Origin: Lachnospiraceae bacterium
GTDB lineage: Bacteria > Bacillota > Clostridia > Lachnospirales > Lachnospiraceae
Direction: 5' to 3'
DNA length: 64,000 nt
Assembly (NCBI GenBank): GCA_017470935.1
Contig: JAFUXG010000022.1
Location: forward strand, 36,461 to 100,460
The position numbers and the translations under genes are program-made. Below are positions 1 through 64,000 of the stretch, piece after piece. The first letter of the stretch is position 1. Each line of letters opens with the position of its first letter. Below the pieces are notes generated by a model. That model ran no database searches and was not told the origin of the DNA. It saw only the letters and a list, made by a program, of their open reading frames with translations.

Positions 1-41
1 TCAAGGCATACAAAAAAAGTTATCCACAATCATTTCTTCAT

Positions 42-1451
42 CTAATCGTCCAGATAGAAATCCTCCGCTTCATTGCCGTCACTTTTCACATCATAAGAGT
101 TATCCTTCGCCGTGCTTTCTTTTGTTGTGCTTTCCCGTCTGTTATTACGATCTGAACCTTTATCAGCTTCAACACCCTTGCTGACAGTAAGAATAATCTC
201 TGTAATTGCGCCCTCATTATAGCTTGTGTCAGGCGCAACATTCTGCGACATGACAACTCCCTCATCAACACTGTCACTGAATGAGTCCTCCGTCTTCACG
301 GTCATTTTCCCATCAGCCTGTTTTATGGCCGTTTCCGCATCCTGAAGCTTCATTCCTGTAACATCAGGCATCTTGCAGAGAACTATTTCCTCTGCGGTAT
401 CATCTTCACTTACTGCTTCGGTCGAAGCCTCCGTTGCCGGGACAGATGTATTATCCATATCTAATGAAGACCTTCCCTTATTCAACAAAACAGCTATTAG
501 TATAAATGCTGCAGCAGCGGCAATTCCTGCACCTGCAAAACGCCATTTATTAGTTCTTACAGTATTATCATATCCATTCACTATATCCGAATCGGCATCA
601 TTACCATATACAGTGGCCACATCCTCTTCCGTGGGTGCTACCGTAAGTGCATTGATAAGCTCATTTACATCACGGTACCTCTCTGCACGGCGTATCGACA
701 TGCCCCGCGTGATGGCAGCATTTTTCCAATCATCTATATCTATCCCCTGTTCGGCAAGAGAAACAAGAGCCTTCCCCTGCAGTCTTGCAATGGCATCAAC
801 CGGGGTTTTTCCGCTAAGGGCGGTATATATAACGGCACACAAACCATACACATCTGTCCACGCGCCCAATTCACCATCATGAAGATACTGCTCAGGCGGA
901 GCATAGCCTGCCTTCAGCAAAACAGTCGTCGTTTTGTCGGGGGTAATCCTGCTTGCTGCTCCAAAGTCGATCAGATACAATTTGTTATCCATTCCTATCA
1001 TCAGGTTATCAGGACTGATATCGCGGTGAATCAGTCCGTGTCTGTGCAGCGTGACAAGCGACTTCATAACGGGCAGCATCATTTCCAGTAATTCATCATA
1101 ATCAAACCTTCCGTGAAGAGAAACATACTTCTTCAACGTGATACCGTCTATATGATCCATGACAATATATGCCGTATTTTCTGTCTTAAAGCAATCCCAC
1201 ACTCTGACTATTCCGTCAAGATAGCTGTATTCCTTTAACACGTCAGCCTCTTGGACGAAACGGTTAAGTCCTTTTTCGAATTCTTCCTCATTAAATGACT
1301 TATCGGGAGCGTATTCCTTAACCGCAACATGTAAACCGCTTTCAATATCTGTCGCAAGATAAGTTACTCCAAAGCCACCCTCTCCCAGAACCCTTACTAT
1401 CTTATAACGTTCATGTATAATTGTATTGTCCGGAAGTCCTCTCCCGCTCAT
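42..1451 (-). CDS. PASTA-domain Ser/Thr protein kinase
   Basis: Membrane Ser/Thr kinase of 469 residues. An N-terminal kinase domain (about 15-275) has the glycine loop GEGGFG, the VAVK lysine near 45, HRDISPDN at 142 and DFG at 162. The catalytic loop has Ser where most kinases have HRDLKP, a variant I recall from clostridial FHA-linked kinases. One membrane span (about 304-323) leads to a single extracellular PASTA repeat (361-427) and a charged tail. Most PASTA kinases of this phylum carry three or more repeats, so its cell-wall sensor part is short. I start at the second of two adjacent ATGs because GGGGTG lies 5 bases before it. The upstream LytTR-FHA gene ends 4 bases before this start, so the two are probably translationally coupled. 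Confidence 0.88.
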   Translation of the reverse strand: MSGRGLPDNTIIHERYKIVRVLGEGGFGVTYLATDIESGLHVAVKEYAPDKSFNEEEFEKGLNRFVQEADVLKEYSYLDGIVRVWDCFKTENTAYIVMDHIDGITLKKYVSLHGRFDYDELLEMMLPVMKSLVTLHRHGLIHRDISPDNLMIGMDNKLYLIDFGAASRITPDKTTTVLLKAGYAPPEQYLHDGELGAWTDVYGLCAVIYTALSGKTPVDAIARLQGKALVSLAEQGIDIDDWKNAAITRGMSIRRAERYRDVNELINALTVAPTEEDVATVYGNDADSDIVNGYDNTVRTNKWRFAGAGIAAAAAFILIAVLLNKGRSSLDMDNTSVPATEASTEAVSEDDTAEEIVLCKMPDVTGMKLQDAETAIKQADGKMTVKTEDSFSDSVDEGVVMSQNVAPDTSYNEGAITEIILTVSKGVEADKGSDRNNRRESTTKESTAKDNSYDVKSDGNEAEDFYLDD

Positions 1452-1455
1452 CATA

Positions 1456-2517
1456 TCACCCCAATCGATACACGTTATCGGTACCGCCAAAGCTTAATTC
1501 CGTCCCCGGCTTTAAGCAGTAATCCGTGTCAGGTGCAAGCCGTTTCCTTCCCTTCAGGTAGGTTCCGTTTTTGGACACATCAACAAGCTCATACATATTG
1601 TCAGCTTCATGATACACCACAATACAATGAAGACGGCTTACCAAAGGCATGTTAAGTACAATATCACAAGTCTTTTCGTCTCTGCCTATCAGCAGTTTTT
1701 TCTCAGGGCGAAAATGAAACTGCGCACCCTCATGTATTCCCTTCACGCCTACCAACACACCCTGTTTCTCACTCTTTTTATCTGCGGTAACACCGCCAAT
1801 ATCCTCATTATCATCTGTACCGATGTTTTCATACACCAGTTCCCTGTCAACTCTCTCTTTATACTTTCTTCCTACCGGTATAAGTTCCTGGTCCATCCAT
1901 ATTCCATTACTGTCATAACCGGTGATATACCTCTTAGATACAATATAGCTTTGGTGGCATCGTAAAAAGCCCTCATCTGCCAGCAACTCCTCCACCACAT
2001 ACATTTTCTCATTGTATTCATAATCACTTAGTGTAGTATGCAGAATTATATGTCTGTTTCTGCTTTCAACATACATAATATATCTGACCGGCACCATTAT
2101 CTGTTCTCCATCACTTCTTATGGTTATGCACCTTGAAAGCTCATCATCCTTATTGAGCTTACGCATTATCTCCGCTTTCAGCTCCTGCTGCTTCAGGCGT
2201 TTTAAATTGTATGCGTACACATGGTATCTTACTCCCGAGACTGACTGCTCCTTAACACCTTCAAAGAAGATGATTGAAGCATCCGGTCTTATACGATATA
2301 GATAATCAACCGTCTCCACTCCTTCTTCCCTGAATATGGCATCATCCAGAACAAACATGGAAACGTCAAGAAATCTCTCACTTTTTCTGTCACAAAGCAC
2401 CTCAACCGGAATGCTTTCGTACACAACATCCCCACATCCAGAAATTATTCCTTCAAGAAGTTTTCGAATGTGGCTTTCATACCGTTTGTCTTTAGTGCTT
2501 ATACCAATCTTAAACAT
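1456..2517 (-). CDS. LytTR DNA-binding protein with C-terminal FHA domain
   Basis: A 353-residue probable transcription factor. The first 110 residues resemble a degenerate response-regulator receiver, the middle (about 115-215) is a LytTR-type DNA-binding domain (HQSYIVSKRYI and VPVGRKYK-like motifs), and the C terminus (about 255-350) is an FHA phosphothreonine-binding domain with IGRD, SRLH and NGT. It stands directly upstream of the Ser/Thr kinase, so phospho-dependent docking on that kinase is the natural inference. The start at 2517 follows GAAGGTGAT with good spacing. A longer reading to 2661 exists but has no convincing ribosome binding site. Confidence 0.85.
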   Translation of the reverse strand: MFKIGISTKDKRYESHIRKLLEGIISGCGDVVYESIPVEVLCDRKSERFLDVSMFVLDDAIFREEGVETVDYLYRIRPDASIIFFEGVKEQSVSGVRYHVYAYNLKRLKQQELKAEIMRKLNKDDELSRCITIRSDGEQIMVPVRYIMYVESRNRHIILHTTLSDYEYNEKMYVVEELLADEGFLRCHQSYIVSKRYITGYDSNGIWMDQELIPVGRKYKERVDRELVYENIGTDDNEDIGGVTADKKSEKQGVLVGVKGIHEGAQFHFRPEKKLLIGRDEKTCDIVLNMPLVSRLHCIVVYHEADNMYELVDVSKNGTYLKGRKRLAPDTDYCLKPGTELSFGGTDNVYRLG

Positions 2518-2687
2518 GTGTATCACCTTCATTAATATTGAATCGTGCAGATTTTCTGCATGATGACACGCTTCTCGCCATATAAAGGCAGTGTTTGCAT
2601 ATGCCTTTATATGGCGGGGAGAACATGCAAATGACAGGCCATCCGCCGGACAACCTGTCAAATCATAACTTACTCATTACATACTTC

Positions 2688-4793
2688 TTACTCTGCCTTC
2701 AATACAATTGCAGAAATCTTCGGCACTGAAATCCTAAGCTGGTTATCTGTTACTGAATATGCCTTAGGCTCAAGAATGTATGACTCCTCAGTAGTCAGGA
2801 TAAGCTGGCGCATAACAGTACCATTTACAACTCCAAGTCTGTCTACATCAAGGCAAAGAGAGACCTCCTCATAATTGTTGTTGAGTATCACAACAATCTT
2901 ATCCTTACGGTTGAAACGTCCGTAGGCAACCACCTTATGGGCACCATGTAAGAACATCAGAGACCCCCGCTTTAACACCTCGTTTTCCTTATGGATCTTG
3001 ATCATATCCCGATGGAACAGAATAAGATCTCTGTCCTCATGTCCCCATGGATATGTACGCCTGTTGTCAGGGTCGGTCCAGCCGCAGAGTCCGGCCTCGT
3101 CTCCATAATAAATGGTAGGTGCGCCGGGCCAGGTCATCTGGAAAACTACCGCCTCACGAAGCACTCCCTTATTCACATTCTCATTAGCCGCATCAGGACC
3201 AAGTGTATGGGTTCTTCCCACACGCCTGTTAGTTCTTGTAAGGAATCTTGAATGATCATGGTTTGAAAGCTCATTCATGGATACCTCTAAGGACTGCTGA
3301 TGGAATCGGCTCATATGGTGTCTCAAGGATCCTATAAGCACATCAGGATTACCGAGAAGGTCTCCGCGGAATTCATCCGAATGCTTCTCCACGCCTGTAA
3401 GGAACCATGTAATAGGCTCCATAAATGCATCATAGTTCATAACAGTATCCCACTGGTCCCCCTGTAACCAGTTGTGGGGATCTCCATAGTGCTCTGCCAA
3501 TATAATGGCGTTGGGATTAGCCTCCTTCACGACCCGTCTGAAATCCCTCCAGAACCTGTGGTTGAATTCCTCTGAGTGTCCAAGGTCTGCTGCCACATCA
3601 AGCCGCCATCCGTCCACGTTAAAAGGTGGAGACACCCATTTCTTGCCTATATACAATATGTAATTATATAGCTCCTCTGAATCCTCGTAGTTGAGCTTAG
3701 GAAGGGTGTCATGCCCCCACCATCCGTCATAGCTTCCGTTATATGGCCATGCATTTTCATCATAGAACTTGAAAAAGCTTCTATATGGACTATCAGCTGA
3801 GGGGTAAGCACCTGGCTCGTAGCCCTCCTGTCCCTCGTAGATAAGCTCCCTGTCCAGCCATTTATTAAATGAACCACAATGGTTGAACACTCCGTCAAGT
3901 ATGACCTTCATGCCACGCCTGTGGATCTCCTCCACCAGCTGGCGGAACAGCTCGTTGCTTGCAACAAGATTTTCCTTGTTGGTCACACGATTAATATAAC
4001 GTGTGGAATTCTTATTGACCTTATCGCCGTCCTTAAGCACATACCCGTCATCCTTCACAATGCGGCCAAAATGGGGATCAATATAATCATAATCCTGGAT
4101 ATCATACTTATGATTAGAGGGCGACACAAAGATAGGATTCAAGTAAAGCACCTCTACACCCAAATCCTGAAGATAGTCTAATTTGTTCATTACCCCCTGA
4201 AGGTCACCGCCATAGAAGCAGCGCACATCCATGGCATCAGGATATTTGCGCCAGTCAGAAACCTTTCTTGAGAAATCACCTATATAGAAATATTCATCAT
4301 CTAACACATCATTGCTTGGATCTCCGTTGCAGAAACGGTCCACATATATCTGGTACATTACTGCACCCTTAGCCCAATCAGGGGTCTTGAAGCCCGGCAT
4401 AATAGTGAAATTGTAGTCGGGATTGACCTCTGTCTGAACACCTATCTTATTATAATAGCAAAGGGTGTTACCTGATACGATCTCATAATAATACTCTACA
4501 CGCTCCTTCTTAACAGGGGGGAGCACCGCCTCATAGTAATCAAATGCTGCATCGCTCTCTCCAACCTTCATCTCTATCCTGTTACCGTCACATATAAGAT
4601 ACACGTGATCCACGTTACCCTTTGCAGTACGGAACTTAAGGGTTATGGAATCTCCCGGCATTGGCTCCGCTGGAATCCTGTAATCTCCTGTGCCATCTGC
4701 AAAAAGTGCATCGGAACGTATTGCCGGTTTATTCTGAAAAACATAAGCCTGAATCTTCTGCGCCTTTGTAAAGCTTCTAAATGAATAACCCAT
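2688..4793 (-). CDS. GH13 alpha-amylase family enzyme (neopullulanase/cyclomaltodextrinase-like)
   Basis: A 701-residue glycoside hydrolase of family GH13, expected to cut alpha-1,4 (and perhaps alpha-1,6) glucans. The first 120 residues look like a beta-sandwich N-terminal module as in neopullulanases. The TIM barrel carries the family signatures: GWRLDV with the nucleophile Asp near 395, LAEHYG with the acid/base Glu near 432, and NHDHSR near 512. No signal peptide is visible, so it probably acts in the cytoplasm on imported maltodextrins or glycogen. It is monocistronic, with its own sigma-A promoter and an AGGAGG site 12 bases before the ATG. The exact substrate cannot be read from the sequence. 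Confidence 0.9.
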   Translation of the reverse strand: MGYSFRSFTKAQKIQAYVFQNKPAIRSDALFADGTGDYRIPAEPMPGDSITLKFRTAKGNVDHVYLICDGNRIEMKVGESDAAFDYYEAVLPPVKKERVEYYYEIVSGNTLCYYNKIGVQTEVNPDYNFTIMPGFKTPDWAKGAVMYQIYVDRFCNGDPSNDVLDDEYFYIGDFSRKVSDWRKYPDAMDVRCFYGGDLQGVMNKLDYLQDLGVEVLYLNPIFVSPSNHKYDIQDYDYIDPHFGRIVKDDGYVLKDGDKVNKNSTRYINRVTNKENLVASNELFRQLVEEIHRRGMKVILDGVFNHCGSFNKWLDRELIYEGQEGYEPGAYPSADSPYRSFFKFYDENAWPYNGSYDGWWGHDTLPKLNYEDSEELYNYILYIGKKWVSPPFNVDGWRLDVAADLGHSEEFNHRFWRDFRRVVKEANPNAIILAEHYGDPHNWLQGDQWDTVMNYDAFMEPITWFLTGVEKHSDEFRGDLLGNPDVLIGSLRHHMSRFHQQSLEVSMNELSNHDHSRFLTRTNRRVGRTHTLGPDAANENVNKGVLREAVVFQMTWPGAPTIYYGDEAGLCGWTDPDNRRTYPWGHEDRDLILFHRDMIKIHKENEVLKRGSLMFLHGAHKVVAYGRFNRKDKIVVILNNNYEEVSLCLDVDRLGVVNGTVMRQLILTTEESYILEPKAYSVTDNQLRISVPKISAIVLKAE

Positions 4794-4828
4794 TATGAAT
4801 TATAACCTCCTGGGAAATACTGACTAAT

Positions 4829-4857
4829 ATTGTAACTGATTATCAAAGATATATCAA
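4829..4857 (-). promoter_or_regulatory. sigma-A promoter of the GH13 gene
   Basis: On the minus strand TTGATA (4857-4852) and TACAAT (4834-4829) are separated by 17 bases. The predicted leader is about 30 nt and runs straight into the GH13 ribosome binding site. Confidence 0.65.
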
Positions 4858-4866
4858 GAAAAAGTG

Positions 4867-4900
4867 AAAAGGACAGCCATTTCCGTTCGACTGCCCTTTT
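4867..4900 (-). terminator. Candidate intrinsic terminator
   Basis: A 10-bp stem (AAAAGGACAG with CTGCCCTTTT) around a 14-nt loop. Its single mismatch is a G-U wobble only in a minus-strand transcript, and that strand continues into T-rich sequence. It lies between structured element 1 and the GH13 promoter, so it could end a minus-strand transcript coming from that element. Confidence 0.45.
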
Positions 4901-5139
4901 CTGGAGAAGGTATTTTTTTGTTACTTATGGGGTGTAGCAAAAAAACTATATAATGTATTGGGGGGGTTACAAGTATTATTATATGTATTTTTGTCTGAAA
5001 GTGTTCACAAACAATCATTTTTTTTTGAAAAACTTTTGTGCAATTAGTCAAAAGACTTTGTCCATAAGCTCTAAAATAGGCTGATTTTTGTGTAAATTGT
5101 ACCAAATCGCATTTCTCGCATGACATTTTTTACAAGACA

Positions 5140-5423
5140 ATTACTGTTTAGTTCAGTTTTGAAACCGTACGCCGTCTGCCTTGCACAGACACCCTCAGGT
5201 CAGATGGCGGGTTGGACGGGATAAGAACTTCTAGGTGCCCCGAGAACACTTTGATACCGTCCGTGGCAAGGTGCTTAGTCGCCATCCATGGCTCCGGCGC
5301 ACCTGCTCGGCATCCATGCCTCGCATCCACTAGGTTTCTTACGGGACACCAAGAAGTTCTAATCCCTTTCCAAATGCCATCTGACCTGAGGGTATCTGCA
5401 CAAGGCAGACGGCTGTTTGTTGG
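5140..5423 (-). ncRNA. Structured element 1: long hairpin with conserved 68-nt core
   Basis: A non-coding element I do not recognise. The outer stem pairs 5171-5208 with 5376-5413 (38 positions, 3 mismatches, all G-U wobbles if the minus strand is transcribed). An inner stem pairs about 5219-5240 with 5341-5366. The apical core (5263-5330) matches element 2 at 64 of 68 positions, in the opposite orientation. In minus sense the core can fold as GGC-AUGGAU-GCC followed by a stem GCAGGUGC/GCACCUUGC that encloses GCC-AUGGAU-GGC. It is closed by GUGG/CCAC. The 3' flank CTAAACAGTAAT (5151-5140) and a CCA..AACAGC 5' flank recur in element 2. A DNA-level palindromic mobile element remains possible. 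Confidence 0.6.
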
Positions 5424-5462
5424 CAAAAGTTACTTAATAAAACGTAAGTATCGAACAATTAT

Positions 5463-5491
5463 TTGAATGATTAGATTTTACAAAGTATATT
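5463..5491 (+). promoter_or_regulatory. Predicted promoter of structured element 2
   Basis: TTGAAT (5463-5468) and TATATT (5486-5491) are 17 bases apart. Transcription would begin near 5498, just before the first stem arm of element 2. I saw no equally good promoter facing element 1 on the other strand. Confidence 0.5.
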
Positions 5492-5509
5492 GTGTTATAG
5501 TTTCGGTAT

Positions 5510-5797
5510 CCACGAACAGCAGGTAAGCTGATAGTATGGTGCGTTTTGTATGACATCTGGGAGGTGATGTAGAGTTTCTTAGTATCCCGATAAAAACCCA
5601 GCGGATGCGAGGCATGGATGCCGAGCAGGTGCGCCGGAGCCACGGAGGGCGACTAAGCACCTTGCCGCGTACGTCATCAAAGCTTTAACGGGATACTTAG
5701 AAACTCTTATCACCGTACAGCTAGTCATACAAAACGTACCATGCTATCAGCTTACCTGCGTACGACATACAAAAACAAAAGTTCACTAAACAGTAAT
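5510..5797 (+). ncRNA. Structured element 2: same core, unrelated stem arms
   Basis: Sister of element 1 on the opposite strand. The outer stem pairs about 5519-5554 with 5723-5758 (36 positions, 2 mismatches, both G-U wobbles in a plus-strand RNA). An inner stem joins GAGTTTCTTAGTATCCCG to its near-complement at 5690-5707. The arms share no sequence with element 1. The core (5601-5668) differs at four positions. Two of these form a compensatory change: the closing pair U-A in GUGG/CCAC becomes C-G in GCGG/CCGC. The second hairpin loop changes from AUGGAU to ACGGAG and so keeps ANGGA. CTAAACAGTAAT (5786-5797) marks the 3' flank. Confidence 0.6.
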
Positions 5798-5812
5798 ATT
5801 ATGCATTTAAAT

Positions 5813-5835
5813 AGCGCCCGCACAATGCGGGCGCT
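5813..5835 (-). terminator. Terminator-like hairpin downstream of ftsH
   Basis: A perfect 10-bp GC-rich stem (AGCGCCCGCA/TGCGGGCGCT) with a CAA loop, 6 bases past the ftsH stop codon. The T tract is weak on the minus strand (ATTTAAAT). It also lies just after structured element 2 on the plus strand, so it may stop transcription from both sides. Confidence 0.6.
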
Positions 5836-5841
5836 CATATG

Positions 5842-7677
5842 TTATGCGAACAAAGACTCAAATTCTTCTCTGTCTATTCTTTCTTTTTCAAGGAGACGTT
5901 CTGCACACTTGTGAAGCACATCAATATGCTCCTCTAAGATACGGCGGGCGTCTGCATAACACTCGTCGATAATACGCTTAACCTCCTTATCGATGGCTGC
6001 TGCGGTGGCCTCACCTAACATCCTCTGGTGTCCTATATCACGTCCCACAAAGGTTTCTTCCTCGTTATCGGTCTCGTAATTGATAAGACCCAGCTCGTCT
6101 GACATACCGTATTTCACAACCATGGCTCTTGCTGCTGCGGTGGCCTGCTTTATATCCTGGGATGCACCGGTGGTTATATCATCCATGATCATCTCCTCAG
6201 CGATACGTCCACCAAGGCTTACCTTGATATCCTGGAGAATCTTCCCCTTTGTATTGAATACGTTGTCATTCTCCGGAAGGGGCATGGTGTAACCTGCTGC
6301 GCCCTCGCCTGTAGGGATGATGGATACTGCATATACAGGTCCTACACCTTCTAACACATGGAAGAGGATAGCATGGCCTGATTCGTGGTATGCCGTGATC
6401 CTTCTTTCCTTCTCAGGCACTAAGCGGGACTTTCTCTCTGTACCGATACCCACCTTGATAAATGCCTTATCAATATCATCCTTAACAATGAACTGACGGC
6501 TGTTCTTTGCTGCATTGATCGCCGATTCGTTCATGAGGTTCTCAAGATCAGCTCCTGCAAAGCCTGCTGTTGTTCTGGCAATCTCATGGAGATCCACATC
6601 ATCCGCAAGCTTCTTATTCCTTGTGTGGACCTTAAGAATATCCTCTCTGCCTCTAACGTCAGGTCTTGTCACTGCTATCTTTCTGTCAAAACGTCCGGGA
6701 CGGAGAATCGCGGGATCAAGTATATCCACACGGTTGGTCGCTGCCATGACGATGATACCCTCGTTCACATTGAAGCCATCCATCTCCACTAACATCTGGT
6801 TAAGTGTCTGCTCTCTCTCGTCGTGGCCGCCCCCAAGGCCTGAGCCTCTTCGTCTTGCCACTGCGTCAATCTCATCTATGAACACTATACATGGTGAATT
6901 CTTCTTAGCCTCTGCAAAAAGGTCTCTTACACGGGAAGCACCCACACCAACGAACATTTCCACAAAATCAGATCCTGATATGGAGAAAAATGGTACCTTT
7001 GCCTCACCTGCAACTGCCTTGGCAAGAAGTGTCTTACCTGTTCCCGGAGGACCCACAAGAAGTATTCCCTTGGGGATTCTTGCTCCTAAATCAACATATT
7101 TTGAAGGATTCTTAAGGAAGTCCACGACCTCTGCCAGATCCTCCTTCTCCTCACGAAGGCCTGCCACGTCATCAAAGGACATCTGATTGTCATCCTCTGA
7201 GGTCATCTGTGCGCGGCTTCTTCCAAAGTTCATCATTGAGCCGCCGCCGCCACCTGCACCCTGGGCACCGGCAGTCATCATAATAACAATGATGATAGCC
7301 ACCAATCCAAGAAGATATGGCAATATACGCTCCACAAGGCTTGGACGTACAACATCACTCATTTTAAAATCAACATTAAGATTTTCTTCATTTACCAGAT
7401 TATCATATAGCTTCTGAAATTCTCCCACATCTGTAACATAAAATCTTACAGTGGTGCGGTCCTTCTTTGTAAGCTCCACTGTACCTGTAGGAATCTCAGC
7501 ATTCTGCTGAACATAGACGGATTTGACCTTACCGTCCCTCATGTCCTCCTCAAATGTGGTTTCGGTATAGCTTAGATCAACATCCTGATTGTTATTCTGA
7601 ATCAAGGCCAGAACCCCGAATATGATCAAAAACAATACCAGGTAGGAGATAAGACTCCTTCTCATATTTTTGTTCAT
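5842..7677 (-). CDS. ftsH: ATP-dependent zinc metalloprotease FtsH
   Basis: A 611-residue membrane AAA+ protease that degrades misfolded membrane proteins and regulators, acting as a hexamer on the cytoplasmic side. Two N-terminal spans (about 8-26 and 105-125) flank an extracytoplasmic part. The AAA domain has GPPGTGKT (about 207), the Walker B segment IVFIDEIDA and the second region of homology. The protease has HESGH near 430 as the zinc site. A Gly-rich linker follows the second span. Length is typical. It is the last gene of the spoIIE-tilS-hpt-ftsH run, a common clostridial order, and is preceded by GAGGAG. Confidence 0.97.
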
Positions 7678-7784
7678 TTACTTATGTCTCCTCGTATAAA
7701 ATATATTTGCAAGCTGCTGCTTTGAATAGTGTAAATGCGGGCATGCCGCCATTAACATATCACTGCAGTATTAATATAATCAGA

Positions 7785-8309
7785 TTAATCCTCCACAACC
7801 ACTCCCACATAAGGAAGATTTCTGTGCTGCTGTGCATAGTCCAGGCCATATCCCACAACAAACTTATTGGGAATATCAAAGCCTACATAATCTGCCTTCA
7901 CATCAGCCTCGTGATTGTCCTTCTTGTCCAGCAGTGTGATTATCTTAAGTGTCTTCGGCATTCTTGCCGCTAGCAATATACGCAGGTTATATAATGTCAC
8001 TCCCGAATCAAGAATGTCCTCAACAATAAGCACATCCTTATCATATATATCCTCATCAAGCTCCTTCTTAACTGTAATCTCCCCGGCTGACACCATTCCG
8101 TCACCATAGGATGATACCGACATAAAATCCATGGTCACCGGTATAGTAAGCTTCTTTGCCAGCTCACAGGCAAAGAATACGCTACCCTTCAATATCACAA
8201 TTAAATGAAGCTCCTTTCCTTCATAGTCCTTGTTAAGCTGCCCGGCAAGCTCGTCAATCCTGGCATTAATCTTCTCCTCTGAGATTAGTTCGTCAATGTG
8301 ATAATCCAT
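7785..8309 (-). CDS. hpt: Hypoxanthine phosphoribosyltransferase
   Basis: A 174-residue purine salvage enzyme that converts hypoxanthine or guanine plus PRPP to IMP or GMP. The PRPP-binding motif VLIVEDILDSGVTL lies near residues 93-106, and VGFDIPNKFVVGYGLDY is the usual base-binding end. The start follows AAGGAGCGGGTT. It sits 31 bases downstream of tilS and 107 upstream of ftsH, the standard tilS-hpt-ftsH order, so it is probably part of one transcript. Confidence 0.96.
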   Translation of the reverse strand: MDYHIDELISEEKINARIDELAGQLNKDYEGKELHLIVILKGSVFFACELAKKLTIPVTMDFMSVSSYGDGMVSAGEITVKKELDEDIYDKDVLIVEDILDSGVTLYNLRILLAARMPKTLKIITLLDKKDNHEADVKADYVGFDIPNKFVVGYGLDYAQQHRNLPYVGVVVED

Positions 8310-8340
8310 AACCCGCTCCTTAGTGTATTATTTTTGTAAG

Positions 8341-10038
8341 TTACTCTGTACCCACATAATCGACCGTTAAAACTCTTTGTGTATCCGCAGTGACTAGGTG
8401 TGACTCGCAGCGTCTTCTGCCTAACACCAGAAGCACCTCTGAGCCGTCAGCCAAGACCCTCTGGGCACCCCTCTCGCCTGCAGGAAGCTTAATATCCTTG
8501 AAGTACCTTGAAAGCTTCTTCCTGTGTCCTTCACCATCACAGATAAAGTAATCCTCTTGTTTGGGACATCGGATATACAACGTATTCCCTATTGTATCAC
8601 AATCAAAGTATTTCGTATAGTTTTTTTCAAATTTTTCACAATTTTCGGGAAAGTTTTTCAATTCTGTTTGTGTACTTATTTCCGAGCCTGTTTCTGCCTC
8701 TTTTCCCGAGCCTGTTTTTGACAGCCTCAAAACAATTTTTTCCTTATCAGAAATTTTTATACTTAAATCCTCATCAATTTTCAGATCCTTTATATTAATT
8801 TTGACAGCTGTTGTGCCATCAGAGTCTGTGGCTGTGATACAGTCTCTTTTGCATTTATCGCCCATTCTTTCAAGAATCAGCCACTCATAAGAGACCTCCG
8901 CCACCACACCGTAGGGAAGATTAAGCCTTCTTCCGCTCTGCTTTGAGAGCAGCCCATAAATTGCATTCACATGCTCTCCTGTAATATCCTTCTTCGCACC
9001 TGCAAGCCTTGTAAAAAGCTCATACAGCACCCTGTCGGCAAGTACCCTGTCCTCTGCAAGCAAATGCTCCCGCTGCAGGGAGAGCCTTTCTATTGTCATG
9101 CAGTCCGTCACTTCACTAAAGGGTATTACAGCAGTTGTATTTCTATCAGCTTCATTAAGGGGCACTGTGGGTGCTGCCTTTATATCAACTTCACTAACGG
9201 GCTCTGTGGGCGCTGCCTTTATATCAACTTCACTAACGGGCTCTGTAAGCGGTGCCTTTGCAGCAGCTTTATCACCCTTAGAGCAGACCACCTGCACCTC
9301 TCCTGCAATGAACTTCATTGCCTGTTTCTTAATATACCCATCATACAGGAAAGCCCGCTTTGCAAACTCGCTTATGTGCTCAGAAGCCCTGTCATTTATT
9401 ACCGTCAGATCACTCATGACACGGTTTCTGATACGGTTTCTTGAATAATTGTCATCATTGTTAGTGGCATCCTCCTGCCAATGTATTCCCTGTGCAGTAA
9501 GCCACGACCTTATCTCTGCCCCCCTTACATTAAGGAGAGGTCTTATTATTATGTTCCGGCTGTCGGATAACACAGACACCGGCTGAATTCCGGCGGCACC
9601 TGCAAGGTCAGTCCCTCTCACAAGGTGAAACAGCACCGTCTCCGCCTGGTCATCCATATGGTGTGCCACCGCAAGCTTATGGGCTCCATTTTCTCTCATC
9701 ACCTTATAGAAGCACTGATACCTGAAGCTTCTTCCTGCCTCCTCCTCTGAGAGCCCCTCCCTCTTGGCCATGGCCGGAATGTCCTCACAGAAAAGGTAAA
9801 ACGGAAGACTCTTCTTCTCACACAGCATGCGCACAAACTCTGCATCCTCCCCTGCCTCCTTACGGATTCCGTGATTGATGTGAACCACGTAAATGGAAAG
9901 GCCATACTCCTCCTTAAGGCTGTCAAGTATCTCCAAAAGCGCGGTGGAATCCGCCCCGCCGGACACACCCACTACCACCTTATCCCCTAGTGCCAACATA
10001 TCATTTTCTTTTATGTATTCTCTGACCTTCTCAAGCAT
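8341..10038 (-). CDS. tilS: tRNA(Ile)-lysidine synthase
   Basis: Modifies the CAU anticodon of tRNA-Ile2 with lysine, using ATP. The PP-loop SGGADST lies near residue 26, and HHMDDQAETVLFH and R-rich segments follow. The C-terminal TilS domain ends with the KKLSRYFKD and AGERG motifs. At 565 residues it is longer than usual because the middle holds a tandem 13-residue repeat (around 9170-9250; unit like KAAPTEPVSEVDI). I start at 10038 after GAGG with 8-nt spacing. A longer reading to 10113 would run into a palindromic repeat and is not credible. Confidence 0.93.
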   Translation of the reverse strand: MLEKVREYIKENDMLALGDKVVVGVSGGADSTALLEILDSLKEEYGLSIYVVHINHGIRKEAGEDAEFVRMLCEKKSLPFYLFCEDIPAMAKREGLSEEEAGRSFRYQCFYKVMRENGAHKLAVAHHMDDQAETVLFHLVRGTDLAGAAGIQPVSVLSDSRNIIIRPLLNVRGAEIRSWLTAQGIHWQEDATNNDDNYSRNRIRNRVMSDLTVINDRASEHISEFAKRAFLYDGYIKKQAMKFIAGEVQVVCSKGDKAAAKAPLTEPVSEVDIKAAPTEPVSEVDIKAAPTVPLNEADRNTTAVIPFSEVTDCMTIERLSLQREHLLAEDRVLADRVLYELFTRLAGAKKDITGEHVNAIYGLLSKQSGRRLNLPYGVVAEVSYEWLILERMGDKCKRDCITATDSDGTTAVKINIKDLKIDEDLSIKISDKEKIVLRLSKTGSGKEAETGSEISTQTELKNFPENCEKFEKNYTKYFDCDTIGNTLYIRCPKQEDYFICDGEGHRKKLSRYFKDIKLPAGERGAQRVLADGSEVLLVLGRRRCESHLVTADTQRVLTVDYVGTE

Positions 10039-10063
10039 ACCCTTATCCTCATAATTGGTGAGG

Positions 10064-10164
10064 GCTCTGGCACAACCATAAGTTGATGATACCCTCATCC
10101 GCCCTTCGGGCACCTTCCCCCTTAAAGGGGGAAGGCATAAATCAACTTTATGTTGTGCCAGAGC
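10064..10164. repeat. 101-bp palindromic MITE-like element
   Basis: Terminal inverted repeats GCTCTGGCACAAC...GTTGAT (10064-10087 and 10141-10164) surround two internal hairpins, GCCCTTCGGGC (10101-10111) and CCTTCCCCC/GGGGGAAGG (10113-10135). The octamer ATTGGTGA stands on both sides (10054-10061 and 10165-10172) and looks like a target-site duplication. It sits between spoIIE and tilS and shares CCCTCATCCGCC...GGCACCTTCCC with 12566-12610. Confidence 0.65.
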
Positions 10165-10211
10165 ATTGGTGAAACCAAACTATGTACTCACCCTCACAAC
10201 CTTTGCAGGCT

Positions 10212-12308
10212 TCACCGTTCCCACAGCCCGATGGCCATCACCGTACTATCATCCTTGAGTTTTCCATCCTGCATCTCGCAGACCTTGTCCATAATAAGCT
10301 GGGCAAGCTTCTGCACATTGTCGGTATCATTGGCTGCGATGAGCCCTGCAAGATAGTCCTCCCTGTTGTCGGCGGTGATTCCATCCAGCACTCCGTCACT
10401 TATCATCACAACTATGTCCCCATGATATAGCTTTCTGGTGCAGGTGTCAAACTCAATTTCCTCTAACACCCCCACAGGAAGGGTGGTGGACCTGACGCAC
10501 TCCACCTTATCCTCATGCCTTATAAATGTGGTGGAGGCCCCAAGCTTAATAAAATCCGCGTTCCCGGTATAGAGGTCGAAAACCGTGATATCCAGGGTAG
10601 AGCTGCCCCCGCCATCAGTAATAAAGCTTATAAATGAGTTCAAAAGCTCCACTGCAAGCTTCCTGCCAAACCCGGCAGACAGAAGCTGTTCGAGAAGATC
10701 CATGATCTGGCCGCTCTTATTATATGCATTTTCACCGCTTCCCATGCCATCTGATATCATGCAGTAAGCCTTCTCATTTTCCAGCTTGGTGATGGAAAAA
10801 TTATCCCCGCAAAGGGACTCTCCCGTTCTATTCTTCCGCACAAGGCCTGTGGTGAGATAATACCTTCCCTCCTCTATAAAATAGAAAATGCTCTCGCTCT
10901 TTCCCACCACATCATTACCCCTGTCCACGCACTTCACTGTGCGGCGCACCACATTGCCCACAGTTCTGGCAAGCATCTTACCTGACACAACCCTGTTGGA
11001 GGTAACAACGCACCTTATATACACATGAAGCCGTCCATCCCTGTCCTTGAGGCATACAGCCTTTGAGACCGTAACCCCCCTTCGCCAGAGCCTCTCACTT
11101 ATCCTGCTCTCAAAATTATCCACAGGAAATGATTCCTCCAAAATCTCACCCTGGAATCCTGTGATTATCTCACCTACCTGCTTAAGCTGCCTTATGAAAT
11201 TCCGCCTCAGCTCGTTAAGCCTGCTGTTCTCCGACTCCATGGCATTAAGCAGTGATATGCCGTCACCGCTCAGATACATGTTGGAAAGTCCTGTGGGTAT
11301 ACGGTCCGGATAATCCTTCTCGTGGACCGACAGCATTTTTTCCATGGCAATAAATGCCTGGCCAAAGTTCTCAATCTGGCGCCTTGTAGCCTCCTGCACA
11401 AGAATATCCTGGGAGGACCTTGTAACCTCACCGCTCCTTGTCACCACACGCTTTAACATGTCCTTCGGTGTCAGAATAAATGCTGCCGTAACAATAAGCC
11501 CACCGATAAGCATGTTATCATTTAGCAGGCTGCTTTCATAGGTGGCACCAAGAAGCACGGTACCTCCCACATATGCCAGCAGCACCCCTGCCTTTCCAAG
11601 CTCCTTTAACACCACAATAAGTCCCGCCACCGCTATCATAACTGCAAGGTAGGACACATGTCCCGACCATATGGAAAGCACCACGCCCACCAGACTTCCT
11701 GTGGCTATTCCCACTCCCCCGTCAAAGCGGTAGGCATTATAAAGCAGCAGATATGCCGCCACAATATATGTAAGAGGTATGGGCTCCTTTATACCGGGGC
11801 AGCCGAACAGTCCCGCTGCCATCAGTGCAAACAGTCCCACAAACCGCCTGTTGTCTGCAAACATCCTGCTTGTCCCGACCCGCAGGGCATCAAAGCCCTG
11901 TTCAAACACAAGGGTCATGCACCCTGCGATCACTCCCTCCAAAAATGTATATACAAGTGATATGACCCTTCCTGTCACCACATACTCAAAGGGCATGCTC
12001 ACTCCCCAGAGGATCATTCCCGCTGCCAGGGCAATCTGGAGATTGCCGGAAAAGATCTTCTCCCTGTCGGTCTTATTTAAAAGAATGAGTAAGAAAATAA
12101 GCACAATGGCATACCTTAACACCTCCTGTCCGGAAAATGTACTCATAACTCCAAAAAGCAATGCAGTGAACAGGCTTATGGAGCTCACATCCTTCAGATA
12201 CGCCGCCATGAAAAAAGGCACAACAAAGGGATACATTCCAAGCAGGCTGCATCTTGCCACCATAAATGCAAGGATATGTATCCCTATTTCTTTCATTCTG
12301 TAATGCAT
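10212..12308 (-). CDS. spoIIE: Stage II sporulation protein E
   Basis: A 698-residue membrane protein phosphatase that dephosphorylates SpoIIAA and so frees sigma-F in the forespore; it also acts at the polar septum. The first 300 residues contain about ten hydrophobic spans, the middle is a linker, and the C-terminal 200 residues are a PP2C phosphatase with SDGMGSG, GASTTFI and MISDGVLDG motifs. Length is slightly under the usual 800 residues, as often seen in Lachnospiraceae. GGGAGG lies 8 bases before the ATG. It shows that the strain belongs to a sporulating lineage. Confidence 0.95.
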   Translation of the reverse strand: MHYRMKEIGIHILAFMVARCSLLGMYPFVVPFFMAAYLKDVSSISLFTALLFGVMSTFSGQEVLRYAIVLIFLLILLNKTDREKIFSGNLQIALAAGMILWGVSMPFEYVVTGRVISLVYTFLEGVIAGCMTLVFEQGFDALRVGTSRMFADNRRFVGLFALMAAGLFGCPGIKEPIPLTYIVAAYLLLYNAYRFDGGVGIATGSLVGVVLSIWSGHVSYLAVMIAVAGLIVVLKELGKAGVLLAYVGGTVLLGATYESSLLNDNMLIGGLIVTAAFILTPKDMLKRVVTRSGEVTRSSQDILVQEATRRQIENFGQAFIAMEKMLSVHEKDYPDRIPTGLSNMYLSGDGISLLNAMESENSRLNELRRNFIRQLKQVGEIITGFQGEILEESFPVDNFESRISERLWRRGVTVSKAVCLKDRDGRLHVYIRCVVTSNRVVSGKMLARTVGNVVRRTVKCVDRGNDVVGKSESIFYFIEEGRYYLTTGLVRKNRTGESLCGDNFSITKLENEKAYCMISDGMGSGENAYNKSGQIMDLLEQLLSAGFGRKLAVELLNSFISFITDGGGSSTLDITVFDLYTGNADFIKLGASTTFIRHEDKVECVRSTTLPVGVLEEIEFDTCTRKLYHGDIVVMISDGVLDGITADNREDYLAGLIAANDTDNVQKLAQLIMDKVCEMQDGKLKDDSTVMAIGLWER

Positions 12309-12355
12309 ATGACATTCCTCCCATATTATAATGCATCACCTGAACGTAAGTCTGT

Positions 12356-12471
12356 TATGATCATTCTCCGTTACTGCTTTACTGCCATAGAGAATCTGCT
12401 TTCCACGATTCTCTGTTACGGCTTCGCGCCACATCACTACAGACATCTATACAGGCAATAGAATGATCATA
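12356..12471. repeat. Nested inverted repeat upstream of spoIIE
   Basis: Outer arms TATGATCATTCT (12356-12367) and AGAATGATCATA (12460-12471) are perfect complements. Inside, AGAGAATC and GATTCTCT form a further 8-bp hairpin at about 12389-12414. This occupies most of the 316-bp gene-free stretch between divIC and spoIIE. It may be a small palindromic repeat; I do not recognise the family. Confidence 0.5.
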
Positions 12472-12565
12472 GCATTATATTATGACTAACAATGTCATAT
12501 TCTATTATATATTCGGTTAATATATCGCAAATTTCGATGTACAATGCCACAAGCCTCTGACGTCA

Positions 12566-12610
12566 CCCTCATCCGCCGGCTGCACCGGCACCTTCCCACA
12601 CATTGGGAAG
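12566..12610. repeat. Double-hairpin repeat related to the 10.1-kb element
   Basis: CCCTCATCC is followed by the hairpin GCCGG-CTGCA-CCGGC (12575-12589) and the hairpin CTTCCCA/TGGGAAG (12592-12610). The order and the shared CCCTCATCC and GGCACCTTCCC segments match the interior of the repeat at 10064-10164. Here the flanking terminal inverted repeats are missing. Confidence 0.5.
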
Positions 12611-12624
12611 ACAAAAATCCATCC

Positions 12625-12924
12625 TCACTTATTCTCCGGCTGTATCAGTATCTCGTTGGGATACACAAGCCCCAGCTTGCTCTTGGCAACCTCCTCCATG
12701 TACTTCTTGGTCTTCATATATTTCTCAAGCTCTTCTAAGTCTTCCTTCCGCTTCTCCTCACTCTCCATGCGGGCAGCCAGGGCCTCCTGCTTCTTGCTGA
12801 GCTCGCGGCTTTCCTTGTAAAGAGAGGCGGTTCTCATTCCCATCAGTGCGCAAAAACATATCACAACAAAAACAATGACAGGCGAACCCTTCTTGACCCT
12901 TCTTTTCTTTTGTCTCCTACTCAT
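12625..12924 (-). CDS. divIC: Septum formation initiator, DivIC/FtsB family
   Basis: A 99-residue bitopic division protein. A basic N terminus (RRQKKRRVKK) precedes one membrane span (about 15-33), then a coiled coil rich in Lys and Glu, and a short C-terminal region with SKLGLVYPNE, typical of DivIC. It belongs to the divisome subcomplex with FtsL and DivIB. The ATG at 12924 is preferred over a GTG nine bases upstream because AAGGA is better spaced for it. It lies 26 bases downstream of yabQ, as in many Firmicutes. Confidence 0.9.
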   Translation of the reverse strand: MSRRQKKRRVKKGSPVIVFVVICFCALMGMRTASLYKESRELSKKQEALAARMESEEKRKEDLEELEKYMKTKKYMEEVAKSKLGLVYPNEILIQPENK

Positions 12925-12950
12925 TGAAATCACATCCTTAATTCCAAGCT

Positions 12951-13373
12951 TTACCTTCCCTTAACCGCTATTTTAACCTGTGCCATTATATTTTTCAATG
13001 TTTTTCTTACAAATCTTCCCACGAAGGCAAAGGGCTTAGCAAGGAGCTTGAAAAATCTGCGCCAATATGGAATCATTTTGTGCACAATAAAAAGCAACAG
13101 CCTTGACAGCGTTAAGGAGTACAGTATAACACCTAAAAACATCCCAATAAAGGCGTATGCCCTCAAGGCTCCCCGGTTATATATCACCAGCGTCCGGAAC
13201 ACCATCCACGCCGTGAACATCCAAAAGGAAAGATCCTCAATGTCCACCAGCACATCCGGATGGGGCACAAAGATCCTGAAGCACCTTATCAAATCGTAGC
13301 CGAATGCCAGCATAGCCCCAAGGAGCATACAGATTCCAAACAACGTCATTTCATCATATATCAGCTCTGCCAT
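12951..13373 (-). CDS. yabQ: Spore cortex biosynthesis protein YabQ
   Basis: A 140-residue protein with about four hydrophobic spans and a strongly basic C-terminal tail. YabQ is needed for spore cortex formation in Bacillus and sits in the outer forespore membrane. The start at 13373 follows TAGGTGGG and is 7 bases after the yabP stop. A reading extended to 13415 would overlap yabP. The yabP-yabQ-divIC order is conserved in Firmicutes. Confidence 0.88.
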   Translation of the reverse strand: MAELIYDEMTLFGICMLLGAMLAFGYDLIRCFRIFVPHPDVLVDIEDLSFWMFTAWMVFRTLVIYNRGALRAYAFIGMFLGVILYSLTLSRLLLFIVHKMIPYWRRFFKLLAKPFAFVGRFVRKTLKNIMAQVKIAVKGR

Positions 13374-13380
13374 GGCCCAC

Positions 13381-13668
13381 CTACTTAAACAGCCTGTTAA
13401 GTATTGAGTTATCATCCTTCATGCCAGGCTTGATATCTGAATAGGTAAATGAATCCACCCGCCCGTCAATCTCCACCTCACCCTTTTCAAGTGTAAGCTT
13501 CGTAACGTTAAGCTCTGTGCCCTTGATCAGCAGCATTCCCTGCTCTGTCTCGAGCAGTATTTCATTGGGATCAAAGGAAATGACCGCATTAACACCTGTC
13601 ACCACTCCCGTTCCCCTGTTGTTCAAGGTTATCCTGTGAGCCTTTATACTGCTGCGATTATCCTCCAT
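13381..13668 (-). CDS. yabP: Sporulation protein YabP
   Basis: A 95-residue YabP/YqfC-family protein made mainly of beta strands (HRITLNNRG, GVNAVISFDPNEILLET). It is expressed under sigma-E and needed for spore development in Bacillus, though its biochemical role is unknown. The ATG at 13668 lies 7 bases after AGGAGG. It is the first of the yabP-yabQ-divIC trio, which is probably co-transcribed. Confidence 0.9.
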   Translation of the reverse strand: MEDNRSSIKAHRITLNNRGTGVVTGVNAVISFDPNEILLETEQGMLLIKGTELNVTKLTLEKGEVEIDGRVDSFTYSDIKPGMKDDNSILNRLFK

Positions 13669-13921
13669 ACACAACCTCCTTCTATAATGCAATAAAGCTC
13701 TCCGCTACATAGTATAAGAAGCCGCTCCGTGCACTATCTTCTTCTATAATGCAGTGAAGTCCTTACCTCAATCTGCACCACAAACAATGCCTTGGTTAAA
13801 TGTATGAAGAAAAATCCCCAAACATGCCTATAATCTTTAATTATCGTTCTGTCCCAGCAAATATTTATATGCCTTCCTTCTTTTATAGAAAGATGGCTAA
13901 TGTAAAACAGAAATCATCATT

Positions 13922-14161
13922 TCACAGATACTTAAACATTTCCTTCGCGTCCTCCTTCTTTGTAGAGTCCGCAATCTGTGTTACCTCCACAGCAACATTC
14001 TTGTTGCCAAATTCAATATCTATCCTGTCGCCCACCTTCACATCAACGGAAGCCTTGGCAACCCTGCCATTGACCATAACACGCCCCGCATCACAGGCCT
14101 CGTTGGCAACAGTACGGCGCTTTATAAGCCGTGACACCTTCAAATACTTGTCTAACCGCAT
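13922..14161 (-). CDS. rqcP: S4-domain RNA-binding protein RqcP
   Basis: A 79-residue S4 RNA-binding protein ([17 protein letters not shown] at its N terminus, then the [10 protein letters not shown] strand). In Bacillus, RqcP (YlmH/YabO group) works with RqcH in ribosome quality control, adding alanine tails on stalled 50S subunits. The start at 14161 follows GGAGGTAG. A longer reading to 14266 would cover structured leader sequence and is rejected. It stands between the HU gene and yabP, as in related genomes. The 220-bp gap after it holds only short repeats of CTTCTATAATGCA. Confidence 0.88.
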
Positions 14162-14187
14162 AACTACCTCCAAATATATAAAATCGA

Positions 14188-14255
14188 GCAGGGTTCCCCT
14201 GCCCGCCCGCGAGCCGCCGATCAGCATAAGCTGACATATTCCATATCGGCGACTC
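14188..14255 (-). promoter_or_regulatory. Two stable hairpins in the rqcP leader
   Basis: GAGCCGCCGAT (14211-14221) pairs with ATCGGCGACTC (14245-14255). Downstream on the minus strand, GCAGGG-TTC-CCCTGC (14188-14202) is followed by TCGATTTTATATA and looks like a terminator, only about 27 bases before the rqcP start. The arrangement could be attenuation or simply stacked weak terminators. Confidence 0.4.
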
Positions 14256-14265
14256 TGCATAAGCA

Positions 14266-14296
14266 AACAAAAGGCTGTCGCATACGCAACAGCCTT
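14266..14296 (-). terminator. Rho-independent terminator of the HU gene
   Basis: An 8-bp stem AAGGCTGT/ACAGCCTT with a 10-nt loop, followed on the minus strand by TTTTGTTTG, 22 bases after the HU stop codon. Confidence 0.7.
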
Positions 14297-14318
14297 CGCA
14301 AATAATCATATAAATTAA

Positions 14319-14600
14319 TTATTTCTTCTTGTTAACAGAATCCTTAAGTGCCTTACCAGCCTTGAACTTAGGAGCCTTAGATGCAGGAATCTTCATAGAC
14401 TTACCAGTCTTAGGATTTCTACCCTCTCTAGCAGGTCTCTTAACTACCTCAAAAGTACCGAAACCAACTAACTGAATCTTCTCACCCTTTGTTAACTCTG
14501 TTGCTACTACGTCTGTGAAAGCCTTAAGTGCCTTCTCAGCATCCTTCTTAGATAATTCAGTCTTCTCAGCCATAGCTGCTACTAACTCTGCTTTGTTCAT
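14319..14600 (-). CDS. hup: DNA-binding protein HU
   Basis: A 93-residue histone-like protein. It begins MNKAELVAAMAEKTELSKKD and contains the family signature with GRNPKTGKS in the beta arm. It bends and compacts DNA as a dimer. Length and sequence are fully typical. It has its own strong promoter and terminator, so it is expressed as a single gene. Confidence 0.97.
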   Translation of the reverse strand: MNKAELVAAMAEKTELSKKDAEKALKAFTDVVATELTKGEKIQLVGFGTFEVVKRPAREGRNPKTGKSMKIPASKAPKFKAGKALKDSVNKKK

Positions 14601-14674
14601 AGGAATAGTTCCTCCTCTTAAAATATATAGTATTTGCTTGGTATTCTTGACCTTTCGGACAAGTCCTAAGAGTA

Positions 14675-14703
14675 GTTATACTCGTTTGCGCTTTGTTTGT
14701 CAA
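14675..14703 (-). promoter_or_regulatory. Strong sigma-A promoter of the HU gene
   Basis: TTGACA (14703-14698), a 17-base spacer and TATAAC (14680-14675) on the minus strand, about 75 bases before the HU start. Confidence 0.75.
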
Positions 14704-14793
14704 GCAATTCAATATATTCTTCGCTTTTTTGTGTAAAATAGTAGAATTTTCCAAGTACTTTTCCACTAAAATCTATTCAATTTGCCATATTTT

Positions 14794-15342
14794 CTACCCT
14801 TCCATCTGCTTTCCAAGGAAGTTTGCAGCAATTATTGCCGCCTTTCTCTCCGTCTCAGTCAGAGGTTTTTTCTCATCCTTATTGAGAATTATTACCGCTC
14901 CGATGGCATCACCCTCGCAAATTATGGTCTGAACGATCTCACCATCATACACGTCATCATTTTCTCCCGTTATCTTAATATACTTCTTCTCGCCCTTCCT
15001 TGCCATTATTGCCTCTCTATCGTTAATGGCGTCCTCCAGCTCCTTGTGAAGTGGCTTTCCTAACAGATTCTTCTTAGGCATACCAGCCACTGCGATTATC
15101 TGATCCCTGTCTGTAACACACACCGGACATCCCAGTATCTGGGCCGTTGCGTCAACATACTCCTGGGCGAATATGGAAAGCTCACCGATGGGCGAATACT
15201 TCTTAAGAATGATCTCTCCATCCTTATCTGTAAAAATCTCAAGCGGGTCGCCCTCGCGGATCCTCAAGGTTCTTCTTATCTCCTTTGGTACAACTATTCT
15301 TCCAAGCTCGTCTATCCTTCTAACAATTCCCGTTGCTTTCAT
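14794..15342 (-). CDS. spoVT: Stage V sporulation protein T (AbrB-type regulator)
   Basis: A 182-residue transcription factor. The N-terminal swapped-hairpin AbrB domain (MKATGIVRRIDELGRIVVPK) is followed by a C-terminal GAF-like domain. SpoVT tunes sigma-G dependent genes in the forespore. The start at 15342 follows GGAGG; a reading six codons longer begins inside that ribosome binding site. It stands upstream of the HU gene and marks the end of the core block before the glycan island. Confidence 0.95.
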   Translation of the reverse strand: MKATGIVRRIDELGRIVVPKEIRRTLRIREGDPLEIFTDKDGEIILKKYSPIGELSIFAQEYVDATAQILGCPVCVTDRDQIIAVAGMPKKNLLGKPLHKELEDAINDREAIMARKGEKKYIKITGENDDVYDGEIVQTIICEGDAIGAVIILNKDEKKPLTETERKAAIIAANFLGKQMEG

Positions 15343-15615
15343 AATAAATGATTCCTCCATTTTAAGATACTTGCCATACTATATTAACCTTAATGCTACT
15401 AATATTATACCGATACTATGATGACACTTCTTAATATCAGTCTCATATTACTGCATTGTTCTTAATGGCACTTTCTGTATGTAGTATCTGTCAAATGTTA
15501 GAAAATATACGCAAGTTTTTGAATTATATCCACCCGGTTTTATTTTATTATTTAATTTCAAAACATCTTCTGTTATACTTAACACATATACTTTTCTAAC
15601 GGAGGGGATTCATTT

Positions 15616-16650
15616 ATGGATAAAAAGATCACCATCATTCTTCCATGCTACAACGTGGAGCAATATATCGACCGCTGCTTTCAAAGCCTTAAGAATCAGA
15701 CCATAGGCTTTGAGAATATGGAGCTTATTTTTGTAAATGATGCCTCCACCGACGGCACACTCAACAGGCTTACCGCATTAGAGCAGCAGTATCCCGACAA
15801 CATCATCGTCATTAACTTCACCGAGAATCGGCGCCAGGGCACTGCAAGGAATGTGGCACTTGAATACGCCTCCGCACCATACATTGGGTATGTGGACTCT
15901 GATGACTGGGTGGATGTGACCATGTTCGAGAAAATGGTGGCTGCCATCGAGAAGTACGGCTGTGACTTCGTGGAGTGCCGATGGGATCTGGCAAGGGATG
16001 AGAAGCACCGCACACCTGTTAAGAAGCTGGGGGATAACGGTTATCTTAACCTTACAGATCCAAAGGTCCGTACCAGGTTCATCGGCGACCAGATCGGTAT
16101 CACTGCACTCTGGAGCAAGGTGTTCAAGAAGAGCTTCCTTGTTGATAATGACATATTCTGTCCGGAGCAGATACGGTATGAGGACATATTCTTCTGCTAT
16201 CTGGCATTTCTCTACGCAAGGTCTTACTATAGAATTGATGAAGCCCTATATCATTATTTTGTCAATCCAAAGGGAACGGTTCAGAGCAAGCATCAGGAGC
16301 ATCAGTTCGACAAGATGCCCATTGCCCTTGGCTTCTTACACACATGCCGTGACAGAGGACTTGACTGTGATAAGGTGAACAGGGATTGCATTGAATGGAT
16401 GTTTCTTGAGAAATATTATGTGTACATGCTGTGGGAGGTATTCAAGGAATTCCCAGATCGTTCCTATGACTGCTACGTGGAAATGAGGGAAACAGTACTT
16501 GCCGAAATTCCGGATTACAAAACCAATCCATTCAGAGCCTGGGAAAGCAACACCTTTGATGATTTCATGCTGAAGCTGTTGGACTATCCCTTCGATAAGG
16601 AAGCATTCATCGGACTCAGGAATGAGATGTTGAAAAAGTTCAGGCAGTAA
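15616..16650 (+). CDS. GT2 family glycosyltransferase (left-end paralog)
   Basis: A 344-residue transferase with a GT-A fold at the N terminus: IILPCYNVEQYIDRC, the VNDASTDGT segment and the DXD-type motif DSDDW near 95-100. The C-terminal half is helical and typical of Lachnospiraceae glycan-island GT2 proteins. It is a close paralog of the gene at 60824-61873 along the whole length. It is on the plus strand with the CgeB-like gene and opens the island. GGAGGGG stands 8 bases before the ATG. Acceptor and sugar are unknown. Confidence 0.88.
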   Translation: MDKKITIILPCYNVEQYIDRCFQSLKNQTIGFENMELIFVNDASTDGTLNRLTALEQQYPDNIIVINFTENRRQGTARNVALEYASAPYIGYVDSDDWVDVTMFEKMVAAIEKYGCDFVECRWDLARDEKHRTPVKKLGDNGYLNLTDPKVRTRFIGDQIGITALWSKVFKKSFLVDNDIFCPEQIRYEDIFFCYLAFLYARSYYRIDEALYHYFVNPKGTVQSKHQEHQFDKMPIALGFLHTCRDRGLDCDKVNRDCIEWMFLEKYYVYMLWEVFKEFPDRSYDCYVEMRETVLAEIPDYKTNPFRAWESNTFDDFMLKLLDYPFDKEAFIGLRNEMLKKFRQ

Positions 16651-16811
16651 ACGCCTCTCAGGATAATGGGCAGCCAGAACATGATAAGATGATCAGAAAG
16701 TTCAGTCAGTGAGAGCCTTATGTCCGAACGTAATATAACATGGTGAAGCAACAGCTAACCAGCATCATTGCTTTAGATAATAATACCACATATTTTTGAA
16801 GGGGATATAAC

Positions 16812-17993
16812 ATGGATAAAAAAAATTACAACATACTTTTCTGTAAATGGACATCAATCTGCGAAAACGGAATTGATCATGGTTTTCAGCAGCTAGGCTA
16901 TAATATTGATTATATGACCAGACTTTTTGACAGTGTGGATTACGACAAGGGATATCTGGAGGAGTTAGCGGCAAGGCTTCAGGAGAAGCAGTATGACTGT
17001 GTATTCACCGTCAACTTCATCCCCATCGTATCAAGAGTGTGCAATATTTTCAAAATACCATATGTGTGCTGGACGGTGGATAACCCTGTGTTCCAGCTGT
17101 ACTCAGAAACCATTAAAAACCCTTGGAACAGGATTTTCATGTTTGACAGGAGCCAGTATAACAAATTCTCCCCCCTTAATCCTGAGAACATATTCTATAT
17201 GCCTCTGGCCTGTGATTATGAAGAATGGAATTCAATTACTCTGAGCGCCCAGGACCACAAGGATTATGACTGTGATATATCATTTATCGGCTCAACCTAT
17301 GAAGAGAAATGCAAATACAACGGAATAGTCAATGACCTGTCCCCCTTTGTAAGGGGATATGTTGACGGTCTTGTTGCCGCACAGCTTAACGTGTACGGGT
17401 ATAACTTTATTGAGGATTCTCTTACAGATGATTTTGTAAAGCAATTCAAGAAGGAGGCAGGATGGCACCCCTTAGGAGAAGACTATACAGAGGATGACAG
17501 GGCAATAATCGCTGACACCTTTATAGGCTATAAATGCACCGAGCAGGAGCGATTGCTGACTCTTAAAAATATTTCTGAGCATTTCAAGCTTGACCTTTGG
17601 ACATTAAGTGATGTTTCAAAGCTTCCAAAGGTAAACTTCCGTGGTGGTGCTGATTCCACTACCATGATGCCCAGGATTTTTAAATGCAGTAAGATTAACC
17701 TGAGCATGACCAACCGCCCCATCCGTACAGGCATGCCTTTGCGCATGTTTGACACCATGGGTGCAGGAGGATTTCTGCTGACAAATTATCAGTCAGAGAT
17801 ACCTGATTTCTTTGAGATCGGAAAGGACCTAGAGGTGTATGACAGCCAGGAGGATCTGATTAATAAGATTGACTATTATCTGCAGCATGAGGATGAGAGA
17901 ATCCAGATAGCAAGGAACGGTCAGGCAAAGGTTAAGAACGAACACAGCTATAAGCTTAAGCTTAAGACAATGCTGGAAATGGCGGTGGGATAA
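16812..17993 (+). CDS. CgeB-like glycosyltransferase
   Basis: A 393-residue protein of the CgeB/DUF3880 type: an N-terminal Rossmann-like half (FTVNFIPIVSRVCN, then PYVCWTVDNP) and a C-terminal group-1 transferase-like half (DISFIGSTYE, RTGMPLRMFDTMGAGGFLL). Members of this family occur next to flagellins in Clostridia and are thought to glycosylate flagellin or spore surface proteins. The stop codon abuts the stop of the convergent dehydrogenase gene, with no spacer and no clear terminator. Confidence 0.82.
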   Translation: MDKKNYNILFCKWTSICENGIDHGFQQLGYNIDYMTRLFDSVDYDKGYLEELAARLQEKQYDCVFTVNFIPIVSRVCNIFKIPYVCWTVDNPVFQLYSETIKNPWNRIFMFDRSQYNKFSPLNPENIFYMPLACDYEEWNSITLSAQDHKDYDCDISFIGSTYEEKCKYNGIVNDLSPFVRGYVDGLVAAQLNVYGYNFIEDSLTDDFVKQFKKEAGWHPLGEDYTEDDRAIIADTFIGYKCTEQERLLTLKNISEHFKLDLWTLSDVSKLPKVNFRGGADSTTMMPRIFKCSKINLSMTNRPIRTGMPLRMFDTMGAGGFLLTNYQSEIPDFFEIGKDLEVYDSQEDLINKIDYYLQHEDERIQIARNGQAKVKNEHSYKLKLKTMLEMAVG

Positions 17994-19082
17994 TCATTTA
18001 TCTCCATGAGGATGTATCATTATCTTCACATAATCCTCGGTCTTATCCCTCATAATACTGAGTCCATCCTGTAGCTTATTCAGGCTATACCTATGGGAGA
18101 TGAGCTGTGACGGTCTGATGCGCCCCTCATCCATTCTGTTGATGGCGTAATGCCAGTCATCATTCTGCTCTCCTGTAAAGGATGAATTCCATGTACCCTT
18201 TATCACAAGCTGGTTACGAAGTATCTTCCAGTAGATGCTCTTCTCGAGTGTCATGTCAGAAGCCGGATTTCCCACAAGCATTATACTGCCGGCGGGAGCT
18301 GCCATTTCCACAGCCTTACAGTATGTGTCATTGGTGCCTACACATTCGAATATATAGGCAGCACCAACACCATCCGTTTTTTCCAATATCCAATCTACCA
18401 CATTTCCTTTGGTACTATCACAATAATTGTCAGGCTTTATTCCAAGCTCCAATGCTTTATTGCGTTGAAAGACCTTATTACCAACCACATACAAATTCTT
18501 AAAGCCTTCATTTATCAGATTCATCGTAAGTAATAAGCCTATTGTTCCAAGGCCAATGACAACCACGGGACTTCCTTGTATATTAACATCACCAGACATC
18601 CGCCGCATGGCATGGACAGACACAGCCGCGGGCTCCAGCATGGCCGCATCATCAAATGACACATTATCAGGGAGCTCTATCAGATTCCTAACCGGAACCG
18701 TAACATATTCCGCAAATCCACCGTCACACCTGGAGCCAAGATAATTATAATTCCTGCACATTTCAAACTGCTTGTTACGACACGGACCACAGACACCACA
18801 GGGAATAAGTGGGAACACACCCATCCTTCTTCCTATGAGACTGATGTTATCCCCACTATATAATGCTTCTGTGCCTTCTCCCACCTCACACACAGTGCCG
18901 GCAAATTCATGGCCAGGAATAAGTGGATGGGTGTGGGCACCTGTCTTATATATTCTTGGAATATCAGAGCCGCAAATTCCCACTGCTTCAACCTTAAGAA
19001 GGACCTCTCCCTTGCCAGGAACAGGCCTTTCCAGCTCTTCATATTTCAAATCATTGATGCCATACAGTACATGTGCTTTCAT
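17994..19082 (-). CDS. Zinc-dependent polyol(-phosphate) dehydrogenase, TarJ-like
   Basis: A 362-residue medium-chain dehydrogenase. The catalytic zinc ligands are in GICGSD and GHEFAG, the structural zinc site is the four-Cys loop CGVCGPCRNKQFEMC, and the NAD(P) fold has VVIGLGTIGLL. Its neighbour is an IspD/TarI-like cytidylyltransferase. In teichoic acid synthesis TarJ reduces ribulose-5-phosphate to ribitol-5-phosphate for TarI, so I infer a CDP-pentitol branch here. Galactitol-1-phosphate or sorbitol dehydrogenase is the alternative. It is the last gene of the phosphonate operon, 121 bases after the gene before it. Confidence 0.75.
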   Translation of the reverse strand: MKAHVLYGINDLKYEELERPVPGKGEVLLKVEAVGICGSDIPRIYKTGAHTHPLIPGHEFAGTVCEVGEGTEALYSGDNISLIGRRMGVFPLIPCGVCGPCRNKQFEMCRNYNYLGSRCDGGFAEYVTVPVRNLIELPDNVSFDDAAMLEPAAVSVHAMRRMSGDVNIQGSPVVVIGLGTIGLLLTMNLINEGFKNLYVVGNKVFQRNKALELGIKPDNYCDSTKGNVVDWILEKTDGVGAAYIFECVGTNDTYCKAVEMAAPAGSIMLVGNPASDMTLEKSIYWKILRNQLVIKGTWNSSFTGEQNDDWHYAINRMDEGRIRPSQLISHRYSLNKLQDGLSIMRDKTEDYVKIMIHPHGDK

Positions 19083-19203
19083 CTATTAACCTCTTTTTGT
19101 TCAATATCTTTCAATACATTATACTTCGCTATATCAGAATTTTTATTATTCGTATTACTCATTTAAATTAAAACAAATTCTATATTATCACTCATATAAT
19201 TAT

Positions 19204-19953
19204 TTATTTTAATAACTCTTTATAGTGCTCAAGATCCTCTCTGGTGGTTATCTTGAAGTTCTCTTCCTCTCCCGGGATCATCACTACATCAAGTCCCACC
19301 ATAACTGCTGGCTCGGTAGAACCCCTGATCTCCATTATCTTGTCAGGCAGAAGGGCTTCGCATGCCTTAAGATATTGTGAAAGACGAAAAACCTCCGGTG
19401 CCTGTCCTGCAAACACCCTATCCCTGTTAAGAAGCTCTGATATTCCTCTGCCATCCTCACTGTAATAGACTGTGTCCTTCATTGGCAGCACAGGCATCAC
19501 ACCATCATGTCCATAGCATGCCTCTATACAACGTGTAATCAGACCAACAGAAGCAAGGGGTCTTGCTGCATCATGGATGATCACCAGAATATCTTCCTGC
19601 GCATCTGTAATATCCCTCAGCGCATTCAGTATGGACAGCTGCCTGTTATCACCTGGCTTTGAAAAACCATGAAGCTTATATGCCCCCGTAAAGTCCCGGT
19701 CATCCATGCTACAATCTGACACATCCAGCCCGCCCATATAATATTCAGACAGGACTCTGTACTCATCCATTATCTTATCATGCCACATTTCATCTGCCAC
19801 GATGCGTATACCGCTTACCAAGGCACACTCCATGAAGGGACGGATGCTCTCCGTTATGATCATCCTGTCATTTACTTCAATATACTGCTTAGGTATATCC
19901 ATATTCATTCTGTTGCCGGTTCCACCCGACAGGATCACAGCAATACATTTCAT
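19204..19953 (-). CDS. IspD/TarI-family cytidylyltransferase
   Basis: A 249-residue CTP-dependent transferase. LSGGTGNRM is the nucleotide-binding loop, IPKQY carries the catalytic Lys, DAARPL lies in the middle, and EENFKITTREDLE ends the fold. IspD enzymes make CDP-methylerythritol and TarI makes CDP-ribitol. A position between phosphonate genes and a TarJ-like dehydrogenase favours CDP-ribitol (or another pentitol). It starts 3 bases after the stop of the decarboxylase gene. A role as 2-hydroxyethylphosphonate cytidylyltransferase cannot be excluded. Confidence 0.75.
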   Translation of the reverse strand: MKCIAVILSGGTGNRMNMDIPKQYIEVNDRMIITESIRPFMECALVSGIRIVADEMWHDKIMDEYRVLSEYYMGGLDVSDCSMDDRDFTGAYKLHGFSKPGDNRQLSILNALRDITDAQEDILVIIHDAARPLASVGLITRCIEACYGHDGVMPVLPMKDTVYYSEDGRGISELLNRDRVFAGQAPEVFRLSQYLKACEALLPDKIMEIRGSTEPAVMVGLDVVMIPGEEENFKITTREDLEHYKELLK

Positions 19954-19956
19954 AGG

Positions 19957-21213
19957 TTATTCTCCACTTCTTCTCAGATACTCCATGAAATTCTCCTTGT
20001 TCTCCAGCGCAGTAGTAGTGGGTCTACCCAAATCATCACGGGCTCCGATTGCACATTTAACCTCAATAAGTGTGAGGTCATTCCGTTCCTTTGCTGCCTC
20101 TAATTCCCTATCAAGGCTCCCGTAATCTGCCACGCAAACTGCATTGGGATATCCACAGGATCTGGCTATCTCATAGAAGTTCAGATTGCCCATAACTGTA
20201 GGCTGACCACCCACTGTCTCATGGGAGCCGTTATTGATCACTATATGAATAAGATTATTCGGATGGCAGTTTGCTATGACCGGCATGGCTCCCATGTGCA
20301 TCAGGGCTGCACCATCTCCGTCAATACACCACACCTTCTTATCCGGCTTGTTGACCGCCACGCCAAGTGCTATTGATGAACAGTGTCCCATGGAACCAAC
20401 CGTCAGAAAATCATACTGATGCGCATTCTTCGTAATATCATCACGGACATCATCATTCTTCATAATACCATCACGGCTATCATCGTTCTTCGTAATATCA
20501 TCATGGACATCATCATTCGCATCTGCGTCACACGCATCATCATCCACATGCGCATCAATACCTTGCTCACGTATCTCAAACAGCTCTCTGGATGCTTTGC
20601 CTGTTGTGCTTATAACAGGATCATCCCCGCTGTATCTCACGATATGTCTGATTATCTCTTCCCTTGTCATATCATTGCCGTTCTCATATTGAACCCTGCC
20701 ATCATAGGAAAGTGCGCCCTTGCTCACCACCAACGCCACATCCTTTCCCGCAAAAAGCTTCTCACGATACCTTGCCATTACAGCCCTTAACTCTTCTTCT
20801 GTTGTTTCCTTAGTGATGACAAAGCTGGATATCCCCATGTCACCAAGAAGCTTCAGAGTGACCTCTCCCTGGTATATGTGCTGCGGTTCATCATGCACTC
20901 CAGGCTCTCCCCTCCATCCGATAATGAATATCACAGGGATCGCATATACCTTATCATTAAGGAGGCTCGCCACGGGATTGATGATATTACCCTCTCCTGA
21001 ATTCTGCATATATACTACAGGAACCTTTCCTGTAGCAAGATGATATCCTGCTGCCAACGCAGTGCAATTCCCTTCATTGGCAGCGATTACATGATGCTTC
21101 GGGTCGATCCCATAAGTGTTCATCAGGCAGTCGCAAAGGGCTTTCAGCTGGCTGTCAGGAACTCCTGTATAAAAATCTGCACCTATTATATCCAATAAAG
21201 CTTCAGCCTTCAT
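19957..21213 (-). CDS. Phosphonopyruvate decarboxylase
   Basis: A thiamine-diphosphate enzyme (418 residues) that turns phosphonopyruvate into phosphonoacetaldehyde, making PEP mutase flux irreversible. The N terminus has FYTGVPDSQLKALC and the Glu of NEGNCTALAAGYH; the C-terminal half has the ThDP motif GDGAALMHMG...NN. Around residues 232-264 there is an acidic tandem insertion absent from usual family members. The start at 21213 is preferred over an ATG six codons upstream because AAGGAAA precedes it. It sits between the reductase gene and the cytidylyltransferase gene. Confidence 0.92.
   Translation of the reverse strand: MKAEALLDIIGADFYTGVPDSQLKALCDCLMNTYGIDPKHHVIAANEGNCTALAAGYHLATGKVPVVYMQNSGEGNIINPVASLLNDKVYAIPVIFIIGWRGEPGVHDEPQHIYQGEVTLKLLGDMGISSFVITKETTEEELRAVMARYREKLFAGKDVALVVSKGALSYDGRVQYENGNDMTREEIIRHIVRYSGDDPVISTTGKASRELFEIREQGIDAHVDDDACDADANDDVHDDITKNDDSRDGIMKNDDVRDDITKNAHQYDFLTVGSMGHCSSIALGVAVNKPDKKVWCIDGDGAALMHMGAMPVIANCHPNNLIHIVINNGSHETVGGQPTVMGNLNFYEIARSCGYPNAVCVADYGSLDRELEAAKERNDLTLIEVKCAIGARDDLGRPTTTALENKENFMEYLRRSGE
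20431..20520. repeat. Three tandem 30-bp repeats inside the decarboxylase gene
   Basis: Units 20431-20460, 20461-20490 and 20491-20520 are near-identical and encode KNDDVRDDIT-like decapeptides. The length is a multiple of three, so the frame is kept. This looks like a recent slippage expansion in a surface loop, not a CRISPR array. Confidence 0.85.
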
Positions 21214-21339
21214 TATTTCATTTCCTTTCATTCAATTCACTTTCAAATCACATTTATGCTTTGATAATGCTAATTATTAAGGCTATGTCACAACTATGAT
21301 ATATGGCATAGTATAATATATCAACACAGAGCAGGCAGT

Positions 21340-22644
21340 TCATTTACTATGACTCAAGATACTGCGGTATATCCGCTCTATGGCATCCTCCGTAAGCTTA
21401 ACGGGATTGTTCCTGAGCCTCTCAGTATTAACCGACCTTTTCAATACGGCATAATCCTTCTCATCTGCCACAGGAATACTGATGCCAAGCCTCTCGATCA
21501 ATCGGTCAAAAAATGATCCCACCAATGCAGCACTGCCGATTCCAAGAGCCTCCATGAGTTCATTAAATGTACTCTGCAGGTATTCCTTACCACGGGAATC
21601 TATGCAGTCATCAACATGCTCTAACATATATGGGAATAATCCAGCCACGCAAATGGCGGCAGCATGTCCATGGGCTATCCCATACAGGCTGGTTAGCTTG
21701 TAGCACATGGCATGGCCGGCCGTGGTCTGGGTTATGTCAATAGCCTTCCCTGCAAGATATGCAGCCTGCTGCATATTATCATTGTATCCTTTATTCTTCG
21801 GTCTTGGCACTTCCTTTATATCATCCTTGTCAACACAGACATCCCTATCAGCCTTACTGTCAGTTCCTTCTGTACCTCCAATGTCTTCTCCACTTTGTAT
21901 ACCGGAGAACTCGGCAGTTCCATCGATTATATTCTCCCCAAGATATCCGTTCACATTATGAAGTATCAGCCTTATAGCCTCCCTCGAATACTCCTTGCTC
22001 TCATCAGTACTGTTGACAGACCAATAGGACTCCACCGCATGGCAAAAGGCATCCAGCATCGTAGCCTTCTTCTGGTAGAGCGGCAGCTTTTCCAGCACAC
22101 TGCTGTCAAGAACAGCCGCCGATGGTATAATGCTGCGATCAGAGACAGACTGCTTCTCTCCTTTATAATAAATGACAGCAAACCTTGTAACCTCAGAACC
22201 GGTTCCCGCAGTTGTAGGGATCGCCATCAGCGGAATATCATTAGGCACTATTTCCCGGGACAGGTATGTTACTTCCATGCCATCTTCAGGCTTTGCATTA
22301 TTGTCACCCGGCGTTTCCTTATTATTATCCATATAAGCGAACGCCTTGATACATTTGGCAACATCAATAGCAGAGCCGCCCCCTGCAGCAATGATCATAT
22401 CGCAGTTTTCCTCCTTGAACATGCGGACGCCCTCAGCCACCGACTCATACCGCGGATTAGGCTCAAAGCCACTGAACCTTACGACCCGAATCCCTGTCGA
22501 CCTATATAGATCGCTAAAGTATGGATCGTATCTCAGATATTTAATAGAATTACCACACACAAGCATGATCCTTTGCACATGTAAGGAAATAAGATATTCA
22601 TTTAATTCATCCAAGTCCCCATCGACCCTGATCACTGTCTGCAT
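21340..22644 (-). CDS. Iron-containing alcohol dehydrogenase, probable phosphonoacetaldehyde reductase
   Basis: A 434-residue group III alcohol dehydrogenase. NAD(P) binding is shown by AAGGGSAIDVAK, the metal-site region by DAFCHAVESYWS and GHAMCYKLTSLYGIAHGHA. Next to PEP mutase and phosphonopyruvate decarboxylase, the likely reaction is reduction of phosphonoacetaldehyde to 2-hydroxyethylphosphonate, as PhpC/FomC do. I see no 2-aminoethylphosphonate aminotransferase nearby, which supports the hydroxy branch. About 55 residues of acidic, low-complexity sequence (around 21790-21960) interrupt the helical domain. Confidence 0.82.
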   Translation of the reverse strand: MQTVIRVDGDLDELNEYLISLHVQRIMLVCGNSIKYLRYDPYFSDLYRSTGIRVVRFSGFEPNPRYESVAEGVRMFKEENCDMIIAAGGGSAIDVAKCIKAFAYMDNNKETPGDNNAKPEDGMEVTYLSREIVPNDIPLMAIPTTAGTGSEVTRFAVIYYKGEKQSVSDRSIIPSAAVLDSSVLEKLPLYQKKATMLDAFCHAVESYWSVNSTDESKEYSREAIRLILHNVNGYLGENIIDGTAEFSGIQSGEDIGGTEGTDSKADRDVCVDKDDIKEVPRPKNKGYNDNMQQAAYLAGKAIDITQTTAGHAMCYKLTSLYGIAHGHAAAICVAGLFPYMLEHVDDCIDSRGKEYLQSTFNELMEALGIGSAALVGSFFDRLIERLGISIPVADEKDYAVLKRSVNTERLRNNPVKLTEDAIERIYRSILSHSK

Positions 22645-22742
22645 GTCTAATCTCCTACGATAATGTGAAAAATTACAAATCTATAACCTGCTGTGGTATA
22701 TCATTCTTTAGCCTTCATTCTTCATCCGCCAGCCATGATATA

Positions 22743-24917
22743 TCACATCTCCTCAGGGATCATCCTGATTATCTCATCAAACGGCATGAGCATGCTGTCA
22801 CACTCCTGCGCCCTATGGTTCTCAAGTATGATCCTTGCTGCATTCTGGATTGCGGGAACTGTGGCACGCATCAATTGATTTGCGTAAATGACCACATTTA
22901 CTCCACGTTCTTTAAACTCCTCCTCAGTGACAGAATTAAATGAGGTGGGCACAACAACAATGTATGTCTGTTGATCCTTCGCCCGAAACCTTTCCACAAA
23001 CTCAAAGATCTCTGCCGGATCCTTCTTGCGGCTATGGATCATGATAGCATCAGCACCAGCCTTACTAAATGCGAAGGCTCTCTCTAACGCATCCTCCATG
23101 CCCTGCTCTAATATCAGGGACTCAATTCTTGCACAGATCATGAACTCCTTTGTCTTCTGCGCCTTCTTTCCGGCAGTGATCTTAGCTCTGAAGCCCTCTA
23201 TGGAATCCTGGGTCTGTGCCACCTCAGTCCCGAACAGGCTGTTTTTCTTAAGACCAGTCTTATCCTCAATGATGATCATAGAGACCCCCAGACGTTCCAG
23301 AGTCCTGACCGTATAGACAAAATGCTCCGTCTTTCCGCCTGTGTCTCCATCAAAGATAACAGGCTTGGTGGTAACCTCCATAAGATCCTCAATGGTCCTG
23401 AACCTTGATGTCATATCAACAAGTTCTATATCAGGCTTGCCCTTTGCGGTAGAATCACACAGGCTGGACACCCACATGGCATCAAACTGATGGGCGCCAC
23501 CCTCCTGATACACCACCGTATCCTCAACTATAAGTCCTGTAAGACCATCATGAGCCTCCATGGCCGTTACAAGTCCCTTTATCTCCAGCTCACGACGGAG
23601 CCTTCCTCTTCTTATATCAGGCATTGCAAGGTCAGACCTCGTACGCAGTTCCAGCTCCTTATATTTATCATCCTTCGAGAAAGGGAACTCCACCAGCTTA
23701 CCTCCATATGAAGCAAGTATTGACGTCACCTCATCCCTGACAGGCTTCTGGAATCCGGTCACCCAGTCATCCCCATGAACTACAATATCAGGCTTATACC
23801 TTTTCAAAACATCCCGATAGCTTAAGCTCGTCTGTTCTACCACATGGTGTACCCCTGCAATATTCTCCATCATAAGCTTCCTGTCATTAAATGGTACCAG
23901 AGGATACCTCTTGTAGCTGGAAATAGCCTCATCCGATAGCACACCTATTATCAGCTTGCCGAGACGCTGTGCCTTCTTAATGATACTGATGTGGCCCCCA
24001 TGAATGATATCAGTAGAGAAGCACATATATACAGTCCGTGACTTGACCTCCTTAAGCTTCGCAGAAACAACAGCAAGATCCTCCGGATCATCGATCTCAT
24101 TACAAAGGAGGCTGGCAACATCCAATGCATATATATTACAGCTGTCAGAAACCTCATTAAATGCATTCTCAGCATAACATTTCCTCTTTGCCTCATCCCC
24201 GGACTCACAGTACTCAATTATCTTATCAAGCCATATCCCCCAGTCCTCTTTCTTTATCTTATATAGGGGCTGTGCAGCCATGGCATCATTGAAGAACTCG
24301 ATTCCTATACTGCTAATCTTCCCTGCCATCAAACCTTCTGACGGTATACAGCTTTCTATGGCCGAACCTTCAGCTTTTAATCCCCTCTGCTGTTTGACAG
24401 TAGCTTGATCATTATCTTCATCACCATCCGTATTCTTCAAAGCATCCGATCCATAACCGCCACCAAACTCAGATCCTCCCTTACAGATCACAGCCTTAAA
24501 ATCCTTCTGTGGCAGCTCCAAGGTCGAGCTGACAGTCATGCAGCTGACAGTACTCTCCATCAGCCTATCCATGACCTCGTTCTCAAACACCAGATCCCCA
24601 TGCATAAGAATGATATCATCATCCAAATATTCCCTGGCACAGTATATGGAATATATATAATTAGTCTCCCTGTAGAGCTCATTTTTAACAAAAGTAATAT
24701 GAATGGGAATATTAAGACTTTCACAGTAATTGACAAGCACGGAATCAAAGGCTCCCGTAGTCATAACAACCTCGGAAACACCCACCTCCGAAAGCATATG
24801 CAGTTGTCTTGACAGAATTGTTTCACCATTAGAAATCTCCGTCATACATTTGGGATGCTCCGATGTAAGAACCCCCATGCGCGTTCCCATTCCTGAATTA
24901 AGTATCAATGCTTTCAT
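22743..24917 (-). CDS. Trifunctional LicC-like NTase / cytidylyltransferase / PEP mutase
   Basis: A 724-residue fusion. Residues 1-280 form a LicC-like nucleotidyltransferase (LNSGMGTRMG, with PKCM and a HGD metal site). Residues about 290-430 form a CTP transferase of the CCT/Fom1 type with the HGGH motif. Residues about 440-724 are PEP mutase with the diagnostic EDKxxxxxNS motif (EDKTGLKKNS), which creates the C-P bond. Fom1 of fosfomycin producers has the same cytidylyltransferase-mutase pairing and forms CMP-2-hydroxyethylphosphonate. The extra N-terminal domain is unusual and suggests a second activation step. An acidic linker interrupts the first domain. Confidence 0.9.
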   Translation of the reverse strand: MKALILNSGMGTRMGVLTSEHPKCMTEISNGETILSRQLHMLSEVGVSEVVMTTGAFDSVLVNYCESLNIPIHITFVKNELYRETNYIYSIYCAREYLDDDIILMHGDLVFENEVMDRLMESTVSCMTVSSTLELPQKDFKAVICKGGSEFGGGYGSDALKNTDGDEDNDQATVKQQRGLKAEGSAIESCIPSEGLMAGKISSIGIEFFNDAMAAQPLYKIKKEDWGIWLDKIIEYCESGDEAKRKCYAENAFNEVSDSCNIYALDVASLLCNEIDDPEDLAVVSAKLKEVKSRTVYMCFSTDIIHGGHISIIKKAQRLGKLIIGVLSDEAISSYKRYPLVPFNDRKLMMENIAGVHHVVEQTSLSYRDVLKRYKPDIVVHGDDWVTGFQKPVRDEVTSILASYGGKLVEFPFSKDDKYKELELRTRSDLAMPDIRRGRLRRELEIKGLVTAMEAHDGLTGLIVEDTVVYQEGGAHQFDAMWVSSLCDSTAKGKPDIELVDMTSRFRTIEDLMEVTTKPVIFDGDTGGKTEHFVYTVRTLERLGVSMIIIEDKTGLKKNSLFGTEVAQTQDSIEGFRAKITAGKKAQKTKEFMICARIESLILEQGMEDALERAFAFSKAGADAIMIHSRKKDPAEIFEFVERFRAKDQQTYIVVVPTSFNSVTEEEFKERGVNVVIYANQLMRATVPAIQNAARIILENHRAQECDSMLMPFDEIIRMIPEEM

Positions 24918-25033
24918 GTTTTTCCTCCTGTCTCTTTTACCTGCCCCTCAAATCTATCCACATAATATATTTCATTTTGCTACTAAATAATAGGCAAAGC
25001 AAAATCCTGTATATCAATATACGCCATTATCTA

Positions 25034-25693
25034 TCATACAGCTTCACGAATCTCACTAAGTATCTCATCATAGGACCTTCCTTTACCAAAAAGAAGATTA
25101 GTTCCAAGCACAAAGCCCTTCACGCCCATTGGAGCAAACAGCTCAATCTTATCCAAGGTACATGCTCCATCCCAGTACACTTCAAAATCCATATCCTCTT
25201 TCATTGATAACAGCTTCTTATATTTCTCTCCAACATAAGCCCTGTACATCTGACCGGCATTACCGGGATTCACAGACATTACCAGCACCTTCTTAACAAT
25301 TCTTAACATCTCGTATATGGTCTCCACACTGGTTCCGGGGTTGATTGCTAGTCCCGGGGTCAGCCCTGCATCTATTACCTTTTGAAGGGTTGTAGAGGGA
25401 TGATACTCCGCCTCAGGATGAATGTAAATGGTATCGCCCTTCTTAAGGCTTCTTATGAACAAATCCACCGTATTATTGGGATGCTCCACCATAAGATGCA
25501 CATCCATAGGTGTATCAGTAAGTCCTCTTATACATCTGAGATCATTTAATGACATTGCATAGTTTGGCACATACCGTCCATCCATTATATCAATATGAAA
25601 TGAATCAATTCCCGCTGCATCTAACGCAGTTACCTCTTTCTCCAGATTCCTGAAATCCGCACACATCATTGACGCCATAAGTTCAAATTGCAT
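25034..25693 (-). CDS. Ribulose-phosphate 3-epimerase-like protein
   Basis: A 219-residue TIM-barrel protein of the Rpe family. The metal and catalytic positions are kept: HIDIMDG near 34, DVHLMVEHP near 70, MSVNPG near 138 and an Asp in WDGACT. It could interconvert ribulose- and xylulose-5-phosphate, or a similar ketose phosphate, to feed the TarJ/TarI-like pair downstream. As first gene of the phosphonate operon it lies next to a good promoter and is preceded by AAAGGAGGG. A housekeeping rpe would not normally sit here. Confidence 0.8.
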   Translation of the reverse strand: MQFELMASMMCADFRNLEKEVTALDAAGIDSFHIDIMDGRYVPNYAMSLNDLRCIRGLTDTPMDVHLMVEHPNNTVDLFIRSLKKGDTIYIHPEAEYHPSTTLQKVIDAGLTPGLAINPGTSVETIYEMLRIVKKVLVMSVNPGNAGQMYRAYVGEKYKKLLSMKEDMDFEVYWDGACTLDKIELFAPMGVKGFVLGTNLLFGKGRSYDEILSEIREAV

Positions 25694-25725
25694 CTGACCA
25701 CCCTCCTTTGCATTTTATGAGTACG

Positions 25726-25751
25726 AAAAAAAGAAGCCATAACATGGCTTC
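25726..25751 (-). terminator. Terminator after the HAD gene
   Basis: A perfect 8-bp stem GAAGCCAT/ATGGCTTC with a 3-nt loop, followed on the minus strand by seven T residues. It closes the upstream transcription unit 100 bases past the HAD gene stop. The promoter of the next operon directly abuts it. Confidence 0.8.
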
Positions 25752-25780
25752 ATTATAAACTATTTGTAGTCGATTGGCAA
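25752..25780 (-). promoter_or_regulatory. sigma-A promoter of the phosphonate operon
   Basis: TTGCCA (25780-25775), a 17-base spacer and TATAAT (25757-25752) on the minus strand. The predicted start falls inside the terminator hairpin, so the new mRNA would contain only the 3' half of that stem. Confidence 0.7.
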
Positions 25781-25852
25781 ATTGTTAATATATCGTGATT
25801 AATTCATCTTTTCTATGTGTTGACACAATAATATCATCCTAGAGTAATCATT

Positions 25853-28081
25853 TTAAATCAAATCCATTACATTAGTCATTCGATTAAAGAAGGGATCCTC
25901 CACGGTTAATGAAAGAAAGCTCTCGTCAGCAATTTTAAAACTATGAATCAATGCAAGCATCTTCTCATCCAACACTTTATTCTCAGTATGTATTCCCTCA
26001 GTTATTAATTTCAGATAATCATCAAAGTACTCCAACACACCCTGCTGCATCTCTTCAAAGCACTTTAAATCCTTTTCACATCTCAGTTCCACTGCATATA
26101 CAGGCTCTCCATTCTCATCAAACTCCATAACCTGAGGATCTGGTGCTGTCAAAAGCGTTTCAAGAATATAATAATTATCAAAGATTGCACTGTCGCCTGT
26201 TTCCTTTGTGGAATAAAACGGTTCAATATCCAAGCCTTTATCCTTCATAAATTCCGGCTCAAGCTGCAGAAAATAAAATCCCTTTAGAAGATGAGATGTC
26301 AAGCTTTGCACATACATCTGTGTAGTACCCTTAGCCACAAAATCGAAAAACGCAATGCTTCCTTCACACATATTCAGTCTCGCAATATAATTCATATAAT
26401 TCTGCCTCTGTATTTTCGACCTTTCAAGAATCGCTTCTGTATATTCAAGCATTCCTTCAGCTTTTGCTGCTTGTAAAATATCCTTATTCTTAACTGCTTG
26501 TGCGCTAATATCTTCCGACTCTATTCCAAATCGAACCTTAAGATTCTCCTCCACCGTCCCAAAATATTTCATACTATCCACATATAATATATCTTCTACG
26601 CTCTTCATCCCAGCCCTGATCGCAGCAATACGTGACGTCAAAAAATATATACTGTTATCTTCTCCCATCATTTCATATAGTTTTCTTGGCAGATATCCAT
26701 CCCTTGCAGAAAACCACACGTTCTTAATTCCCTGTCCCCTCACTTTTTCTCTGAACCAAAACATATAATCACATATAACAGGTGCACATATTGTATATCC
26801 AATCTCATCAGCTCCCGATAATGTTATCCTTCTATCAGAGGTTTCAAATTGAAATGGAGAGTTGAACAATGATGCATTCAACATACCGACCTTAATTCTG
26901 TCTGACAATGATACCATATCATGCTCTAAACAAAATCCTCCTGCCACATCAAACAGTTCCTCTGCACTATATATCTTAAATGATTCTATTCCCACACAAT
27001 CTGCAGCTTCTATATCACTTACCGGATCATCTCCTATGTGAAGTATATCTGTGACAGTCTTTTTTGTAACAGCTTCTTCAGCTATATAATTATTATCTTC
27101 AATTTCTATTTTATCTGTATTTTTTGAAATATCTGAATATTCCTGTCCCCTACTCTTCAACACCTCGAACAGACCATGTCTTTTTCCTTTATTATACTCG
27201 CAGGAAACCAACACATCCTTATATCCCACAATATCTAAACCATCCAAGATATCAATAATCTGCTTCTTGCTGTAATATGTATCTGTAGTAATATACACAT
27301 CCTTCCCTGCTTTGACCAATTCATTAAAGACTTCCACCATGCCACGCCGCAGACAAATAGTGTTTCTATCTATCTCATATTCCATATTTACAAGATATTC
27401 AGCTATTTTTTTCAAGGTAAGGTCATTACCACCTCTATTATAAACATCCTCATTTTCCTTTATAACACCATCAAGAGATTTTTTTAAATCATCAAACAGA
27501 TTACCATCTGGATTATTAACAATATAATAATATATGTCAAATAAAAAAGGGGAACCATTCCTTGACAATTCCTTCTCTGCCTGTAATCTCACAGTTGAAA
27601 ATTCCGGAATTGCAATTCCTTTATCAGAAAGCTTTGTTCCCATTATTTCAAAAATATCGGTATAAGAAAAAACACGCCTCATAATAAGCGTGTCAAACAG
27701 ATCAAAGCTGACAACATCTGCAAGCTTTGACCTCTCAATCAATTCATTTCTCTTATAACCTTTCACTCCTATAAAATCATAGGACACACGATTCTCTATC
27801 AACAAATCTTTTCCCCTGATATCAAAAAGAGCAATATTATTCTCTCTACAAAAATCTCCTATTCGTTTTGCAATTGCCTTGCATGAACCAGGTCTGGCAA
27901 CAACTATGATTTTTGATACGGAAAGTGAAGTAACCTGATTGAGAGCAATTATTTTTTTTCCATACATTTCTCCCGAATCCCTGAATCCATCTAAAAGACC
28001 GACTATGTCATATTTATCATTTAAATCTTCTATTACTCTTTCTGTTTCAGTACCAAGACCGTAGAGTGCTATTTTCTGCAT
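25853..28081 (-). CDS. Large HAD-superfamily protein with Rossmann tag
   Basis: A 742-residue protein. Residues 1-105 are a Rossmann-like tag (IALYGLGTETERVI, ending VGLLDG). Next comes a HAD domain with the nucleophile motif SFDLFDTLI near 125, TTDTYYSKK and DDPVSDIEAA, as in COG5610-type predicted hydrolases of glycan clusters. The C-terminal 350 residues are uncharacterised. A phosphatase or phosphotransferase role in glycan assembly is inferred. The start at 28081 follows TGGAGG; a longer reading overlaps the gene before it. Confidence 0.72.
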   Translation of the reverse strand: MQKIALYGLGTETERVIEDLNDKYDIVGLLDGFRDSGEMYGKKIIALNQVTSLSVSKIIVVARPGSCKAIAKRIGDFCRENNIALFDIRGKDLLIENRVSYDFIGVKGYKRNELIERSKLADVVSFDLFDTLIMRRVFSYTDIFEIMGTKLSDKGIAIPEFSTVRLQAEKELSRNGSPFLFDIYYYIVNNPDGNLFDDLKKSLDGVIKENEDVYNRGGNDLTLKKIAEYLVNMEYEIDRNTICLRRGMVEVFNELVKAGKDVYITTDTYYSKKQIIDILDGLDIVGYKDVLVSCEYNKGKRHGLFEVLKSRGQEYSDISKNTDKIEIEDNNYIAEEAVTKKTVTDILHIGDDPVSDIEAADCVGIESFKIYSAEELFDVAGGFCLEHDMVSLSDRIKVGMLNASLFNSPFQFETSDRRITLSGADEIGYTICAPVICDYMFWFREKVRGQGIKNVWFSARDGYLPRKLYEMMGEDNSIYFLTSRIAAIRAGMKSVEDILYVDSMKYFGTVEENLKVRFGIESEDISAQAVKNKDILQAAKAEGMLEYTEAILERSKIQRQNYMNYIARLNMCEGSIAFFDFVAKGTTQMYVQSLTSHLLKGFYFLQLEPEFMKDKGLDIEPFYSTKETGDSAIFDNYYILETLLTAPDPQVMEFDENGEPVYAVELRCEKDLKCFEEMQQGVLEYFDDYLKLITEGIHTENKVLDEKMLALIHSFKIADESFLSLTVEDPFFNRMTNVMDLI

Positions 28082-28112
28082 AGTTCGAATGCCTCCAATG
28101 TGATCTTCAATG

Positions 28113-28631
28113 TTATAAAATTTCCCCACCCATTTTAAATGATTCTATTAACAATTCAATCACTTGAGGATTCAACGTTCTATACTTAAAATAATACAAT
28201 AATAAATCTATGTATTTATCAAAATCTTCTAATTTCTCACCTTCAGTAATATTAATATCTTTTTTCAGCAAACATTCTGATATTAACAGATTGCATGCAT
28301 ATCTTTCATTAACAAAAATATCATATTCAGAACTGGAAAACTCCGTTATTTGAATAGGCTTCCTTCTCAAAAACCAAAATATTGTATATGCCATTACTTT
28401 ATCAGATTTTGTATGAAGAATACCATGAAAATCTTTTAATCGAATGATATCAGAAAAATAATCTAACAGAACATGGTATAATATCCTCTCATTACAAACT
28501 ACCGAATCAGGATACTTCGCATCAGAAAGAAATTTATTAATCGAGTTGAGCATTTGACTAAATCTGGAATTAAAATTATCCTTACCAACTTTTTCTATCA
28601 ATTCTTTGTAATTCATTTCATTATTAAGCAT
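28113..28631 (-). CDS. Helical protein of unknown function, partner A1
   Basis: About 172 residues, predicted mostly helical, with no known motif. It resembles the protein at 54408-54971 in spacing and key positions: an FW pair followed by KP, then VNE..A..L.I, then a Y..L..Y.F segment. In both places it follows a 75-77-residue gene. Here it is downstream of the RelA/SpoT-domain gene and upstream of the HAD gene. It may be a chaperone or an antitoxin-like partner; I cannot decide from sequence. Start at 28631 after GAGGGG. Confidence 0.65.
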   Translation of the reverse strand: MLNNEMNYKELIEKVGKDNFNSRFSQMLNSINKFLSDAKYPDSVVCNERILYHVLLDYFSDIIRLKDFHGILHTKSDKVMAYTIFWFLRRKPIQITEFSSSEYDIFVNERYACNLLISECLLKKDINITEGEKLEDFDKYIDLLLYYFKYRTLNPQVIELLIESFKMGGEIL

Positions 28632-28632
28632 A

Positions 28633-28866
28633 CTAATATTTCCCCTCATATAAATCCTGATCGATATTCATTATTCTCCTTGATAAACTCGTCTCAAAAA
28701 ATTGATTTAATGCGTTAAAATACATAGCCTCAACCTCTCCTTGCAGGGGTTGTGCTGTATTAGGCAGAATATCACGCTCAGTAATACCATCAACCGCTTC
28801 ATTAATTAAAAGCTGAATATTATTTTCTTGTTCTTTTTTGAATTGAGGTTCATTTCTTCTAAACAT
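28633..28866 (-). CDS. Small protein of unknown function, partner B1
   Basis: A 77-residue charged helical protein without recognised domains. It starts 3 bases after the RelA/SpoT-domain gene and ends just before partner A1. The gene order matches the 75-residue gene at 54968-55195 with its partner, although sequence similarity is slight. In size and position it could be an antitoxin for the alarmone synthetase domain, but nothing in the sequence proves it. Confidence 0.6.
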   Translation of the reverse strand: MFRRNEPQFKKEQENNIQLLINEAVDGITERDILPNTAQPLQGEVEAMYFNALNQFFETSLSRRIMNIDQDLYEGKY

Positions 28867-28869
28867 AAA

Positions 28870-29766
28870 TTATCTCCTTCTTTGCAAGATTCTGTTGGTT
28901 GCATGTTCTATAGCATTAATTTTTTCCTGTTCTTTAGCATTATATTCTTCCGGCTTATCATCATTCAGGGAATAACTCATATTCTCATCCACCTCGCTCG
29001 ACCAATCTCTGTAAGTGTCTTGACTAAAATTCTTATCCAATATATCTATATTCTCATCACTTAAATTCAAACTGGTAGAGATCAGATCATCTAATTCTGA
29101 AGTTACCTTAGAAATTATTCTATTATACCTTGCAAGAAAATTACTATCCTGTCTATAAGGATAACGAACCTTGTGATCATATTCACCATATACCTGCTCT
29201 GCTAATGTTCTTACCTGTATTTCGCAAATACACTTATTGTGCTGTATCGTATAATGTTGCGACCTATATCCCTTATTTGTATATTGGGTATTGATCCTTT
29301 TTTTATCATAAATATCTCTATCACCATAACATACATAGGCAACAGGCCATTCTTTAAACTTTTTATACTTTTTATGAATATGCCGATCCACAATATCCCA
29401 ATCCTCTTTTTTCAGAATCAGAATTCGAATACCGATCAGATCTGTAACAATTTCTCTATAATTATTAACGTTAATATCAAAATAATCAGCCTTGTCTTCT
29501 TTCCCAATCTTACGAATGATCTTTTCAATCAGGTGCTCCGGCTGCTTAGCTCTTCCATAAATTATAGTTGCTTCAGAAGGTGCATTCTTCAATAACTTCT
29601 CAACTACTTCCCCTGCTTGTTGATTATAGTATGTCAAATAATTATTTTTATAATCCTTATAGATATCCTGAAGTGTCCTCCACTTCAGCCCCTTCTCTTC
29701 GGCTTTCAAATATATATTTTCTATACGATATTCCTGCAAAAATTGTTTCTTCTTTAGCACAAACAT
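28870..29766 (-). CDS. RelA/SpoT-domain nucleotidyltransferase
   Basis: About 298 residues. The (p)ppGpp synthetase-type domain (about 80-235) shows IVTDLIGIRI, the GYRSQHY loop and EIQVRTLAEQVYGEYDH, all active-site positions of small alarmone synthetases. No HD hydrolase or regulatory TGS/ACT domain is present. It could make pppGpp-like alarmones, or act as a toxic synthetase (ToxSAS) that pyrophosphorylates tRNA or makes ppApp. Two small genes follow within 3 bases. The start is uncertain (ATG 29766 or TTG 29778) because neither has an ideal ribosome binding site. Confidence 0.78.
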   Translation of the reverse strand: MFVLKKKQFLQEYRIENIYLKAEEKGLKWRTLQDIYKDYKNNYLTYYNQQAGEVVEKLLKNAPSEATIIYGRAKQPEHLIEKIIRKIGKEDKADYFDINVNNYREIVTDLIGIRILILKKEDWDIVDRHIHKKYKKFKEWPVAYVCYGDRDIYDKKRINTQYTNKGYRSQHYTIQHNKCICEIQVRTLAEQVYGEYDHKVRYPYRQDSNFLARYNRIISKVTSELDDLISTSLNLSDENIDILDKNFSQDTYRDWSSEVDENMSYSLNDDKPEEYNAKEQEKINAIEHATNRILQRRR

Positions 29767-29976
29767 TACCTCTCGCAATTACTACACTTAACAAATATTA
29801 ATAGGTTCTTGTCAACTAAAAAACCCATTCATCAATTCTAACAATATTACGAATTATATCATTACAATGACTGAATATCAAGAAAATAATTGCAGAAATC
29901 ATCATATAATAATTATATTATCATATTAGCGTATAAAATGCCATATTAATATAGTCCTTAAAAAATCCACTAATCT

Positions 29977-31185
29977 CTATTTTCTGTATAGTCCGAACGC
30001 CTCCAATGTTTCTTTGCTTCTAATTAATTCCTCATCCATAACATGTATCTTCTCTTTGGGATAAAATGTACCCAAGCTGTTATAAATTGAATCTCTGGTC
30101 GCAGCAAATGAAGATGCTATTACAATCGCATCATATTGCAATGTATTGATTTTCTCCGGCGCAATAACGCTTAAGCCCTGTTGATTCAAGGCTTGGTAAT
30201 TTTGATCTGCTACCGCCACAAGTTCACAAAATCCACTTTTTAATACATATTTACTAAGTAAATGCCCATATGTTCCCATTCCATAAATAATTATGTGATC
30301 ACCCTTCTTAACATTAGGAAATGGAAATAAAAATGGCAAATCCTCAAGTCCTTTATAAGTATTTTCCATTCTGGGGATCATCAAAAACAGTATATAATCC
30401 AGCCATTGTTCACAAATATTATATGGATTATGTAATTCCATAAAATAATCATTAACAGAAAAGTATAATCTGCGTATAAGTTCTCCGTCATTCCTGCGAG
30501 CATCTGCTTTTATCATGGAATTTCCTGATTGTCTGTAATGATAAAAACATTCATCCATTATATATATACTATTTGCATTCAACAGACAGGGATATACGCA
30601 GGCTGCATCCTCGCCCATCACAATTTCGTCATCCACCATCATCTGAAAAGGTTCTAACAAACTTCTTCTATATAGTTTGTCCCACACATTAGGCATTATT
30701 CCCCATGTAAAAAAAGAACCGCCCTCGATCATTTTGGGATATATAATACTTTTCAATTGGGGCTTATCATACAACCCTGATTTAAAATTATGATTTGTTC
30801 TTTTGGAATTACTGCCGTTTTCTTCATATCTTCCGCAGATAACAACATCTGCCTGATTGTCTTTCATTCGGGTATACATCTTCTCCAGCATATCCGGTTC
30901 AATCCAATCGTCACCATCCACATAACAAATTATATCTGCTGTAGCTTTATTCAATCCGGATTTTCTGGCTCTGACCAAGCCCTCATTTTGTTTGTGAACA
31001 ACAACGATTCTATTATCCATAGCAGCATATTCATCACAGATTCCATGGCACCCATCTGTCGAGCCATCATCCACCAAAATTATTTCAAGGTTGCGGTATG
31101 TCTGATGAATAATACTTTCTATGCATTCTTTTATGCATAATTCCACATTGTAAATTGGAACAATAATGCTTATTAATTCGTTCAT
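29977..31185 (-). CDS. GT2 glycosyltransferase with C-terminal Rossmann tag
   Basis: A 402-residue fusion. The GT-A domain shows ISIIVPIYNVE, LVDDGSTDG and the DGDDW metal motif near 90. After a helical segment, the last 110 residues form a Rossmann-like tag (IIYGMGTYGHLLSKY, then VAVADQNY and AIVIASS). It heads the long run of tagged enzymes, transcribed towards the RelA/SpoT cassette. I start at the ATG just before ISIIVP; two upstream codons (ATG 31197, GTG 31200) are possible. Confidence 0.83.
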   Translation of the reverse strand: MNELISIIVPIYNVELCIKECIESIIHQTYRNLEIILVDDGSTDGCHGICDEYAAMDNRIVVVHKQNEGLVRARKSGLNKATADIICYVDGDDWIEPDMLEKMYTRMKDNQADVVICGRYEENGSNSKRTNHNFKSGLYDKPQLKSIIYPKMIEGGSFFTWGIMPNVWDKLYRRSLLEPFQMMVDDEIVMGEDAACVYPCLLNANSIYIMDECFYHYRQSGNSMIKADARRNDGELIRRLYFSVNDYFMELHNPYNICEQWLDYILFLMIPRMENTYKGLEDLPFLFPFPNVKKGDHIIIYGMGTYGHLLSKYVLKSGFCELVAVADQNYQALNQQGLSVIAPEKINTLQYDAIVIASSFAATRDSIYNSLGTFYPKEKIHVMDEELIRSKETLEAFGLYRK

Positions 31186-31268
31186 TTTGTTACCCATCAC
31201 TGATTCTTGCCATCTGTTTCCAGGTTATCATATAAATACAACAAAATAACTATTATATAACAATCCGG

Positions 31269-32426
31269 TTATCCCATTATAAATGTATCACAATATTTAC
31301 AATTTCCCCAATTCTCCCTGCCATCATACAGACATTTACGAACCATCGAAAATCTTGGTCCATACCATATGTCCAACAAGCTATCCTTATTCAGATCCCC
31401 CAAAGTATACTTTCCAAGTGCATCATTGCAACACAGGGAAATCTTTCCTGTCGGTCTTACAATAATTTGTTTAAATGGAAGCACACATCTGTCCTTTGGA
31501 TACTCAGCTAATTCCTTACGATTCGGAGCATCTCCACCTCTGGAAGTCAGAATCTCATTCGGTTTTCGAAGAACGATTGTCACCTTCTTCTTTAACCCAG
31601 CATGCTTCTCACAATATTCAACAATCTCTTTACATGGTTTTATCAGCTTAAGCTCCTGCTGATAATTATCTATGATCAGTTCATCCAAAACCTCTGTCAG
31701 TGCAAGAAACTTATCCAGTGTCATCAGCGTGCCGTTCGTGTACATATGCATTCTCGCATTAGGTAAATGTTTTCTTGCATACTTGTTAAAATCAATAATC
31801 CTATCATCCAACAGAGGCTCGTTGTTGGAAAATGTGGTAAACCTTCCAGCATATTGTATCTGCTCTAACTGTCCCACAATACTCTTAAACAATTCTTCGG
31901 ACATAATTGCATATTCCCTAGGATCATCCTTATGATTGATCGGACAAAAAGCACAGTTTCCATTACATCTGTTGACAGTTTCAATCTCAATATGATCAAA
32001 AAGGGGTTGATCATTATATAGCCCTTCTGCTGCCGAAAACACCTCTTTTCTTGCATAGGAAAGCTTCTCAGATTCAGACCATTCTTTTTCAGATACTGCC
32101 TCCTCGTTCATCTCATAAGGATTAACAATCAGCTCATCTGTTTCATAAAAGCCATGCACCTTATTGATAAATATAGAATAATCATGTATGCCCATCTCAA
32201 CTAATTGTGCCGCCATACTTTCCTGATACAGACTGGCAATCACAACATGATACTGTTCTTCTGATTCAATCAACGCTTTCGGAGATTTGATCACTTTGCC
32301 ACAGAACATATCCCCTTGCCTGTCTTTATTATTATCAATGAAAAAAGCCACCTGCTCACTATCCAATTGTTCAAATGCAAGCTTGCCATATGAGCCTGCT
32401 CCGAAAATGACAGTTTTCTTATTCAT
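31269..32426 (-). CDS. Radical SAM/SPASM protein with N-terminal Rossmann tag
   Basis: A 385-residue protein. The N-terminal 100 residues are a Rossmann-like tag (VIFGAGSYGKLAFEQL, then FFIDNNKDRQG). The radical SAM core has CNGNCAFC (CxxxCxxC) near 155, and the C terminus has a SPASM-type Cys-rich region (CCNDALGKYTLGD, then NCKYCD) for an extra iron-sulfur cluster. Such enzymes carry out difficult modifications of sugars or peptides. The substrate is unknown; the context suggests a glycan or its nucleotide-bound precursor. Confidence 0.82.
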   Translation of the reverse strand: MNKKTVIFGAGSYGKLAFEQLDSEQVAFFIDNNKDRQGDMFCGKVIKSPKALIESEEQYHVVIASLYQESMAAQLVEMGIHDYSIFINKVHGFYETDELIVNPYEMNEEAVSEKEWSESEKLSYARKEVFSAAEGLYNDQPLFDHIEIETVNRCNGNCAFCPINHKDDPREYAIMSEELFKSIVGQLEQIQYAGRFTTFSNNEPLLDDRIIDFNKYARKHLPNARMHMYTNGTLMTLDKFLALTEVLDELIIDNYQQELKLIKPCKEIVEYCEKHAGLKKKVTIVLRKPNEILTSRGGDAPNRKELAEYPKDRCVLPFKQIIVRPTGKISLCCNDALGKYTLGDLNKDSLLDIWYGPRFSMVRKCLYDGRENWGNCKYCDTFIMG

Positions 32427-32489
32427 ATCTGTTTTCCAATATACTTATTAACTTAAAAATTAAAATACGTTACTATATTTATATATTTA

Positions 32490-33698
32490 TTATTTTTTCT
32501 CATCCAAAGTATTAATAAACAACTCCGGCTTCTCATAAATAACCTTTTGTGGGTGAACTCCCAATTCATTTATCAAATACTGCTTTATCTTGTCGCTCAA
32601 ATCATTATTGTCCGTAGCAATCAATATGGCATCATAATCACTGACACTCCGTATATCCTTTGGATTCTGAATACAATATCCTGAATCTTCGAACTCCCTC
32701 CACCTCTTATCCACCCAAGCAACAATTTCAAATGCGCCGTTAACAATTAGTGATCTATGGTAATCCATTCCCACATCGCCTGCACCATATAAAATAATTT
32801 TTCGAATATCATTATCAATCATATATTTATATGGAGGTAGAAAAAATGGAACTACCACACCATACGGGAAGCCAAAATTTACATTCATACCCCTAATAAT
32901 GTATCTAATCATGTATCGATTGAGTTTAGAAATAAGCAAATCTTTTTCTTTATGAGATTCGAATACCTTCTTCATTTGGGTGTAAAATAATGTTATTTTT
33001 TCAAAATATAATTCATCTTTTTTTTGTGTGATTGATTCATTACGCCTGCAATAATGATATAGAAATTCATTAATCAAAACAACTTTACCAGCATCTAACA
33101 AAGCAGAATATACGCAAATATCATCTTCAGCAAGAATAGTATTCACATTTACTTTAGCTTGATGCTTTAAAATAATATCCCGTTCAAATAACTTATCCCA
33201 TAATGCAGGTGATATACCTCTTAAAGAGAAGTCATCCGAATAAATTAAATTATGTTCTATTACACCATCTTCCTTGTCATATATCCCTGAGACAATGCTT
33301 CTATCACTTTCTTTCTGAATAATATCTCCTCTGTCATAATAATGCCTACATACAGCCACTTGAGCTTTAGATGTTAACAAATTATTATATAAGACTTCAT
33401 ACATATTAGTTTCAATCCAATCATCACTATCTACAAAACCTATGTATTTACCTTTTGCTATTGCAAGACCTGTATTTCTAGCCGCTGTATTACCTTGATT
33501 GTGCTGATGAATAACTGTAATTCTTGAATCTGTAGCAGCTAATTCATCACACAACACCTCTGATCCGTCATAAGAGCCGTCATCAACAAGAATTATTTGT
33601 ATATTTTTATATGTCTGATTACAAATACTCAAAACACATTTTGAAAGATAATTATTAACGTTGTATACCGGAACAATAACACTTATCAAATCACCCAT
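32490..33698 (-). CDS. GT2 glycosyltransferase with C-terminal Rossmann tag
   Basis: A 402-residue protein built like the gene at 29977: an N-terminal GT-A domain (LISVIVPVYNVN, VDDGSYDGS, DSDDW near 93), a helical linker, and a C-terminal Rossmann-like tag of about 110 residues (IILYGAGDVGMDYH, VAWVDKRW, AILIATDN). It lies 13 bases downstream of the FkbM gene and is probably part of the same transcript. Donor and acceptor are unknown. Confidence 0.85.
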   Translation of the reverse strand: MGDLISVIVPVYNVNNYLSKCVLSICNQTYKNIQIILVDDGSYDGSEVLCDELAATDSRITVIHQHNQGNTAARNTGLAIAKGKYIGFVDSDDWIETNMYEVLYNNLLTSKAQVAVCRHYYDRGDIIQKESDRSIVSGIYDKEDGVIEHNLIYSDDFSLRGISPALWDKLFERDIILKHQAKVNVNTILAEDDICVYSALLDAGKVVLINEFLYHYCRRNESITQKKDELYFEKITLFYTQMKKVFESHKEKDLLISKLNRYMIRYIIRGMNVNFGFPYGVVVPFFLPPYKYMIDNDIRKIILYGAGDVGMDYHRSLIVNGAFEIVAWVDKRWREFEDSGYCIQNPKDIRSVSDYDAILIATDNNDLSDKIKQYLINELGVHPQKVIYEKPELFINTLDEKK

Positions 33699-33711
33699 TT
33701 ACATGCTCACC

Positions 33712-35151
33712 CTAATTCTTCATCTTAATTTTCCCAGCATCATCAATCATTATATAGGGATTATCCTTTGGCAAAAGAAAATAATTAATACTTTGACATA
33801 CATTCTCCTCCGTAAAGCAGCCATAATTATAATCCCAATGTGCTTTGACGTACTCTGCTTCCTCATTAACAACATTCATTATCCTGTGCATCATCTCCAC
33901 ATTAGAGTACTCAAGAAGCATGATCGGGCGATACTTTCGAATCATCCTGCGCATACCCTGGATCACTTCTAATTCATATGTTTCCGCATCAATCTTAACA
34001 AACACAACCGGTTTATTAATATTATCTTCAACAGAGTCTAATGTTATTACCGGTATTATAACCGTTTTTATATATTCATCTTCGTTACTCTCGTCTATCT
34101 TTACATTCAATGCTTTTTCACATACTGAAATCACTGCATATTTGTTAAAACTTGCTTCCTGCGTTATATTCTCCTTAAATCTGGGTAAATAAAAAGACAG
34201 ATTACCATCTTCCTCCCCGACGCCACATGACATATACGAAAACCTATCTTTATATCTTTCTTTTACCATGTCAAGAATCTGTTTATATGAAGGATGCGGC
34301 TCTAATGCCAATACATCCATCTGTGTCTGCATAAGAAATGAAATAGAACTTTGACCAATATTTGCCCCTACATCAACAATCGTAAAATCACTACACTCTT
34401 TAAGTTCCTCGAGAAAGCTATAATCAAAATCATGCCATCTGACATCATTTAACCTTGATAATTCATATGCGAATGTATCTTTCAGTTGTTCGTCATCTAT
34501 TGATTCAAATACTTTGTTTTCATTTAAAATAATTGATACAAAGCATCTGCCCAATCCGAATATCTCTATTCTGTATATCGATAGATTATTATTGATATCT
34601 ATACTGATCTCATCATCATCAAATACTTCTCCTCTGAACAATTCTTTATCATTTTGAACATCTTCAATTCTACAGCCAACTCTCCTTCTATCAGTTCCAA
34701 CCCCACCATAAACAACATGGATAATCAAACTATTTCCCAATTCGTTTCTAACTGAAAACAACATATTTCTGTTATCAGTCACCACATACCATCTTTTCAC
34801 AATCTCTATATTATTCACATATTGAGAGCTATATGCTACACTATATTGATCATCCCATGTAGGATAAATGAATTCAAACGGCATTATCCTGCCCTGTAAA
34901 CCCGGAATATCAATTGCCTGCTTCAACAACTCATCTTTCTGCATATCAGATGTAATAAGAATATAATCAAATTTATCAAGATTATTCTCTAATTCCTTCG
35001 GAGCAAATACAGGCTTTCCATTATACATTCCCCTCTCGTAGTTAATATTACTATCAACATACCCAACTACGTTATTCTTATCTAATATATAATCTCTTTG
35101 CTCTATCTTATTTTGTAATATTGGGGAAATACCCCATAATAATAATCTCAT
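33712..35151 (-). CDS. FkbM-family methyltransferase with N-terminal Rossmann tag
   Basis: A 479-residue fusion. Residues 1-95 are a Rossmann-like tag (LLLWGISPILQNKIE, VGYVDSNINYERG). The C-terminal half is an FkbM-type SAM methyltransferase with FTIVDVGANIGQSS near 260, VLALEPHPS and VFVKIDAETYELEVIQGM near 390. FkbM enzymes O-methylate sugars in glycan clusters. The middle 130 residues are beta-rich and unassigned. It sits 20 bases after a GT2 gene. Confidence 0.85.
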   Translation of the reverse strand: MRLLLWGISPILQNKIEQRDYILDKNNVVGYVDSNINYERGMYNGKPVFAPKELENNLDKFDYILITSDMQKDELLKQAIDIPGLQGRIMPFEFIYPTWDDQYSVAYSSQYVNNIEIVKRWYVVTDNRNMLFSVRNELGNSLIIHVVYGGVGTDRRRVGCRIEDVQNDKELFRGEVFDDDEISIDINNNLSIYRIEIFGLGRCFVSIILNENKVFESIDDEQLKDTFAYELSRLNDVRWHDFDYSFLEELKECSDFTIVDVGANIGQSSISFLMQTQMDVLALEPHPSYKQILDMVKERYKDRFSYMSCGVGEEDGNLSFYLPRFKENITQEASFNKYAVISVCEKALNVKIDESNEDEYIKTVIIPVITLDSVEDNINKPVVFVKIDAETYELEVIQGMRRMIRKYRPIMLLEYSNVEMMHRIMNVVNEEAEYVKAHWDYNYGCFTEENVCQSINYFLLPKDNPYIMIDDAGKIKMKN

Positions 35152-35171
35152 AATACCACCTCAAAAACTGT

Positions 35172-36491
35172 TCAGTCCTTTACCTGGTGCTCCACACACC
35201 ATTGCAAAGAATAATCAAGCGGGAGAATATTTGACAATCCCATATCCAAACAACTATATCTTATTTCATCATGATATGTAATATCTGTACTGATTACTAC
35301 CAAAGGATTTTTCAGTATTAATTCCTCAGGCAATTCATGTAAATCATATATCTCCTTACTGATATATGTATCACTTTCTGTATTTTTCTCACTCACCACA
35401 AATCCGTATATTTTTTCTTCATAACCGTTGTTTATTAAAAACTCATATACCAATTTCCCATAATTACCTGCTCCATATATCAGAATAATATTCGCCTCAT
35501 CTAATACTTGCAGAAATCCTTTTATATAAACATCTCTATCAAAATCCATCCTTTGAAACTCACCAATTCGCAAGCCGCAGTATAAAGCATCCAATACCGC
35601 ATTATCCGCTTTCAATTTGGTATTATCAGCATATAATAATTTATTTTTCTCTGTCTGTATTGACCTGACTAAATCTTTTGTATATGAACATAATGCTTCA
35701 ACCAACAAATCATTTTTTTGATATTTATTTATTTGTTCTAATAATAAATAATACAACCATATCAAGCTATCCAAGCGCCATTTGGATCCCTGAATTCTCG
35801 CCAATGTATTCGCACGAACTCTGTATATATAGCATTTTTCATTTAAACATGCTGATTTGTCAGAATTCAAATAACACATGACGCTATATATTACATCTTC
35901 GTGTAACAATCCTTCTTCAAATCTGATATCATGTTGTTCCAGAACACTTTTTTTTACGCAAAAAAGCCAAACCGGCTGTTGAAAATCTCCATTGTTCTGC
36001 ATTTCAACAAATAATTGAGAACCGCTTTTTACTTCGTTATATTCATATTTTCTTACAAAAGAATTTTTATATTTATCAAATTCTTCTATACTCCACGAAC
36101 TGTTTTCATTTAACAAATCAACATCAAAACATAGCAAGTCCAGTTCATCATATTCCATTTTATTAACAATATGCTCCACCGCATTTGCAGCTAACATGTC
36201 ATCACTGTCAACAAACAGAACATATTTCCCATTTGCATAATCCACGCCAACATTTCTGGCAGCTGATAATCCGGCATTTTCCTGTTCGAACACACGAATG
36301 CGATTATCTCTTTGGGCATACTCTTTCAAAATCCTATCCGAATTATCTTCGCTTCCATCATTAATACATAAAATTTCTATATTAATATAAGATTGATTGA
36401 TAATGCTGTCCAGACAATCAGGCAGGTATTTTTCAACATTATATACAGGCACAATAATCGAAATCAGTGGATTATACTCATTCATGTTCAT
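35172..36491 (-). CDS. GT2 glycosyltransferase with C-terminal Rossmann tag
   Basis: A 439-residue protein. The GT-A domain has LISIIVPVYNVEKY, INDGSEDNS and DSDDM near 97. A helical middle and a C-terminal Rossmann-like tag follow (IILIYGAGNYGKLVYEF, then VVISTDITYHDE). It is the third GT2 with the tag at the same end. The start could also be an ATG two codons downstream. It is 50 bases downstream of the Panacea toxin candidate. Confidence 0.84.
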   Translation of the reverse strand: MNMNEYNPLISIIVPVYNVEKYLPDCLDSIINQSYINIEILCINDGSEDNSDRILKEYAQRDNRIRVFEQENAGLSAARNVGVDYANGKYVLFVDSDDMLAANAVEHIVNKMEYDELDLLCFDVDLLNENSSWSIEEFDKYKNSFVRKYEYNEVKSGSQLFVEMQNNGDFQQPVWLFCVKKSVLEQHDIRFEEGLLHEDVIYSVMCYLNSDKSACLNEKCYIYRVRANTLARIQGSKWRLDSLIWLYYLLLEQINKYQKNDLLVEALCSYTKDLVRSIQTEKNKLLYADNTKLKADNAVLDALYCGLRIGEFQRMDFDRDVYIKGFLQVLDEANIILIYGAGNYGKLVYEFLINNGYEEKIYGFVVSEKNTESDTYISKEIYDLHELPEELILKNPLVVISTDITYHDEIRYSCLDMGLSNILPLDYSLQWCVEHQVKD

Positions 36492-36541
36492 TACCCCATC
36501 TCATATATAATACGATAATTCATAATTAAATGTAACCGAAT

Positions 36542-37423
36542 CTATATCAATACATCTTCAATGTCCTCATTGAAATTATCGAAAAATTCTTCTCGCTTTT
36601 CAATCATATAATTAATACGCTGACACATAAATTCACAGCAAAAATCATAAAAGGGTTTATTAGTACCAACATCAAGTCGTTTTTCGAATTTAAGCGAAAC
36701 ATCATAATAATTTACCAATGTTCCATCCTCAGACAAATCTGCTGCAAAAAGAAAAGCGTATTCGCACCCTGCAATTTTTTGAACCTCCAAAAATTTAGGA
36801 ACAATGAACTTCCAATATAATGTTTCTCCCATAGTATGTGTAAATCCATATTTCCCCCAAATTTCCTTCATATTATCGTTGGTACAAAAATGAACTAATT
36901 CTATTCCCGGATGTGTTTTTTGCACACGAAAAATCTTATCATTATCCTCTTTTTCTTTATCCCCAAACAACTGCTTTAGGAATATCTTTTTCTTGTCAAA
37001 CTTACCTATCAATTTTCCCAAATCCTCAATAGAGAATCTATCATTCACCTGATATTTTGTGAGAATCGCATTCAATTCATCTTCTTCAATCCCATATTGG
37101 TTAGTATTTTCCACCGCTTGAAGTAGGGAAAGTAATCGTTGAAAATCTTGTCTAACTTCGTCTTCATCCTGTAATGGTTCAAATAACGCCCCGCATTTAA
37201 GTGAGAAAAACATCATCACATCTCCGCTCACTGTTTTTATAATATAAAATGATGTTGTTCCCTCTCTGTCTTCTTTCATTCCATATTCTTTGAAATAAGC
37301 AACGAGCGACGAACCTTTTTTGCTGACAAATGATTGTATTATATCCTCATTCACAGCATCACAAGATAGTCGCTCGCATATAAAACTATTAAGAATATTT
37401 TCCTGCTCTTTAGTAATCCGCAT
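36542..37423 (-). CDS. Candidate toxin of a Panacea toxin-antitoxin pair
   Basis: A 293-residue protein I cannot name with confidence. The second half (about 170-275) resembles a GNAT-like acetyltransferase fold in strand and helix order (ELVHFCTNDN, FLFAADLSEDGTLVNYYDV). It starts 10 bases after the Panacea-domain gene. In known Panacea loci the adjacent gene is the toxin, so that role is inferred. It is unrelated to its glycan-enzyme neighbours and may have come in with the antitoxin gene. Confidence 0.6.
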   Translation of the reverse strand: MRITKEQENILNSFICERLSCDAVNEDIIQSFVSKKGSSLVAYFKEYGMKEDREGTTSFYIIKTVSGDVMMFFSLKCGALFEPLQDEDEVRQDFQRLLSLLQAVENTNQYGIEEDELNAILTKYQVNDRFSIEDLGKLIGKFDKKKIFLKQLFGDKEKEDNDKIFRVQKTHPGIELVHFCTNDNMKEIWGKYGFTHTMGETLYWKFIVPKFLEVQKIAGCEYAFLFAADLSEDGTLVNYYDVSLKFEKRLDVGTNKPFYDFCCEFMCQRINYMIEKREEFFDNFNEDIEDVLI

Positions 37424-37433
37424 AATTCACTTC

Positions 37434-37904
37434 CTAACATATTCCTAATTGCGAAAGTATCCTTCTTCGTTCACGAATCCGATCAGCATCTACCCGTATA
37501 TCATCCAACTTCATAGGCAAGTCACTATTTGCCCCGTCAGGAATGCCTATGCGCGATTCTTTCCATGAGTATTCTCCATGAGTCAATCTGCTTAAACTCC
37601 AAGAATCTCTGCCGGCATATTCTTCAAAGACCTTATCTATAATCAAAACAATTCGACTAATAACATCTTGGGGAACAATTGAATAAAATGAATTATCCCT
37701 ATATGCGATTCTAATCTCTTTTAATATAGGACCATATTTCCAACCATAAAATACTGCATCAAAAAGTGGTGCTTCTCGCTGTATCAAAGATTCCCTTTGT
37801 GCAAAATATAGTAATTTGTGAAGTTTCATTTCATCAATTCTTGAATTATATTCATCATAATATCTATTACATATATAAGAGGCAACATTCATCAAATCTT
37901 CCAT
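37434..37904 (-). CDS. Panacea/DUF4065 (SocA-like) antitoxin-domain protein
   Basis: A 156-residue protein of the Panacea/DUF4065 family. The signature motifs are present: KLHKLLYFAQ near 27, a FYGWKYGPI segment near 70, and LSRLTHGEYSWKESR near 105. The family neutralises many unrelated toxins and includes the proteolysis adaptor SocA. It is the first gene of the pair, as expected for an antitoxin, with GGAAGGAGG before the ATG. Confidence 0.82.
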   Translation of the reverse strand: MEDLMNVASYICNRYYDEYNSRIDEMKLHKLLYFAQRESLIQREAPLFDAVFYGWKYGPILKEIRIAYRDNSFYSIVPQDVISRIVLIIDKVFEEYAGRDSWSLSRLTHGEYSWKESRIGIPDGANSDLPMKLDDIRVDADRIRERRRILSQLGIC

Positions 37905-37967
37905 AATTAAAACCTCCTTCCATTACAATACACATTATTAGTATATCACAAATTCTATAATAATTCA

Positions 37968-39098
37968 TTATTTTTCATATATTCTTAACAAATTTTTATA
38001 TTGGAAATTATTATAATTTATCCATGTACAGAAATCATCTACACCTTCCTTCTCCAACCTGCTGATCATTCCATACAACTTCCTTGCATCCGCCGCAATC
38101 ATAACATGATTATTCTTTGCAATTTCTAATACATTATCAACACTATATATATTTAACCCACATTTCTTCTTTCCAACGAGTTCAGGATTACCATCTACGA
38201 ATGCCACTGCATGTTCACCAAGTTTTTCTACGGCCTTCTCTCCGAATTGCCCCGCCCCATATATCACATAGCATTTATTATCATCATATATTATATCCTT
38301 CGATACTTGCGGTAAATAATTCCTCAAGATTGATTCCAACTCATCACCAACCGTACCCATTTGAATTAGTTCATAATATAAGCACAACAGCCATTCAATG
38401 TTATTAGATAACCTGTCAACTATTTGATCAATGTATGTTGTCAACAATTGTATCAATTGCGATTGTACATCCTTTTTCCTCGTAATTGTCAGACTGCTTC
38501 TGTGATTGCGATATCGATATAAGCATTTATCAACATGTCCAATCGATCCGCATTCAAACAGTATCCTTAACCAATAATCATAATCTTCAACCAAAAACCA
38601 ATCGGGATTATACCCACCTATTATATCTATCACATCACTTCTATACAAAAAACATGCACCCACACAATTATGAACGTATACTTCCTTTTCATCAAAGGAT
38701 AAAATGCATTCATCAGAAGTATCATCATCAAAGATGCACATGTCCGCCACAACCATAGCTGCATCAACATTATTATCTAAATAATCTGTCATTTCAGCTA
38801 TTGCTGTCGGAAGATACAAATTGTCATCCGAAGTCCATGTTAAATATTTACCTGCAGCATGTTCAAATCCATTATTCAGAGATCGTGGCAGCTTTTGATT
38901 TGTTTCATTTCTATACACTCTGATTCTGGAATCCATATTTACATACGTCTTAATAATCTCAGAAGTTCGGTCAATTGAACAATCATCAACTATAATCAAT
39001 TCCCAATCAGTAAAGGTCTGCGCCAGAATGCTGTCAATGGACTGGTGTAAATATTTCTCGCCATTATATACAGGCAATACTATAGATACTTGTGGCAT
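37968..39098 (-). CDS. GT2 glycosyltransferase with C-terminal Rossmann tag
   Basis: A 376-residue protein. The GT-A domain has VSIVLPVYNGEKYL, VDDCSIDRT and TSDDN in the DXD position. The last 100 residues are a Rossmann-like tag (CYVIYGAGQFGEKAVEKL, AFVDGNPELVGKK, MIAADARK). It follows the toroid-methyltransferase gene by 13 bases. Function beyond sugar transfer is unknown. Confidence 0.85.
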   Translation of the reverse strand: MPQVSIVLPVYNGEKYLHQSIDSILAQTFTDWELIIVDDCSIDRTSEIIKTYVNMDSRIRVYRNETNQKLPRSLNNGFEHAAGKYLTWTSDDNLYLPTAIAEMTDYLDNNVDAAMVVADMCIFDDDTSDECILSFDEKEVYVHNCVGACFLYRSDVIDIIGGYNPDWFLVEDYDYWLRILFECGSIGHVDKCLYRYRNHRSSLTITRKKDVQSQLIQLLTTYIDQIVDRLSNNIEWLLCLYYELIQMGTVGDELESILRNYLPQVSKDIIYDDNKCYVIYGAGQFGEKAVEKLGEHAVAFVDGNPELVGKKKCGLNIYSVDNVLEIAKNNHVMIAADARKLYGMISRLEKEGVDDFCTWINYNNFQYKNLLRIYEK

Positions 39099-39111
39099 TA
39101 TATATCCTCCA

Positions 39112-40929
39112 TCACTTTACTGTTCCAACCCACGCATGAAACAACCCATCTGATGCTTTTCCCTCATAATCAATATCCTTATATATCTTTGTATCAGAAC
39201 AATATTGATTCAATATTTCAATAAGTTCGTCATCATCAAACCATTGTTCCCAATCTCCAATTTCCAAAGCCCCTAACATATCAGCATTTTTATCCACTAT
39301 CATGATTCTGCCACCAGACTTTGTTACTCTGGTCATCTCACGAATTGCACTTTCTATATCTACTGCATGCTCTAAAGCTTCACATGTATATACAAAATCA
39401 AATGTGTCATCATTATACGGTATATTGGTAAGTGTTCCTATATTCTTATCTACCTCATCCGGAAGTATTTGCTTCATTAATTCCATCGAAAGATCCACTG
39501 CATGATATTTACAATATGCCACATCTTCTAATAAGTTGATCAAATATCTGCACTTACCACACCCCACATCTAAAACTGTAATATTATCATGAAATATATT
39601 TATCAATTGTTCTATTTCACTTTTGACCACATTATATCGTCCATCATCTTTTTCTATGGAGCATATAAAACCATCACTATATAACATAAATTCCGAAACC
39701 ATTTTATAATATAAGGCATCCAGGAAATATTTCACTGCCCAGCTAATCTCTGCTGTCGGGATATATGTATTAATCTCATCACCGTTATCTTCAGAAAGAT
39801 AACTACCATACCATCCTCCGGATTCATTCTGAAGCTTACAGGCATATTCGAATGCCTTATTGCCCCTTTCCAATTCTCCCAACCTAAACCATACAAGTGC
39901 AAGCTGAAAAAGTCCCGTAGAACATACCCAGTCGACATTGTTATATGCCGGAACTGCTCCGTTTTCTTTCTGATATTTACTAATATTCAACATCGCTTCT
40001 CTAGCCATATCAACTTCGCCTAAGTCTATTAATGCTTCCATCAAATATGCATAAAAATGAGAAAGCAATGAAAAATTCATAATCTTGTCATAATAATTTT
40101 TCCTATAATATTCAAATATGTGTCTTGCTCTTTCTTCATATTCCGGTTTGTCGAATAATCTTGCCGCTTCAATCAATGGCGAAAGACAGTATATATGTAT
40201 CACTTCATCACAAGTATCTGTGTCATTTCCCCACGCATCCTTACATGGCGTAATTAATCTGCCATCATCCTGCATACACGAAAAAATCCATTCGCAGCCT
40301 TTAAGAATATGTTCCTCTACTTCCGGCAATATGGTTCTAATTGCAAGCAACCCCTTCAAAATCTGTGCGGAGTCAAATATATAGGGATGCGTATTCTCCG
40401 TGTCGTACCAAGAACCATCTGCTTTCTGAATATTACATAACCATTTTGCAAAGGATACCGCAAGATCACGATATCCCCATCGAAGCAATGAAGGTATATA
40501 ATATCCGGTGACCTCTGGATAACCTTTTCTTAAATCCGTGTTACAGATAATTGCCCTTCCGTCCGCAGTGTTATTATGAATCCACTCTATTGCTTTATGA
40601 TAGATTCCGATAAAATCAGGACGATCTTGGATTCTATCTCGAATTATATTGAACCTCAATTCTTGAAATCCAATAATATGGTTGTATCCCTTTTCTTCAA
40701 GCTGATTAATAATCTGATTTTCTTTCTCTGGAGCTACAGTAACTACAATCTGAACATTTTTATCTTTATTATCCCAATCCGCAAAGCATTGGACGGGAAT
40801 TCCTTCAATCACTGTCCCATCCTTCGACTGATCATTGTCCAAATATAATTCTATATTATTTTTCCCTATAAATTTAAGTGCCATTTCCCCATAGCAACCC
40901 GCACCAAAAAGAATATACTTTTGAGCCAT
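39112..40929 (-). CDS. Three-domain protein: Rossmann tag, alpha/alpha toroid, SAM methyltransferase
   Basis: About 605 residues. The N-terminal tag (YILFGAGCYGEMALKF, LYLDNDQSKDG) is followed by a helical region of about 300 residues with repeats such as QKADGSWYD, QNESGGWYGS and HFYAYLMEAL, as in alpha/alpha-toroid glycan or terpenoid enzymes. The C terminus is a class I SAM methyltransferase (VLDVGCGKCRYLINLL, FDFVYTCEALEHA). Binding of a glycan or lipid-linked substrate by the toroid is plausible. I know of no named protein with this architecture. ATG at 40929 chosen over an upstream GTG. Confidence 0.72.
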   Translation of the reverse strand: MAQKYILFGAGCYGEMALKFIGKNNIELYLDNDQSKDGTVIEGIPVQCFADWDNKDKNVQIVVTVAPEKENQIINQLEEKGYNHIIGFQELRFNIIRDRIQDRPDFIGIYHKAIEWIHNNTADGRAIICNTDLRKGYPEVTGYYIPSLLRWGYRDLAVSFAKWLCNIQKADGSWYDTENTHPYIFDSAQILKGLLAIRTILPEVEEHILKGCEWIFSCMQDDGRLITPCKDAWGNDTDTCDEVIHIYCLSPLIEAARLFDKPEYEERARHIFEYYRKNYYDKIMNFSLLSHFYAYLMEALIDLGEVDMAREAMLNISKYQKENGAVPAYNNVDWVCSTGLFQLALVWFRLGELERGNKAFEYACKLQNESGGWYGSYLSEDNGDEINTYIPTAEISWAVKYFLDALYYKMVSEFMLYSDGFICSIEKDDGRYNVVKSEIEQLINIFHDNITVLDVGCGKCRYLINLLEDVAYCKYHAVDLSMELMKQILPDEVDKNIGTLTNIPYNDDTFDFVYTCEALEHAVDIESAIREMTRVTKSGGRIMIVDKNADMLGALEIGDWEQWFDDDELIEILNQYCSDTKIYKDIDYEGKASDGLFHAWVGTVK

Positions 40930-40955
40930 AATATTTAATCTCTCTTTCACTTATT

Positions 40956-41975
40956 TCATCTATAAACTTTTGCCTCCATAAATAAATTATTATCCAGTTC
41001 ATTATTCAGATATGGAATTCTGAAAATTTTAATATCATTAAAACCGTTCTCTCTCGCAACGGAATATAAATCAGCTTCTTTAAATTGTCGTACATGTCCA
41101 CGGCAATCACAACAATTAGCATAAGGTACAGTTATTAGCATTATCCCATTATGTTTTAAAATTCTCTTTATTTCTTTTATTGCGCGAAATGGATCAATCA
41201 AATGTTCCAAACATTCCATACAAACTACATAATCAAAATAATTATCTTCAAGTCCTGTATTATATACACTAGCTTTATTACAATTAATTCCTAATGCATT
41301 TACCGCCGCAACCCTTTTCTCAGAATTATCGATTCCTATGCAATCAATATTATTTTTATGCAAATATTTAAGCAAATCCCCATGTCCACAAGCCACATCA
41401 CAAACTCGTTTCGTCTTCTCTTTTTTTGATTGAAGAATTATCCTTGCAATAAGACGCATTCCGGGGCGATTTACCAATAATTCATCATAATATATATCAT
41501 CATTCTTATATATTTCGTTTAGAAAATGATCCACCCCATCTATGTCATTATTTTTCATCATATAGACAAGCCTCTCATTTTCATCAGAAAAGAAATCATC
41601 TCTAAACCAATTATTTTCATGTCCACCTGTATAACAGACTGCTTTACTATCTAAATAGCGATTCCAAATCCTATCGTCAAGCCATGTAATAAAATGCTGC
41701 GTCACGAAATAACCGTTATTTTCTATTGTACATTCATAAAACTTAATCTGCGAATCATGCAACTGATTTCTCATGTCATCATTATCCACTGACAAGATTA
41801 CGCAGTTATCATCTAATATATTGCACATATAATCAAATGAAATACATTCTATCGACTCAATCATTTTACCTATTTTGTCAGGATCATTGTCAGCAAAGAA
41901 TACCACATTATCTTTTCCTACTATTTTTAATAATTTTCTACCATTATTACCTGCCCCAAAAATAATAATCCTCAT
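40956..41975 (-). CDS. SAM methyltransferase with N-terminal Rossmann tag
   Basis: A 339-residue protein. The tag occupies residues 1-95 (IIIFGAGNNGRKLLKIV, VVFFADNDPDKIG). The methyltransferase domain has VCDVACGHGDLLKYL near 190 and FDYVVCMECLEHL-like motif YVVCMECLEHLIDPF near 245. It is of the Methyltransf_11 type, compatible with O-methylation of a sugar or of a phosphoramidate. It lies 20 bases downstream of the tagged radical SAM gene. Confidence 0.84.
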   Translation of the reverse strand: MRIIIFGAGNNGRKLLKIVGKDNVVFFADNDPDKIGKMIESIECISFDYMCNILDDNCVILSVDNDDMRNQLHDSQIKFYECTIENNGYFVTQHFITWLDDRIWNRYLDSKAVCYTGGHENNWFRDDFFSDENERLVYMMKNNDIDGVDHFLNEIYKNDDIYYDELLVNRPGMRLIARIILQSKKEKTKRVCDVACGHGDLLKYLHKNNIDCIGIDNSEKRVAAVNALGINCNKASVYNTGLEDNYFDYVVCMECLEHLIDPFRAIKEIKRILKHNGIMLITVPYANCCDCRGHVRQFKEADLYSVARENGFNDIKIFRIPYLNNELDNNLFMEAKVYR

Positions 41976-41995
41976 AACTCACCCCTTAAAAATGG

Positions 41996-43219
41996 TCATT
42001 GAAAATTAGATGTCCAATCCGGATCACAGTGATTGCATAATACATAACCATCCATACTCAAACGAGCATTACTGATATCAAAGACACTCCCCACATCACC
42101 ATCAAGTTCCGAGTCCAAACAACAGCTTTTTAATCTTCCGTCCCACGCAACTGCCGAGATATTGCTGTTTATAGAATAGCAGTTTCGATATCTATTCATC
42201 ACCTCAACTTTACTATAATTTTTTCTTCTCCCTTTTACATTTCCTGCAAATGAATGTGACGTTATGTATCTGATATATTTATTTTCTTTAGGCTTATCTT
42301 CGCCCACTTCATATAACCACATATGTGCGTCTTCAGTATTGTGTTCTAATATCTGCCCATATAAATTGGTATTTGTTTGATTTTCCTCTATCCATTCTAC
42401 ACATCTCTTCCAATTTTCCACAGACTTTTTAGTATGAAATGATATATACATCATACTATTTTCTGTCTTTCTTAATATTTCAAATATTTCATTAATTTTT
42501 TTATCATCTAACAGTACCCCATTAGTACTGATCAAAACACTAACATTTATTTCCACAAGTCTTTTAAGATAATTAATAAATTGAGGGTGCAATAAAGGCT
42601 CTCCAAGACCATGCAGGCTAAAATAATCCTTTTTATTAGGTGGGATTAGCGGAAATACCCTTTCAAACACTTCATCCGACATATATCCCTTCGCCCTTTT
42701 ACAGGTAGAACTTGGACAATTCGCACATGCCAAATTACAATAATTAGTCAATTCTATTCCACCAATTTCCGGAACTGCCAAGTTATTCTTTTTATAGTCT
42801 ATATAGCCAACTGCATGTTTGTATGCTGCTTCATTTCCAATTTCTTTATAATATTTTTTTATCTTTTCATACTCCGCAATTTTTCTTAATTCCAATGCTT
42901 CCACATCTATTTTAAACGGTTCAAGTTTAGCCAGATTAACAGGAATAAATTCCTCATTTTCCAGTTTTTTAATACGATTCGACGATGTACAAACATCTTT
43001 CAAAAAATATAAACCTGAAACTTGTTTTGTGGCAACAATAATTGTGCTAGTTTTTTCTTTCAAGAGATTCATCAATTCATCCAAATTAATTATTGGAATT
43101 CCACAAAGAATTTCTCCCCACTTTTTACGATTATTGTCATAGAATACCACATCAGTTCCCTTAAAGTATTTATTATAAATATTCTGACCATTAATGCCTG
43201 TTCCAAAAATGATATTCAT
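41996..43219 (-). CDS. Radical SAM protein with N-terminal Rossmann tag
   Basis: A 407-residue protein. The tag lies at residues 1-90 (IIFGTGINGQNIYNKYF, VVFYDNNRKKWG). The radical SAM core carries CNLACANC near 167 and the GLGEPLLHP segment. A C-terminal Cys-rich part (KSCCLDSELDG, then LCNHCDPDW) suggests a SPASM-like auxiliary cluster. It differs in detail from the other tagged radical SAM gene at 31269. The start sits directly at the end of the methyltransferase gene. Substrate unknown. Confidence 0.82.
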   Translation of the reverse strand: MNIIFGTGINGQNIYNKYFKGTDVVFYDNNRKKWGEILCGIPIINLDELMNLLKEKTSTIIVATKQVSGLYFLKDVCTSSNRIKKLENEEFIPVNLAKLEPFKIDVEALELRKIAEYEKIKKYYKEIGNEAAYKHAVGYIDYKKNNLAVPEIGGIELTNYCNLACANCPSSTCKRAKGYMSDEVFERVFPLIPPNKKDYFSLHGLGEPLLHPQFINYLKRLVEINVSVLISTNGVLLDDKKINEIFEILRKTENSMMYISFHTKKSVENWKRCVEWIEENQTNTNLYGQILEHNTEDAHMWLYEVGEDKPKENKYIRYITSHSFAGNVKGRRKNYSKVEVMNRYRNCYSINSNISAVAWDGRLKSCCLDSELDGDVGSVFDISNARLSMDGYVLCNHCDPDWTSNFQ

Positions 43220-44407
43220 CTAAAGTATCTCCTCATACATATTCAAATAATCATCAATGCATACAATCTTCTCTTCAGGAGCCCCGATTTCACTTAGCAT
43301 TTTTCTGATAACATCGAATTCACTCTTAACAGTAACAATAATGAAATCCACGCCACTATAATTATAGTTCCTTATGTTTGTTGTTTTTATATTCTCAATT
43401 TCGATATCCCTTTGATCAATAATATACCCAACATCAATTTGAGCCAAATCCATCAATGCATATAAAGCTCTGCCTATCTTTCCAAATCCATATATATCAA
43501 CCTTCCGTATCCCTTTTTCATCTGCAAGCTTTTTATATCCCTCAATTGGTTCACTTAAATAATTTATTTTTATTCTCATTCGTTCACTAAACAACTTAGT
43601 CTCCAACAGTGTCTTTTTTAAAAGAAACTCATAGACTGATGAAAATATCTTTAGCATATAATGGTTTTCCGGAATCTGAATCGGCGATTTTTTAATCAAT
43701 ACAACCTTATTATATTTCCATCCTCTTTCTTTCTCAACCAATGATGGATATATATACATATCTGCGTATTTTGAAATTAAATCACCAATATTAAATCTTC
43801 TGTCACCACGCCATATTACAAATGAATTCTCCTCGTTATATACAGAAAGATTCCACTGATGCATTCCTTCATAGGCTTCATTTTCAGCTTCATTTTCATG
43901 ATGTCGAAGTATAACCTTGCCGCCAATCCTGCATATATATAGCATTTGATATATACCAAACACAGGATCAAAGGAATGATCAAGAGAATTACTCATATGA
44001 ACAAGATCAAACGAATTTTCTTCAAATTGTTGCGATAATAATTCAACAAAACCCATTTGAAGATTAATTGGATTTTCCATTGAATATTTTCTTTTCAATC
44101 TATTATATACAGGAGCCAGAGGATCTACAGCAATCGTTGTCAAATTTACCTTATCACAATCAAACCCACACCGAGAGAACGGACCGGAACCTATATCAAT
44201 AAATCTAACATCCCTTCCCAGGCCATCCAAATCATTTTCAAGCGAAAACTTAGTATTTTTAATAAATCTATCTATTATGTATTCATGATGCGACCCATCT
44301 GACTTAAATACACTCTGTTCCCACCAGGATACTTCATCTTCAATCCCCTCCAGCCATTTCTTAAAATATTGCTCATACTCACTATCATACTCAGTATTGT
44401 TTATCAT
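43220..44407 (-). CDS. SAM methyltransferase with C-terminal Rossmann tag
   Basis: A 395-residue protein. The N-terminal half is a class I methyltransferase with FIDIGSGPFSRCG near 80 and FDLVHMSNSLDHSFDP near 150. The last 100 residues are a Rossmann-like tag (VDIYGFGKIGRALYAL, VGYIIDQRD, FIIVTVKSE). AGGAGGGG fixes the start at 44407, overlapping the stop of the propeller gene in ATGA. This is the only methyltransferase here with the tag at the C terminus. Confidence 0.82.
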   Translation of the reverse strand: MINNTEYDSEYEQYFKKWLEGIEDEVSWWEQSVFKSDGSHHEYIIDRFIKNTKFSLENDLDGLGRDVRFIDIGSGPFSRCGFDCDKVNLTTIAVDPLAPVYNRLKRKYSMENPINLQMGFVELLSQQFEENSFDLVHMSNSLDHSFDPVFGIYQMLYICRIGGKVILRHHENEAENEAYEGMHQWNLSVYNEENSFVIWRGDRRFNIGDLISKYADMYIYPSLVEKERGWKYNKVVLIKKSPIQIPENHYMLKIFSSVYEFLLKKTLLETKLFSERMRIKINYLSEPIEGYKKLADEKGIRKVDIYGFGKIGRALYALMDLAQIDVGYIIDQRDIEIENIKTTNIRNYNYSGVDFIIVTVKSEFDVIRKMLSEIGAPEEKIVCIDDYLNMYEEIL

Positions 44408-45519
44408 TCTGCCCCTCCTAAGCCACTCACAAGCCATGCTAAATTGAATATCCCATTCTCTATTATGTACCGCCCATATATGCTGCTTATTTCTATATGA
44501 TTATCTATATCTTCTGCATGAATTATTACCTTTTTCTCTATTTGTCGGTCATTGACAATCCACAACTCATTATTATGCCTATTATAATATATATATTTAT
44601 TACCATAATGTCTAACAATTCCATAATGGTACGAATAATTCAAATCGCCTCCATATACTCGTTCGGTATTTCCTTGTTCAAAAATTAATTTGTTATTTTC
44701 ATTAAATATCATAAACCCACCATTGTAAAATGAATCAACCATATAGTCCCCATTTTGTAATGCGTGAATTGCAAAACCATCATATGGTATGTTACAAATT
44801 ATCTCTACTTCCTTGGTATTAATATCATAAATAAATACCTTTCTATCAAAAGCCTTACTTAAATAATCTGAAAGATACAGTTTTCCGTCAATATAATTTA
44901 TTGTGCTGAAAATAGACCCATCATTCCCAACCGATATTATCTCTGCTTCGTTTTTTTCTATATTATAAACCATTAACTTATTAGTGCCTGTGATAATACA
45001 ATAAATATTCTCTTTCCCATCATACACAGATGCATTAATACTAACATTATCAAATTGGAAATAATCTTTAAAAAAAGATGTAGTGGAAAATAAATATTCT
45101 ATCTCTTTTGTGTGTACATTAACTTTAATAATACTATGATAAGAATCTGGTATACAAAAAATATTGTCTTCAACTATAAAAGCATTAGAAAACGTAAGCC
45201 TATTTGAATAATTTTGTCTTTCCGGCAAATTTAACACTTTACATTTTCTAGTCTGTTGATTATATACAGCTATATCCTGTCCCCATGCAGGAATCATAAA
45301 AATATCTTTTCCATATTTTAATACTGTGCATATCGTAAATTCTCTTAACATTGGTTCATCGGGCAAAACAGTCAGCATTTCAGCATGTTCAGAATTTAAA
45401 TCATATTTAAGCAATGCATTCATACTTCCGTGAAAAAAATACACTTCTTTTCCATCAATGCAAAAATCCGAAGGCCATATCGGTGTACTTTGATTATATT
45501 TCTTCAAATCATGTAACAT
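44404..45519 (-). CDS. Cytoplasmic beta-propeller-like protein of unknown function
   Basis: A 371-residue protein made of repeated beta-sheet blades: each repeat has a segment like KYDLNSEHAEML, VYNQQTRKCKVL, KVNVHTKEIEYL or VYNIEKNEAEII, about 50 residues apart, giving perhaps seven blades. No signal peptide, membrane span or catalytic motif is visible. It may be a scaffold or carbohydrate-binding protein for the glycan enzymes around it. It is coupled to the methyltransferase gene by a 4-base overlap and follows the LicD gene by 25 bases. Confidence 0.68.
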   Translation of the reverse strand: MLHDLKKYNQSTPIWPSDFCIDGKEVYFFHGSMNALLKYDLNSEHAEMLTVLPDEPMLREFTICTVLKYGKDIFMIPAWGQDIAVYNQQTRKCKVLNLPERQNYSNRLTFSNAFIVEDNIFCIPDSYHSIIKVNVHTKEIEYLFSTTSFFKDYFQFDNVSINASVYDGKENIYCIITGTNKLMVYNIEKNEAEIISVGNDGSIFSTINYIDGKLYLSDYLSKAFDRKVFIYDINTKEVEIICNIPYDGFAIHALQNGDYMVDSFYNGGFMIFNENNKLIFEQGNTERVYGGDLNYSYHYGIVRHYGNKYIYYNRHNNELWIVNDRQIEKKVIIHAEDIDNHIEISSIYGRYIIENGIFNLAWLVSGLGGAE

Positions 45520-45544
45520 ATAATCCTCCTTATACTATTGGGAA

Positions 45545-46807
45545 TTAATATACTTCATTAAAAACTGCGTCTTTATCATGTACCTTTACTCCATATCTTC
45601 TTGGAAGTTCCATATAGCTTTTACCGTACATCTTTTCCAATATAACCTCCGGTCTTGCAGGAGCTTCAAAAAAAGTATCTTCAAATGGAAGTTTCTGAAA
45701 CTCAACCACATCATTGTATTCATATATCTGACGGTCATACCATCTGCCTGGAGATGCAAAATAGTCACTACATGCTGCTATAGCTATAGATCTGCCAAGC
45801 TTATTTTTCCCCTGTGGAATCATGGAGTATTCTTCATGGCTCTTATAATATTTCATGATTATTTCAGAAAGATTTATATGTCCAGCCATCAATTTCTGGT
45901 TAATCAAACTTTTCAACTCATCTATTCTCTCCCTATAGATAACCATATCATCTGTTGTTGGAAGGGTGTCTATCGGTGTAATATCTACAAAGTAATTCCT
46001 AAAATTATCTTCTATCGTTTCGTTCGTTTCAACATTAGAAAGAGTTAGTCCACCACAATTATAATAAGCTGCATAATAATTTGAAGAAGCAGTATTAATC
46101 TTTTCCCATATATTTCTACTGGGATCAACCAGCGTAAACACTTCACAATTCGACTTCAGATAATCAAAAAGTCTATTATAATCATATCTCAGCAAACAAA
46201 AATCTAAATCCTCATCCCACGGAATAAAGCCTTTATGCCTAACAGCACCTAGAAGGGTTCCCGCTTCCATAAATGGAAAAATCTGAGCTTTTGATTCAAA
46301 CTCGTCAAATACTTTAATGGTTTTTTGCAGCATCCATAATTGTTTATCTCTCAGTTCCCCCACAGCAGACGTAAGTAAACTTGGATCCACATGCCTAACT
46401 AACCATTTATTCTGAGCAAGATATATCTCTTTAAGAAATTCTTGTTCGCAAGGATATTCCTCCCGATTTCGTGATAAAAAGCTGTCAACATCATGCCATC
46501 TCCGTTTAACATCAAGAAATACACTATAATTATGAATCCCCAACATTTCAAGCTCATAAGCCACTTGATGAATTACCCAACGATTTTTAATAGCAATAAT
46601 CGCCTCATAATCATTATCAAAATAATTTGAAGCTTCATATATTTCTATAAACCTTTTAAATGAAATTACTTTCTTGCCTAGTTTTCCAGATTCTTGCAAG
46701 GACGGGTTATTGTCAATAAAACAATGAACATTATCCTCACCAAACCAATTTAATGCTTCAACTCCACATTCTCCTGCACCATATAATATTATGCTTCTCG
46801 TTATCAC
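45545..46807 (-). CDS. LicD-family phosphotransferase with N-terminal Rossmann tag
   Basis: A 420-residue protein. The tag (IILYGAGECGVEALNWF, HCFIDNNPSLQESG) is followed from about 150 by a LicD domain with GTLLGAVRHKGFIPWDEDLD, the metal-binding signature. LicD proteins move phosphocholine or similar groups from a CDP-linked donor to a sugar. Directly downstream of the phosphoramidate genes, it is the best placed transferase for that group. The start is a GTG preceded by AGGGG. Confidence 0.82.
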   Translation of the reverse strand: MITRSIILYGAGECGVEALNWFGEDNVHCFIDNNPSLQESGKLGKKVISFKRFIEIYEASNYFDNDYEAIIAIKNRWVIHQVAYELEMLGIHNYSVFLDVKRRWHDVDSFLSRNREEYPCEQEFLKEIYLAQNKWLVRHVDPSLLTSAVGELRDKQLWMLQKTIKVFDEFESKAQIFPFMEAGTLLGAVRHKGFIPWDEDLDFCLLRYDYNRLFDYLKSNCEVFTLVDPSRNIWEKINTASSNYYAAYYNCGGLTLSNVETNETIEDNFRNYFVDITPIDTLPTTDDMVIYRERIDELKSLINQKLMAGHINLSEIIMKYYKSHEEYSMIPQGKNKLGRSIAIAACSDYFASPGRWYDRQIYEYNDVVEFQKLPFEDTFFEAPARPEVILEKMYGKSYMELPRRYGVKVHDKDAVFNEVY

Positions 46808-46926
46808 TTCTTCATCCCCTACTCATATACTATATTTGCAGTCTATTCATTTAGGTCGAATAAACAAATATATTAACCGCTGTTTTGCTATCGTTAACAT
46901 ATTCTTGTCCGTTTGAATTTTCATAT

Positions 46927-47715
46927 TTAATTCAGCTTCAGTAAATCTCTTATACTACTATCCCTAACCCAACGCACTGCATTTTCATAATCATCATTTG
47001 TATCAAACTCTATCCACCCATTATTAAAATGTATCGCCTTCACACTCTCTCCAGACTCAATTAACGCATTTAACAAGTCCGTCATATACGCTTTTCTAAC
47101 CGGCTTTCCTGATTGCTGCCACGACTCCTTATTCTCATATTCTACATAAGCTTTTTCCATCATGGAAATTATTTTATCACATCCACTTTTTGAGAACTTC
47201 AGCAATCCGATATATCTGGCATCAATTTTTTCCAGCGGCGGATCTTCTAAACCAATTTCAGTAATATTCCCACAATCATCTATTGAAAGACTTTCTGTAT
47301 CAAAATCTATCCTTCCATATCTTTTTTTCCAATATTTTTCCCAATTATCATCAACTGCAACAGCATAATCATATTGTGATTCGATCATATTTTGCAGCAT
47401 TTCTTTTTCAAACAAAACATCCGAATAGCTCACTATTACATCATCATCAAATTCATCTTTAGCTTTCAGTAATGATTCAACCATATTGGTATTTGTATAG
47501 TCTTCATTTGTATAATAAGTCACATCTTTATAATTAATTTTATCTGCGGCATATCCTCTAACAATAATTATATTATCAATATTACATTTCCTAAATAACT
47601 CTATTTGCCGTTCAATTAAGGTTTTGCCGTTAAATTCCAACATTCCCTTTGGTAAATTTTCTGTATATTTTTTTAGTCTTGTTCCCTGTCCTGCCGCTAA
47701 AATAATTGCTTTCAT
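46927..47715 (-). CDS. LicC/Cj1416-like cytidylyltransferase (CTP:phosphoglutamine type)
   Basis: A 262-residue nucleotidyltransferase with ILAAGQGTRLKKYTE, the PKGM lysine near 25 and a YSD metal site near 97. On its own it would be called a phosphocholine or sugar-phosphate cytidylyltransferase. Its neighbours supply the other three steps of the Campylobacter phosphoramidate route, in which Cj1416 joins L-glutamine phosphate to CMP. That role is therefore inferred from context. It is the last of the four pathway genes, 39 bases after the amidotransferase-like gene. Confidence 0.78.
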   Translation of the reverse strand: MKAIILAAGQGTRLKKYTENLPKGMLEFNGKTLIERQIELFRKCNIDNIIIVRGYAADKINYKDVTYYTNEDYTNTNMVESLLKAKDEFDDDVIVSYSDVLFEKEMLQNMIESQYDYAVAVDDNWEKYWKKRYGRIDFDTESLSIDDCGNITEIGLEDPPLEKIDARYIGLLKFSKSGCDKIISMMEKAYVEYENKESWQQSGKPVRKAYMTDLLNALIESGESVKAIHFNNGWIEFDTNDDYENAVRWVRDSSIRDLLKLN

Positions 47716-47754
47716 TGATTTATATCTCCATTATTTTGTTAGATAAGTAATAAA

Positions 47755-48396
47755 TTAACCCTCGCCCTTACATATTGGGGGGATAACCAAGTGCTGAAGT
47801 ATCTCTTTATCTCTATCAGAAAATGGATTCTCCCTTTCCGGATGCCACATGGTACCATAGATTGGATAACACCTATGTCTTATAGCTTCAATAACACCAT
47901 CTTCTGATTTTGCCATTATTTCCAATTCATCATTAATTAATTTTACACATCCTTGATTATGATAACTGTTAACCTCACCTTCAATATTACCTGTAATATA
48001 ATGTGTCAGAGCAACATGTCCTGAAACAGCTTCTAATTCATTACCATAGTAATCTAATATTGATTGCATTCCACGACAAAATCCATATAATGGTATTCTT
48101 TTATTAATTGCTATATCCAAAAGTTTTTTGTCAGCTGCATCCCTCTCAGGTGCATTCCCTCCATATCTCACCAAACTGTTTCCACCAGTAAGCACTATCA
48201 GCTTTGGAGAAACACTTTCAACTATTTCTTCTATATATTTTTCATTATTGGGCAGCGGAACCGGAACAAAGCCACACGCCCAAAGAAATTCCGGAACCCT
48301 TTGATCGGCACAATCTCTTCGCTCATTGTATTCTGTTACAATTTCAACTCTTTGTGTGAACAAGGCAATATTCTTTGCAATTAATTGATTATTCAC
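47755..48396 (-). CDS. Cj1417-like gamma-glutamyl-CDP-amidate hydrolase
   Basis: A 213-residue class I glutamine-amidotransferase-like hydrolase. The nucleophile is in GFCRGMQ near 113, and the His-Glu pair in MWHPERENPF near 190. In Campylobacter, Cj1417 cuts gamma-glutamyl-CDP-amidate to release CDP-NH2. General family names are gamma-glutamyl-GABA hydrolase or PuuD. A GTG start at 48396 follows AGGAGG by 6 bases and overlaps the end of the formyltransferase gene by 8 bases; no ATG fits better. Confidence 0.8.
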   Translation of the reverse strand: MNNQLIAKNIALFTQRVEIVTEYNERRDCADQRVPEFLWACGFVPVPLPNNEKYIEEIVESVSPKLIVLTGGNSLVRYGGNAPERDAADKKLLDIAINKRIPLYGFCRGMQSILDYYGNELEAVSGHVALTHYITGNIEGEVNSYHNQGCVKLINDELEIMAKSEDGVIEAIRHRCYPIYGTMWHPERENPFSDRDKEILQHLVIPPICKGEG

Positions 48397-49108
48397 TTCG
48401 AACCTCCTGACCAAGCAAAACAAAATGCTTTAATACAGGATGAATAATATAATATATCTCTGCATTTTCTTTTTCCTGAGAATGGCTTGCGAACACCCCA
48501 TTCGCTTTATATTCCGCAAGTGCTTTTGAGAGAACGCAGGATCTAATATAGGGTTCATATACATAATCAATATCAATATATTTTTCAGGCAAAGCAAAGC
48601 TCCCCTGTGCAATAATTTCTCCCTCGTCTATTTCCTCATTTAAAAATATACATGTTGCCCCCATTATTCCCTCTTGCAATAAGCTATAGTATACAGTAGT
48701 GCTTCCTCGATACTGTGGCAGGATTCCCGCATGTACATGCAAATATTTTTTCCCCAATTCAAATAAGTGTTTTCGTAAAATATAACCTCCATACCCCGAA
48801 TAAACAAGATATTCTTGCTGTATATTGGCAATACACCTGCTCATCTCAACTGAGTTAATATCCTTATTTTCTACATAAACATAAGGAACATTAGCCTTAT
48901 TTAGAGAATACAATAGAGGCTCATTCAAGTTAAAATACTCTATGCCCACACTTTCTTCATAATCATCCAGTTCTTCCTCAAACTGCGAAATATCATCTGC
49001 ATACAATATACATACAGCAGGCAACATATCATCCTTAATCATTTTCTGTATATAAGCTTTTGTCCTTGCTGTATTTGATGCAAGCAGTGCTATCTTTTCT
49101 AAAACCAT
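48389..49108 (-). CDS. Formyltransferase-family protein
   Basis: A 239-residue protein with the formyl-THF transferase fold of Fmt and sugar N-formyltransferases. The signature HAGILPQYRGST with SLLQEG follows near 125-145, and NEEIDEGEII near 155 carries the catalytic Asp region. It lacks the C-terminal domain of Met-tRNA formyltransferase, so a sugar amine or another small amine is the likelier acceptor. It lies inside the phosphoramidate operon and overlaps the amidate hydrolase gene. The Campylobacter cluster has no such gene that I recall. Confidence 0.75.
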   Translation of the reverse strand: MVLEKIALLASNTARTKAYIQKMIKDDMLPAVCILYADDISQFEEELDDYEESVGIEYFNLNEPLLYSLNKANVPYVYVENKDINSVEMSRCIANIQQEYLVYSGYGGYILRKHLFELGKKYLHVHAGILPQYRGSTTVYYSLLQEGIMGATCIFLNEEIDEGEIIAQGSFALPEKYIDIDYVYEPYIRSCVLSKALAEYKANGVFASHSQEKENAEIYYIIHPVLKHFVLLGQEVRSE

Positions 49109-49109
49109 A

Positions 49110-49652
49110 TTAATTCTCCATTAATATTTTATTCTCTAATTTCTTTGTTTCCTGCATTTCATATACAATTATGTCAGACAGCACAGCCTTCTGCCTGTCT
49201 GTCAATTTCTCCTTTATTGAGATTAGGGTATCATCTAACTTCAAAAGACAACTCAAGTATTTTGCAGATTTTGATAAACTATATCCCTTCACGAGACACT
49301 GTGCCAATACAATATATAATTCCACATTATCATATGTCGCATTATTGCAGGGTTTCCAATTCAGATTGTATTCAGAGTATAATCGTTTTCTAACCTCAAA
49401 GGTTTTAATATAGTCATTCAAAATCAGCCTATTATTATCCCACAGTTCCTTTTTATTCAATTCAGAATCTAACCTCATCAATTCAATATATGTTACATGA
49501 ACATCTGTATCACAAGCCTTTATCTCTAAAAGAAATGAATCTCTGCTTTCTTTATACGCATCAAGAAACTCCCTGCCACCATACTCACTGTACATATAAT
49601 TCTGTTTCTCTTCCAGATTATTGTCCGTAATATACTTATATAACATATCCAT
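49110..49652 (-). CDS. Helical protein of unknown function in the phosphoramidate operon
   Basis: A 180-residue soluble protein, probably all-helical, with many charged residues and no motif I recognise. It overlaps the kinase gene upstream by 17 bases and is one base from the formyltransferase gene downstream, so it is made together with the pathway enzymes. An ATG two codons later (49646) has the better ribosome-site spacing. It might be an assembly partner of the phosphoramidate enzymes. Confidence 0.62.
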   Translation of the reverse strand: MDMLYKYITDNNLEEKQNYMYSEYGGREFLDAYKESRDSFLLEIKACDTDVHVTYIELMRLDSELNKKELWDNNRLILNDYIKTFEVRKRLYSEYNLNWKPCNNATYDNVELYIVLAQCLVKGYSLSKSAKYLSCLLKLDDTLISIKEKLTDRQKAVLSDIIVYEMQETKKLENKILMEN

Positions 49653-50166
49653 TATTCTCCAAATAGTTCATTATTATATCTACCGACTGCTCTACGGTCA
49701 AAACTTGCGTATCTATTATGATATCATATTTTTCAGGCTCATCAAATAAATCCGTTGACCCATTCAAATTATCCATTTCTCCCTTTTCAGCTTTCTTATA
49801 ATATCCCTTCACATCCCTTTTGATACATTCTTCCCGTGAACATTTCACATAGACCTCTATATATTTATCATCAGCATGTTCCTTCACCTGATCACGCATG
49901 GCTTGCCTCGCTCCAACCTGTGAAAGAATCACTGAAATATTATTTTTTAATAAATACTTTATAACAACACAAACAACCTTATTATTTTTCATTCGTTCTT
50001 CCGGCGTGTACCCAAACATTCCCCCAAGCTCCTGCCTAATCTCATCACCATCAATATATTGCAAAGATTGAACACCTCGGTTTCTCAACCGTTTTTCCAA
50101 TTCCCGTGCGATTGTTGTCTTTCCACTCCCGCTCATCCCAATCAAATACATCATAAATATCTTCAT
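49636..50166 (-). CDS. CysC-like kinase, probable CDP-amidate kinase (Cj1415 type)
   Basis: A 176-residue P-loop kinase of the adenylylsulfate kinase family: LIGMSGSGKTT near residue 10, DGDEIR near 38 and conserved downstream helices. No sulfate-assimilation genes lie nearby. In Campylobacter, Cj1415 phosphorylates the 3' hydroxyl of cytidine diphosphoramidate, and the surrounding genes match that pathway. The ATG at 50166 follows AGGTG; a GTG two codons upstream is also possible. It starts 8 bases after the glutamine kinase gene. Confidence 0.8.
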   Translation of the reverse strand: MKIFMMYLIGMSGSGKTTIARELEKRLRNRGVQSLQYIDGDEIRQELGGMFGYTPEERMKNNKVVCVVIKYLLKNNISVILSQVGARQAMRDQVKEHADDKYIEVYVKCSREECIKRDVKGYYKKAEKGEMDNLNGSTDLFDEPEKYDIIIDTQVLTVEQSVDIIMNYLENNGYVI

Positions 50167-50174
50167 ATACACAC

Positions 50175-52508
50175 CTACTCAATACAAACAACCTGCCGCT
50201 TCATACAGTCCAAGTCAATTCTGTTCGCCTTGACCCATTCATTATATTTGCTCTCTCCCACACCTATCACAGCCGGAATTCCCAATTCGGCACACCTGAT
50301 TGCCATATGTGAGTTTGCTCCGCCATATTGAGTAATCAAAGCCGCAATATTTTTTGAAAACACATAGTCGTATCCCGGATCAGCAGCTCTTACAAATACA
50401 ATCTTGTGTTCCAATTCAGCATTAGGACTATTTATTTCTACGCAATCTGCTGTCACGTGCTTTTGTGTAACAAAATTAGGCTCGTCCGACAACAAATAAT
50501 ATGCATACACATCCTGAGGTTTTACTATCACACTCGGAAGCTTAATACAAACCGCATGCTCATACTGTTTTTTATTATTGTTTATATTCTCCCGAAAAAT
50601 ATCTGAAATATCTCCGGCATATAAATCCACATACAAATTCTTAATAACCGAAATATCGATATGTGCCATATCATCCTTATCAATACCTGCACGGATTCCA
50701 AGTTCTTCTATATATTGTAATATCCTGCTAACAGTTTTAGTAAAAACAAATTTTAAATATTCTCGCCCCTCTATTGACTCTTTAATAAATAATATCAATT
50801 CTTCTGAAGTAATCAAAAGTCCATTCTGATCCAGTTCGTTTTGAATTCTTTCCTTTTGTTCTTCAGTAAATATATATTCTGTTTGCCTGACTTTTCCAAC
50901 ATTCAAATAATTATTATTTGAAAAATAATTATCAAACTCCTCATCATATCTTCCCGAAAGAATATCGTATGTACCTGGTCTGATATGTCCGTATTTGTCA
51001 AGGAATTCCTCCTGAGTAATATTTCCTTCATAAAGATTTTTCAGTTCATCATTCATCTGTCGATTAATGGTGTCAAGCGTATTCATATATTTATTATAAT
51101 CTTCTTCTTCGAAAACACCAATATCTACAAAGGATTTCAAAAACTGTACCGCAATAAATGCAGCCCTTGCAACTCCGGCAAATGGTAATGTTCCATACTC
51201 CTTACATTCCTCCAACAACCAGTATATCTTATCCACCAAAGAGATATCAGAATCTGTAATTTTTTGATAATTCACTTCCAAGGTTTTTATTTTCTCAATA
51301 TCCTTAATATATAAGCCATTCTTAGGATTAATCACATTATTGGTCAGTTCCAATAATGCAAATTCAATTCTTGTTACCTCATTCTCGTTAAACCCATACA
51401 GTAGAAGTTCTCTTAATTTCTCGTGAAGCCCAAGATAATAACATGAATATACTATCTCAAATTCTATTTTATCATGATACTTAGGATAATCAGCAAGCTT
51501 TTTGATATAATAATCAGCAAGTTTTTCCGCTATTCTATCATTCAATTTACTTGGAATAAATGAGTTAAATGTGATCCGGGTATCAATATAAGGAATCCCA
51601 CAAAAAGATACCATGAGCGGATGCATTGTCAGATCTCTGTAACCATAATTGTATCTTTGATGTGCCCATACATCATCTGTAATAAGCTCCTTATATAAAG
51701 AGATTGCCAATTTTTTAGGTCGAACCCCTAATATTTCTGCCGGGTTCCAGTCAGGCATCACCCCGAAGCAAGTGGTTTTACCCAATAAAAAAGGATGCCT
51801 TTTTGAAAGTTTTTCAATCTTCTTATATATTCTATTAAGTGAAGAAGACAAATCTATATCCCTATATAATTCCTTGCCCCTTACCACTAGCGGTCTGACC
51901 TGCAATATATGTATCTGTCCATCTAATGTTATCGCAAATTCAATATCAAGTGCATTGTTATTAAATAATTTCTCTATTTCATGGCAGGCTTTAATAAGGT
52001 TCTTCATATCCTTATCATCATATAAATCGTCGTTATCTTTAAAACGTATATATGTCTTTAACCCTTCTGTCTGTCCTCCTGTAACAGCTGTAGTATCATT
52101 CCCATCATAATAATTGACAATATAATAAGGAGCACCCGTATCGATATCAGAGGTAAATACTACACCTGATTTCTTAATATTTTTAAGCATTGGCTGAATC
52201 AATATCTGTTCATTGGAATTAGTATCATATGAATGATAAACCATCTCAATTGCCTTTGCAATATCATTCTTATCAGGAAACACATCAAGAATCGAATCAT
52301 ATTTTCCTGCATTTGACTGACCGAATACATCCTCATTTTTACACGATGAACGCACAACAATATTATTACCATCTGCAAATGCCAATACCCTTTCCAATGT
52401 TCTTTCCCTGCTATCAAAAAAAACATCACTTTCAATAATTAAAACAGGCAATACCAAAGCATTTTCAATATGATTTTTTAAATATTGTAAAGTATCCGCC
52501 TTTGTCAT
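50175..52508 (-). CDS. PEP-synthase-like L-glutamine kinase (Cj1418 type)
   Basis: A 777-residue protein. The N-terminal ATP-grasp part of PPDK/PEP synthase has VVRSSCKNEDVFGQSNAG near 50 and HILQVRPLV near 205. The C terminus is a phosphohistidine domain with GGANSHMAIRCAELGIPAVIG near 735, whose His carries the phosphate. There is no PEP/pyruvate TIM barrel, so it is not a gluconeogenic enzyme. Cj1418 (767 residues) has this layout and makes L-glutamine phosphate, the first step of phosphoramidate synthesis. It heads the operon, which fits its role. Confidence 0.82.
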   Translation of the reverse strand: MTKADTLQYLKNHIENALVLPVLIIESDVFFDSRERTLERVLAFADGNNIVVRSSCKNEDVFGQSNAGKYDSILDVFPDKNDIAKAIEMVYHSYDTNSNEQILIQPMLKNIKKSGVVFTSDIDTGAPYYIVNYYDGNDTTAVTGGQTEGLKTYIRFKDNDDLYDDKDMKNLIKACHEIEKLFNNNALDIEFAITLDGQIHILQVRPLVVRGKELYRDIDLSSSLNRIYKKIEKLSKRHPFLLGKTTCFGVMPDWNPAEILGVRPKKLAISLYKELITDDVWAHQRYNYGYRDLTMHPLMVSFCGIPYIDTRITFNSFIPSKLNDRIAEKLADYYIKKLADYPKYHDKIEFEIVYSCYYLGLHEKLRELLLYGFNENEVTRIEFALLELTNNVINPKNGLYIKDIEKIKTLEVNYQKITDSDISLVDKIYWLLEECKEYGTLPFAGVARAAFIAVQFLKSFVDIGVFEEEDYNKYMNTLDTINRQMNDELKNLYEGNITQEEFLDKYGHIRPGTYDILSGRYDEEFDNYFSNNNYLNVGKVRQTEYIFTEEQKERIQNELDQNGLLITSEELILFIKESIEGREYLKFVFTKTVSRILQYIEELGIRAGIDKDDMAHIDISVIKNLYVDLYAGDISDIFRENINNNKKQYEHAVCIKLPSVIVKPQDVYAYYLLSDEPNFVTQKHVTADCVEINSPNAELEHKIVFVRAADPGYDYVFSKNIAALITQYGGANSHMAIRCAELGIPAVIGVGESKYNEWVKANRIDLDCMKRQVVCIE

Positions 52509-52690
52509 ATCTCTACACCATTTTCATTTACTCTAAAACTAACCCTATCATGTAATTCGAAGCGAAACATTCTCTGCCAATCCTTATAAACATATATTGT
52601 GTTGACAGCACCCAATGTTATATGTCGCAAACAGATGATTAACATTAGATTCTCTTCTCATATTCCCCTCGTATTATACAGCAGTATTGT

Positions 52691-53809
52691 TTATAGTCCT
52701 TTCTCCACCACATCCGCAATCCTCTCACAAGCATGTCCATCACCATAAGGATTCGATGCATGACTCATTTTCATATATGTATCCTCATTTTCCAACAGCT
52801 CTTTGAAATTCTTATATATCCTCTCTTCGTTCGTGCCTACAAGCCGCAACGTTCCCGCTTCCACACCTTCCGGTCTTTCAGTTGTATCTCGCATTACAAG
52901 TACCGGCTTACCGTATGATGGGCATTCCTCCTGTATTCCACCCGAATCTGTCAGACACAGATAGCATCTTGCTTCAAAATTATGGCAATCCAACACATCC
53001 AAAGGCTCAATTATATGTATTCTGTCACAACCGTCAAACTCCTCGTAAGCGATTTTTCTCACTTCCGGATTCATATGAACAGGATAGATTGCTTTCACAT
53101 CATTGTGCTCATCCAGCACCCTTCTTATTGCACGGAACATATGATGCATGGGCTCTCCAAGATTCTCTCTTCTGTGAGCCGTTATTAATATGAATCTGGA
53201 ATATTCTCGTCCTTCAATCGGCGTAAGTGCCCATGTAAGCTCCGGATGTGAATAGTCCTCTCTTACCGTATATCTCATTGCATCAATTACTGTATTGCCG
53301 GTGATATATATGGTATCCTTTGACTTCCCCTCACGAATCAGATTATTGGCTGCCTTTTTAGTTGGAGCAAAATGATACTGTGCAATAATGCCTGTAACCT
53401 GCCTGTTGAATTCTTCAGGATATGGCGAATATATATCGTGTGTCCTAAGTCCGGCTTCCACATGTCCCACAGGTATCTGCATATAAAAGCAGGCAAGTGC
53501 CGCTGCAAAAGAGGTTGTTGTATCTCCGTGAACAAGAACCACATCCGGTTGGACATCATTTAGAACCTTCTGCAGTTTATCCAAAACTGACACTGTTATA
53601 TCAAATAATGTCTGATTATCTTTCATGATAGACAAATCATAATCCGGAACGATATCAAAAATCTGAAGTACCTGATCAAGCATAGCGCGATGCTGTCCTG
53701 TCACACAAACGATTGCCTTGACACCTTTTCGTTTCTTCAATTCTATTACAAGCGGACACATCTTGATTGCTTCCGGTCGTGTTCCAAAGACCAACATAAT
53801 CTTTTTCAT
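52691..53809 (-). CDS. wecB: UDP-N-acetylglucosamine 2-epimerase (non-hydrolysing)
   Basis: A 372-residue enzyme that interconverts UDP-GlcNAc and UDP-ManNAc. It starts with VFGTRPEAIKMCPL and has VHGDTTTS near 95, GHVEAGLRT near 118, TAHRREN near 205 and SGGIQEE near 285. Length is typical. ManNAc can feed teichoic-type polymers or nonulosonic acids. A 182-base gap to the glutamine kinase gene suggests its own promoter, but none is convincing. Confidence 0.93.
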   Translation of the reverse strand: MKKIMLVFGTRPEAIKMCPLVIELKKRKGVKAIVCVTGQHRAMLDQVLQIFDIVPDYDLSIMKDNQTLFDITVSVLDKLQKVLNDVQPDVVLVHGDTTTSFAAALACFYMQIPVGHVEAGLRTHDIYSPYPEEFNRQVTGIIAQYHFAPTKKAANNLIREGKSKDTIYITGNTVIDAMRYTVREDYSHPELTWALTPIEGREYSRFILITAHRRENLGEPMHHMFRAIRRVLDEHNDVKAIYPVHMNPEVRKIAYEEFDGCDRIHIIEPLDVLDCHNFEARCYLCLTDSGGIQEECPSYGKPVLVMRDTTERPEGVEAGTLRLVGTNEERIYKNFKELLENEDTYMKMSHASNPYGDGHACERIADVVEKGL

Positions 53810-53940
53810 GAACTTATCACCATTATTGAATGTATGAAGAATTACTCTTCACCTGTTATATATCGGAATATTTAAATATAATATATAATCTTATCAGATA
53901 ACACATGTAAAGTATACCACAATTCGTCCTCTTTTCCAAT

Positions 53941-53983
53941 AAAAAACAGATATATTCCTGTATTTTACAGAAATATATCTGTT
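53941..53983 (-). terminator. Terminator after the membrane-protein cassette
   Basis: An 18-bp imperfect stem, AACAGATATATTCCTGTA with its complement and a TTT loop, followed on the minus strand by six T residues. The stem sequence is nearly the same as the terminator at 55960-56001. Confidence 0.75.
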
Positions 53984-54000
53984 ATGTATCCTGGCATTTC

Positions 54001-54387
54001 TTATTTATTCTTATTATTCTTCTTGAATCCCTTACGTTTTGCGAACATATTCGAATCATCCAAATCTTCCCCAGTAAGCTTATTTGCAACCATATATGCT
54101 TTATATTCACCGGAATCGGCCACATTCTCAAGTTCTTTATATTTGTTCATTTTTTCATCAATCTCAGCTTCTTTATATTCCAAATATTTTTGTCTTGCAT
54201 CCTGAGCATCTTTCTGAGTTTCAAGATTTTTCTTCTGTCTTTCATTCACAAAACCGCATATCTTTACTACAGCAATCACAATCAAAACCGTCAATAGAAG
54301 AAATGCATACCAATGTTCAAAGATATATGAACCTACTTCGTCAAATATCTCCCTTAATTTTTCTATGACACTAATAGCATCTCCCAT
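54001..54387 (-). CDS. Single-span membrane protein of unknown function
   Basis: About 128 residues. A short N terminus precedes one membrane span (about residues 25-43), then a long coiled coil rich in Lys, Glu and Gln, and a basic C terminus ending KGFKKNNKNK. No known domain. It follows the two small genes that resemble the partners of the RelA/SpoT gene, so it may be the effector of this second cassette. The start at 54387 is the first ATG that places the span near the N terminus. Confidence 0.6.
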   Translation of the reverse strand: MGDAISVIEKLREIFDEVGSYIFEHWYAFLLLTVLIVIAVVKICGFVNERQKKNLETQKDAQDARQKYLEYKEAEIDEKMNKYKELENVADSGEYKAYMVANKLTGEDLDDSNMFAKRKGFKKNNKNK

Positions 54388-54407
54388 AGTTCTCACTTCT
54401 TTCTCAA

Positions 54408-54971
54408 TCATTTGCAACATGCAGATGTACACAAAGCGAAAATCATTGACTCCTTACTTATATCATGATGCATGAACTTGTAGCATAAATCCTTTAAATA
54501 ATCACGCGACATATAATATTTTTCCTGTTTTCTATTAACCATTTTTGAATTGCATATATATGTAATAAACAAATATGCCGCAAACGATTCGTTTACCATG
54601 CATTTGTTCTGACTGTAATAATCAAGTTCTTTCAAATCATCCTTTATGCTAAATGGCTTATACTTAATTATCCAAAAGCATAACAAAGCAATCTGTTTAT
54701 ATTGTGACATTTCATCAACAATAACTTTTCCATCTTTATCAATTTCAGAGTGAAAATAAGTAAAATAATCACTTCTCTGATCTATGCGAATGACAGATTT
54801 TAAAACAAGCGCATCATTAATTCTTATATCTTCCATAGAAAGTTTTGAAAGTTCCAGAAAACCCTGAAGCAAACGTATCACCTTGTTCATTTCATCTGTC
54901 GCCACCGCTGAATTTATAGGATTATATATTGTATCTTTAGTTATGTTATTGCGGTTTATCAAATCATTCAC
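54408..54971 (-). CDS. Helical protein of unknown function, partner A2
   Basis: A 187-residue helical protein. It aligns by eye with partner A1 at 28113: FWIIKYKPFSI against FWFLRRKPIQI, VNESFAAYLFI against VNERYACNLLI, and a Y..DL.Y.F segment towards the end. The two are distant relatives with conserved spacing. It overlaps the 75-residue gene by four bases (ATGA) and has GAGGAG before the start. Function is unknown. Confidence 0.65.
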   Translation of the reverse strand: MNDLINRNNITKDTIYNPINSAVATDEMNKVIRLLQGFLELSKLSMEDIRINDALVLKSVIRIDQRSDYFTYFHSEIDKDGKVIVDEMSQYKQIALLCFWIIKYKPFSIKDDLKELDYYSQNKCMVNESFAAYLFITYICNSKMVNRKQEKYYMSRDYLKDLCYKFMHHDISKESMIFALCTSACCK

Positions 54972-55195
54972 TCCTCATCCTCAAATGCTTTATCCCCATA
55001 TATTTCTCTGTACTTCTCATTGAATCGATCCGAAGCTTCTATTGCAATATCAAGATAATTTTGATCACTAACAGGTGTATTATCCTGTACATCCTCACTG
55101 ACTATCTTAAGTAATTGCTCAACATGAGATTGCGAATAATATGATGCAATTTTTTTCTTCTTTTTATTATTGTCTTCTTTTTTATTTTTTTGCAT
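54968..55195 (-). CDS. Small charged protein of unknown function, partner B2
   Basis: A 75-residue, highly charged helical protein with a Lys-rich N terminus (KKEDNNKKKKK). It precedes partner A2 with a stop-start overlap, the same order as the 77-residue gene at 28633. AAGGAG lies 8 bases before its ATG. No domain is recognised. Confidence 0.6.
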   Translation of the reverse strand: MQKNKKEDNNKKKKKIASYYSQSHVEQLLKIVSEDVQDNTPVSDQNYLDIAIEASDRFNEKYREIYGDKAFEDEE

Positions 55196-55227
55196 TTTAC
55201 AAAGCTCCTTTTTAATTTTAAGATTAT

Positions 55228-55915
55228 TTACAACACCTTACCGCCAACATTAATTCTCTCAACTCCCGGCTCCTTATTCTTATTGAAGTTAAAAGAAAGC
55301 ATATACCCTGTTTCAAGGCCAAAATATTCAAGATAACCCTTAAGCTGCTTTTCACCCTCTTCGTTATATCTCTCACCATGCCATATCTTAAGCTCTATCA
55401 CATAACGTTTTCCAAGATAATGTATAACTACATCCATTCTTCTTTGGTCTCTGGTCTGTTCTTCCACACTGTAGGTCCCTGTACCGTTAATAATCGGTGA
55501 GAGATAGGTCAGGAACCGTTCTCTTCCTTCATCCTCTATGAATTTTTCGTTCATTTCTCCCCTTATAATCTTCCGGGAGTCGATAAAATGCTCCATAATC
55601 TTAGGCACATTCAATATGCCGTCTTCTATGAATATATTCTTTTCAGATGCCGCCATCTGAAGCAGATTATCGCACTTGGTCTCGCCAACAAACAGTCGAT
55701 ATAACATCATTTCAAATATTCTGTTAGCTATAACAATCTTGTTATTGACTACTTTAATAAATCCATACAGAGCAAGCTGCTTCTGATCGTCATCATAAGG
55801 AACATAATCCATAATAGTACCTGAGCTGTGCAAGAAAATCCAAAAACACCTGATTATTCGTTGCACTGTCCACTTCATCAATGATTAGGACAACCGACTT
55901 ATCCACTCCGCACAT
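55228..55915 (-). pseudogene. Remnant of an AAA-ATPase/PD-(D/E)XK (DUF1703-type) gene
   Basis: On the minus strand from 55915 one frame reads a Walker B region (VVLIIDEVDSATNN, then FLDFLAQLR) and stops shortly after. A second frame from about 55810 reads the C-terminal part: YGFIKVVNNKIVIANRIFE and a PD-(D/E)XK nuclease domain with RRMDVVIHY and VIELKIWHG. Intact members have several hundred more residues between these parts and a Walker A N terminus. The gene therefore lost its 5' end and a large internal piece, with a frame change at the join. A 217-codon open frame remains but is unlikely to work. Confidence 0.75.
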
Positions 55916-55959
55916 CTATCAATTATAGTATAACATAAACAGCGCATGTTTCCAATTAA

Positions 55960-56001
55960 AAACAGATATATCCCTGTATTCATACAGAAATATACCTGTT
56001 T
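55960..56001 (-). terminator. Terminator of the flagellin-like gene
   Basis: A 19-bp imperfect stem (AAACAGATATATCCCTGTA with its complement, loop TTCA). All three mismatches are G-U wobbles in a minus-strand RNA. A T-rich run follows. It stands 44 bases after the flagellin-like stop codon. Confidence 0.75.
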
Positions 56002-56044
56002 CTAATTACTTCACTAATCAAGAAGTCCGGCTTTTCAAGAATAT

Positions 56045-56809
56045 TTAATTAATCTGAATTATCGTCCTCTTGCGTTCAGCTTCCTCTTCCTGCCTCTTCT
56101 TCTGCATATTAAGCTGAACCTGTTCAAGTATCTGGTTCTTCTTAAGCTTACTTATCTCTTCAGCCATGTCGGCATCTCTTATCGAGCTGTTAGCAGATTG
56201 AATATTAAATGAAGCACTCTGATTGCTGGCTATAGTATAATCCAATCTGTTGGACTGTGCGCCAATGGATGAACGTGCATCACTAACCTTCTGAATTGCA
56301 TCGTCAATATCCTGCAGATTGAAGCTTCCTGTAACATTGAATCCCTCTATCCCAAGATTCTGTAGTGTTGCACTTTCCAGCTTAATCTCCTGGCCTCGTC
56401 CGTCAGGGTTCGTAGCAAGATCCATTGTAGCCATACTGCCATCCAACAGCTTCAACCCGTTAAACTGTGTATTCTTGGCAACATCCGTGATACCCTGCAT
56501 AATCTGGTCAATCTCATCCTGCATCATTGAAAGTTCATCCTGGGAATATAATGCAGAGTTCGATGCCTGCAATCCCAACTCTCGTATCCTTCCAAGAGAA
56601 TCCTGAATGCTGGATAAAGCTCCGTCAGCTACATTCAATACTCCATTACCCTTCTCTGCATTCTCTGCTCCGACATCATATGCATTCTGTAGATTCTGCA
56701 TCTTCTCAGATATAGATAAACCGGCTGCATCATCCGATGCACTGTTGATTCTGTATCCGCTTGACAAATTTCTATAGTTACTGCTGATTGCTCCTGTTAT
56801 TCCTGTCAT
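56045..56809 (-). CDS. Flagellin-like protein lacking normal D0 ends
   Basis: A 254-residue protein. The D1 parts are clear: LSSGYRINSASDDAAGLSIS at the N side and SSIRDADMAEEISKLKKNQI at the C side. Normal flagellins have about 20 more N-terminal residues, and a C-terminal helix ending in hydrophobic QSVLSLL-like sequence. Here the protein begins MTGITGAISS and ends in a charged tail (KKRQEEEAERKR). It may not form a filament on its own; a minor or decoy flagellin is possible. The start at 56809 is set by AAGGAGGTG. It lies inside the glycosylation island, which suits glycosylated flagella. Confidence 0.82.
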   Translation of the reverse strand: MTGITGAISSNYRNLSSGYRINSASDDAAGLSISEKMQNLQNAYDVGAENAEKGNGVLNVADGALSSIQDSLGRIRELGLQASNSALYSQDELSMMQDEIDQIMQGITDVAKNTQFNGLKLLDGSMATMDLATNPDGRGQEIKLESATLQNLGIEGFNVTGSFNLQDIDDAIQKVSDARSSIGAQSNRLDYTIASNQSASFNIQSANSSIRDADMAEEISKLKKNQILEQVQLNMQKKRQEEEAERKRTIIQIN

Positions 56810-56816
56810 TAAACAC

Positions 56817-56828
56817 ACCTCCTTGTAT
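56817..56828 (-). promoter_or_regulatory. Candidate CsrA-binding site over the flagellin-like ribosome binding site
   Basis: The leader has AUACAAGGAGGU, 11 of 12 positions of the CsrA consensus RUACARGGAUGU. It can form UACA-AGGAGG-UGUG, placing GGA in a hairpin loop and covering the Shine-Dalgarno sequence. CsrA represses hag in Bacillus at such sites, with FliW as antagonist. Confidence 0.55.
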
Positions 56829-56858
56829 AATACTTTAAAAACATTTACAGATAACTTG

Positions 56859-56887
56859 ATTATACGATAATTTAATATCAAGTTCAA
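56859..56887 (-). promoter_or_regulatory. sigma-A promoter of the flagellin-like gene
   Basis: TTGAAC (56887-56882), 17 bases, TATAAT (56864-56859). The leader is about 43 nt. No sigma-D type promoter, usual for flagellin genes, was seen. Confidence 0.7.
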
Positions 56888-56954
56888 TGATTTTTGCATA
56901 GTAAATCACACAAAACCATACACTCTCCCAACCTTCGTCAGCATCTCACTATAT

Positions 56955-59495
56955 TCAATACCCCGATATCATCACCGGCTTCTTCTCATGCACAAACATC
57001 GGAACCAAAGGTGACGCACTTCCATAGTAGGCATCATGCTCATGGACAATCGTCTCATAATCCTCTAGTCTCATCTCAATCAGTCTGCACCAATATTCAT
57101 AAAGCCGCTTCTCCTGTGCTCCCTCTGTTATAACACCACTGTTATCAACATACTCATGTATCAATGCAAACAGTTCCTCTGCCAATTTCCCATCAATCTT
57201 ACGCCATTCATTAATATCAATAGGATTAATTGCAACCGTAACATCAATAGAATCACTACTGCCCTCAAATATGTCGAAGCGTTCCTTCACACTCTCAATA
57301 ATTTTGTCTCGGTGCTCAGATAATTCATTAAGTCCAATGCAATAGAATATTTTCTTCTTAACATGTAATACCGTATCATCATCTGCTTCATTCACAGGAT
57401 TCTTATATTCAATGCTATCGCCCAGCCCTCCATCAGCATAATAAACCTTAACCTTATTGTTCCATGCCTCTTCCGTATCCTCTCCTGCAAACTCTGTAAG
57501 CTTTCTTACATATTGCTTCTTCATATTCTCTGACTGAACCAGAATCTTATCCGCATATATAACTCCCGGAGCAGTAACATAATGCTTCATGTTGTAAATG
57601 TCATTGTAATCATTCTCATGAAACTCATCTACTTTAAACGCTGATATATATATCAGCTCATCTGTGTATTCCCCTATCTCCTTCGCATAGAAGCCCGGCG
57701 GAACTGTCAGGCATGGATTCTCTCCATCATAAGGATTCTGGATGTATACTCTGTCAGGGTGATGGAGCTTTACATCATAGTTTGTCCATTCAGTCAGCAT
57801 CAGATCCTTCGGATAAGAAAACTCTTGCGCAGCCTGTGCTATCTCCTCATTACTCGCTTTAATCCGTCCAAGAGAATCCTTGAACAGCAGCGGAAGCGGC
57901 ACAACATATACATCGCAGTCGTTTTTGCAAGTTACAGAATTATAGATGTCACCAAAGCCATTCCATTCCTTGGGTCCAACCGAAAGAAAAAGGACTTCTT
58001 TTCTGGCAAGAACCTGTTCAATTACAACATCCTTTAATTCATATATACTGTCTTCCAATTCCGCAATATTTAGCTCACTCTTAGCATCTTCATTCAATAT
58101 ATTATCCTCACATGCCAGCACCTGATACAATGCATACAGCACATCACAATATTTCTGAATCGAGGATACTGTCAGCTTAACGCTTTCTCTATCCTCACCC
58201 TTGATTTCCTCAATAAATGTTCCCATATCAGCTGCAAGCTGCTGACACTCAGGCAGCAATGCAAGGATCTCTTCATAGTTTTCTTCAGAACATGTAATAA
58301 GCAGCTGATCAGTCATATCACATAGCTGTTCAACACATTCAGCAACAGTATGCTTATATGAATTTTCCCAAAATGAAAGCTTCATTCCTTTCACCGGTGA
58401 TTCATCCTTCATCTCATGCTGTGACGAAATCCTATTCTCTTCAAGCAGCTCTTTTCGCATATCATCTGTAAAGGAGAATTCCGGTAATTTATAATCAGCT
58501 GCTGCCTGCAGCTGCTGCCGCTGCTTTTCAAAATAAGGATAATCATGTCCCGTCCAAACCTTGCGTATCTCCAGATAATTTCCGTAGCGACTCCTAAGTA
58601 TGGCATCGTAATATGCAGGAACCGGCATAGTAGTATTCTCAAAAGGCAGCCTGATTATTTTCTCATAATACTCTTTTGGAAGTCCCTTTTGTCCTTTTAA
58701 TATCCAAGGAAATATCTGCCCCACACTATCAGCCTCTTCCTTGGGAACCCTTGCCATCTGCTGTTCTGCAAGTCTGTATAATTCCACGCCTATACTTCTT
58801 ACGTTATTCATGCCACTCTCATCATTATGACCTACACTATCTTTATTACTTATATTATCAGCATTAATAACATATCCTGTATCATCGGTTTGTTTTTCAT
58901 CATATAATCTTCCAATAACAGTATCATACTTCTCTTCAATTGCAATAAGCTCCCGCTCAATTGTTTCCCGACTTAATGTCCCTTCTACAATTCCATCTGC
59001 CACAGCAATAAGACGCTTCACTTCTTCACAGCGCTCTCGTTCCTTATCATCATCCTTATACAGATAATCCTGAATGAATATATCGACTGCACACATATAT
59101 GGGAAATTATGATACTTATCAAGGTGCTTTCTTGTGAAGCAGGTCTTAGAGTTATTGACAACCCTGGACAAAAAAAGCCAATGATTCTCCTTGCGTTCGT
59201 AATCATGAATTACGAACTCCCCTGGAAGCTCCTCATCTGCCACTTCACGAAATCTTATATAGTCATCTCTCTTCATACAGATATCAAGATCGTCATCCCA
59301 TGGAACAAAACCACCATGTCTTACTGCACCAAGAATAGTACCCCAGTCTGCAAAGTAAGTAATCCCATACTTCTCACATATTCGGTCAATCTCAGATAGC
59401 ACCGTAAGACTTGCTGCCCACGCTTGTTTAATTGCTGTCGGAATGTAGAAACCATTTCTCACCTCATCCCGAAAGAAATCTGCTGTAAAATCCAT
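56955..59495 (-). CDS. LicD phosphotransferase fused to a large C-terminal transferase-like domain
   Basis: An 846-residue protein. The N-terminal LicD domain (about 20-340) has GTILGAVRHGGFVPWDDDLD, the metal-site signature, and an AVDIFIQD segment. A helical linker contains an acidic low-complexity stretch. The C-terminal 350 residues (VLFLSVGPKEWNGFGDIYN, then NPYDGENPCLTVPPGFYAKE) resemble CDP-glycerol glycerophosphotransferase or GT-B-like domains that often follow LicD in Lachnospiraceae. It could add two different groups to one glycan. It lies upstream of the flagellin-like gene on the same strand. Confidence 0.8.
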   Translation of the reverse strand: MDFTADFFRDEVRNGFYIPTAIKQAWAASLTVLSEIDRICEKYGITYFADWGTILGAVRHGGFVPWDDDLDICMKRDDYIRFREVADEELPGEFVIHDYERKENHWLFLSRVVNNSKTCFTRKHLDKYHNFPYMCAVDIFIQDYLYKDDDKERERCEEVKRLIAVADGIVEGTLSRETIERELIAIEEKYDTVIGRLYDEKQTDDTGYVINADNISNKDSVGHNDESGMNNVRSIGVELYRLAEQQMARVPKEEADSVGQIFPWILKGQKGLPKEYYEKIIRLPFENTTMPVPAYYDAILRSRYGNYLEIRKVWTGHDYPYFEKQRQQLQAAADYKLPEFSFTDDMRKELLEENRISSQHEMKDESPVKGMKLSFWENSYKHTVAECVEQLCDMTDQLLITCSEENYEEILALLPECQQLAADMGTFIEEIKGEDRESVKLTVSSIQKYCDVLYALYQVLACEDNILNEDAKSELNIAELEDSIYELKDVVIEQVLARKEVLFLSVGPKEWNGFGDIYNSVTCKNDCDVYVVPLPLLFKDSLGRIKASNEEIAQAAQEFSYPKDLMLTEWTNYDVKLHHPDRVYIQNPYDGENPCLTVPPGFYAKEIGEYTDELIYISAFKVDEFHENDYNDIYNMKHYVTAPGVIYADKILVQSENMKKQYVRKLTEFAGEDTEEAWNNKVKVYYADGGLGDSIEYKNPVNEADDDTVLHVKKKIFYCIGLNELSEHRDKIIESVKERFDIFEGSSDSIDVTVAINPIDINEWRKIDGKLAEELFALIHEYVDNSGVITEGAQEKRLYEYWCRLIEMRLEDYETIVHEHDAYYGSASPLVPMFVHEKKPVMISGY

Positions 59496-59586
59496 ATGGT
59501 TATATTCCTCACATCTTCGTCATTGTCCTAAGCTTACACTAATGACACTTTGTCTTCTCATCATAATCCATTCTTTTAATACCTGC

Positions 59587-60756
59587 TTAAATTGACACTT
59601 TCTTAAGTGCAGCTACTACCTCGCCAATATCATCCTCTGTCAAATTGGTACTGCACGGAATATTGATAACTCTGTCAGAATAATACTGTGCCCTTTCAAT
59701 ATTATAAAACACGCATTCTCTGTAAGGAAGCTGCTTATGTATCAGCCCCCATATAGGTCTTGTCTGTATTCCATCTTGTCTAAGCTTTTCAATTATACTT
59801 CGTAATTTTGCGGAAGCAGCATTACTATCACACAAATTAAGTTCCACTGCATAGAACCATTTATTGGAATCTGTACCCTCACGAAATTGCATTAGCCCCA
59901 TTCCCTCAGCATTAGCCAATAGTTTCTTATACAGATCATAATTCCGTTTCTTTCTTCCAATGAATTCCGAAAGCAGCTCTAACTGCGCCACACCAATTGC
60001 CGCCTGTACATTTGTCATGCGGTAATTGTATCCGATTTCATTATGAACATAGAATAATTCATCATCCTTAGCCTGAGCAGAAAGATACTTGATATGCTTG
60101 ATCGATTGTTCATTCCTTGCCACAACCGCACCACCGCCACCGGTAGTAATGATCTTATTGCCATTAAAAGAAAAAGCCCCATAATCACCTATGGTTCCCG
60201 CCATCTTCCCTGCATATTTTCCCTTTATATACTTAGAACCCAACGCCTCTGTGGCATCTTCAATGACCTTAAGCTTGAACCTATCAGCTACCTGCATAAT
60301 ACCTTCCATATCAGCAAGATTGCCAAAGACATGAACAACTACAATTGCACGAACGGTACGCCCTGTTTTCTTATGAATTAACACATTCCCATTCATATCA
60401 CATTCTTCTGTACAGAACCTTTCCAGCTTAACAGTGTCCATACACAGACTGTCGTCACAGTCCATGAATACAGGCTCAGCCAACATATATCTGACAGGAT
60501 TAACTGCGGCAATAAATGTAAGTGTAGGTACTATTACCATATCTCCTTGTCCCACACCTGCTTCAATCAAGGAAAGATGCAATGCCCCCGTTCCACTCTG
60601 ACATACTACAGCCTGTGGCGCATTAAGATAATCTGCCAATCGCTCCTCAAATCTGTTAACATACGAGCCGGCAGTTGAAACCCAGCCCTGATGCACCGCA
60701 TCCAATACATATTTTTCTTCATTTCCCTCAAAATTGGGAACAGATAATGGTATCAT
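59587..60756 (-). CDS. LegC-like PLP-dependent aminotransferase
   Basis: A 389-residue DegT/DnrJ/EryC1 aminotransferase. The N-terminal PLSVPNFEGNE with GWVSTAGSYVNRFEE is typical of LegC proteins. SGTGALHLSL near 60, EDATEALGS near 177 and the PLP lysine in FNGNKIITTGGGG near 205 are present. LegC makes the 4-amino sugar in legionaminic acid synthesis; other members make related UDP-4-amino sugars. The other leg genes are not in the window, but a nonulosonate cytidylyltransferase follows at 63089. Confidence 0.85.
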   Translation of the reverse strand: MIPLSVPNFEGNEEKYVLDAVHQGWVSTAGSYVNRFEERLADYLNAPQAVVCQSGTGALHLSLIEAGVGQGDMVIVPTLTFIAAVNPVRYMLAEPVFMDCDDSLCMDTVKLERFCTEECDMNGNVLIHKKTGRTVRAIVVVHVFGNLADMEGIMQVADRFKLKVIEDATEALGSKYIKGKYAGKMAGTIGDYGAFSFNGNKIITTGGGGAVVARNEQSIKHIKYLSAQAKDDELFYVHNEIGYNYRMTNVQAAIGVAQLELLSEFIGRKKRNYDLYKKLLANAEGMGLMQFREGTDSNKWFYAVELNLCDSNAASAKLRSIIEKLRQDGIQTRPIWGLIHKQLPYRECVFYNIERAQYYSDRVINIPCSTNLTEDDIGEVVAALKKVSI

Positions 60757-60823
60757 TATAATTCACTCTCTCATTCATATTTTCAAAAACATATTACAGT
60801 CATCAGCTATAATTCTATTCATC

Positions 60824-61873
60824 TTAGAAATCATTTGATTCCTTTGTCCTGATTGTTTTTAACATATAGTCTCTCATTTTTTTTAGCTCCTCGCAATTCA
60901 AATCAAGATCTAACAGCTTGATCATCATATCATCAAATTCATTACCCGAAAGCTTTCTATACGGGTTACTGCTATACTCAGGAATACACTGATATATTGT
61001 ATCCTTCATCTCTATATAAGTCTCATATGCTCTGTCAGGGAACTGCTCAAATACCTCCCAAAGCATATACACATAATACCTCTCAAGAAACATCCACTCT
61101 ATGTCTTTCTGACGAACATCAAATAATCCTCTTTCCATACATGTCTGGAGAAAAAATAGTGTCACCGGCATCTTCATGAACTGATGATCCGCTTTCTTCG
61201 CCTGCATCGTCCCACCCTCATTAACAAAGTAATGGTACAATACATCATCCATATAGTAATAAGACCTTGCATAATTAAATGCCAGGTACACAAAGAATAT
61301 ATCCTCATGCAAGGTCTTTTCCGGAAAGAATATATCATTCTCTTCTATAAATGATTTCTTGAACACCTTGTCCCATACCATTACAAGTGCAACCTTGGAT
61401 TTCACAAATAGCTGCCTTACAGAAGCATCCGTCAGATCCATAAAGCCTGTACTCCCCCATTGCTTTGTGGGCTGCCTGTGCCGATGATCCTTTGCATAGT
61501 CAAAACCACACTCTACAAAATCGCAGTCATACCTTTCTATGGCATCAACCATCTTCTCAAACATGTTCCACTCAACCCAATCATCAGAATCCACATATCC
61601 AATATAGGGGGCAGATGCATAGGTAAGTGCAACATTCCTTGCCGTTCCCTGCCGCTGATTTTCTGTGAAATTGATTACCAGAACACTTTTCGGGTACTGC
61701 TGCTCATACTCTGTCAGCTTTGAAAGAGTGCCATCCGCAGAAGCGTCATTTATAAAAATCAATTCCATGCTGTCAATACCAATGGTCTGATTTCTGAGAC
61801 TTTCAAAGCAGCGGTCTATATATTTCTCCACATTATAACATGGAATTATTATACTGATTTTTTTATCTGCCAC
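60824..61873 (-). CDS. GT2 family glycosyltransferase (right-end paralog)
   Basis: A 349-residue GT-A transferase with ISIIIPCYNVEKYIDRC, INDASADGT and DSDDW near 100. Nearly every segment matches the gene at 15616, including a GTARNVAL segment and APYIGYVDSDDW. It carries no Rossmann tag, unlike the GT2 proteins in the island centre. It starts with GTG after AAGGTG. It probably acts on the same acceptor type as its paralog. Confidence 0.87.
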   Translation of the reverse strand: MADKKISIIIPCYNVEKYIDRCFESLRNQTIGIDSMELIFINDASADGTLSKLTEYEQQYPKSVLVINFTENQRQGTARNVALTYASAPYIGYVDSDDWVEWNMFEKMVDAIERYDCDFVECGFDYAKDHRHRQPTKQWGSTGFMDLTDASVRQLFVKSKVALVMVWDKVFKKSFIEENDIFFPEKTLHEDIFFVYLAFNYARSYYYMDDVLYHYFVNEGGTMQAKKADHQFMKMPVTLFFLQTCMERGLFDVRQKDIEWMFLERYYVYMLWEVFEQFPDRAYETYIEMKDTIYQCIPEYSSNPYRKLSGNEFDDMMIKLLDLDLNCEELKKMRDYMLKTIRTKESNDF

Positions 61874-61925
61874 GATATCACCTTCTATACTAACAAAGAA
61901 TAAAAATATTCACAATCAATAATCT

Positions 61926-62579
61926 TTAACTGAGTGCATACAGCCCCATAAATTTATCCCGTTCACCATAATAATTATCAAGATTCATAAAGCCTGCATC
62001 ATGAATACACCATGGTGTTTTCATATCAGGCACAACAACCTTGTATCCTGCATTTCTAAACTCAAAGCTTTGTGAAACATCATAGAAATCCCATTTATTA
62101 AATACGTCTTCTCGCCAAGGGATATCGTACTGCGTTGCCATCAGGAACCCATCTATGGCCTTAACCTCCTGATATTCACCACTTACAGCTCCAACAAGCC
62201 AATCATCCATGTGGGTAACATTACAGCAATACAGACGACCTATACGGTCACCATGCCACATAATACAATCCTCCGGAAGCGATACTGAGCCGACCATGCC
62301 CATCATTCCCACAGAAGGATCACGAAATATATTCAACATCCTCGTAATAAAATCCTTTTCTATTATCATGGTATCCTGATGAAGATAGACTTTATATTTG
62401 GCATCAGATACTGACATTGCTTCATTATATCCCGCTGCCATCCCTGAAGCGTCCCACACAGAAAGAAGATCTATGCTATAGCCTTCGGGCACAAGCAATC
62501 TGCTGATATAATATGCAGCCTCAGCCTCATATTGAGAATCATTCACACACATGATAAAACAGACTTTTCCCTCATCCAT
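61926..62579 (-). CDS. Short GT-A glycosyltransferase-like protein
   Basis: A 217-residue protein of the PF13712-like glycosyltransferase group: VCFIMCVNDSQYE at the N terminus, the AAGYNEAM segment, the YLHQDT motif in place of DXD near 77, and MMGMVGS. It lacks a C-terminal extension. Catalysis is likely but unproven. It starts after GGAGGAG and follows the hypothetical gene by 15 bases. Confidence 0.78.
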   Translation of the reverse strand: MDEGKVCFIMCVNDSQYEAEAAYYISRLLVPEGYSIDLLSVWDASGMAAGYNEAMSVSDAKYKVYLHQDTMIIEKDFITRMLNIFRDPSVGMMGMVGSVSLPEDCIMWHGDRIGRLYCCNVTHMDDWLVGAVSGEYQEVKAIDGFLMATQYDIPWREDVFNKWDFYDVSQSFEFRNAGYKVVVPDMKTPWCIHDAGFMNLDNYYGERDKFMGLYALS

Positions 62580-62594
62580 CTAAGACTCCTCCAG

Positions 62595-63011
62595 CTATAA
62601 TATTTGCGATAACCTTTTCATTACCAATTCCTTATTAACAGATGAAGTCATAACCGCCATCTTTAGGAAGTGAACTGTAATACCATACGATGCTATGAAT
62701 TCAGGCAATAAATCTGCAAGTCCATCATTACTCATCTCATTATCAAATTCCAGCCGCCACAGATAGAATTTGAGTCTGCGAAAAATCTCAACAAGCTCCA
62801 CAGTATTATTCCCATAACCAAAGGAGGTCTCAAAAATACCGGCATTCCTCTCTTCTCTGTAGGCAAATACATATATGCTTAGATATGCCAGCTCATCGCA
62901 ATCTATATCCCGCATGAACTCATCTGTGAATATTGCACTTATTTCATCATATTTCCCTTGTGAAAGCAGGGAATCTATCTGTGAAATACATGTCCTAATC
63001 TCGTCTTTCAT
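62595..63011 (-). CDS. Helical protein of unknown function
   Basis: A 138-residue soluble helical protein with no recognised motif (DSLLSQGKYDEISAIF near the start recalls tetratricopeptide-like helices). It sits between the cytidylyltransferase gene and the short glycosyltransferase gene, in the same direction with short gaps, so it is probably co-transcribed. Role unknown. Confidence 0.6.
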   Translation of the reverse strand: MKDEIRTCISQIDSLLSQGKYDEISAIFTDEFMRDIDCDELAYLSIYVFAYREERNAGIFETSFGYGNNTVELVEIFRRLKFYLWRLEFDNEMSNDGLADLLPEFIASYGITVHFLKMAVMTSSVNKELVMKRLSQIL

Positions 63012-63088
63012 CTGCTAGCTGATCCTTCTTTCAAACCAATGCATACTGCCGTTTCAATTAAAATCTCCTATACTATGTGATATTCACA

Positions 63089-63778
63089 TCATCTTTCCAA
63101 GTTATTTATCAAAACTTCTGCTATCATGAAATCCAATTCTGTATCAATATCAACCGAACGTTCCTGTGGCATAATATATGCATAACAGCCTTTGCCGAAC
63201 ATATCATCACGATATAACACCTCTTGCTTTACCAAATATATTGCTCCGTTATATCGATAATATGTAGGTATACTCTGCCTAGGCAAGTTCGCATACTGCT
63301 TATTTTCAAAGTTGTCCATATTATGATCCTCAGGCAATGTATTACACCAGATTGGCGAATGATCGCACTCCGTCAAGGAAACAACTGAATCACAACCCTT
63401 CTCATGAAGCAGTTCGATTGACTTTATAATATCTTCAGCCCTCCGTAACGGTGAGGTTACTTGAAGCAGCATCACCTCATCATATTTTTCTCCATTCTCG
63501 GCCAATTTGTCCAACACCTCTCTCACCACATCCCAAGATCCAGCCTGGTCTCCGGAGTTTCTCTCCGAGCGAAGAAACGGAACCTCAGCTCCACATTGTT
63601 TTGCTATTTCTGAATATTTCGTTGAATCAGTTGATACCAATACCTTATCAAACACTCCGCTTTCCTTTGCACAATCAATTGTATATGCCATCAGCGGTTT
63701 CCCATTCATCACACGAATATTCTTATCCTTTAATCCCTTTGAACCACTTCTAGCAGGAATAATAGCAATTCGATTCAT
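63089..63778 (-). CDS. CMP-nonulosonate cytidylyltransferase (NeuA/LegF/PseF family)
   Basis: A 229-residue CMP-sugar synthetase. IPARSGSKGLKDKNIR at the N terminus binds CTP, followed by the STDSTKYSEIA, LLQVTSPLR and DIDTELDF motifs. It activates a nonulosonic acid (sialic, legionaminic or pseudaminic) for transfer. With a LegC-like aminotransferase 2.3 kb downstream, CMP-legionaminate or a relative is most likely. Confidence 0.9.
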   Translation of the reverse strand: MNRIAIIPARSGSKGLKDKNIRVMNGKPLMAYTIDCAKESGVFDKVLVSTDSTKYSEIAKQCGAEVPFLRSERNSGDQAGSWDVVREVLDKLAENGEKYDEVMLLQVTSPLRRAEDIIKSIELLHEKGCDSVVSLTECDHSPIWCNTLPEDHNMDNFENKQYANLPRQSIPTYYRYNGAIYLVKQEVLYRDDMFGKGCYAYIMPQERSVDIDTELDFMIAEVLINNLER

Positions 63779-63857
63779 ATATTAGCTCCTTCTTTATATA
63801 CAAAAAAATATTCCCAACTATATTCAATACATTGCGAAAACATTCCTATTTTTCTTA

Positions 63858-64000
63858 TTAAACAGCGTATAATACAATTTCATTCGGATATAAACTTCCT
63901 CCATAATAACGCATATAGAATCGATATGAGGCATCAAGACTTTGTATGTATTCTGCAACTCTATATATGTCATAATTCCCATGATATACTGAAATCGCCA
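63858..64000 (-). CDS. C-terminal end of an FkbM-type methyltransferase (partial)
   Basis: The minus strand from the window edge reads 46 codons to a TAA at 63860-63858. The peptide includes AISVYHGNYDIYRVAEYIQS and YRFYMRYYGGSLYPNE and ends IVLYAV, the usual C-terminal end of FkbM-family methyltransferases. The rest of the gene lies beyond the window. It ends 80 bases before the CMP-sugar synthetase gene. Confidence 0.65.
   Translation of the reverse strand, partial: AISVYHGNYDIYRVAEYIQSLDASYRFYMRYYGGSLYPNEIVLYAV

Follow-up and report, generated by a model that had tools for sequence, protein, structure and literature searches.

The locus lies at positions 5140 to 5797 of the window, that is, of the whole 64,000-nucleotide stretch of a Lachnospiraceae genome that we analyzed, and forms a 658-bp MITE-like unit bounded by an outer inverted repeat and carrying two divergent RNAs. 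Its ends are a left terminal inverted repeat of 22 nt (5140–5161, plus strand), which matches the end pattern exactly, and a right one of the same length (5776–5797, minus strand), assigned from its 86% complementarity to the left repeat and from the end-pattern counts. These repeats correspond to the flanking boxes of a preliminary description, which was made from the sequence without database searches. With up to three mismatches allowed, the end pattern occurred in these two places only in the window, where 0.37 matches are expected by chance. The two elements between the ends point in opposite directions, as originally described, and both fall inside the unit. Element 1 (5210–5374, minus strand) and element 2 (5556–5721, plus strand) matched the Rfam model of the TwoAYGGAY RNA, RF01731, with 74.6 bits (E = 9.2e-11) and 88.3 bits (E = 7.4e-14), respectively, each over the whole model (positions 1–168 of 168) and against a curated cut-off of 43 bits.

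Each RNA is enclosed by a long outer stem. The 5' arm of element 1 (5376–5413, minus strand) pairs with its 3' arm (5171–5208, minus strand) through 35 Watson–Crick and 3 G-U pairs out of 38, and the 5' arm of element 2 (5519–5554, plus strand) pairs with its 3' arm (5724–5759, plus strand) through 34 Watson–Crick and 2 G-U pairs out of 36, so that every mismatch is a G-U wobble when read in the sense strand. Within the RNAs, the sequence and the Rfam alignment place hairpin 1 (GGC-AUGGAU-GCC) and hairpin 2 (GCC-AUGGAU-GGC) of element 1 at 5309–5320 and 5281–5292 of the minus strand, and hairpin 1 (GGC-AUGGAU-GCC) and hairpin 2 (GCC-ACGGAG-GGC) of element 2 at 5611–5622 and 5639–5650 of the plus strand. 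The shared core that had been noted is an ungapped block of 72 nt, identical at 68 positions (element 1, minus strand 5337–5266; element 2, plus strand 5594–5665), and the reported change of its closing pair, from U-A in element 1 to C-G in element 2, was confirmed by eye from the sequences. The spacer contains two weak sigma-70-like promoter matches, one leading into element 2 (5463–5491, plus strand, 9/12 matches) and one into element 1 (5484–5512, minus strand, same scan and same caveat); two such matches in 5100–5830, where 1.3 are expected, are not significant. No intrinsic-terminator pattern was found for the window unit, and the ORFs inside it are small, reaching up to 92 aa.

The preliminary description had taken the elements for a probable undescribed RNA family, a view ruled out by the assignment of both to RF01731. 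Both elements are full-length members of this family and carry two AYGGAY-type loops on a long stem, except that the loop of hairpin 2 in element 2 reads ACGGAG. TwoAYGGAY was found in 2010, in a study whose table rates it ‘RNA? y, cis-reg n, switch n’ (Weinberg et al. 2010, PMC2864571); Rfam types RF01731 as Cis-reg, against the ‘n’ for cis-regulation in that table. Rfam 15 groups TwoAYGGAY and CsrB in a common clan, CL00106 (the E. coli csrB was scanned in the same run), and a link of TwoAYGGAY to CsrA was proposed from motif matches (PMC4333381). With an Rfam family, the CsrB clan and this earlier proposal, the RNA is therefore neither undescribed nor without a hypothesis. TwoAYGGAY is a structured RNA whose function is without proof to date.

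That the elements are structured RNAs, as had been claimed, was borne out by the Rfam matches, by covariation and by the mismatches in the outer stems. In the sense strand, element 1 folded at −161.1 kcal/mol (z = −14.3) and element 2 at −141 kcal/mol (z = −13.4), and none of the 200 shuffled sequences did as well in either case. Covariation extends to further copies: in an alignment of 29 diverse sequences, which leaves out L134, 31 of the 35 predicted pairs showed a double-sided change in at least one sequence, and the GGA of hairpin 1 was invariant in all 29. For the other tests we used a set of 129 copies, comprising the full-length matches from the genus and family listings within the examined stretches. 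Close pairs in this set were divergent in 16 of 17 cases and tandem in one. The copies of a single genome were also compared with one another, and in all three genomes so examined the core was much less variable than the arms, with variable columns numbering 2/72 in the core and 67/278 in the arms of G201 (p = 8e-6), 4/75 and 38/215 in G358 (p = 0.007), and 4/72 and 52/264 in G147 (p = 0.004).

The balance of G-U and A-C mismatches was counted in the 117 of the 129 copies that had the required 30 nt of flank on both sides. Well-paired outer stems contained 94 G-U and 28 A-C mismatches in all 117 copies, and 39 against 19 in 49 non-redundant copies (p = 0.012). The inner stem showed no G-U bias (5 G-U, 6 A-C), and a looser test that included flanking DNA, run before the restricted version, showed no excess (125 G-U, 156 A-C). 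The excess in the outer stems suggests that RNA read in the sense strand of the core is under selection. The exclusive use of G-U wobbles held within the two window elements but not across copies, where A-C mismatches are present and the inner stem is unbiased. The earlier contention that RNA rather than palindromic DNA is under selection was sustained as far as the signals of RNA structure go, but the unit is a mobile element, and selection on palindromic DNA and on RNA may therefore both operate.

Mobility of the unit is very probable. The own genome yielded 19 TwoAYGGAY matches, 18 of them above the cut-off, including other copies of the two-RNA unit (L002), and 71 matches to the terminal-repeat pattern compared with 2 for the reversed pattern. 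Among the end matches listed for this genome, at least 12 lie 117–140 nt inside the start of a contig, the pattern that repeat-induced assembly breaks would leave. Across the genus, TwoAYGGAY is present in 11 of 26 genomes, with 1 to 25 copies each. One genome, G002, contains whole two-RNA units of about 665 bp that show 85–93% identity from site to site and have sharp boundaries at the repeats, along with units that have the same ends and one RNA but a different second half; complete G002 units in the examined stretches measure 385–829 bp. A comparison of L089 with L094 revealed, by eye, about 60 extra and apparently palindromic bases in an otherwise matching G002 unit, possibly a nested small repeat. 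In L081 and L101, one unit flank is common to G002 and G010 over the 16 nt compared and the other differs, as if copies had undergone recombination.

The same core recurs under at least five kinds of unit ends, as judged by eye. Single-RNA units of about 300–340 bp in G201 and G147 have ends of type GTGTCAAAAGGT, unlike the own-genus repeats; G147 has a second kind of unit with other ends, and by eye G006 and G029 have still others. Ends of type GTGTCAAAAGGT also bound intervals of about 59, 92, 145 and 189 bp in G201, too short for the full RNA and its arms. In G358, a single-contig genome from another family, seven copies are 93–99% identical; a script detected direct flank repeats of 6–10 nt at five of the seven and none in mismatched-flank controls, and by-eye alignment of the remaining two gave matches at 9/9 and 6/8 flank positions. 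Flank repeats of at least 6 nt accompanied 2 of 6 units in G201 (10% in controls). Own-genus units had them in 1 of 22 cases compared with 5% of controls, with 2.4 nt observed and 2.8 nt in controls, so that no target duplication is seen in these units. The copies in G033, G062, G111 and G156 are too divergent for shared unit ends to show and provided no evidence of mobility. An end-pattern search of contigs returned, among the matches listed, many unrelated bacteria, which we took for chance. Plasmid or phage cargo was considered and set aside, as blastn of the 658-bp unit, a search that reaches close relatives only, gave no match in either collection.

Bacterial MITEs are short, have terminal inverted repeats, occur in many copies and are flanked by direct repeats. 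The units described here are likewise short, dispersed in many copies and bounded by terminal inverted repeats, with no evident transposase gene inside and, in G358, with direct flank repeats. They differ from MITEs in that they carry a conserved structured RNA, that several kinds of ends occur with the same RNA, and that the own-genus kind shows no target duplication. We found no earlier report of TwoAYGGAY riding in MITE-like elements in library searches or in the main text of the 2010 study, in which the words transposon, inverted repeat, multiple copies and mobile are all absent (PMC2864571).

A transposase bearing the ends of the unit was not found at IS256-family loci, among neighboring genes or in a wide end-pair search. 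The IS256 family was examined as a candidate partner and set aside: matches occurred in four of five genomes, and no pair of the unit's ends surrounded the seven loci checked. By eye, no plus and minus ends lay 1–5 kb apart in G002 and G000 among the matches listed, and none lay 1–3 kb apart in G201 and G147, so that no autonomous copy was seen at these distances; this absence carries little weight because assemblies break inside units, and the unit-finding scripts, limited to 1.1 kb, are silent on longer autonomous copies. Twenty neighboring genes were scanned, ten with NCBIfam and ten with Pfam, and one IS3-like transposase was found among them (L366, 5859–6830; rve and HTH_21 domains), at a distance of 374 nt from a G002 copy whose ends are degenerate. 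No Y1 (RAYT-type) match was found among the ten genes scanned with Pfam. About 380 nt from another TwoAYGGAY copy lies a CRISPR array with Rfam CRISPR-DR7 repeats (L344, 1540–2160).

Examining the positions of the units relative to genes revealed a close association with stop codons in one genus. In G000, G002 and G010, the three genomes that have the window's type of terminal repeat, we collected 105 unit ends, which include a few chance pattern matches (e.g., two in L356), and 70 of these had an ORF of at least 110 codons reading toward the unit. In 41 of the 70 cases the ORF stopped within −6 to +1 nt of the unit end, with TAA, TAG or TGA, and in three further cases it stopped inside the terminal repeat. 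For random positions in those flanks the count of such stops was 1 in 1622. Intergenic TAWA sites gave 46 in 313, compared with 41 of 64 unit sides in the same distance range (p = 4e-15), the control being drawn from G002 stretches only and the observed sides from three genomes. Nine of ten abutting G002 genes that we scanned matched their family model almost to the C-terminal end, among them QueA, AroA, ProS, LeuS, fumarate hydratase alpha and CarB; the scores of a sugar kinase and an RluA-type protein, both counted among the nine, fell below the curated cut-offs, and the tenth had no strong family match. On the other side of the unit, a gene starts 19–28 nt away in 8 of 20 stretches. On three sides in G002 the terminal repeat itself supplies the codons for the final residues (IAV) together with the stop, and two stretches (L352, 4684–5346; L353, 4789–5174) contain convergent gene pairs in which both stops abut the unit. 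The window copy is not of the abutting kind, the stop of an ftsH-like gene lying 45 nt away, and abutment was seen on none of 13 sides in G201 and G358 and on one of nine in G147. Open spans of at least 100 codons across the joined flanks were counted as well (14/17 own-genus, 1/6 G201, 0/7 G358) and, lacking a control, were set aside.

The best functional reading of the RNA, and in our judgment a fairly probable one, is the 2014 proposal that its GGA loops bind CsrA, which would make CsrA the putative partner. Both window copies have two GGA-loop hairpins each, in keeping with the two or more of CsrB-type RNAs, a trait that is not universal across the 129 copies. The commonest triplet at the center of six-base loops in this set is GGA (119), followed by TTT (55), and at least one six-base GGA loop was found in 122 of the 129 sense strands compared with 16 of the 129 antisense strands. 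Two or more were found in only 48 copies and none in 7, counts that miss five-base loops. Both loop-picking scripts undercount, one by missing these five-base loops and the other by often choosing the wrong hairpin, and we therefore prefer the 29-sequence alignment. In some copies, namely those of G033 and hairpin 2 of L076, the GGA is truly absent from the loop. CsrB itself is a single RNA, from a single gene, with many CsrA sites. The RNAs described here share with the CsrB/RsmB type (RF00018) the GGA hairpin loops and the clan CL00106; they differ in that each RNA has two sites and that mobile copies are numerous and dispersed, and their binding of CsrA is putative.

CsrA and TwoAYGGAY co-occur across lineages. 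The own genome has a CsrA match (7.8e-26). In the family, CsrA was detected in 44 of 45 carriers and in 110 of 254 other genomes (299 genomes; Fisher's test, p = 1.7e-13; two CsrA matches below the curated cut-off), and in 42 of 43 carriers when only RNAs above the Rfam cut-off were counted. In the class, the corresponding numbers were 31 of 36 carriers and 94 of 355 others (391 genomes; p = 2.2e-12), 23 of 27 for carriers above the cut-off (p = 4.6e-9), and 25 of 30 carriers versus 86 of 345 others with the own family excluded (p = 2.7e-10). The carrier searches used stricter filters, by which weak matches are lost, and the RNA and CsrA searches were taken to cover the same 299 and the same 391 genomes on the strength of equal numbers and handles. 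Some observations count the other way. Nine of the 36 class carriers scored below the Rfam cut-off, which we counted against the CsrA reading, and in the own genus CsrA was detected in 7 of 11 carriers compared with 13 of 15 non-carriers (with one non-carrier match under the cut-off). The ten carriers without detectable CsrA, four of which belong to the own genus, are also without detectable FliW, and their genomes are 70–98% complete, consistent with either assembly gaps or true absence. Flagella are a confounder of the co-occurrence: flagellin is present in all 45 family carriers, and the presence of CsrA and that of flagellin differ in only 8 of 299 genomes, so that any factor linked to motile lineages could be the partner.

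This confounding leaves room for the hairpins to serve the transposon itself, as RNA or DNA, in the form of a REPIN-like structure for transposase recognition or for regulating transposition, in which case the CsrA co-occurrence would reflect lineage. The units shared between copies in the closely comparable genomes (G002, G201, G147, G006 and G358) fit such a role, as does the resemblance of the inverted pairing and the hairpins to REPINs, described as two inverted palindromic units that are extragenic and present in many copies (PMC3116915); by that description the units here stand apart in their length of about 300–800 bp and in having, at their core, an RNA that belongs to a known Rfam family. 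We nevertheless consider this explanation unlikely: with one core in at least five kinds of ends, several transposases would need to recognize the core, single-stranded DNA recognition does not predict an outer-stem excess of G-U over A-C, and the GGA loops lie mostly on one strand.

Still less probable, in our assessment, is a role of the units as mobile bidirectional terminators or stabilizers of mRNA at gene ends, with the core merely shaping the hairpin. The very stable stems and the stop codons at unit edges (41 of 70 own-genus incoming ORFs versus 46 of 313 TAWA sites) would suit that role, but the intrinsic-terminator pattern is missing, the core and loops are more conserved than the arms, and the units of G201 and G358 lie away from stop codons (0/13 sides). 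Hardly any credence is left for the preliminary interpretation as a free-standing, immobile pair of undescribed RNA genes. The structure and covariation behind it are real, but as to the novelty of the family and a single-gene character it is already refuted, by RF01731 and by copies that are dispersed, have ends in common and are flanked by repeats.

The reading that we favor, at slightly better than an even chance, is that the feature is a non-autonomous MITE-like element carrying two divergent TwoAYGGAY RNAs that present CsrA sites; the sequence evidence suggests a mobile element that spreads CsrA binding sites. Such an element would move by a transposase supplied in trans. Each of its RNAs would display two GGA-loop hairpins on a very long and probably protective stem, with CsrA binding the GGA loops. 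We infer that the RNAs are transcribed and bound by CsrA and that element or host may benefit. Scattered through the genome, the copies may serve as CsrA decoys, or may provide CsrA sites within transcripts that read through from neighboring genes. Owing to the opposite orientation of the two RNAs, any transcript that runs in from one flank or the other would carry one RNA in sense and the other in antisense, which would make the unit orientation-proof for read-through. Among 60 single units outside G000, G002 and G010, a sole incoming gene reads antisense in 24 and sense in 13, with both in 16 and neither in 7; this antisense excess was counted against the favored reading.

More tentatively, and at somewhat less than even probability, the pattern may be wider: transposable elements of Clostridia with differing ends, and so probably with differing transposases, may have repeatedly acquired or kept one CsrA-sequestering RNA. 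Transposition would then spread dozens of CsrA sites, in one genus directly behind the stop codons of full-length genes, and would rewire post-transcriptional control as copies accumulate. The placement at stop codons raises a separate question, namely how the units choose, or survive at, such sites. What emerges is an RNA already known, carried by a vehicle of which we found no previous description; the mobility of the unit and the structure of its RNA are well supported, and CsrA is a likely partner. If our reading is true, an RNA family orphaned since 2010 gains both a vehicle, in transposable elements, and a probable partner, in CsrA, and bacteria would offer a case in which a mobile element scatters the binding sites of a global RNA-binding regulator. 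Because related genomes of one genus carry anything from 0 to 25 copies, the consequences of CsrA-site load would then be directly open to study.
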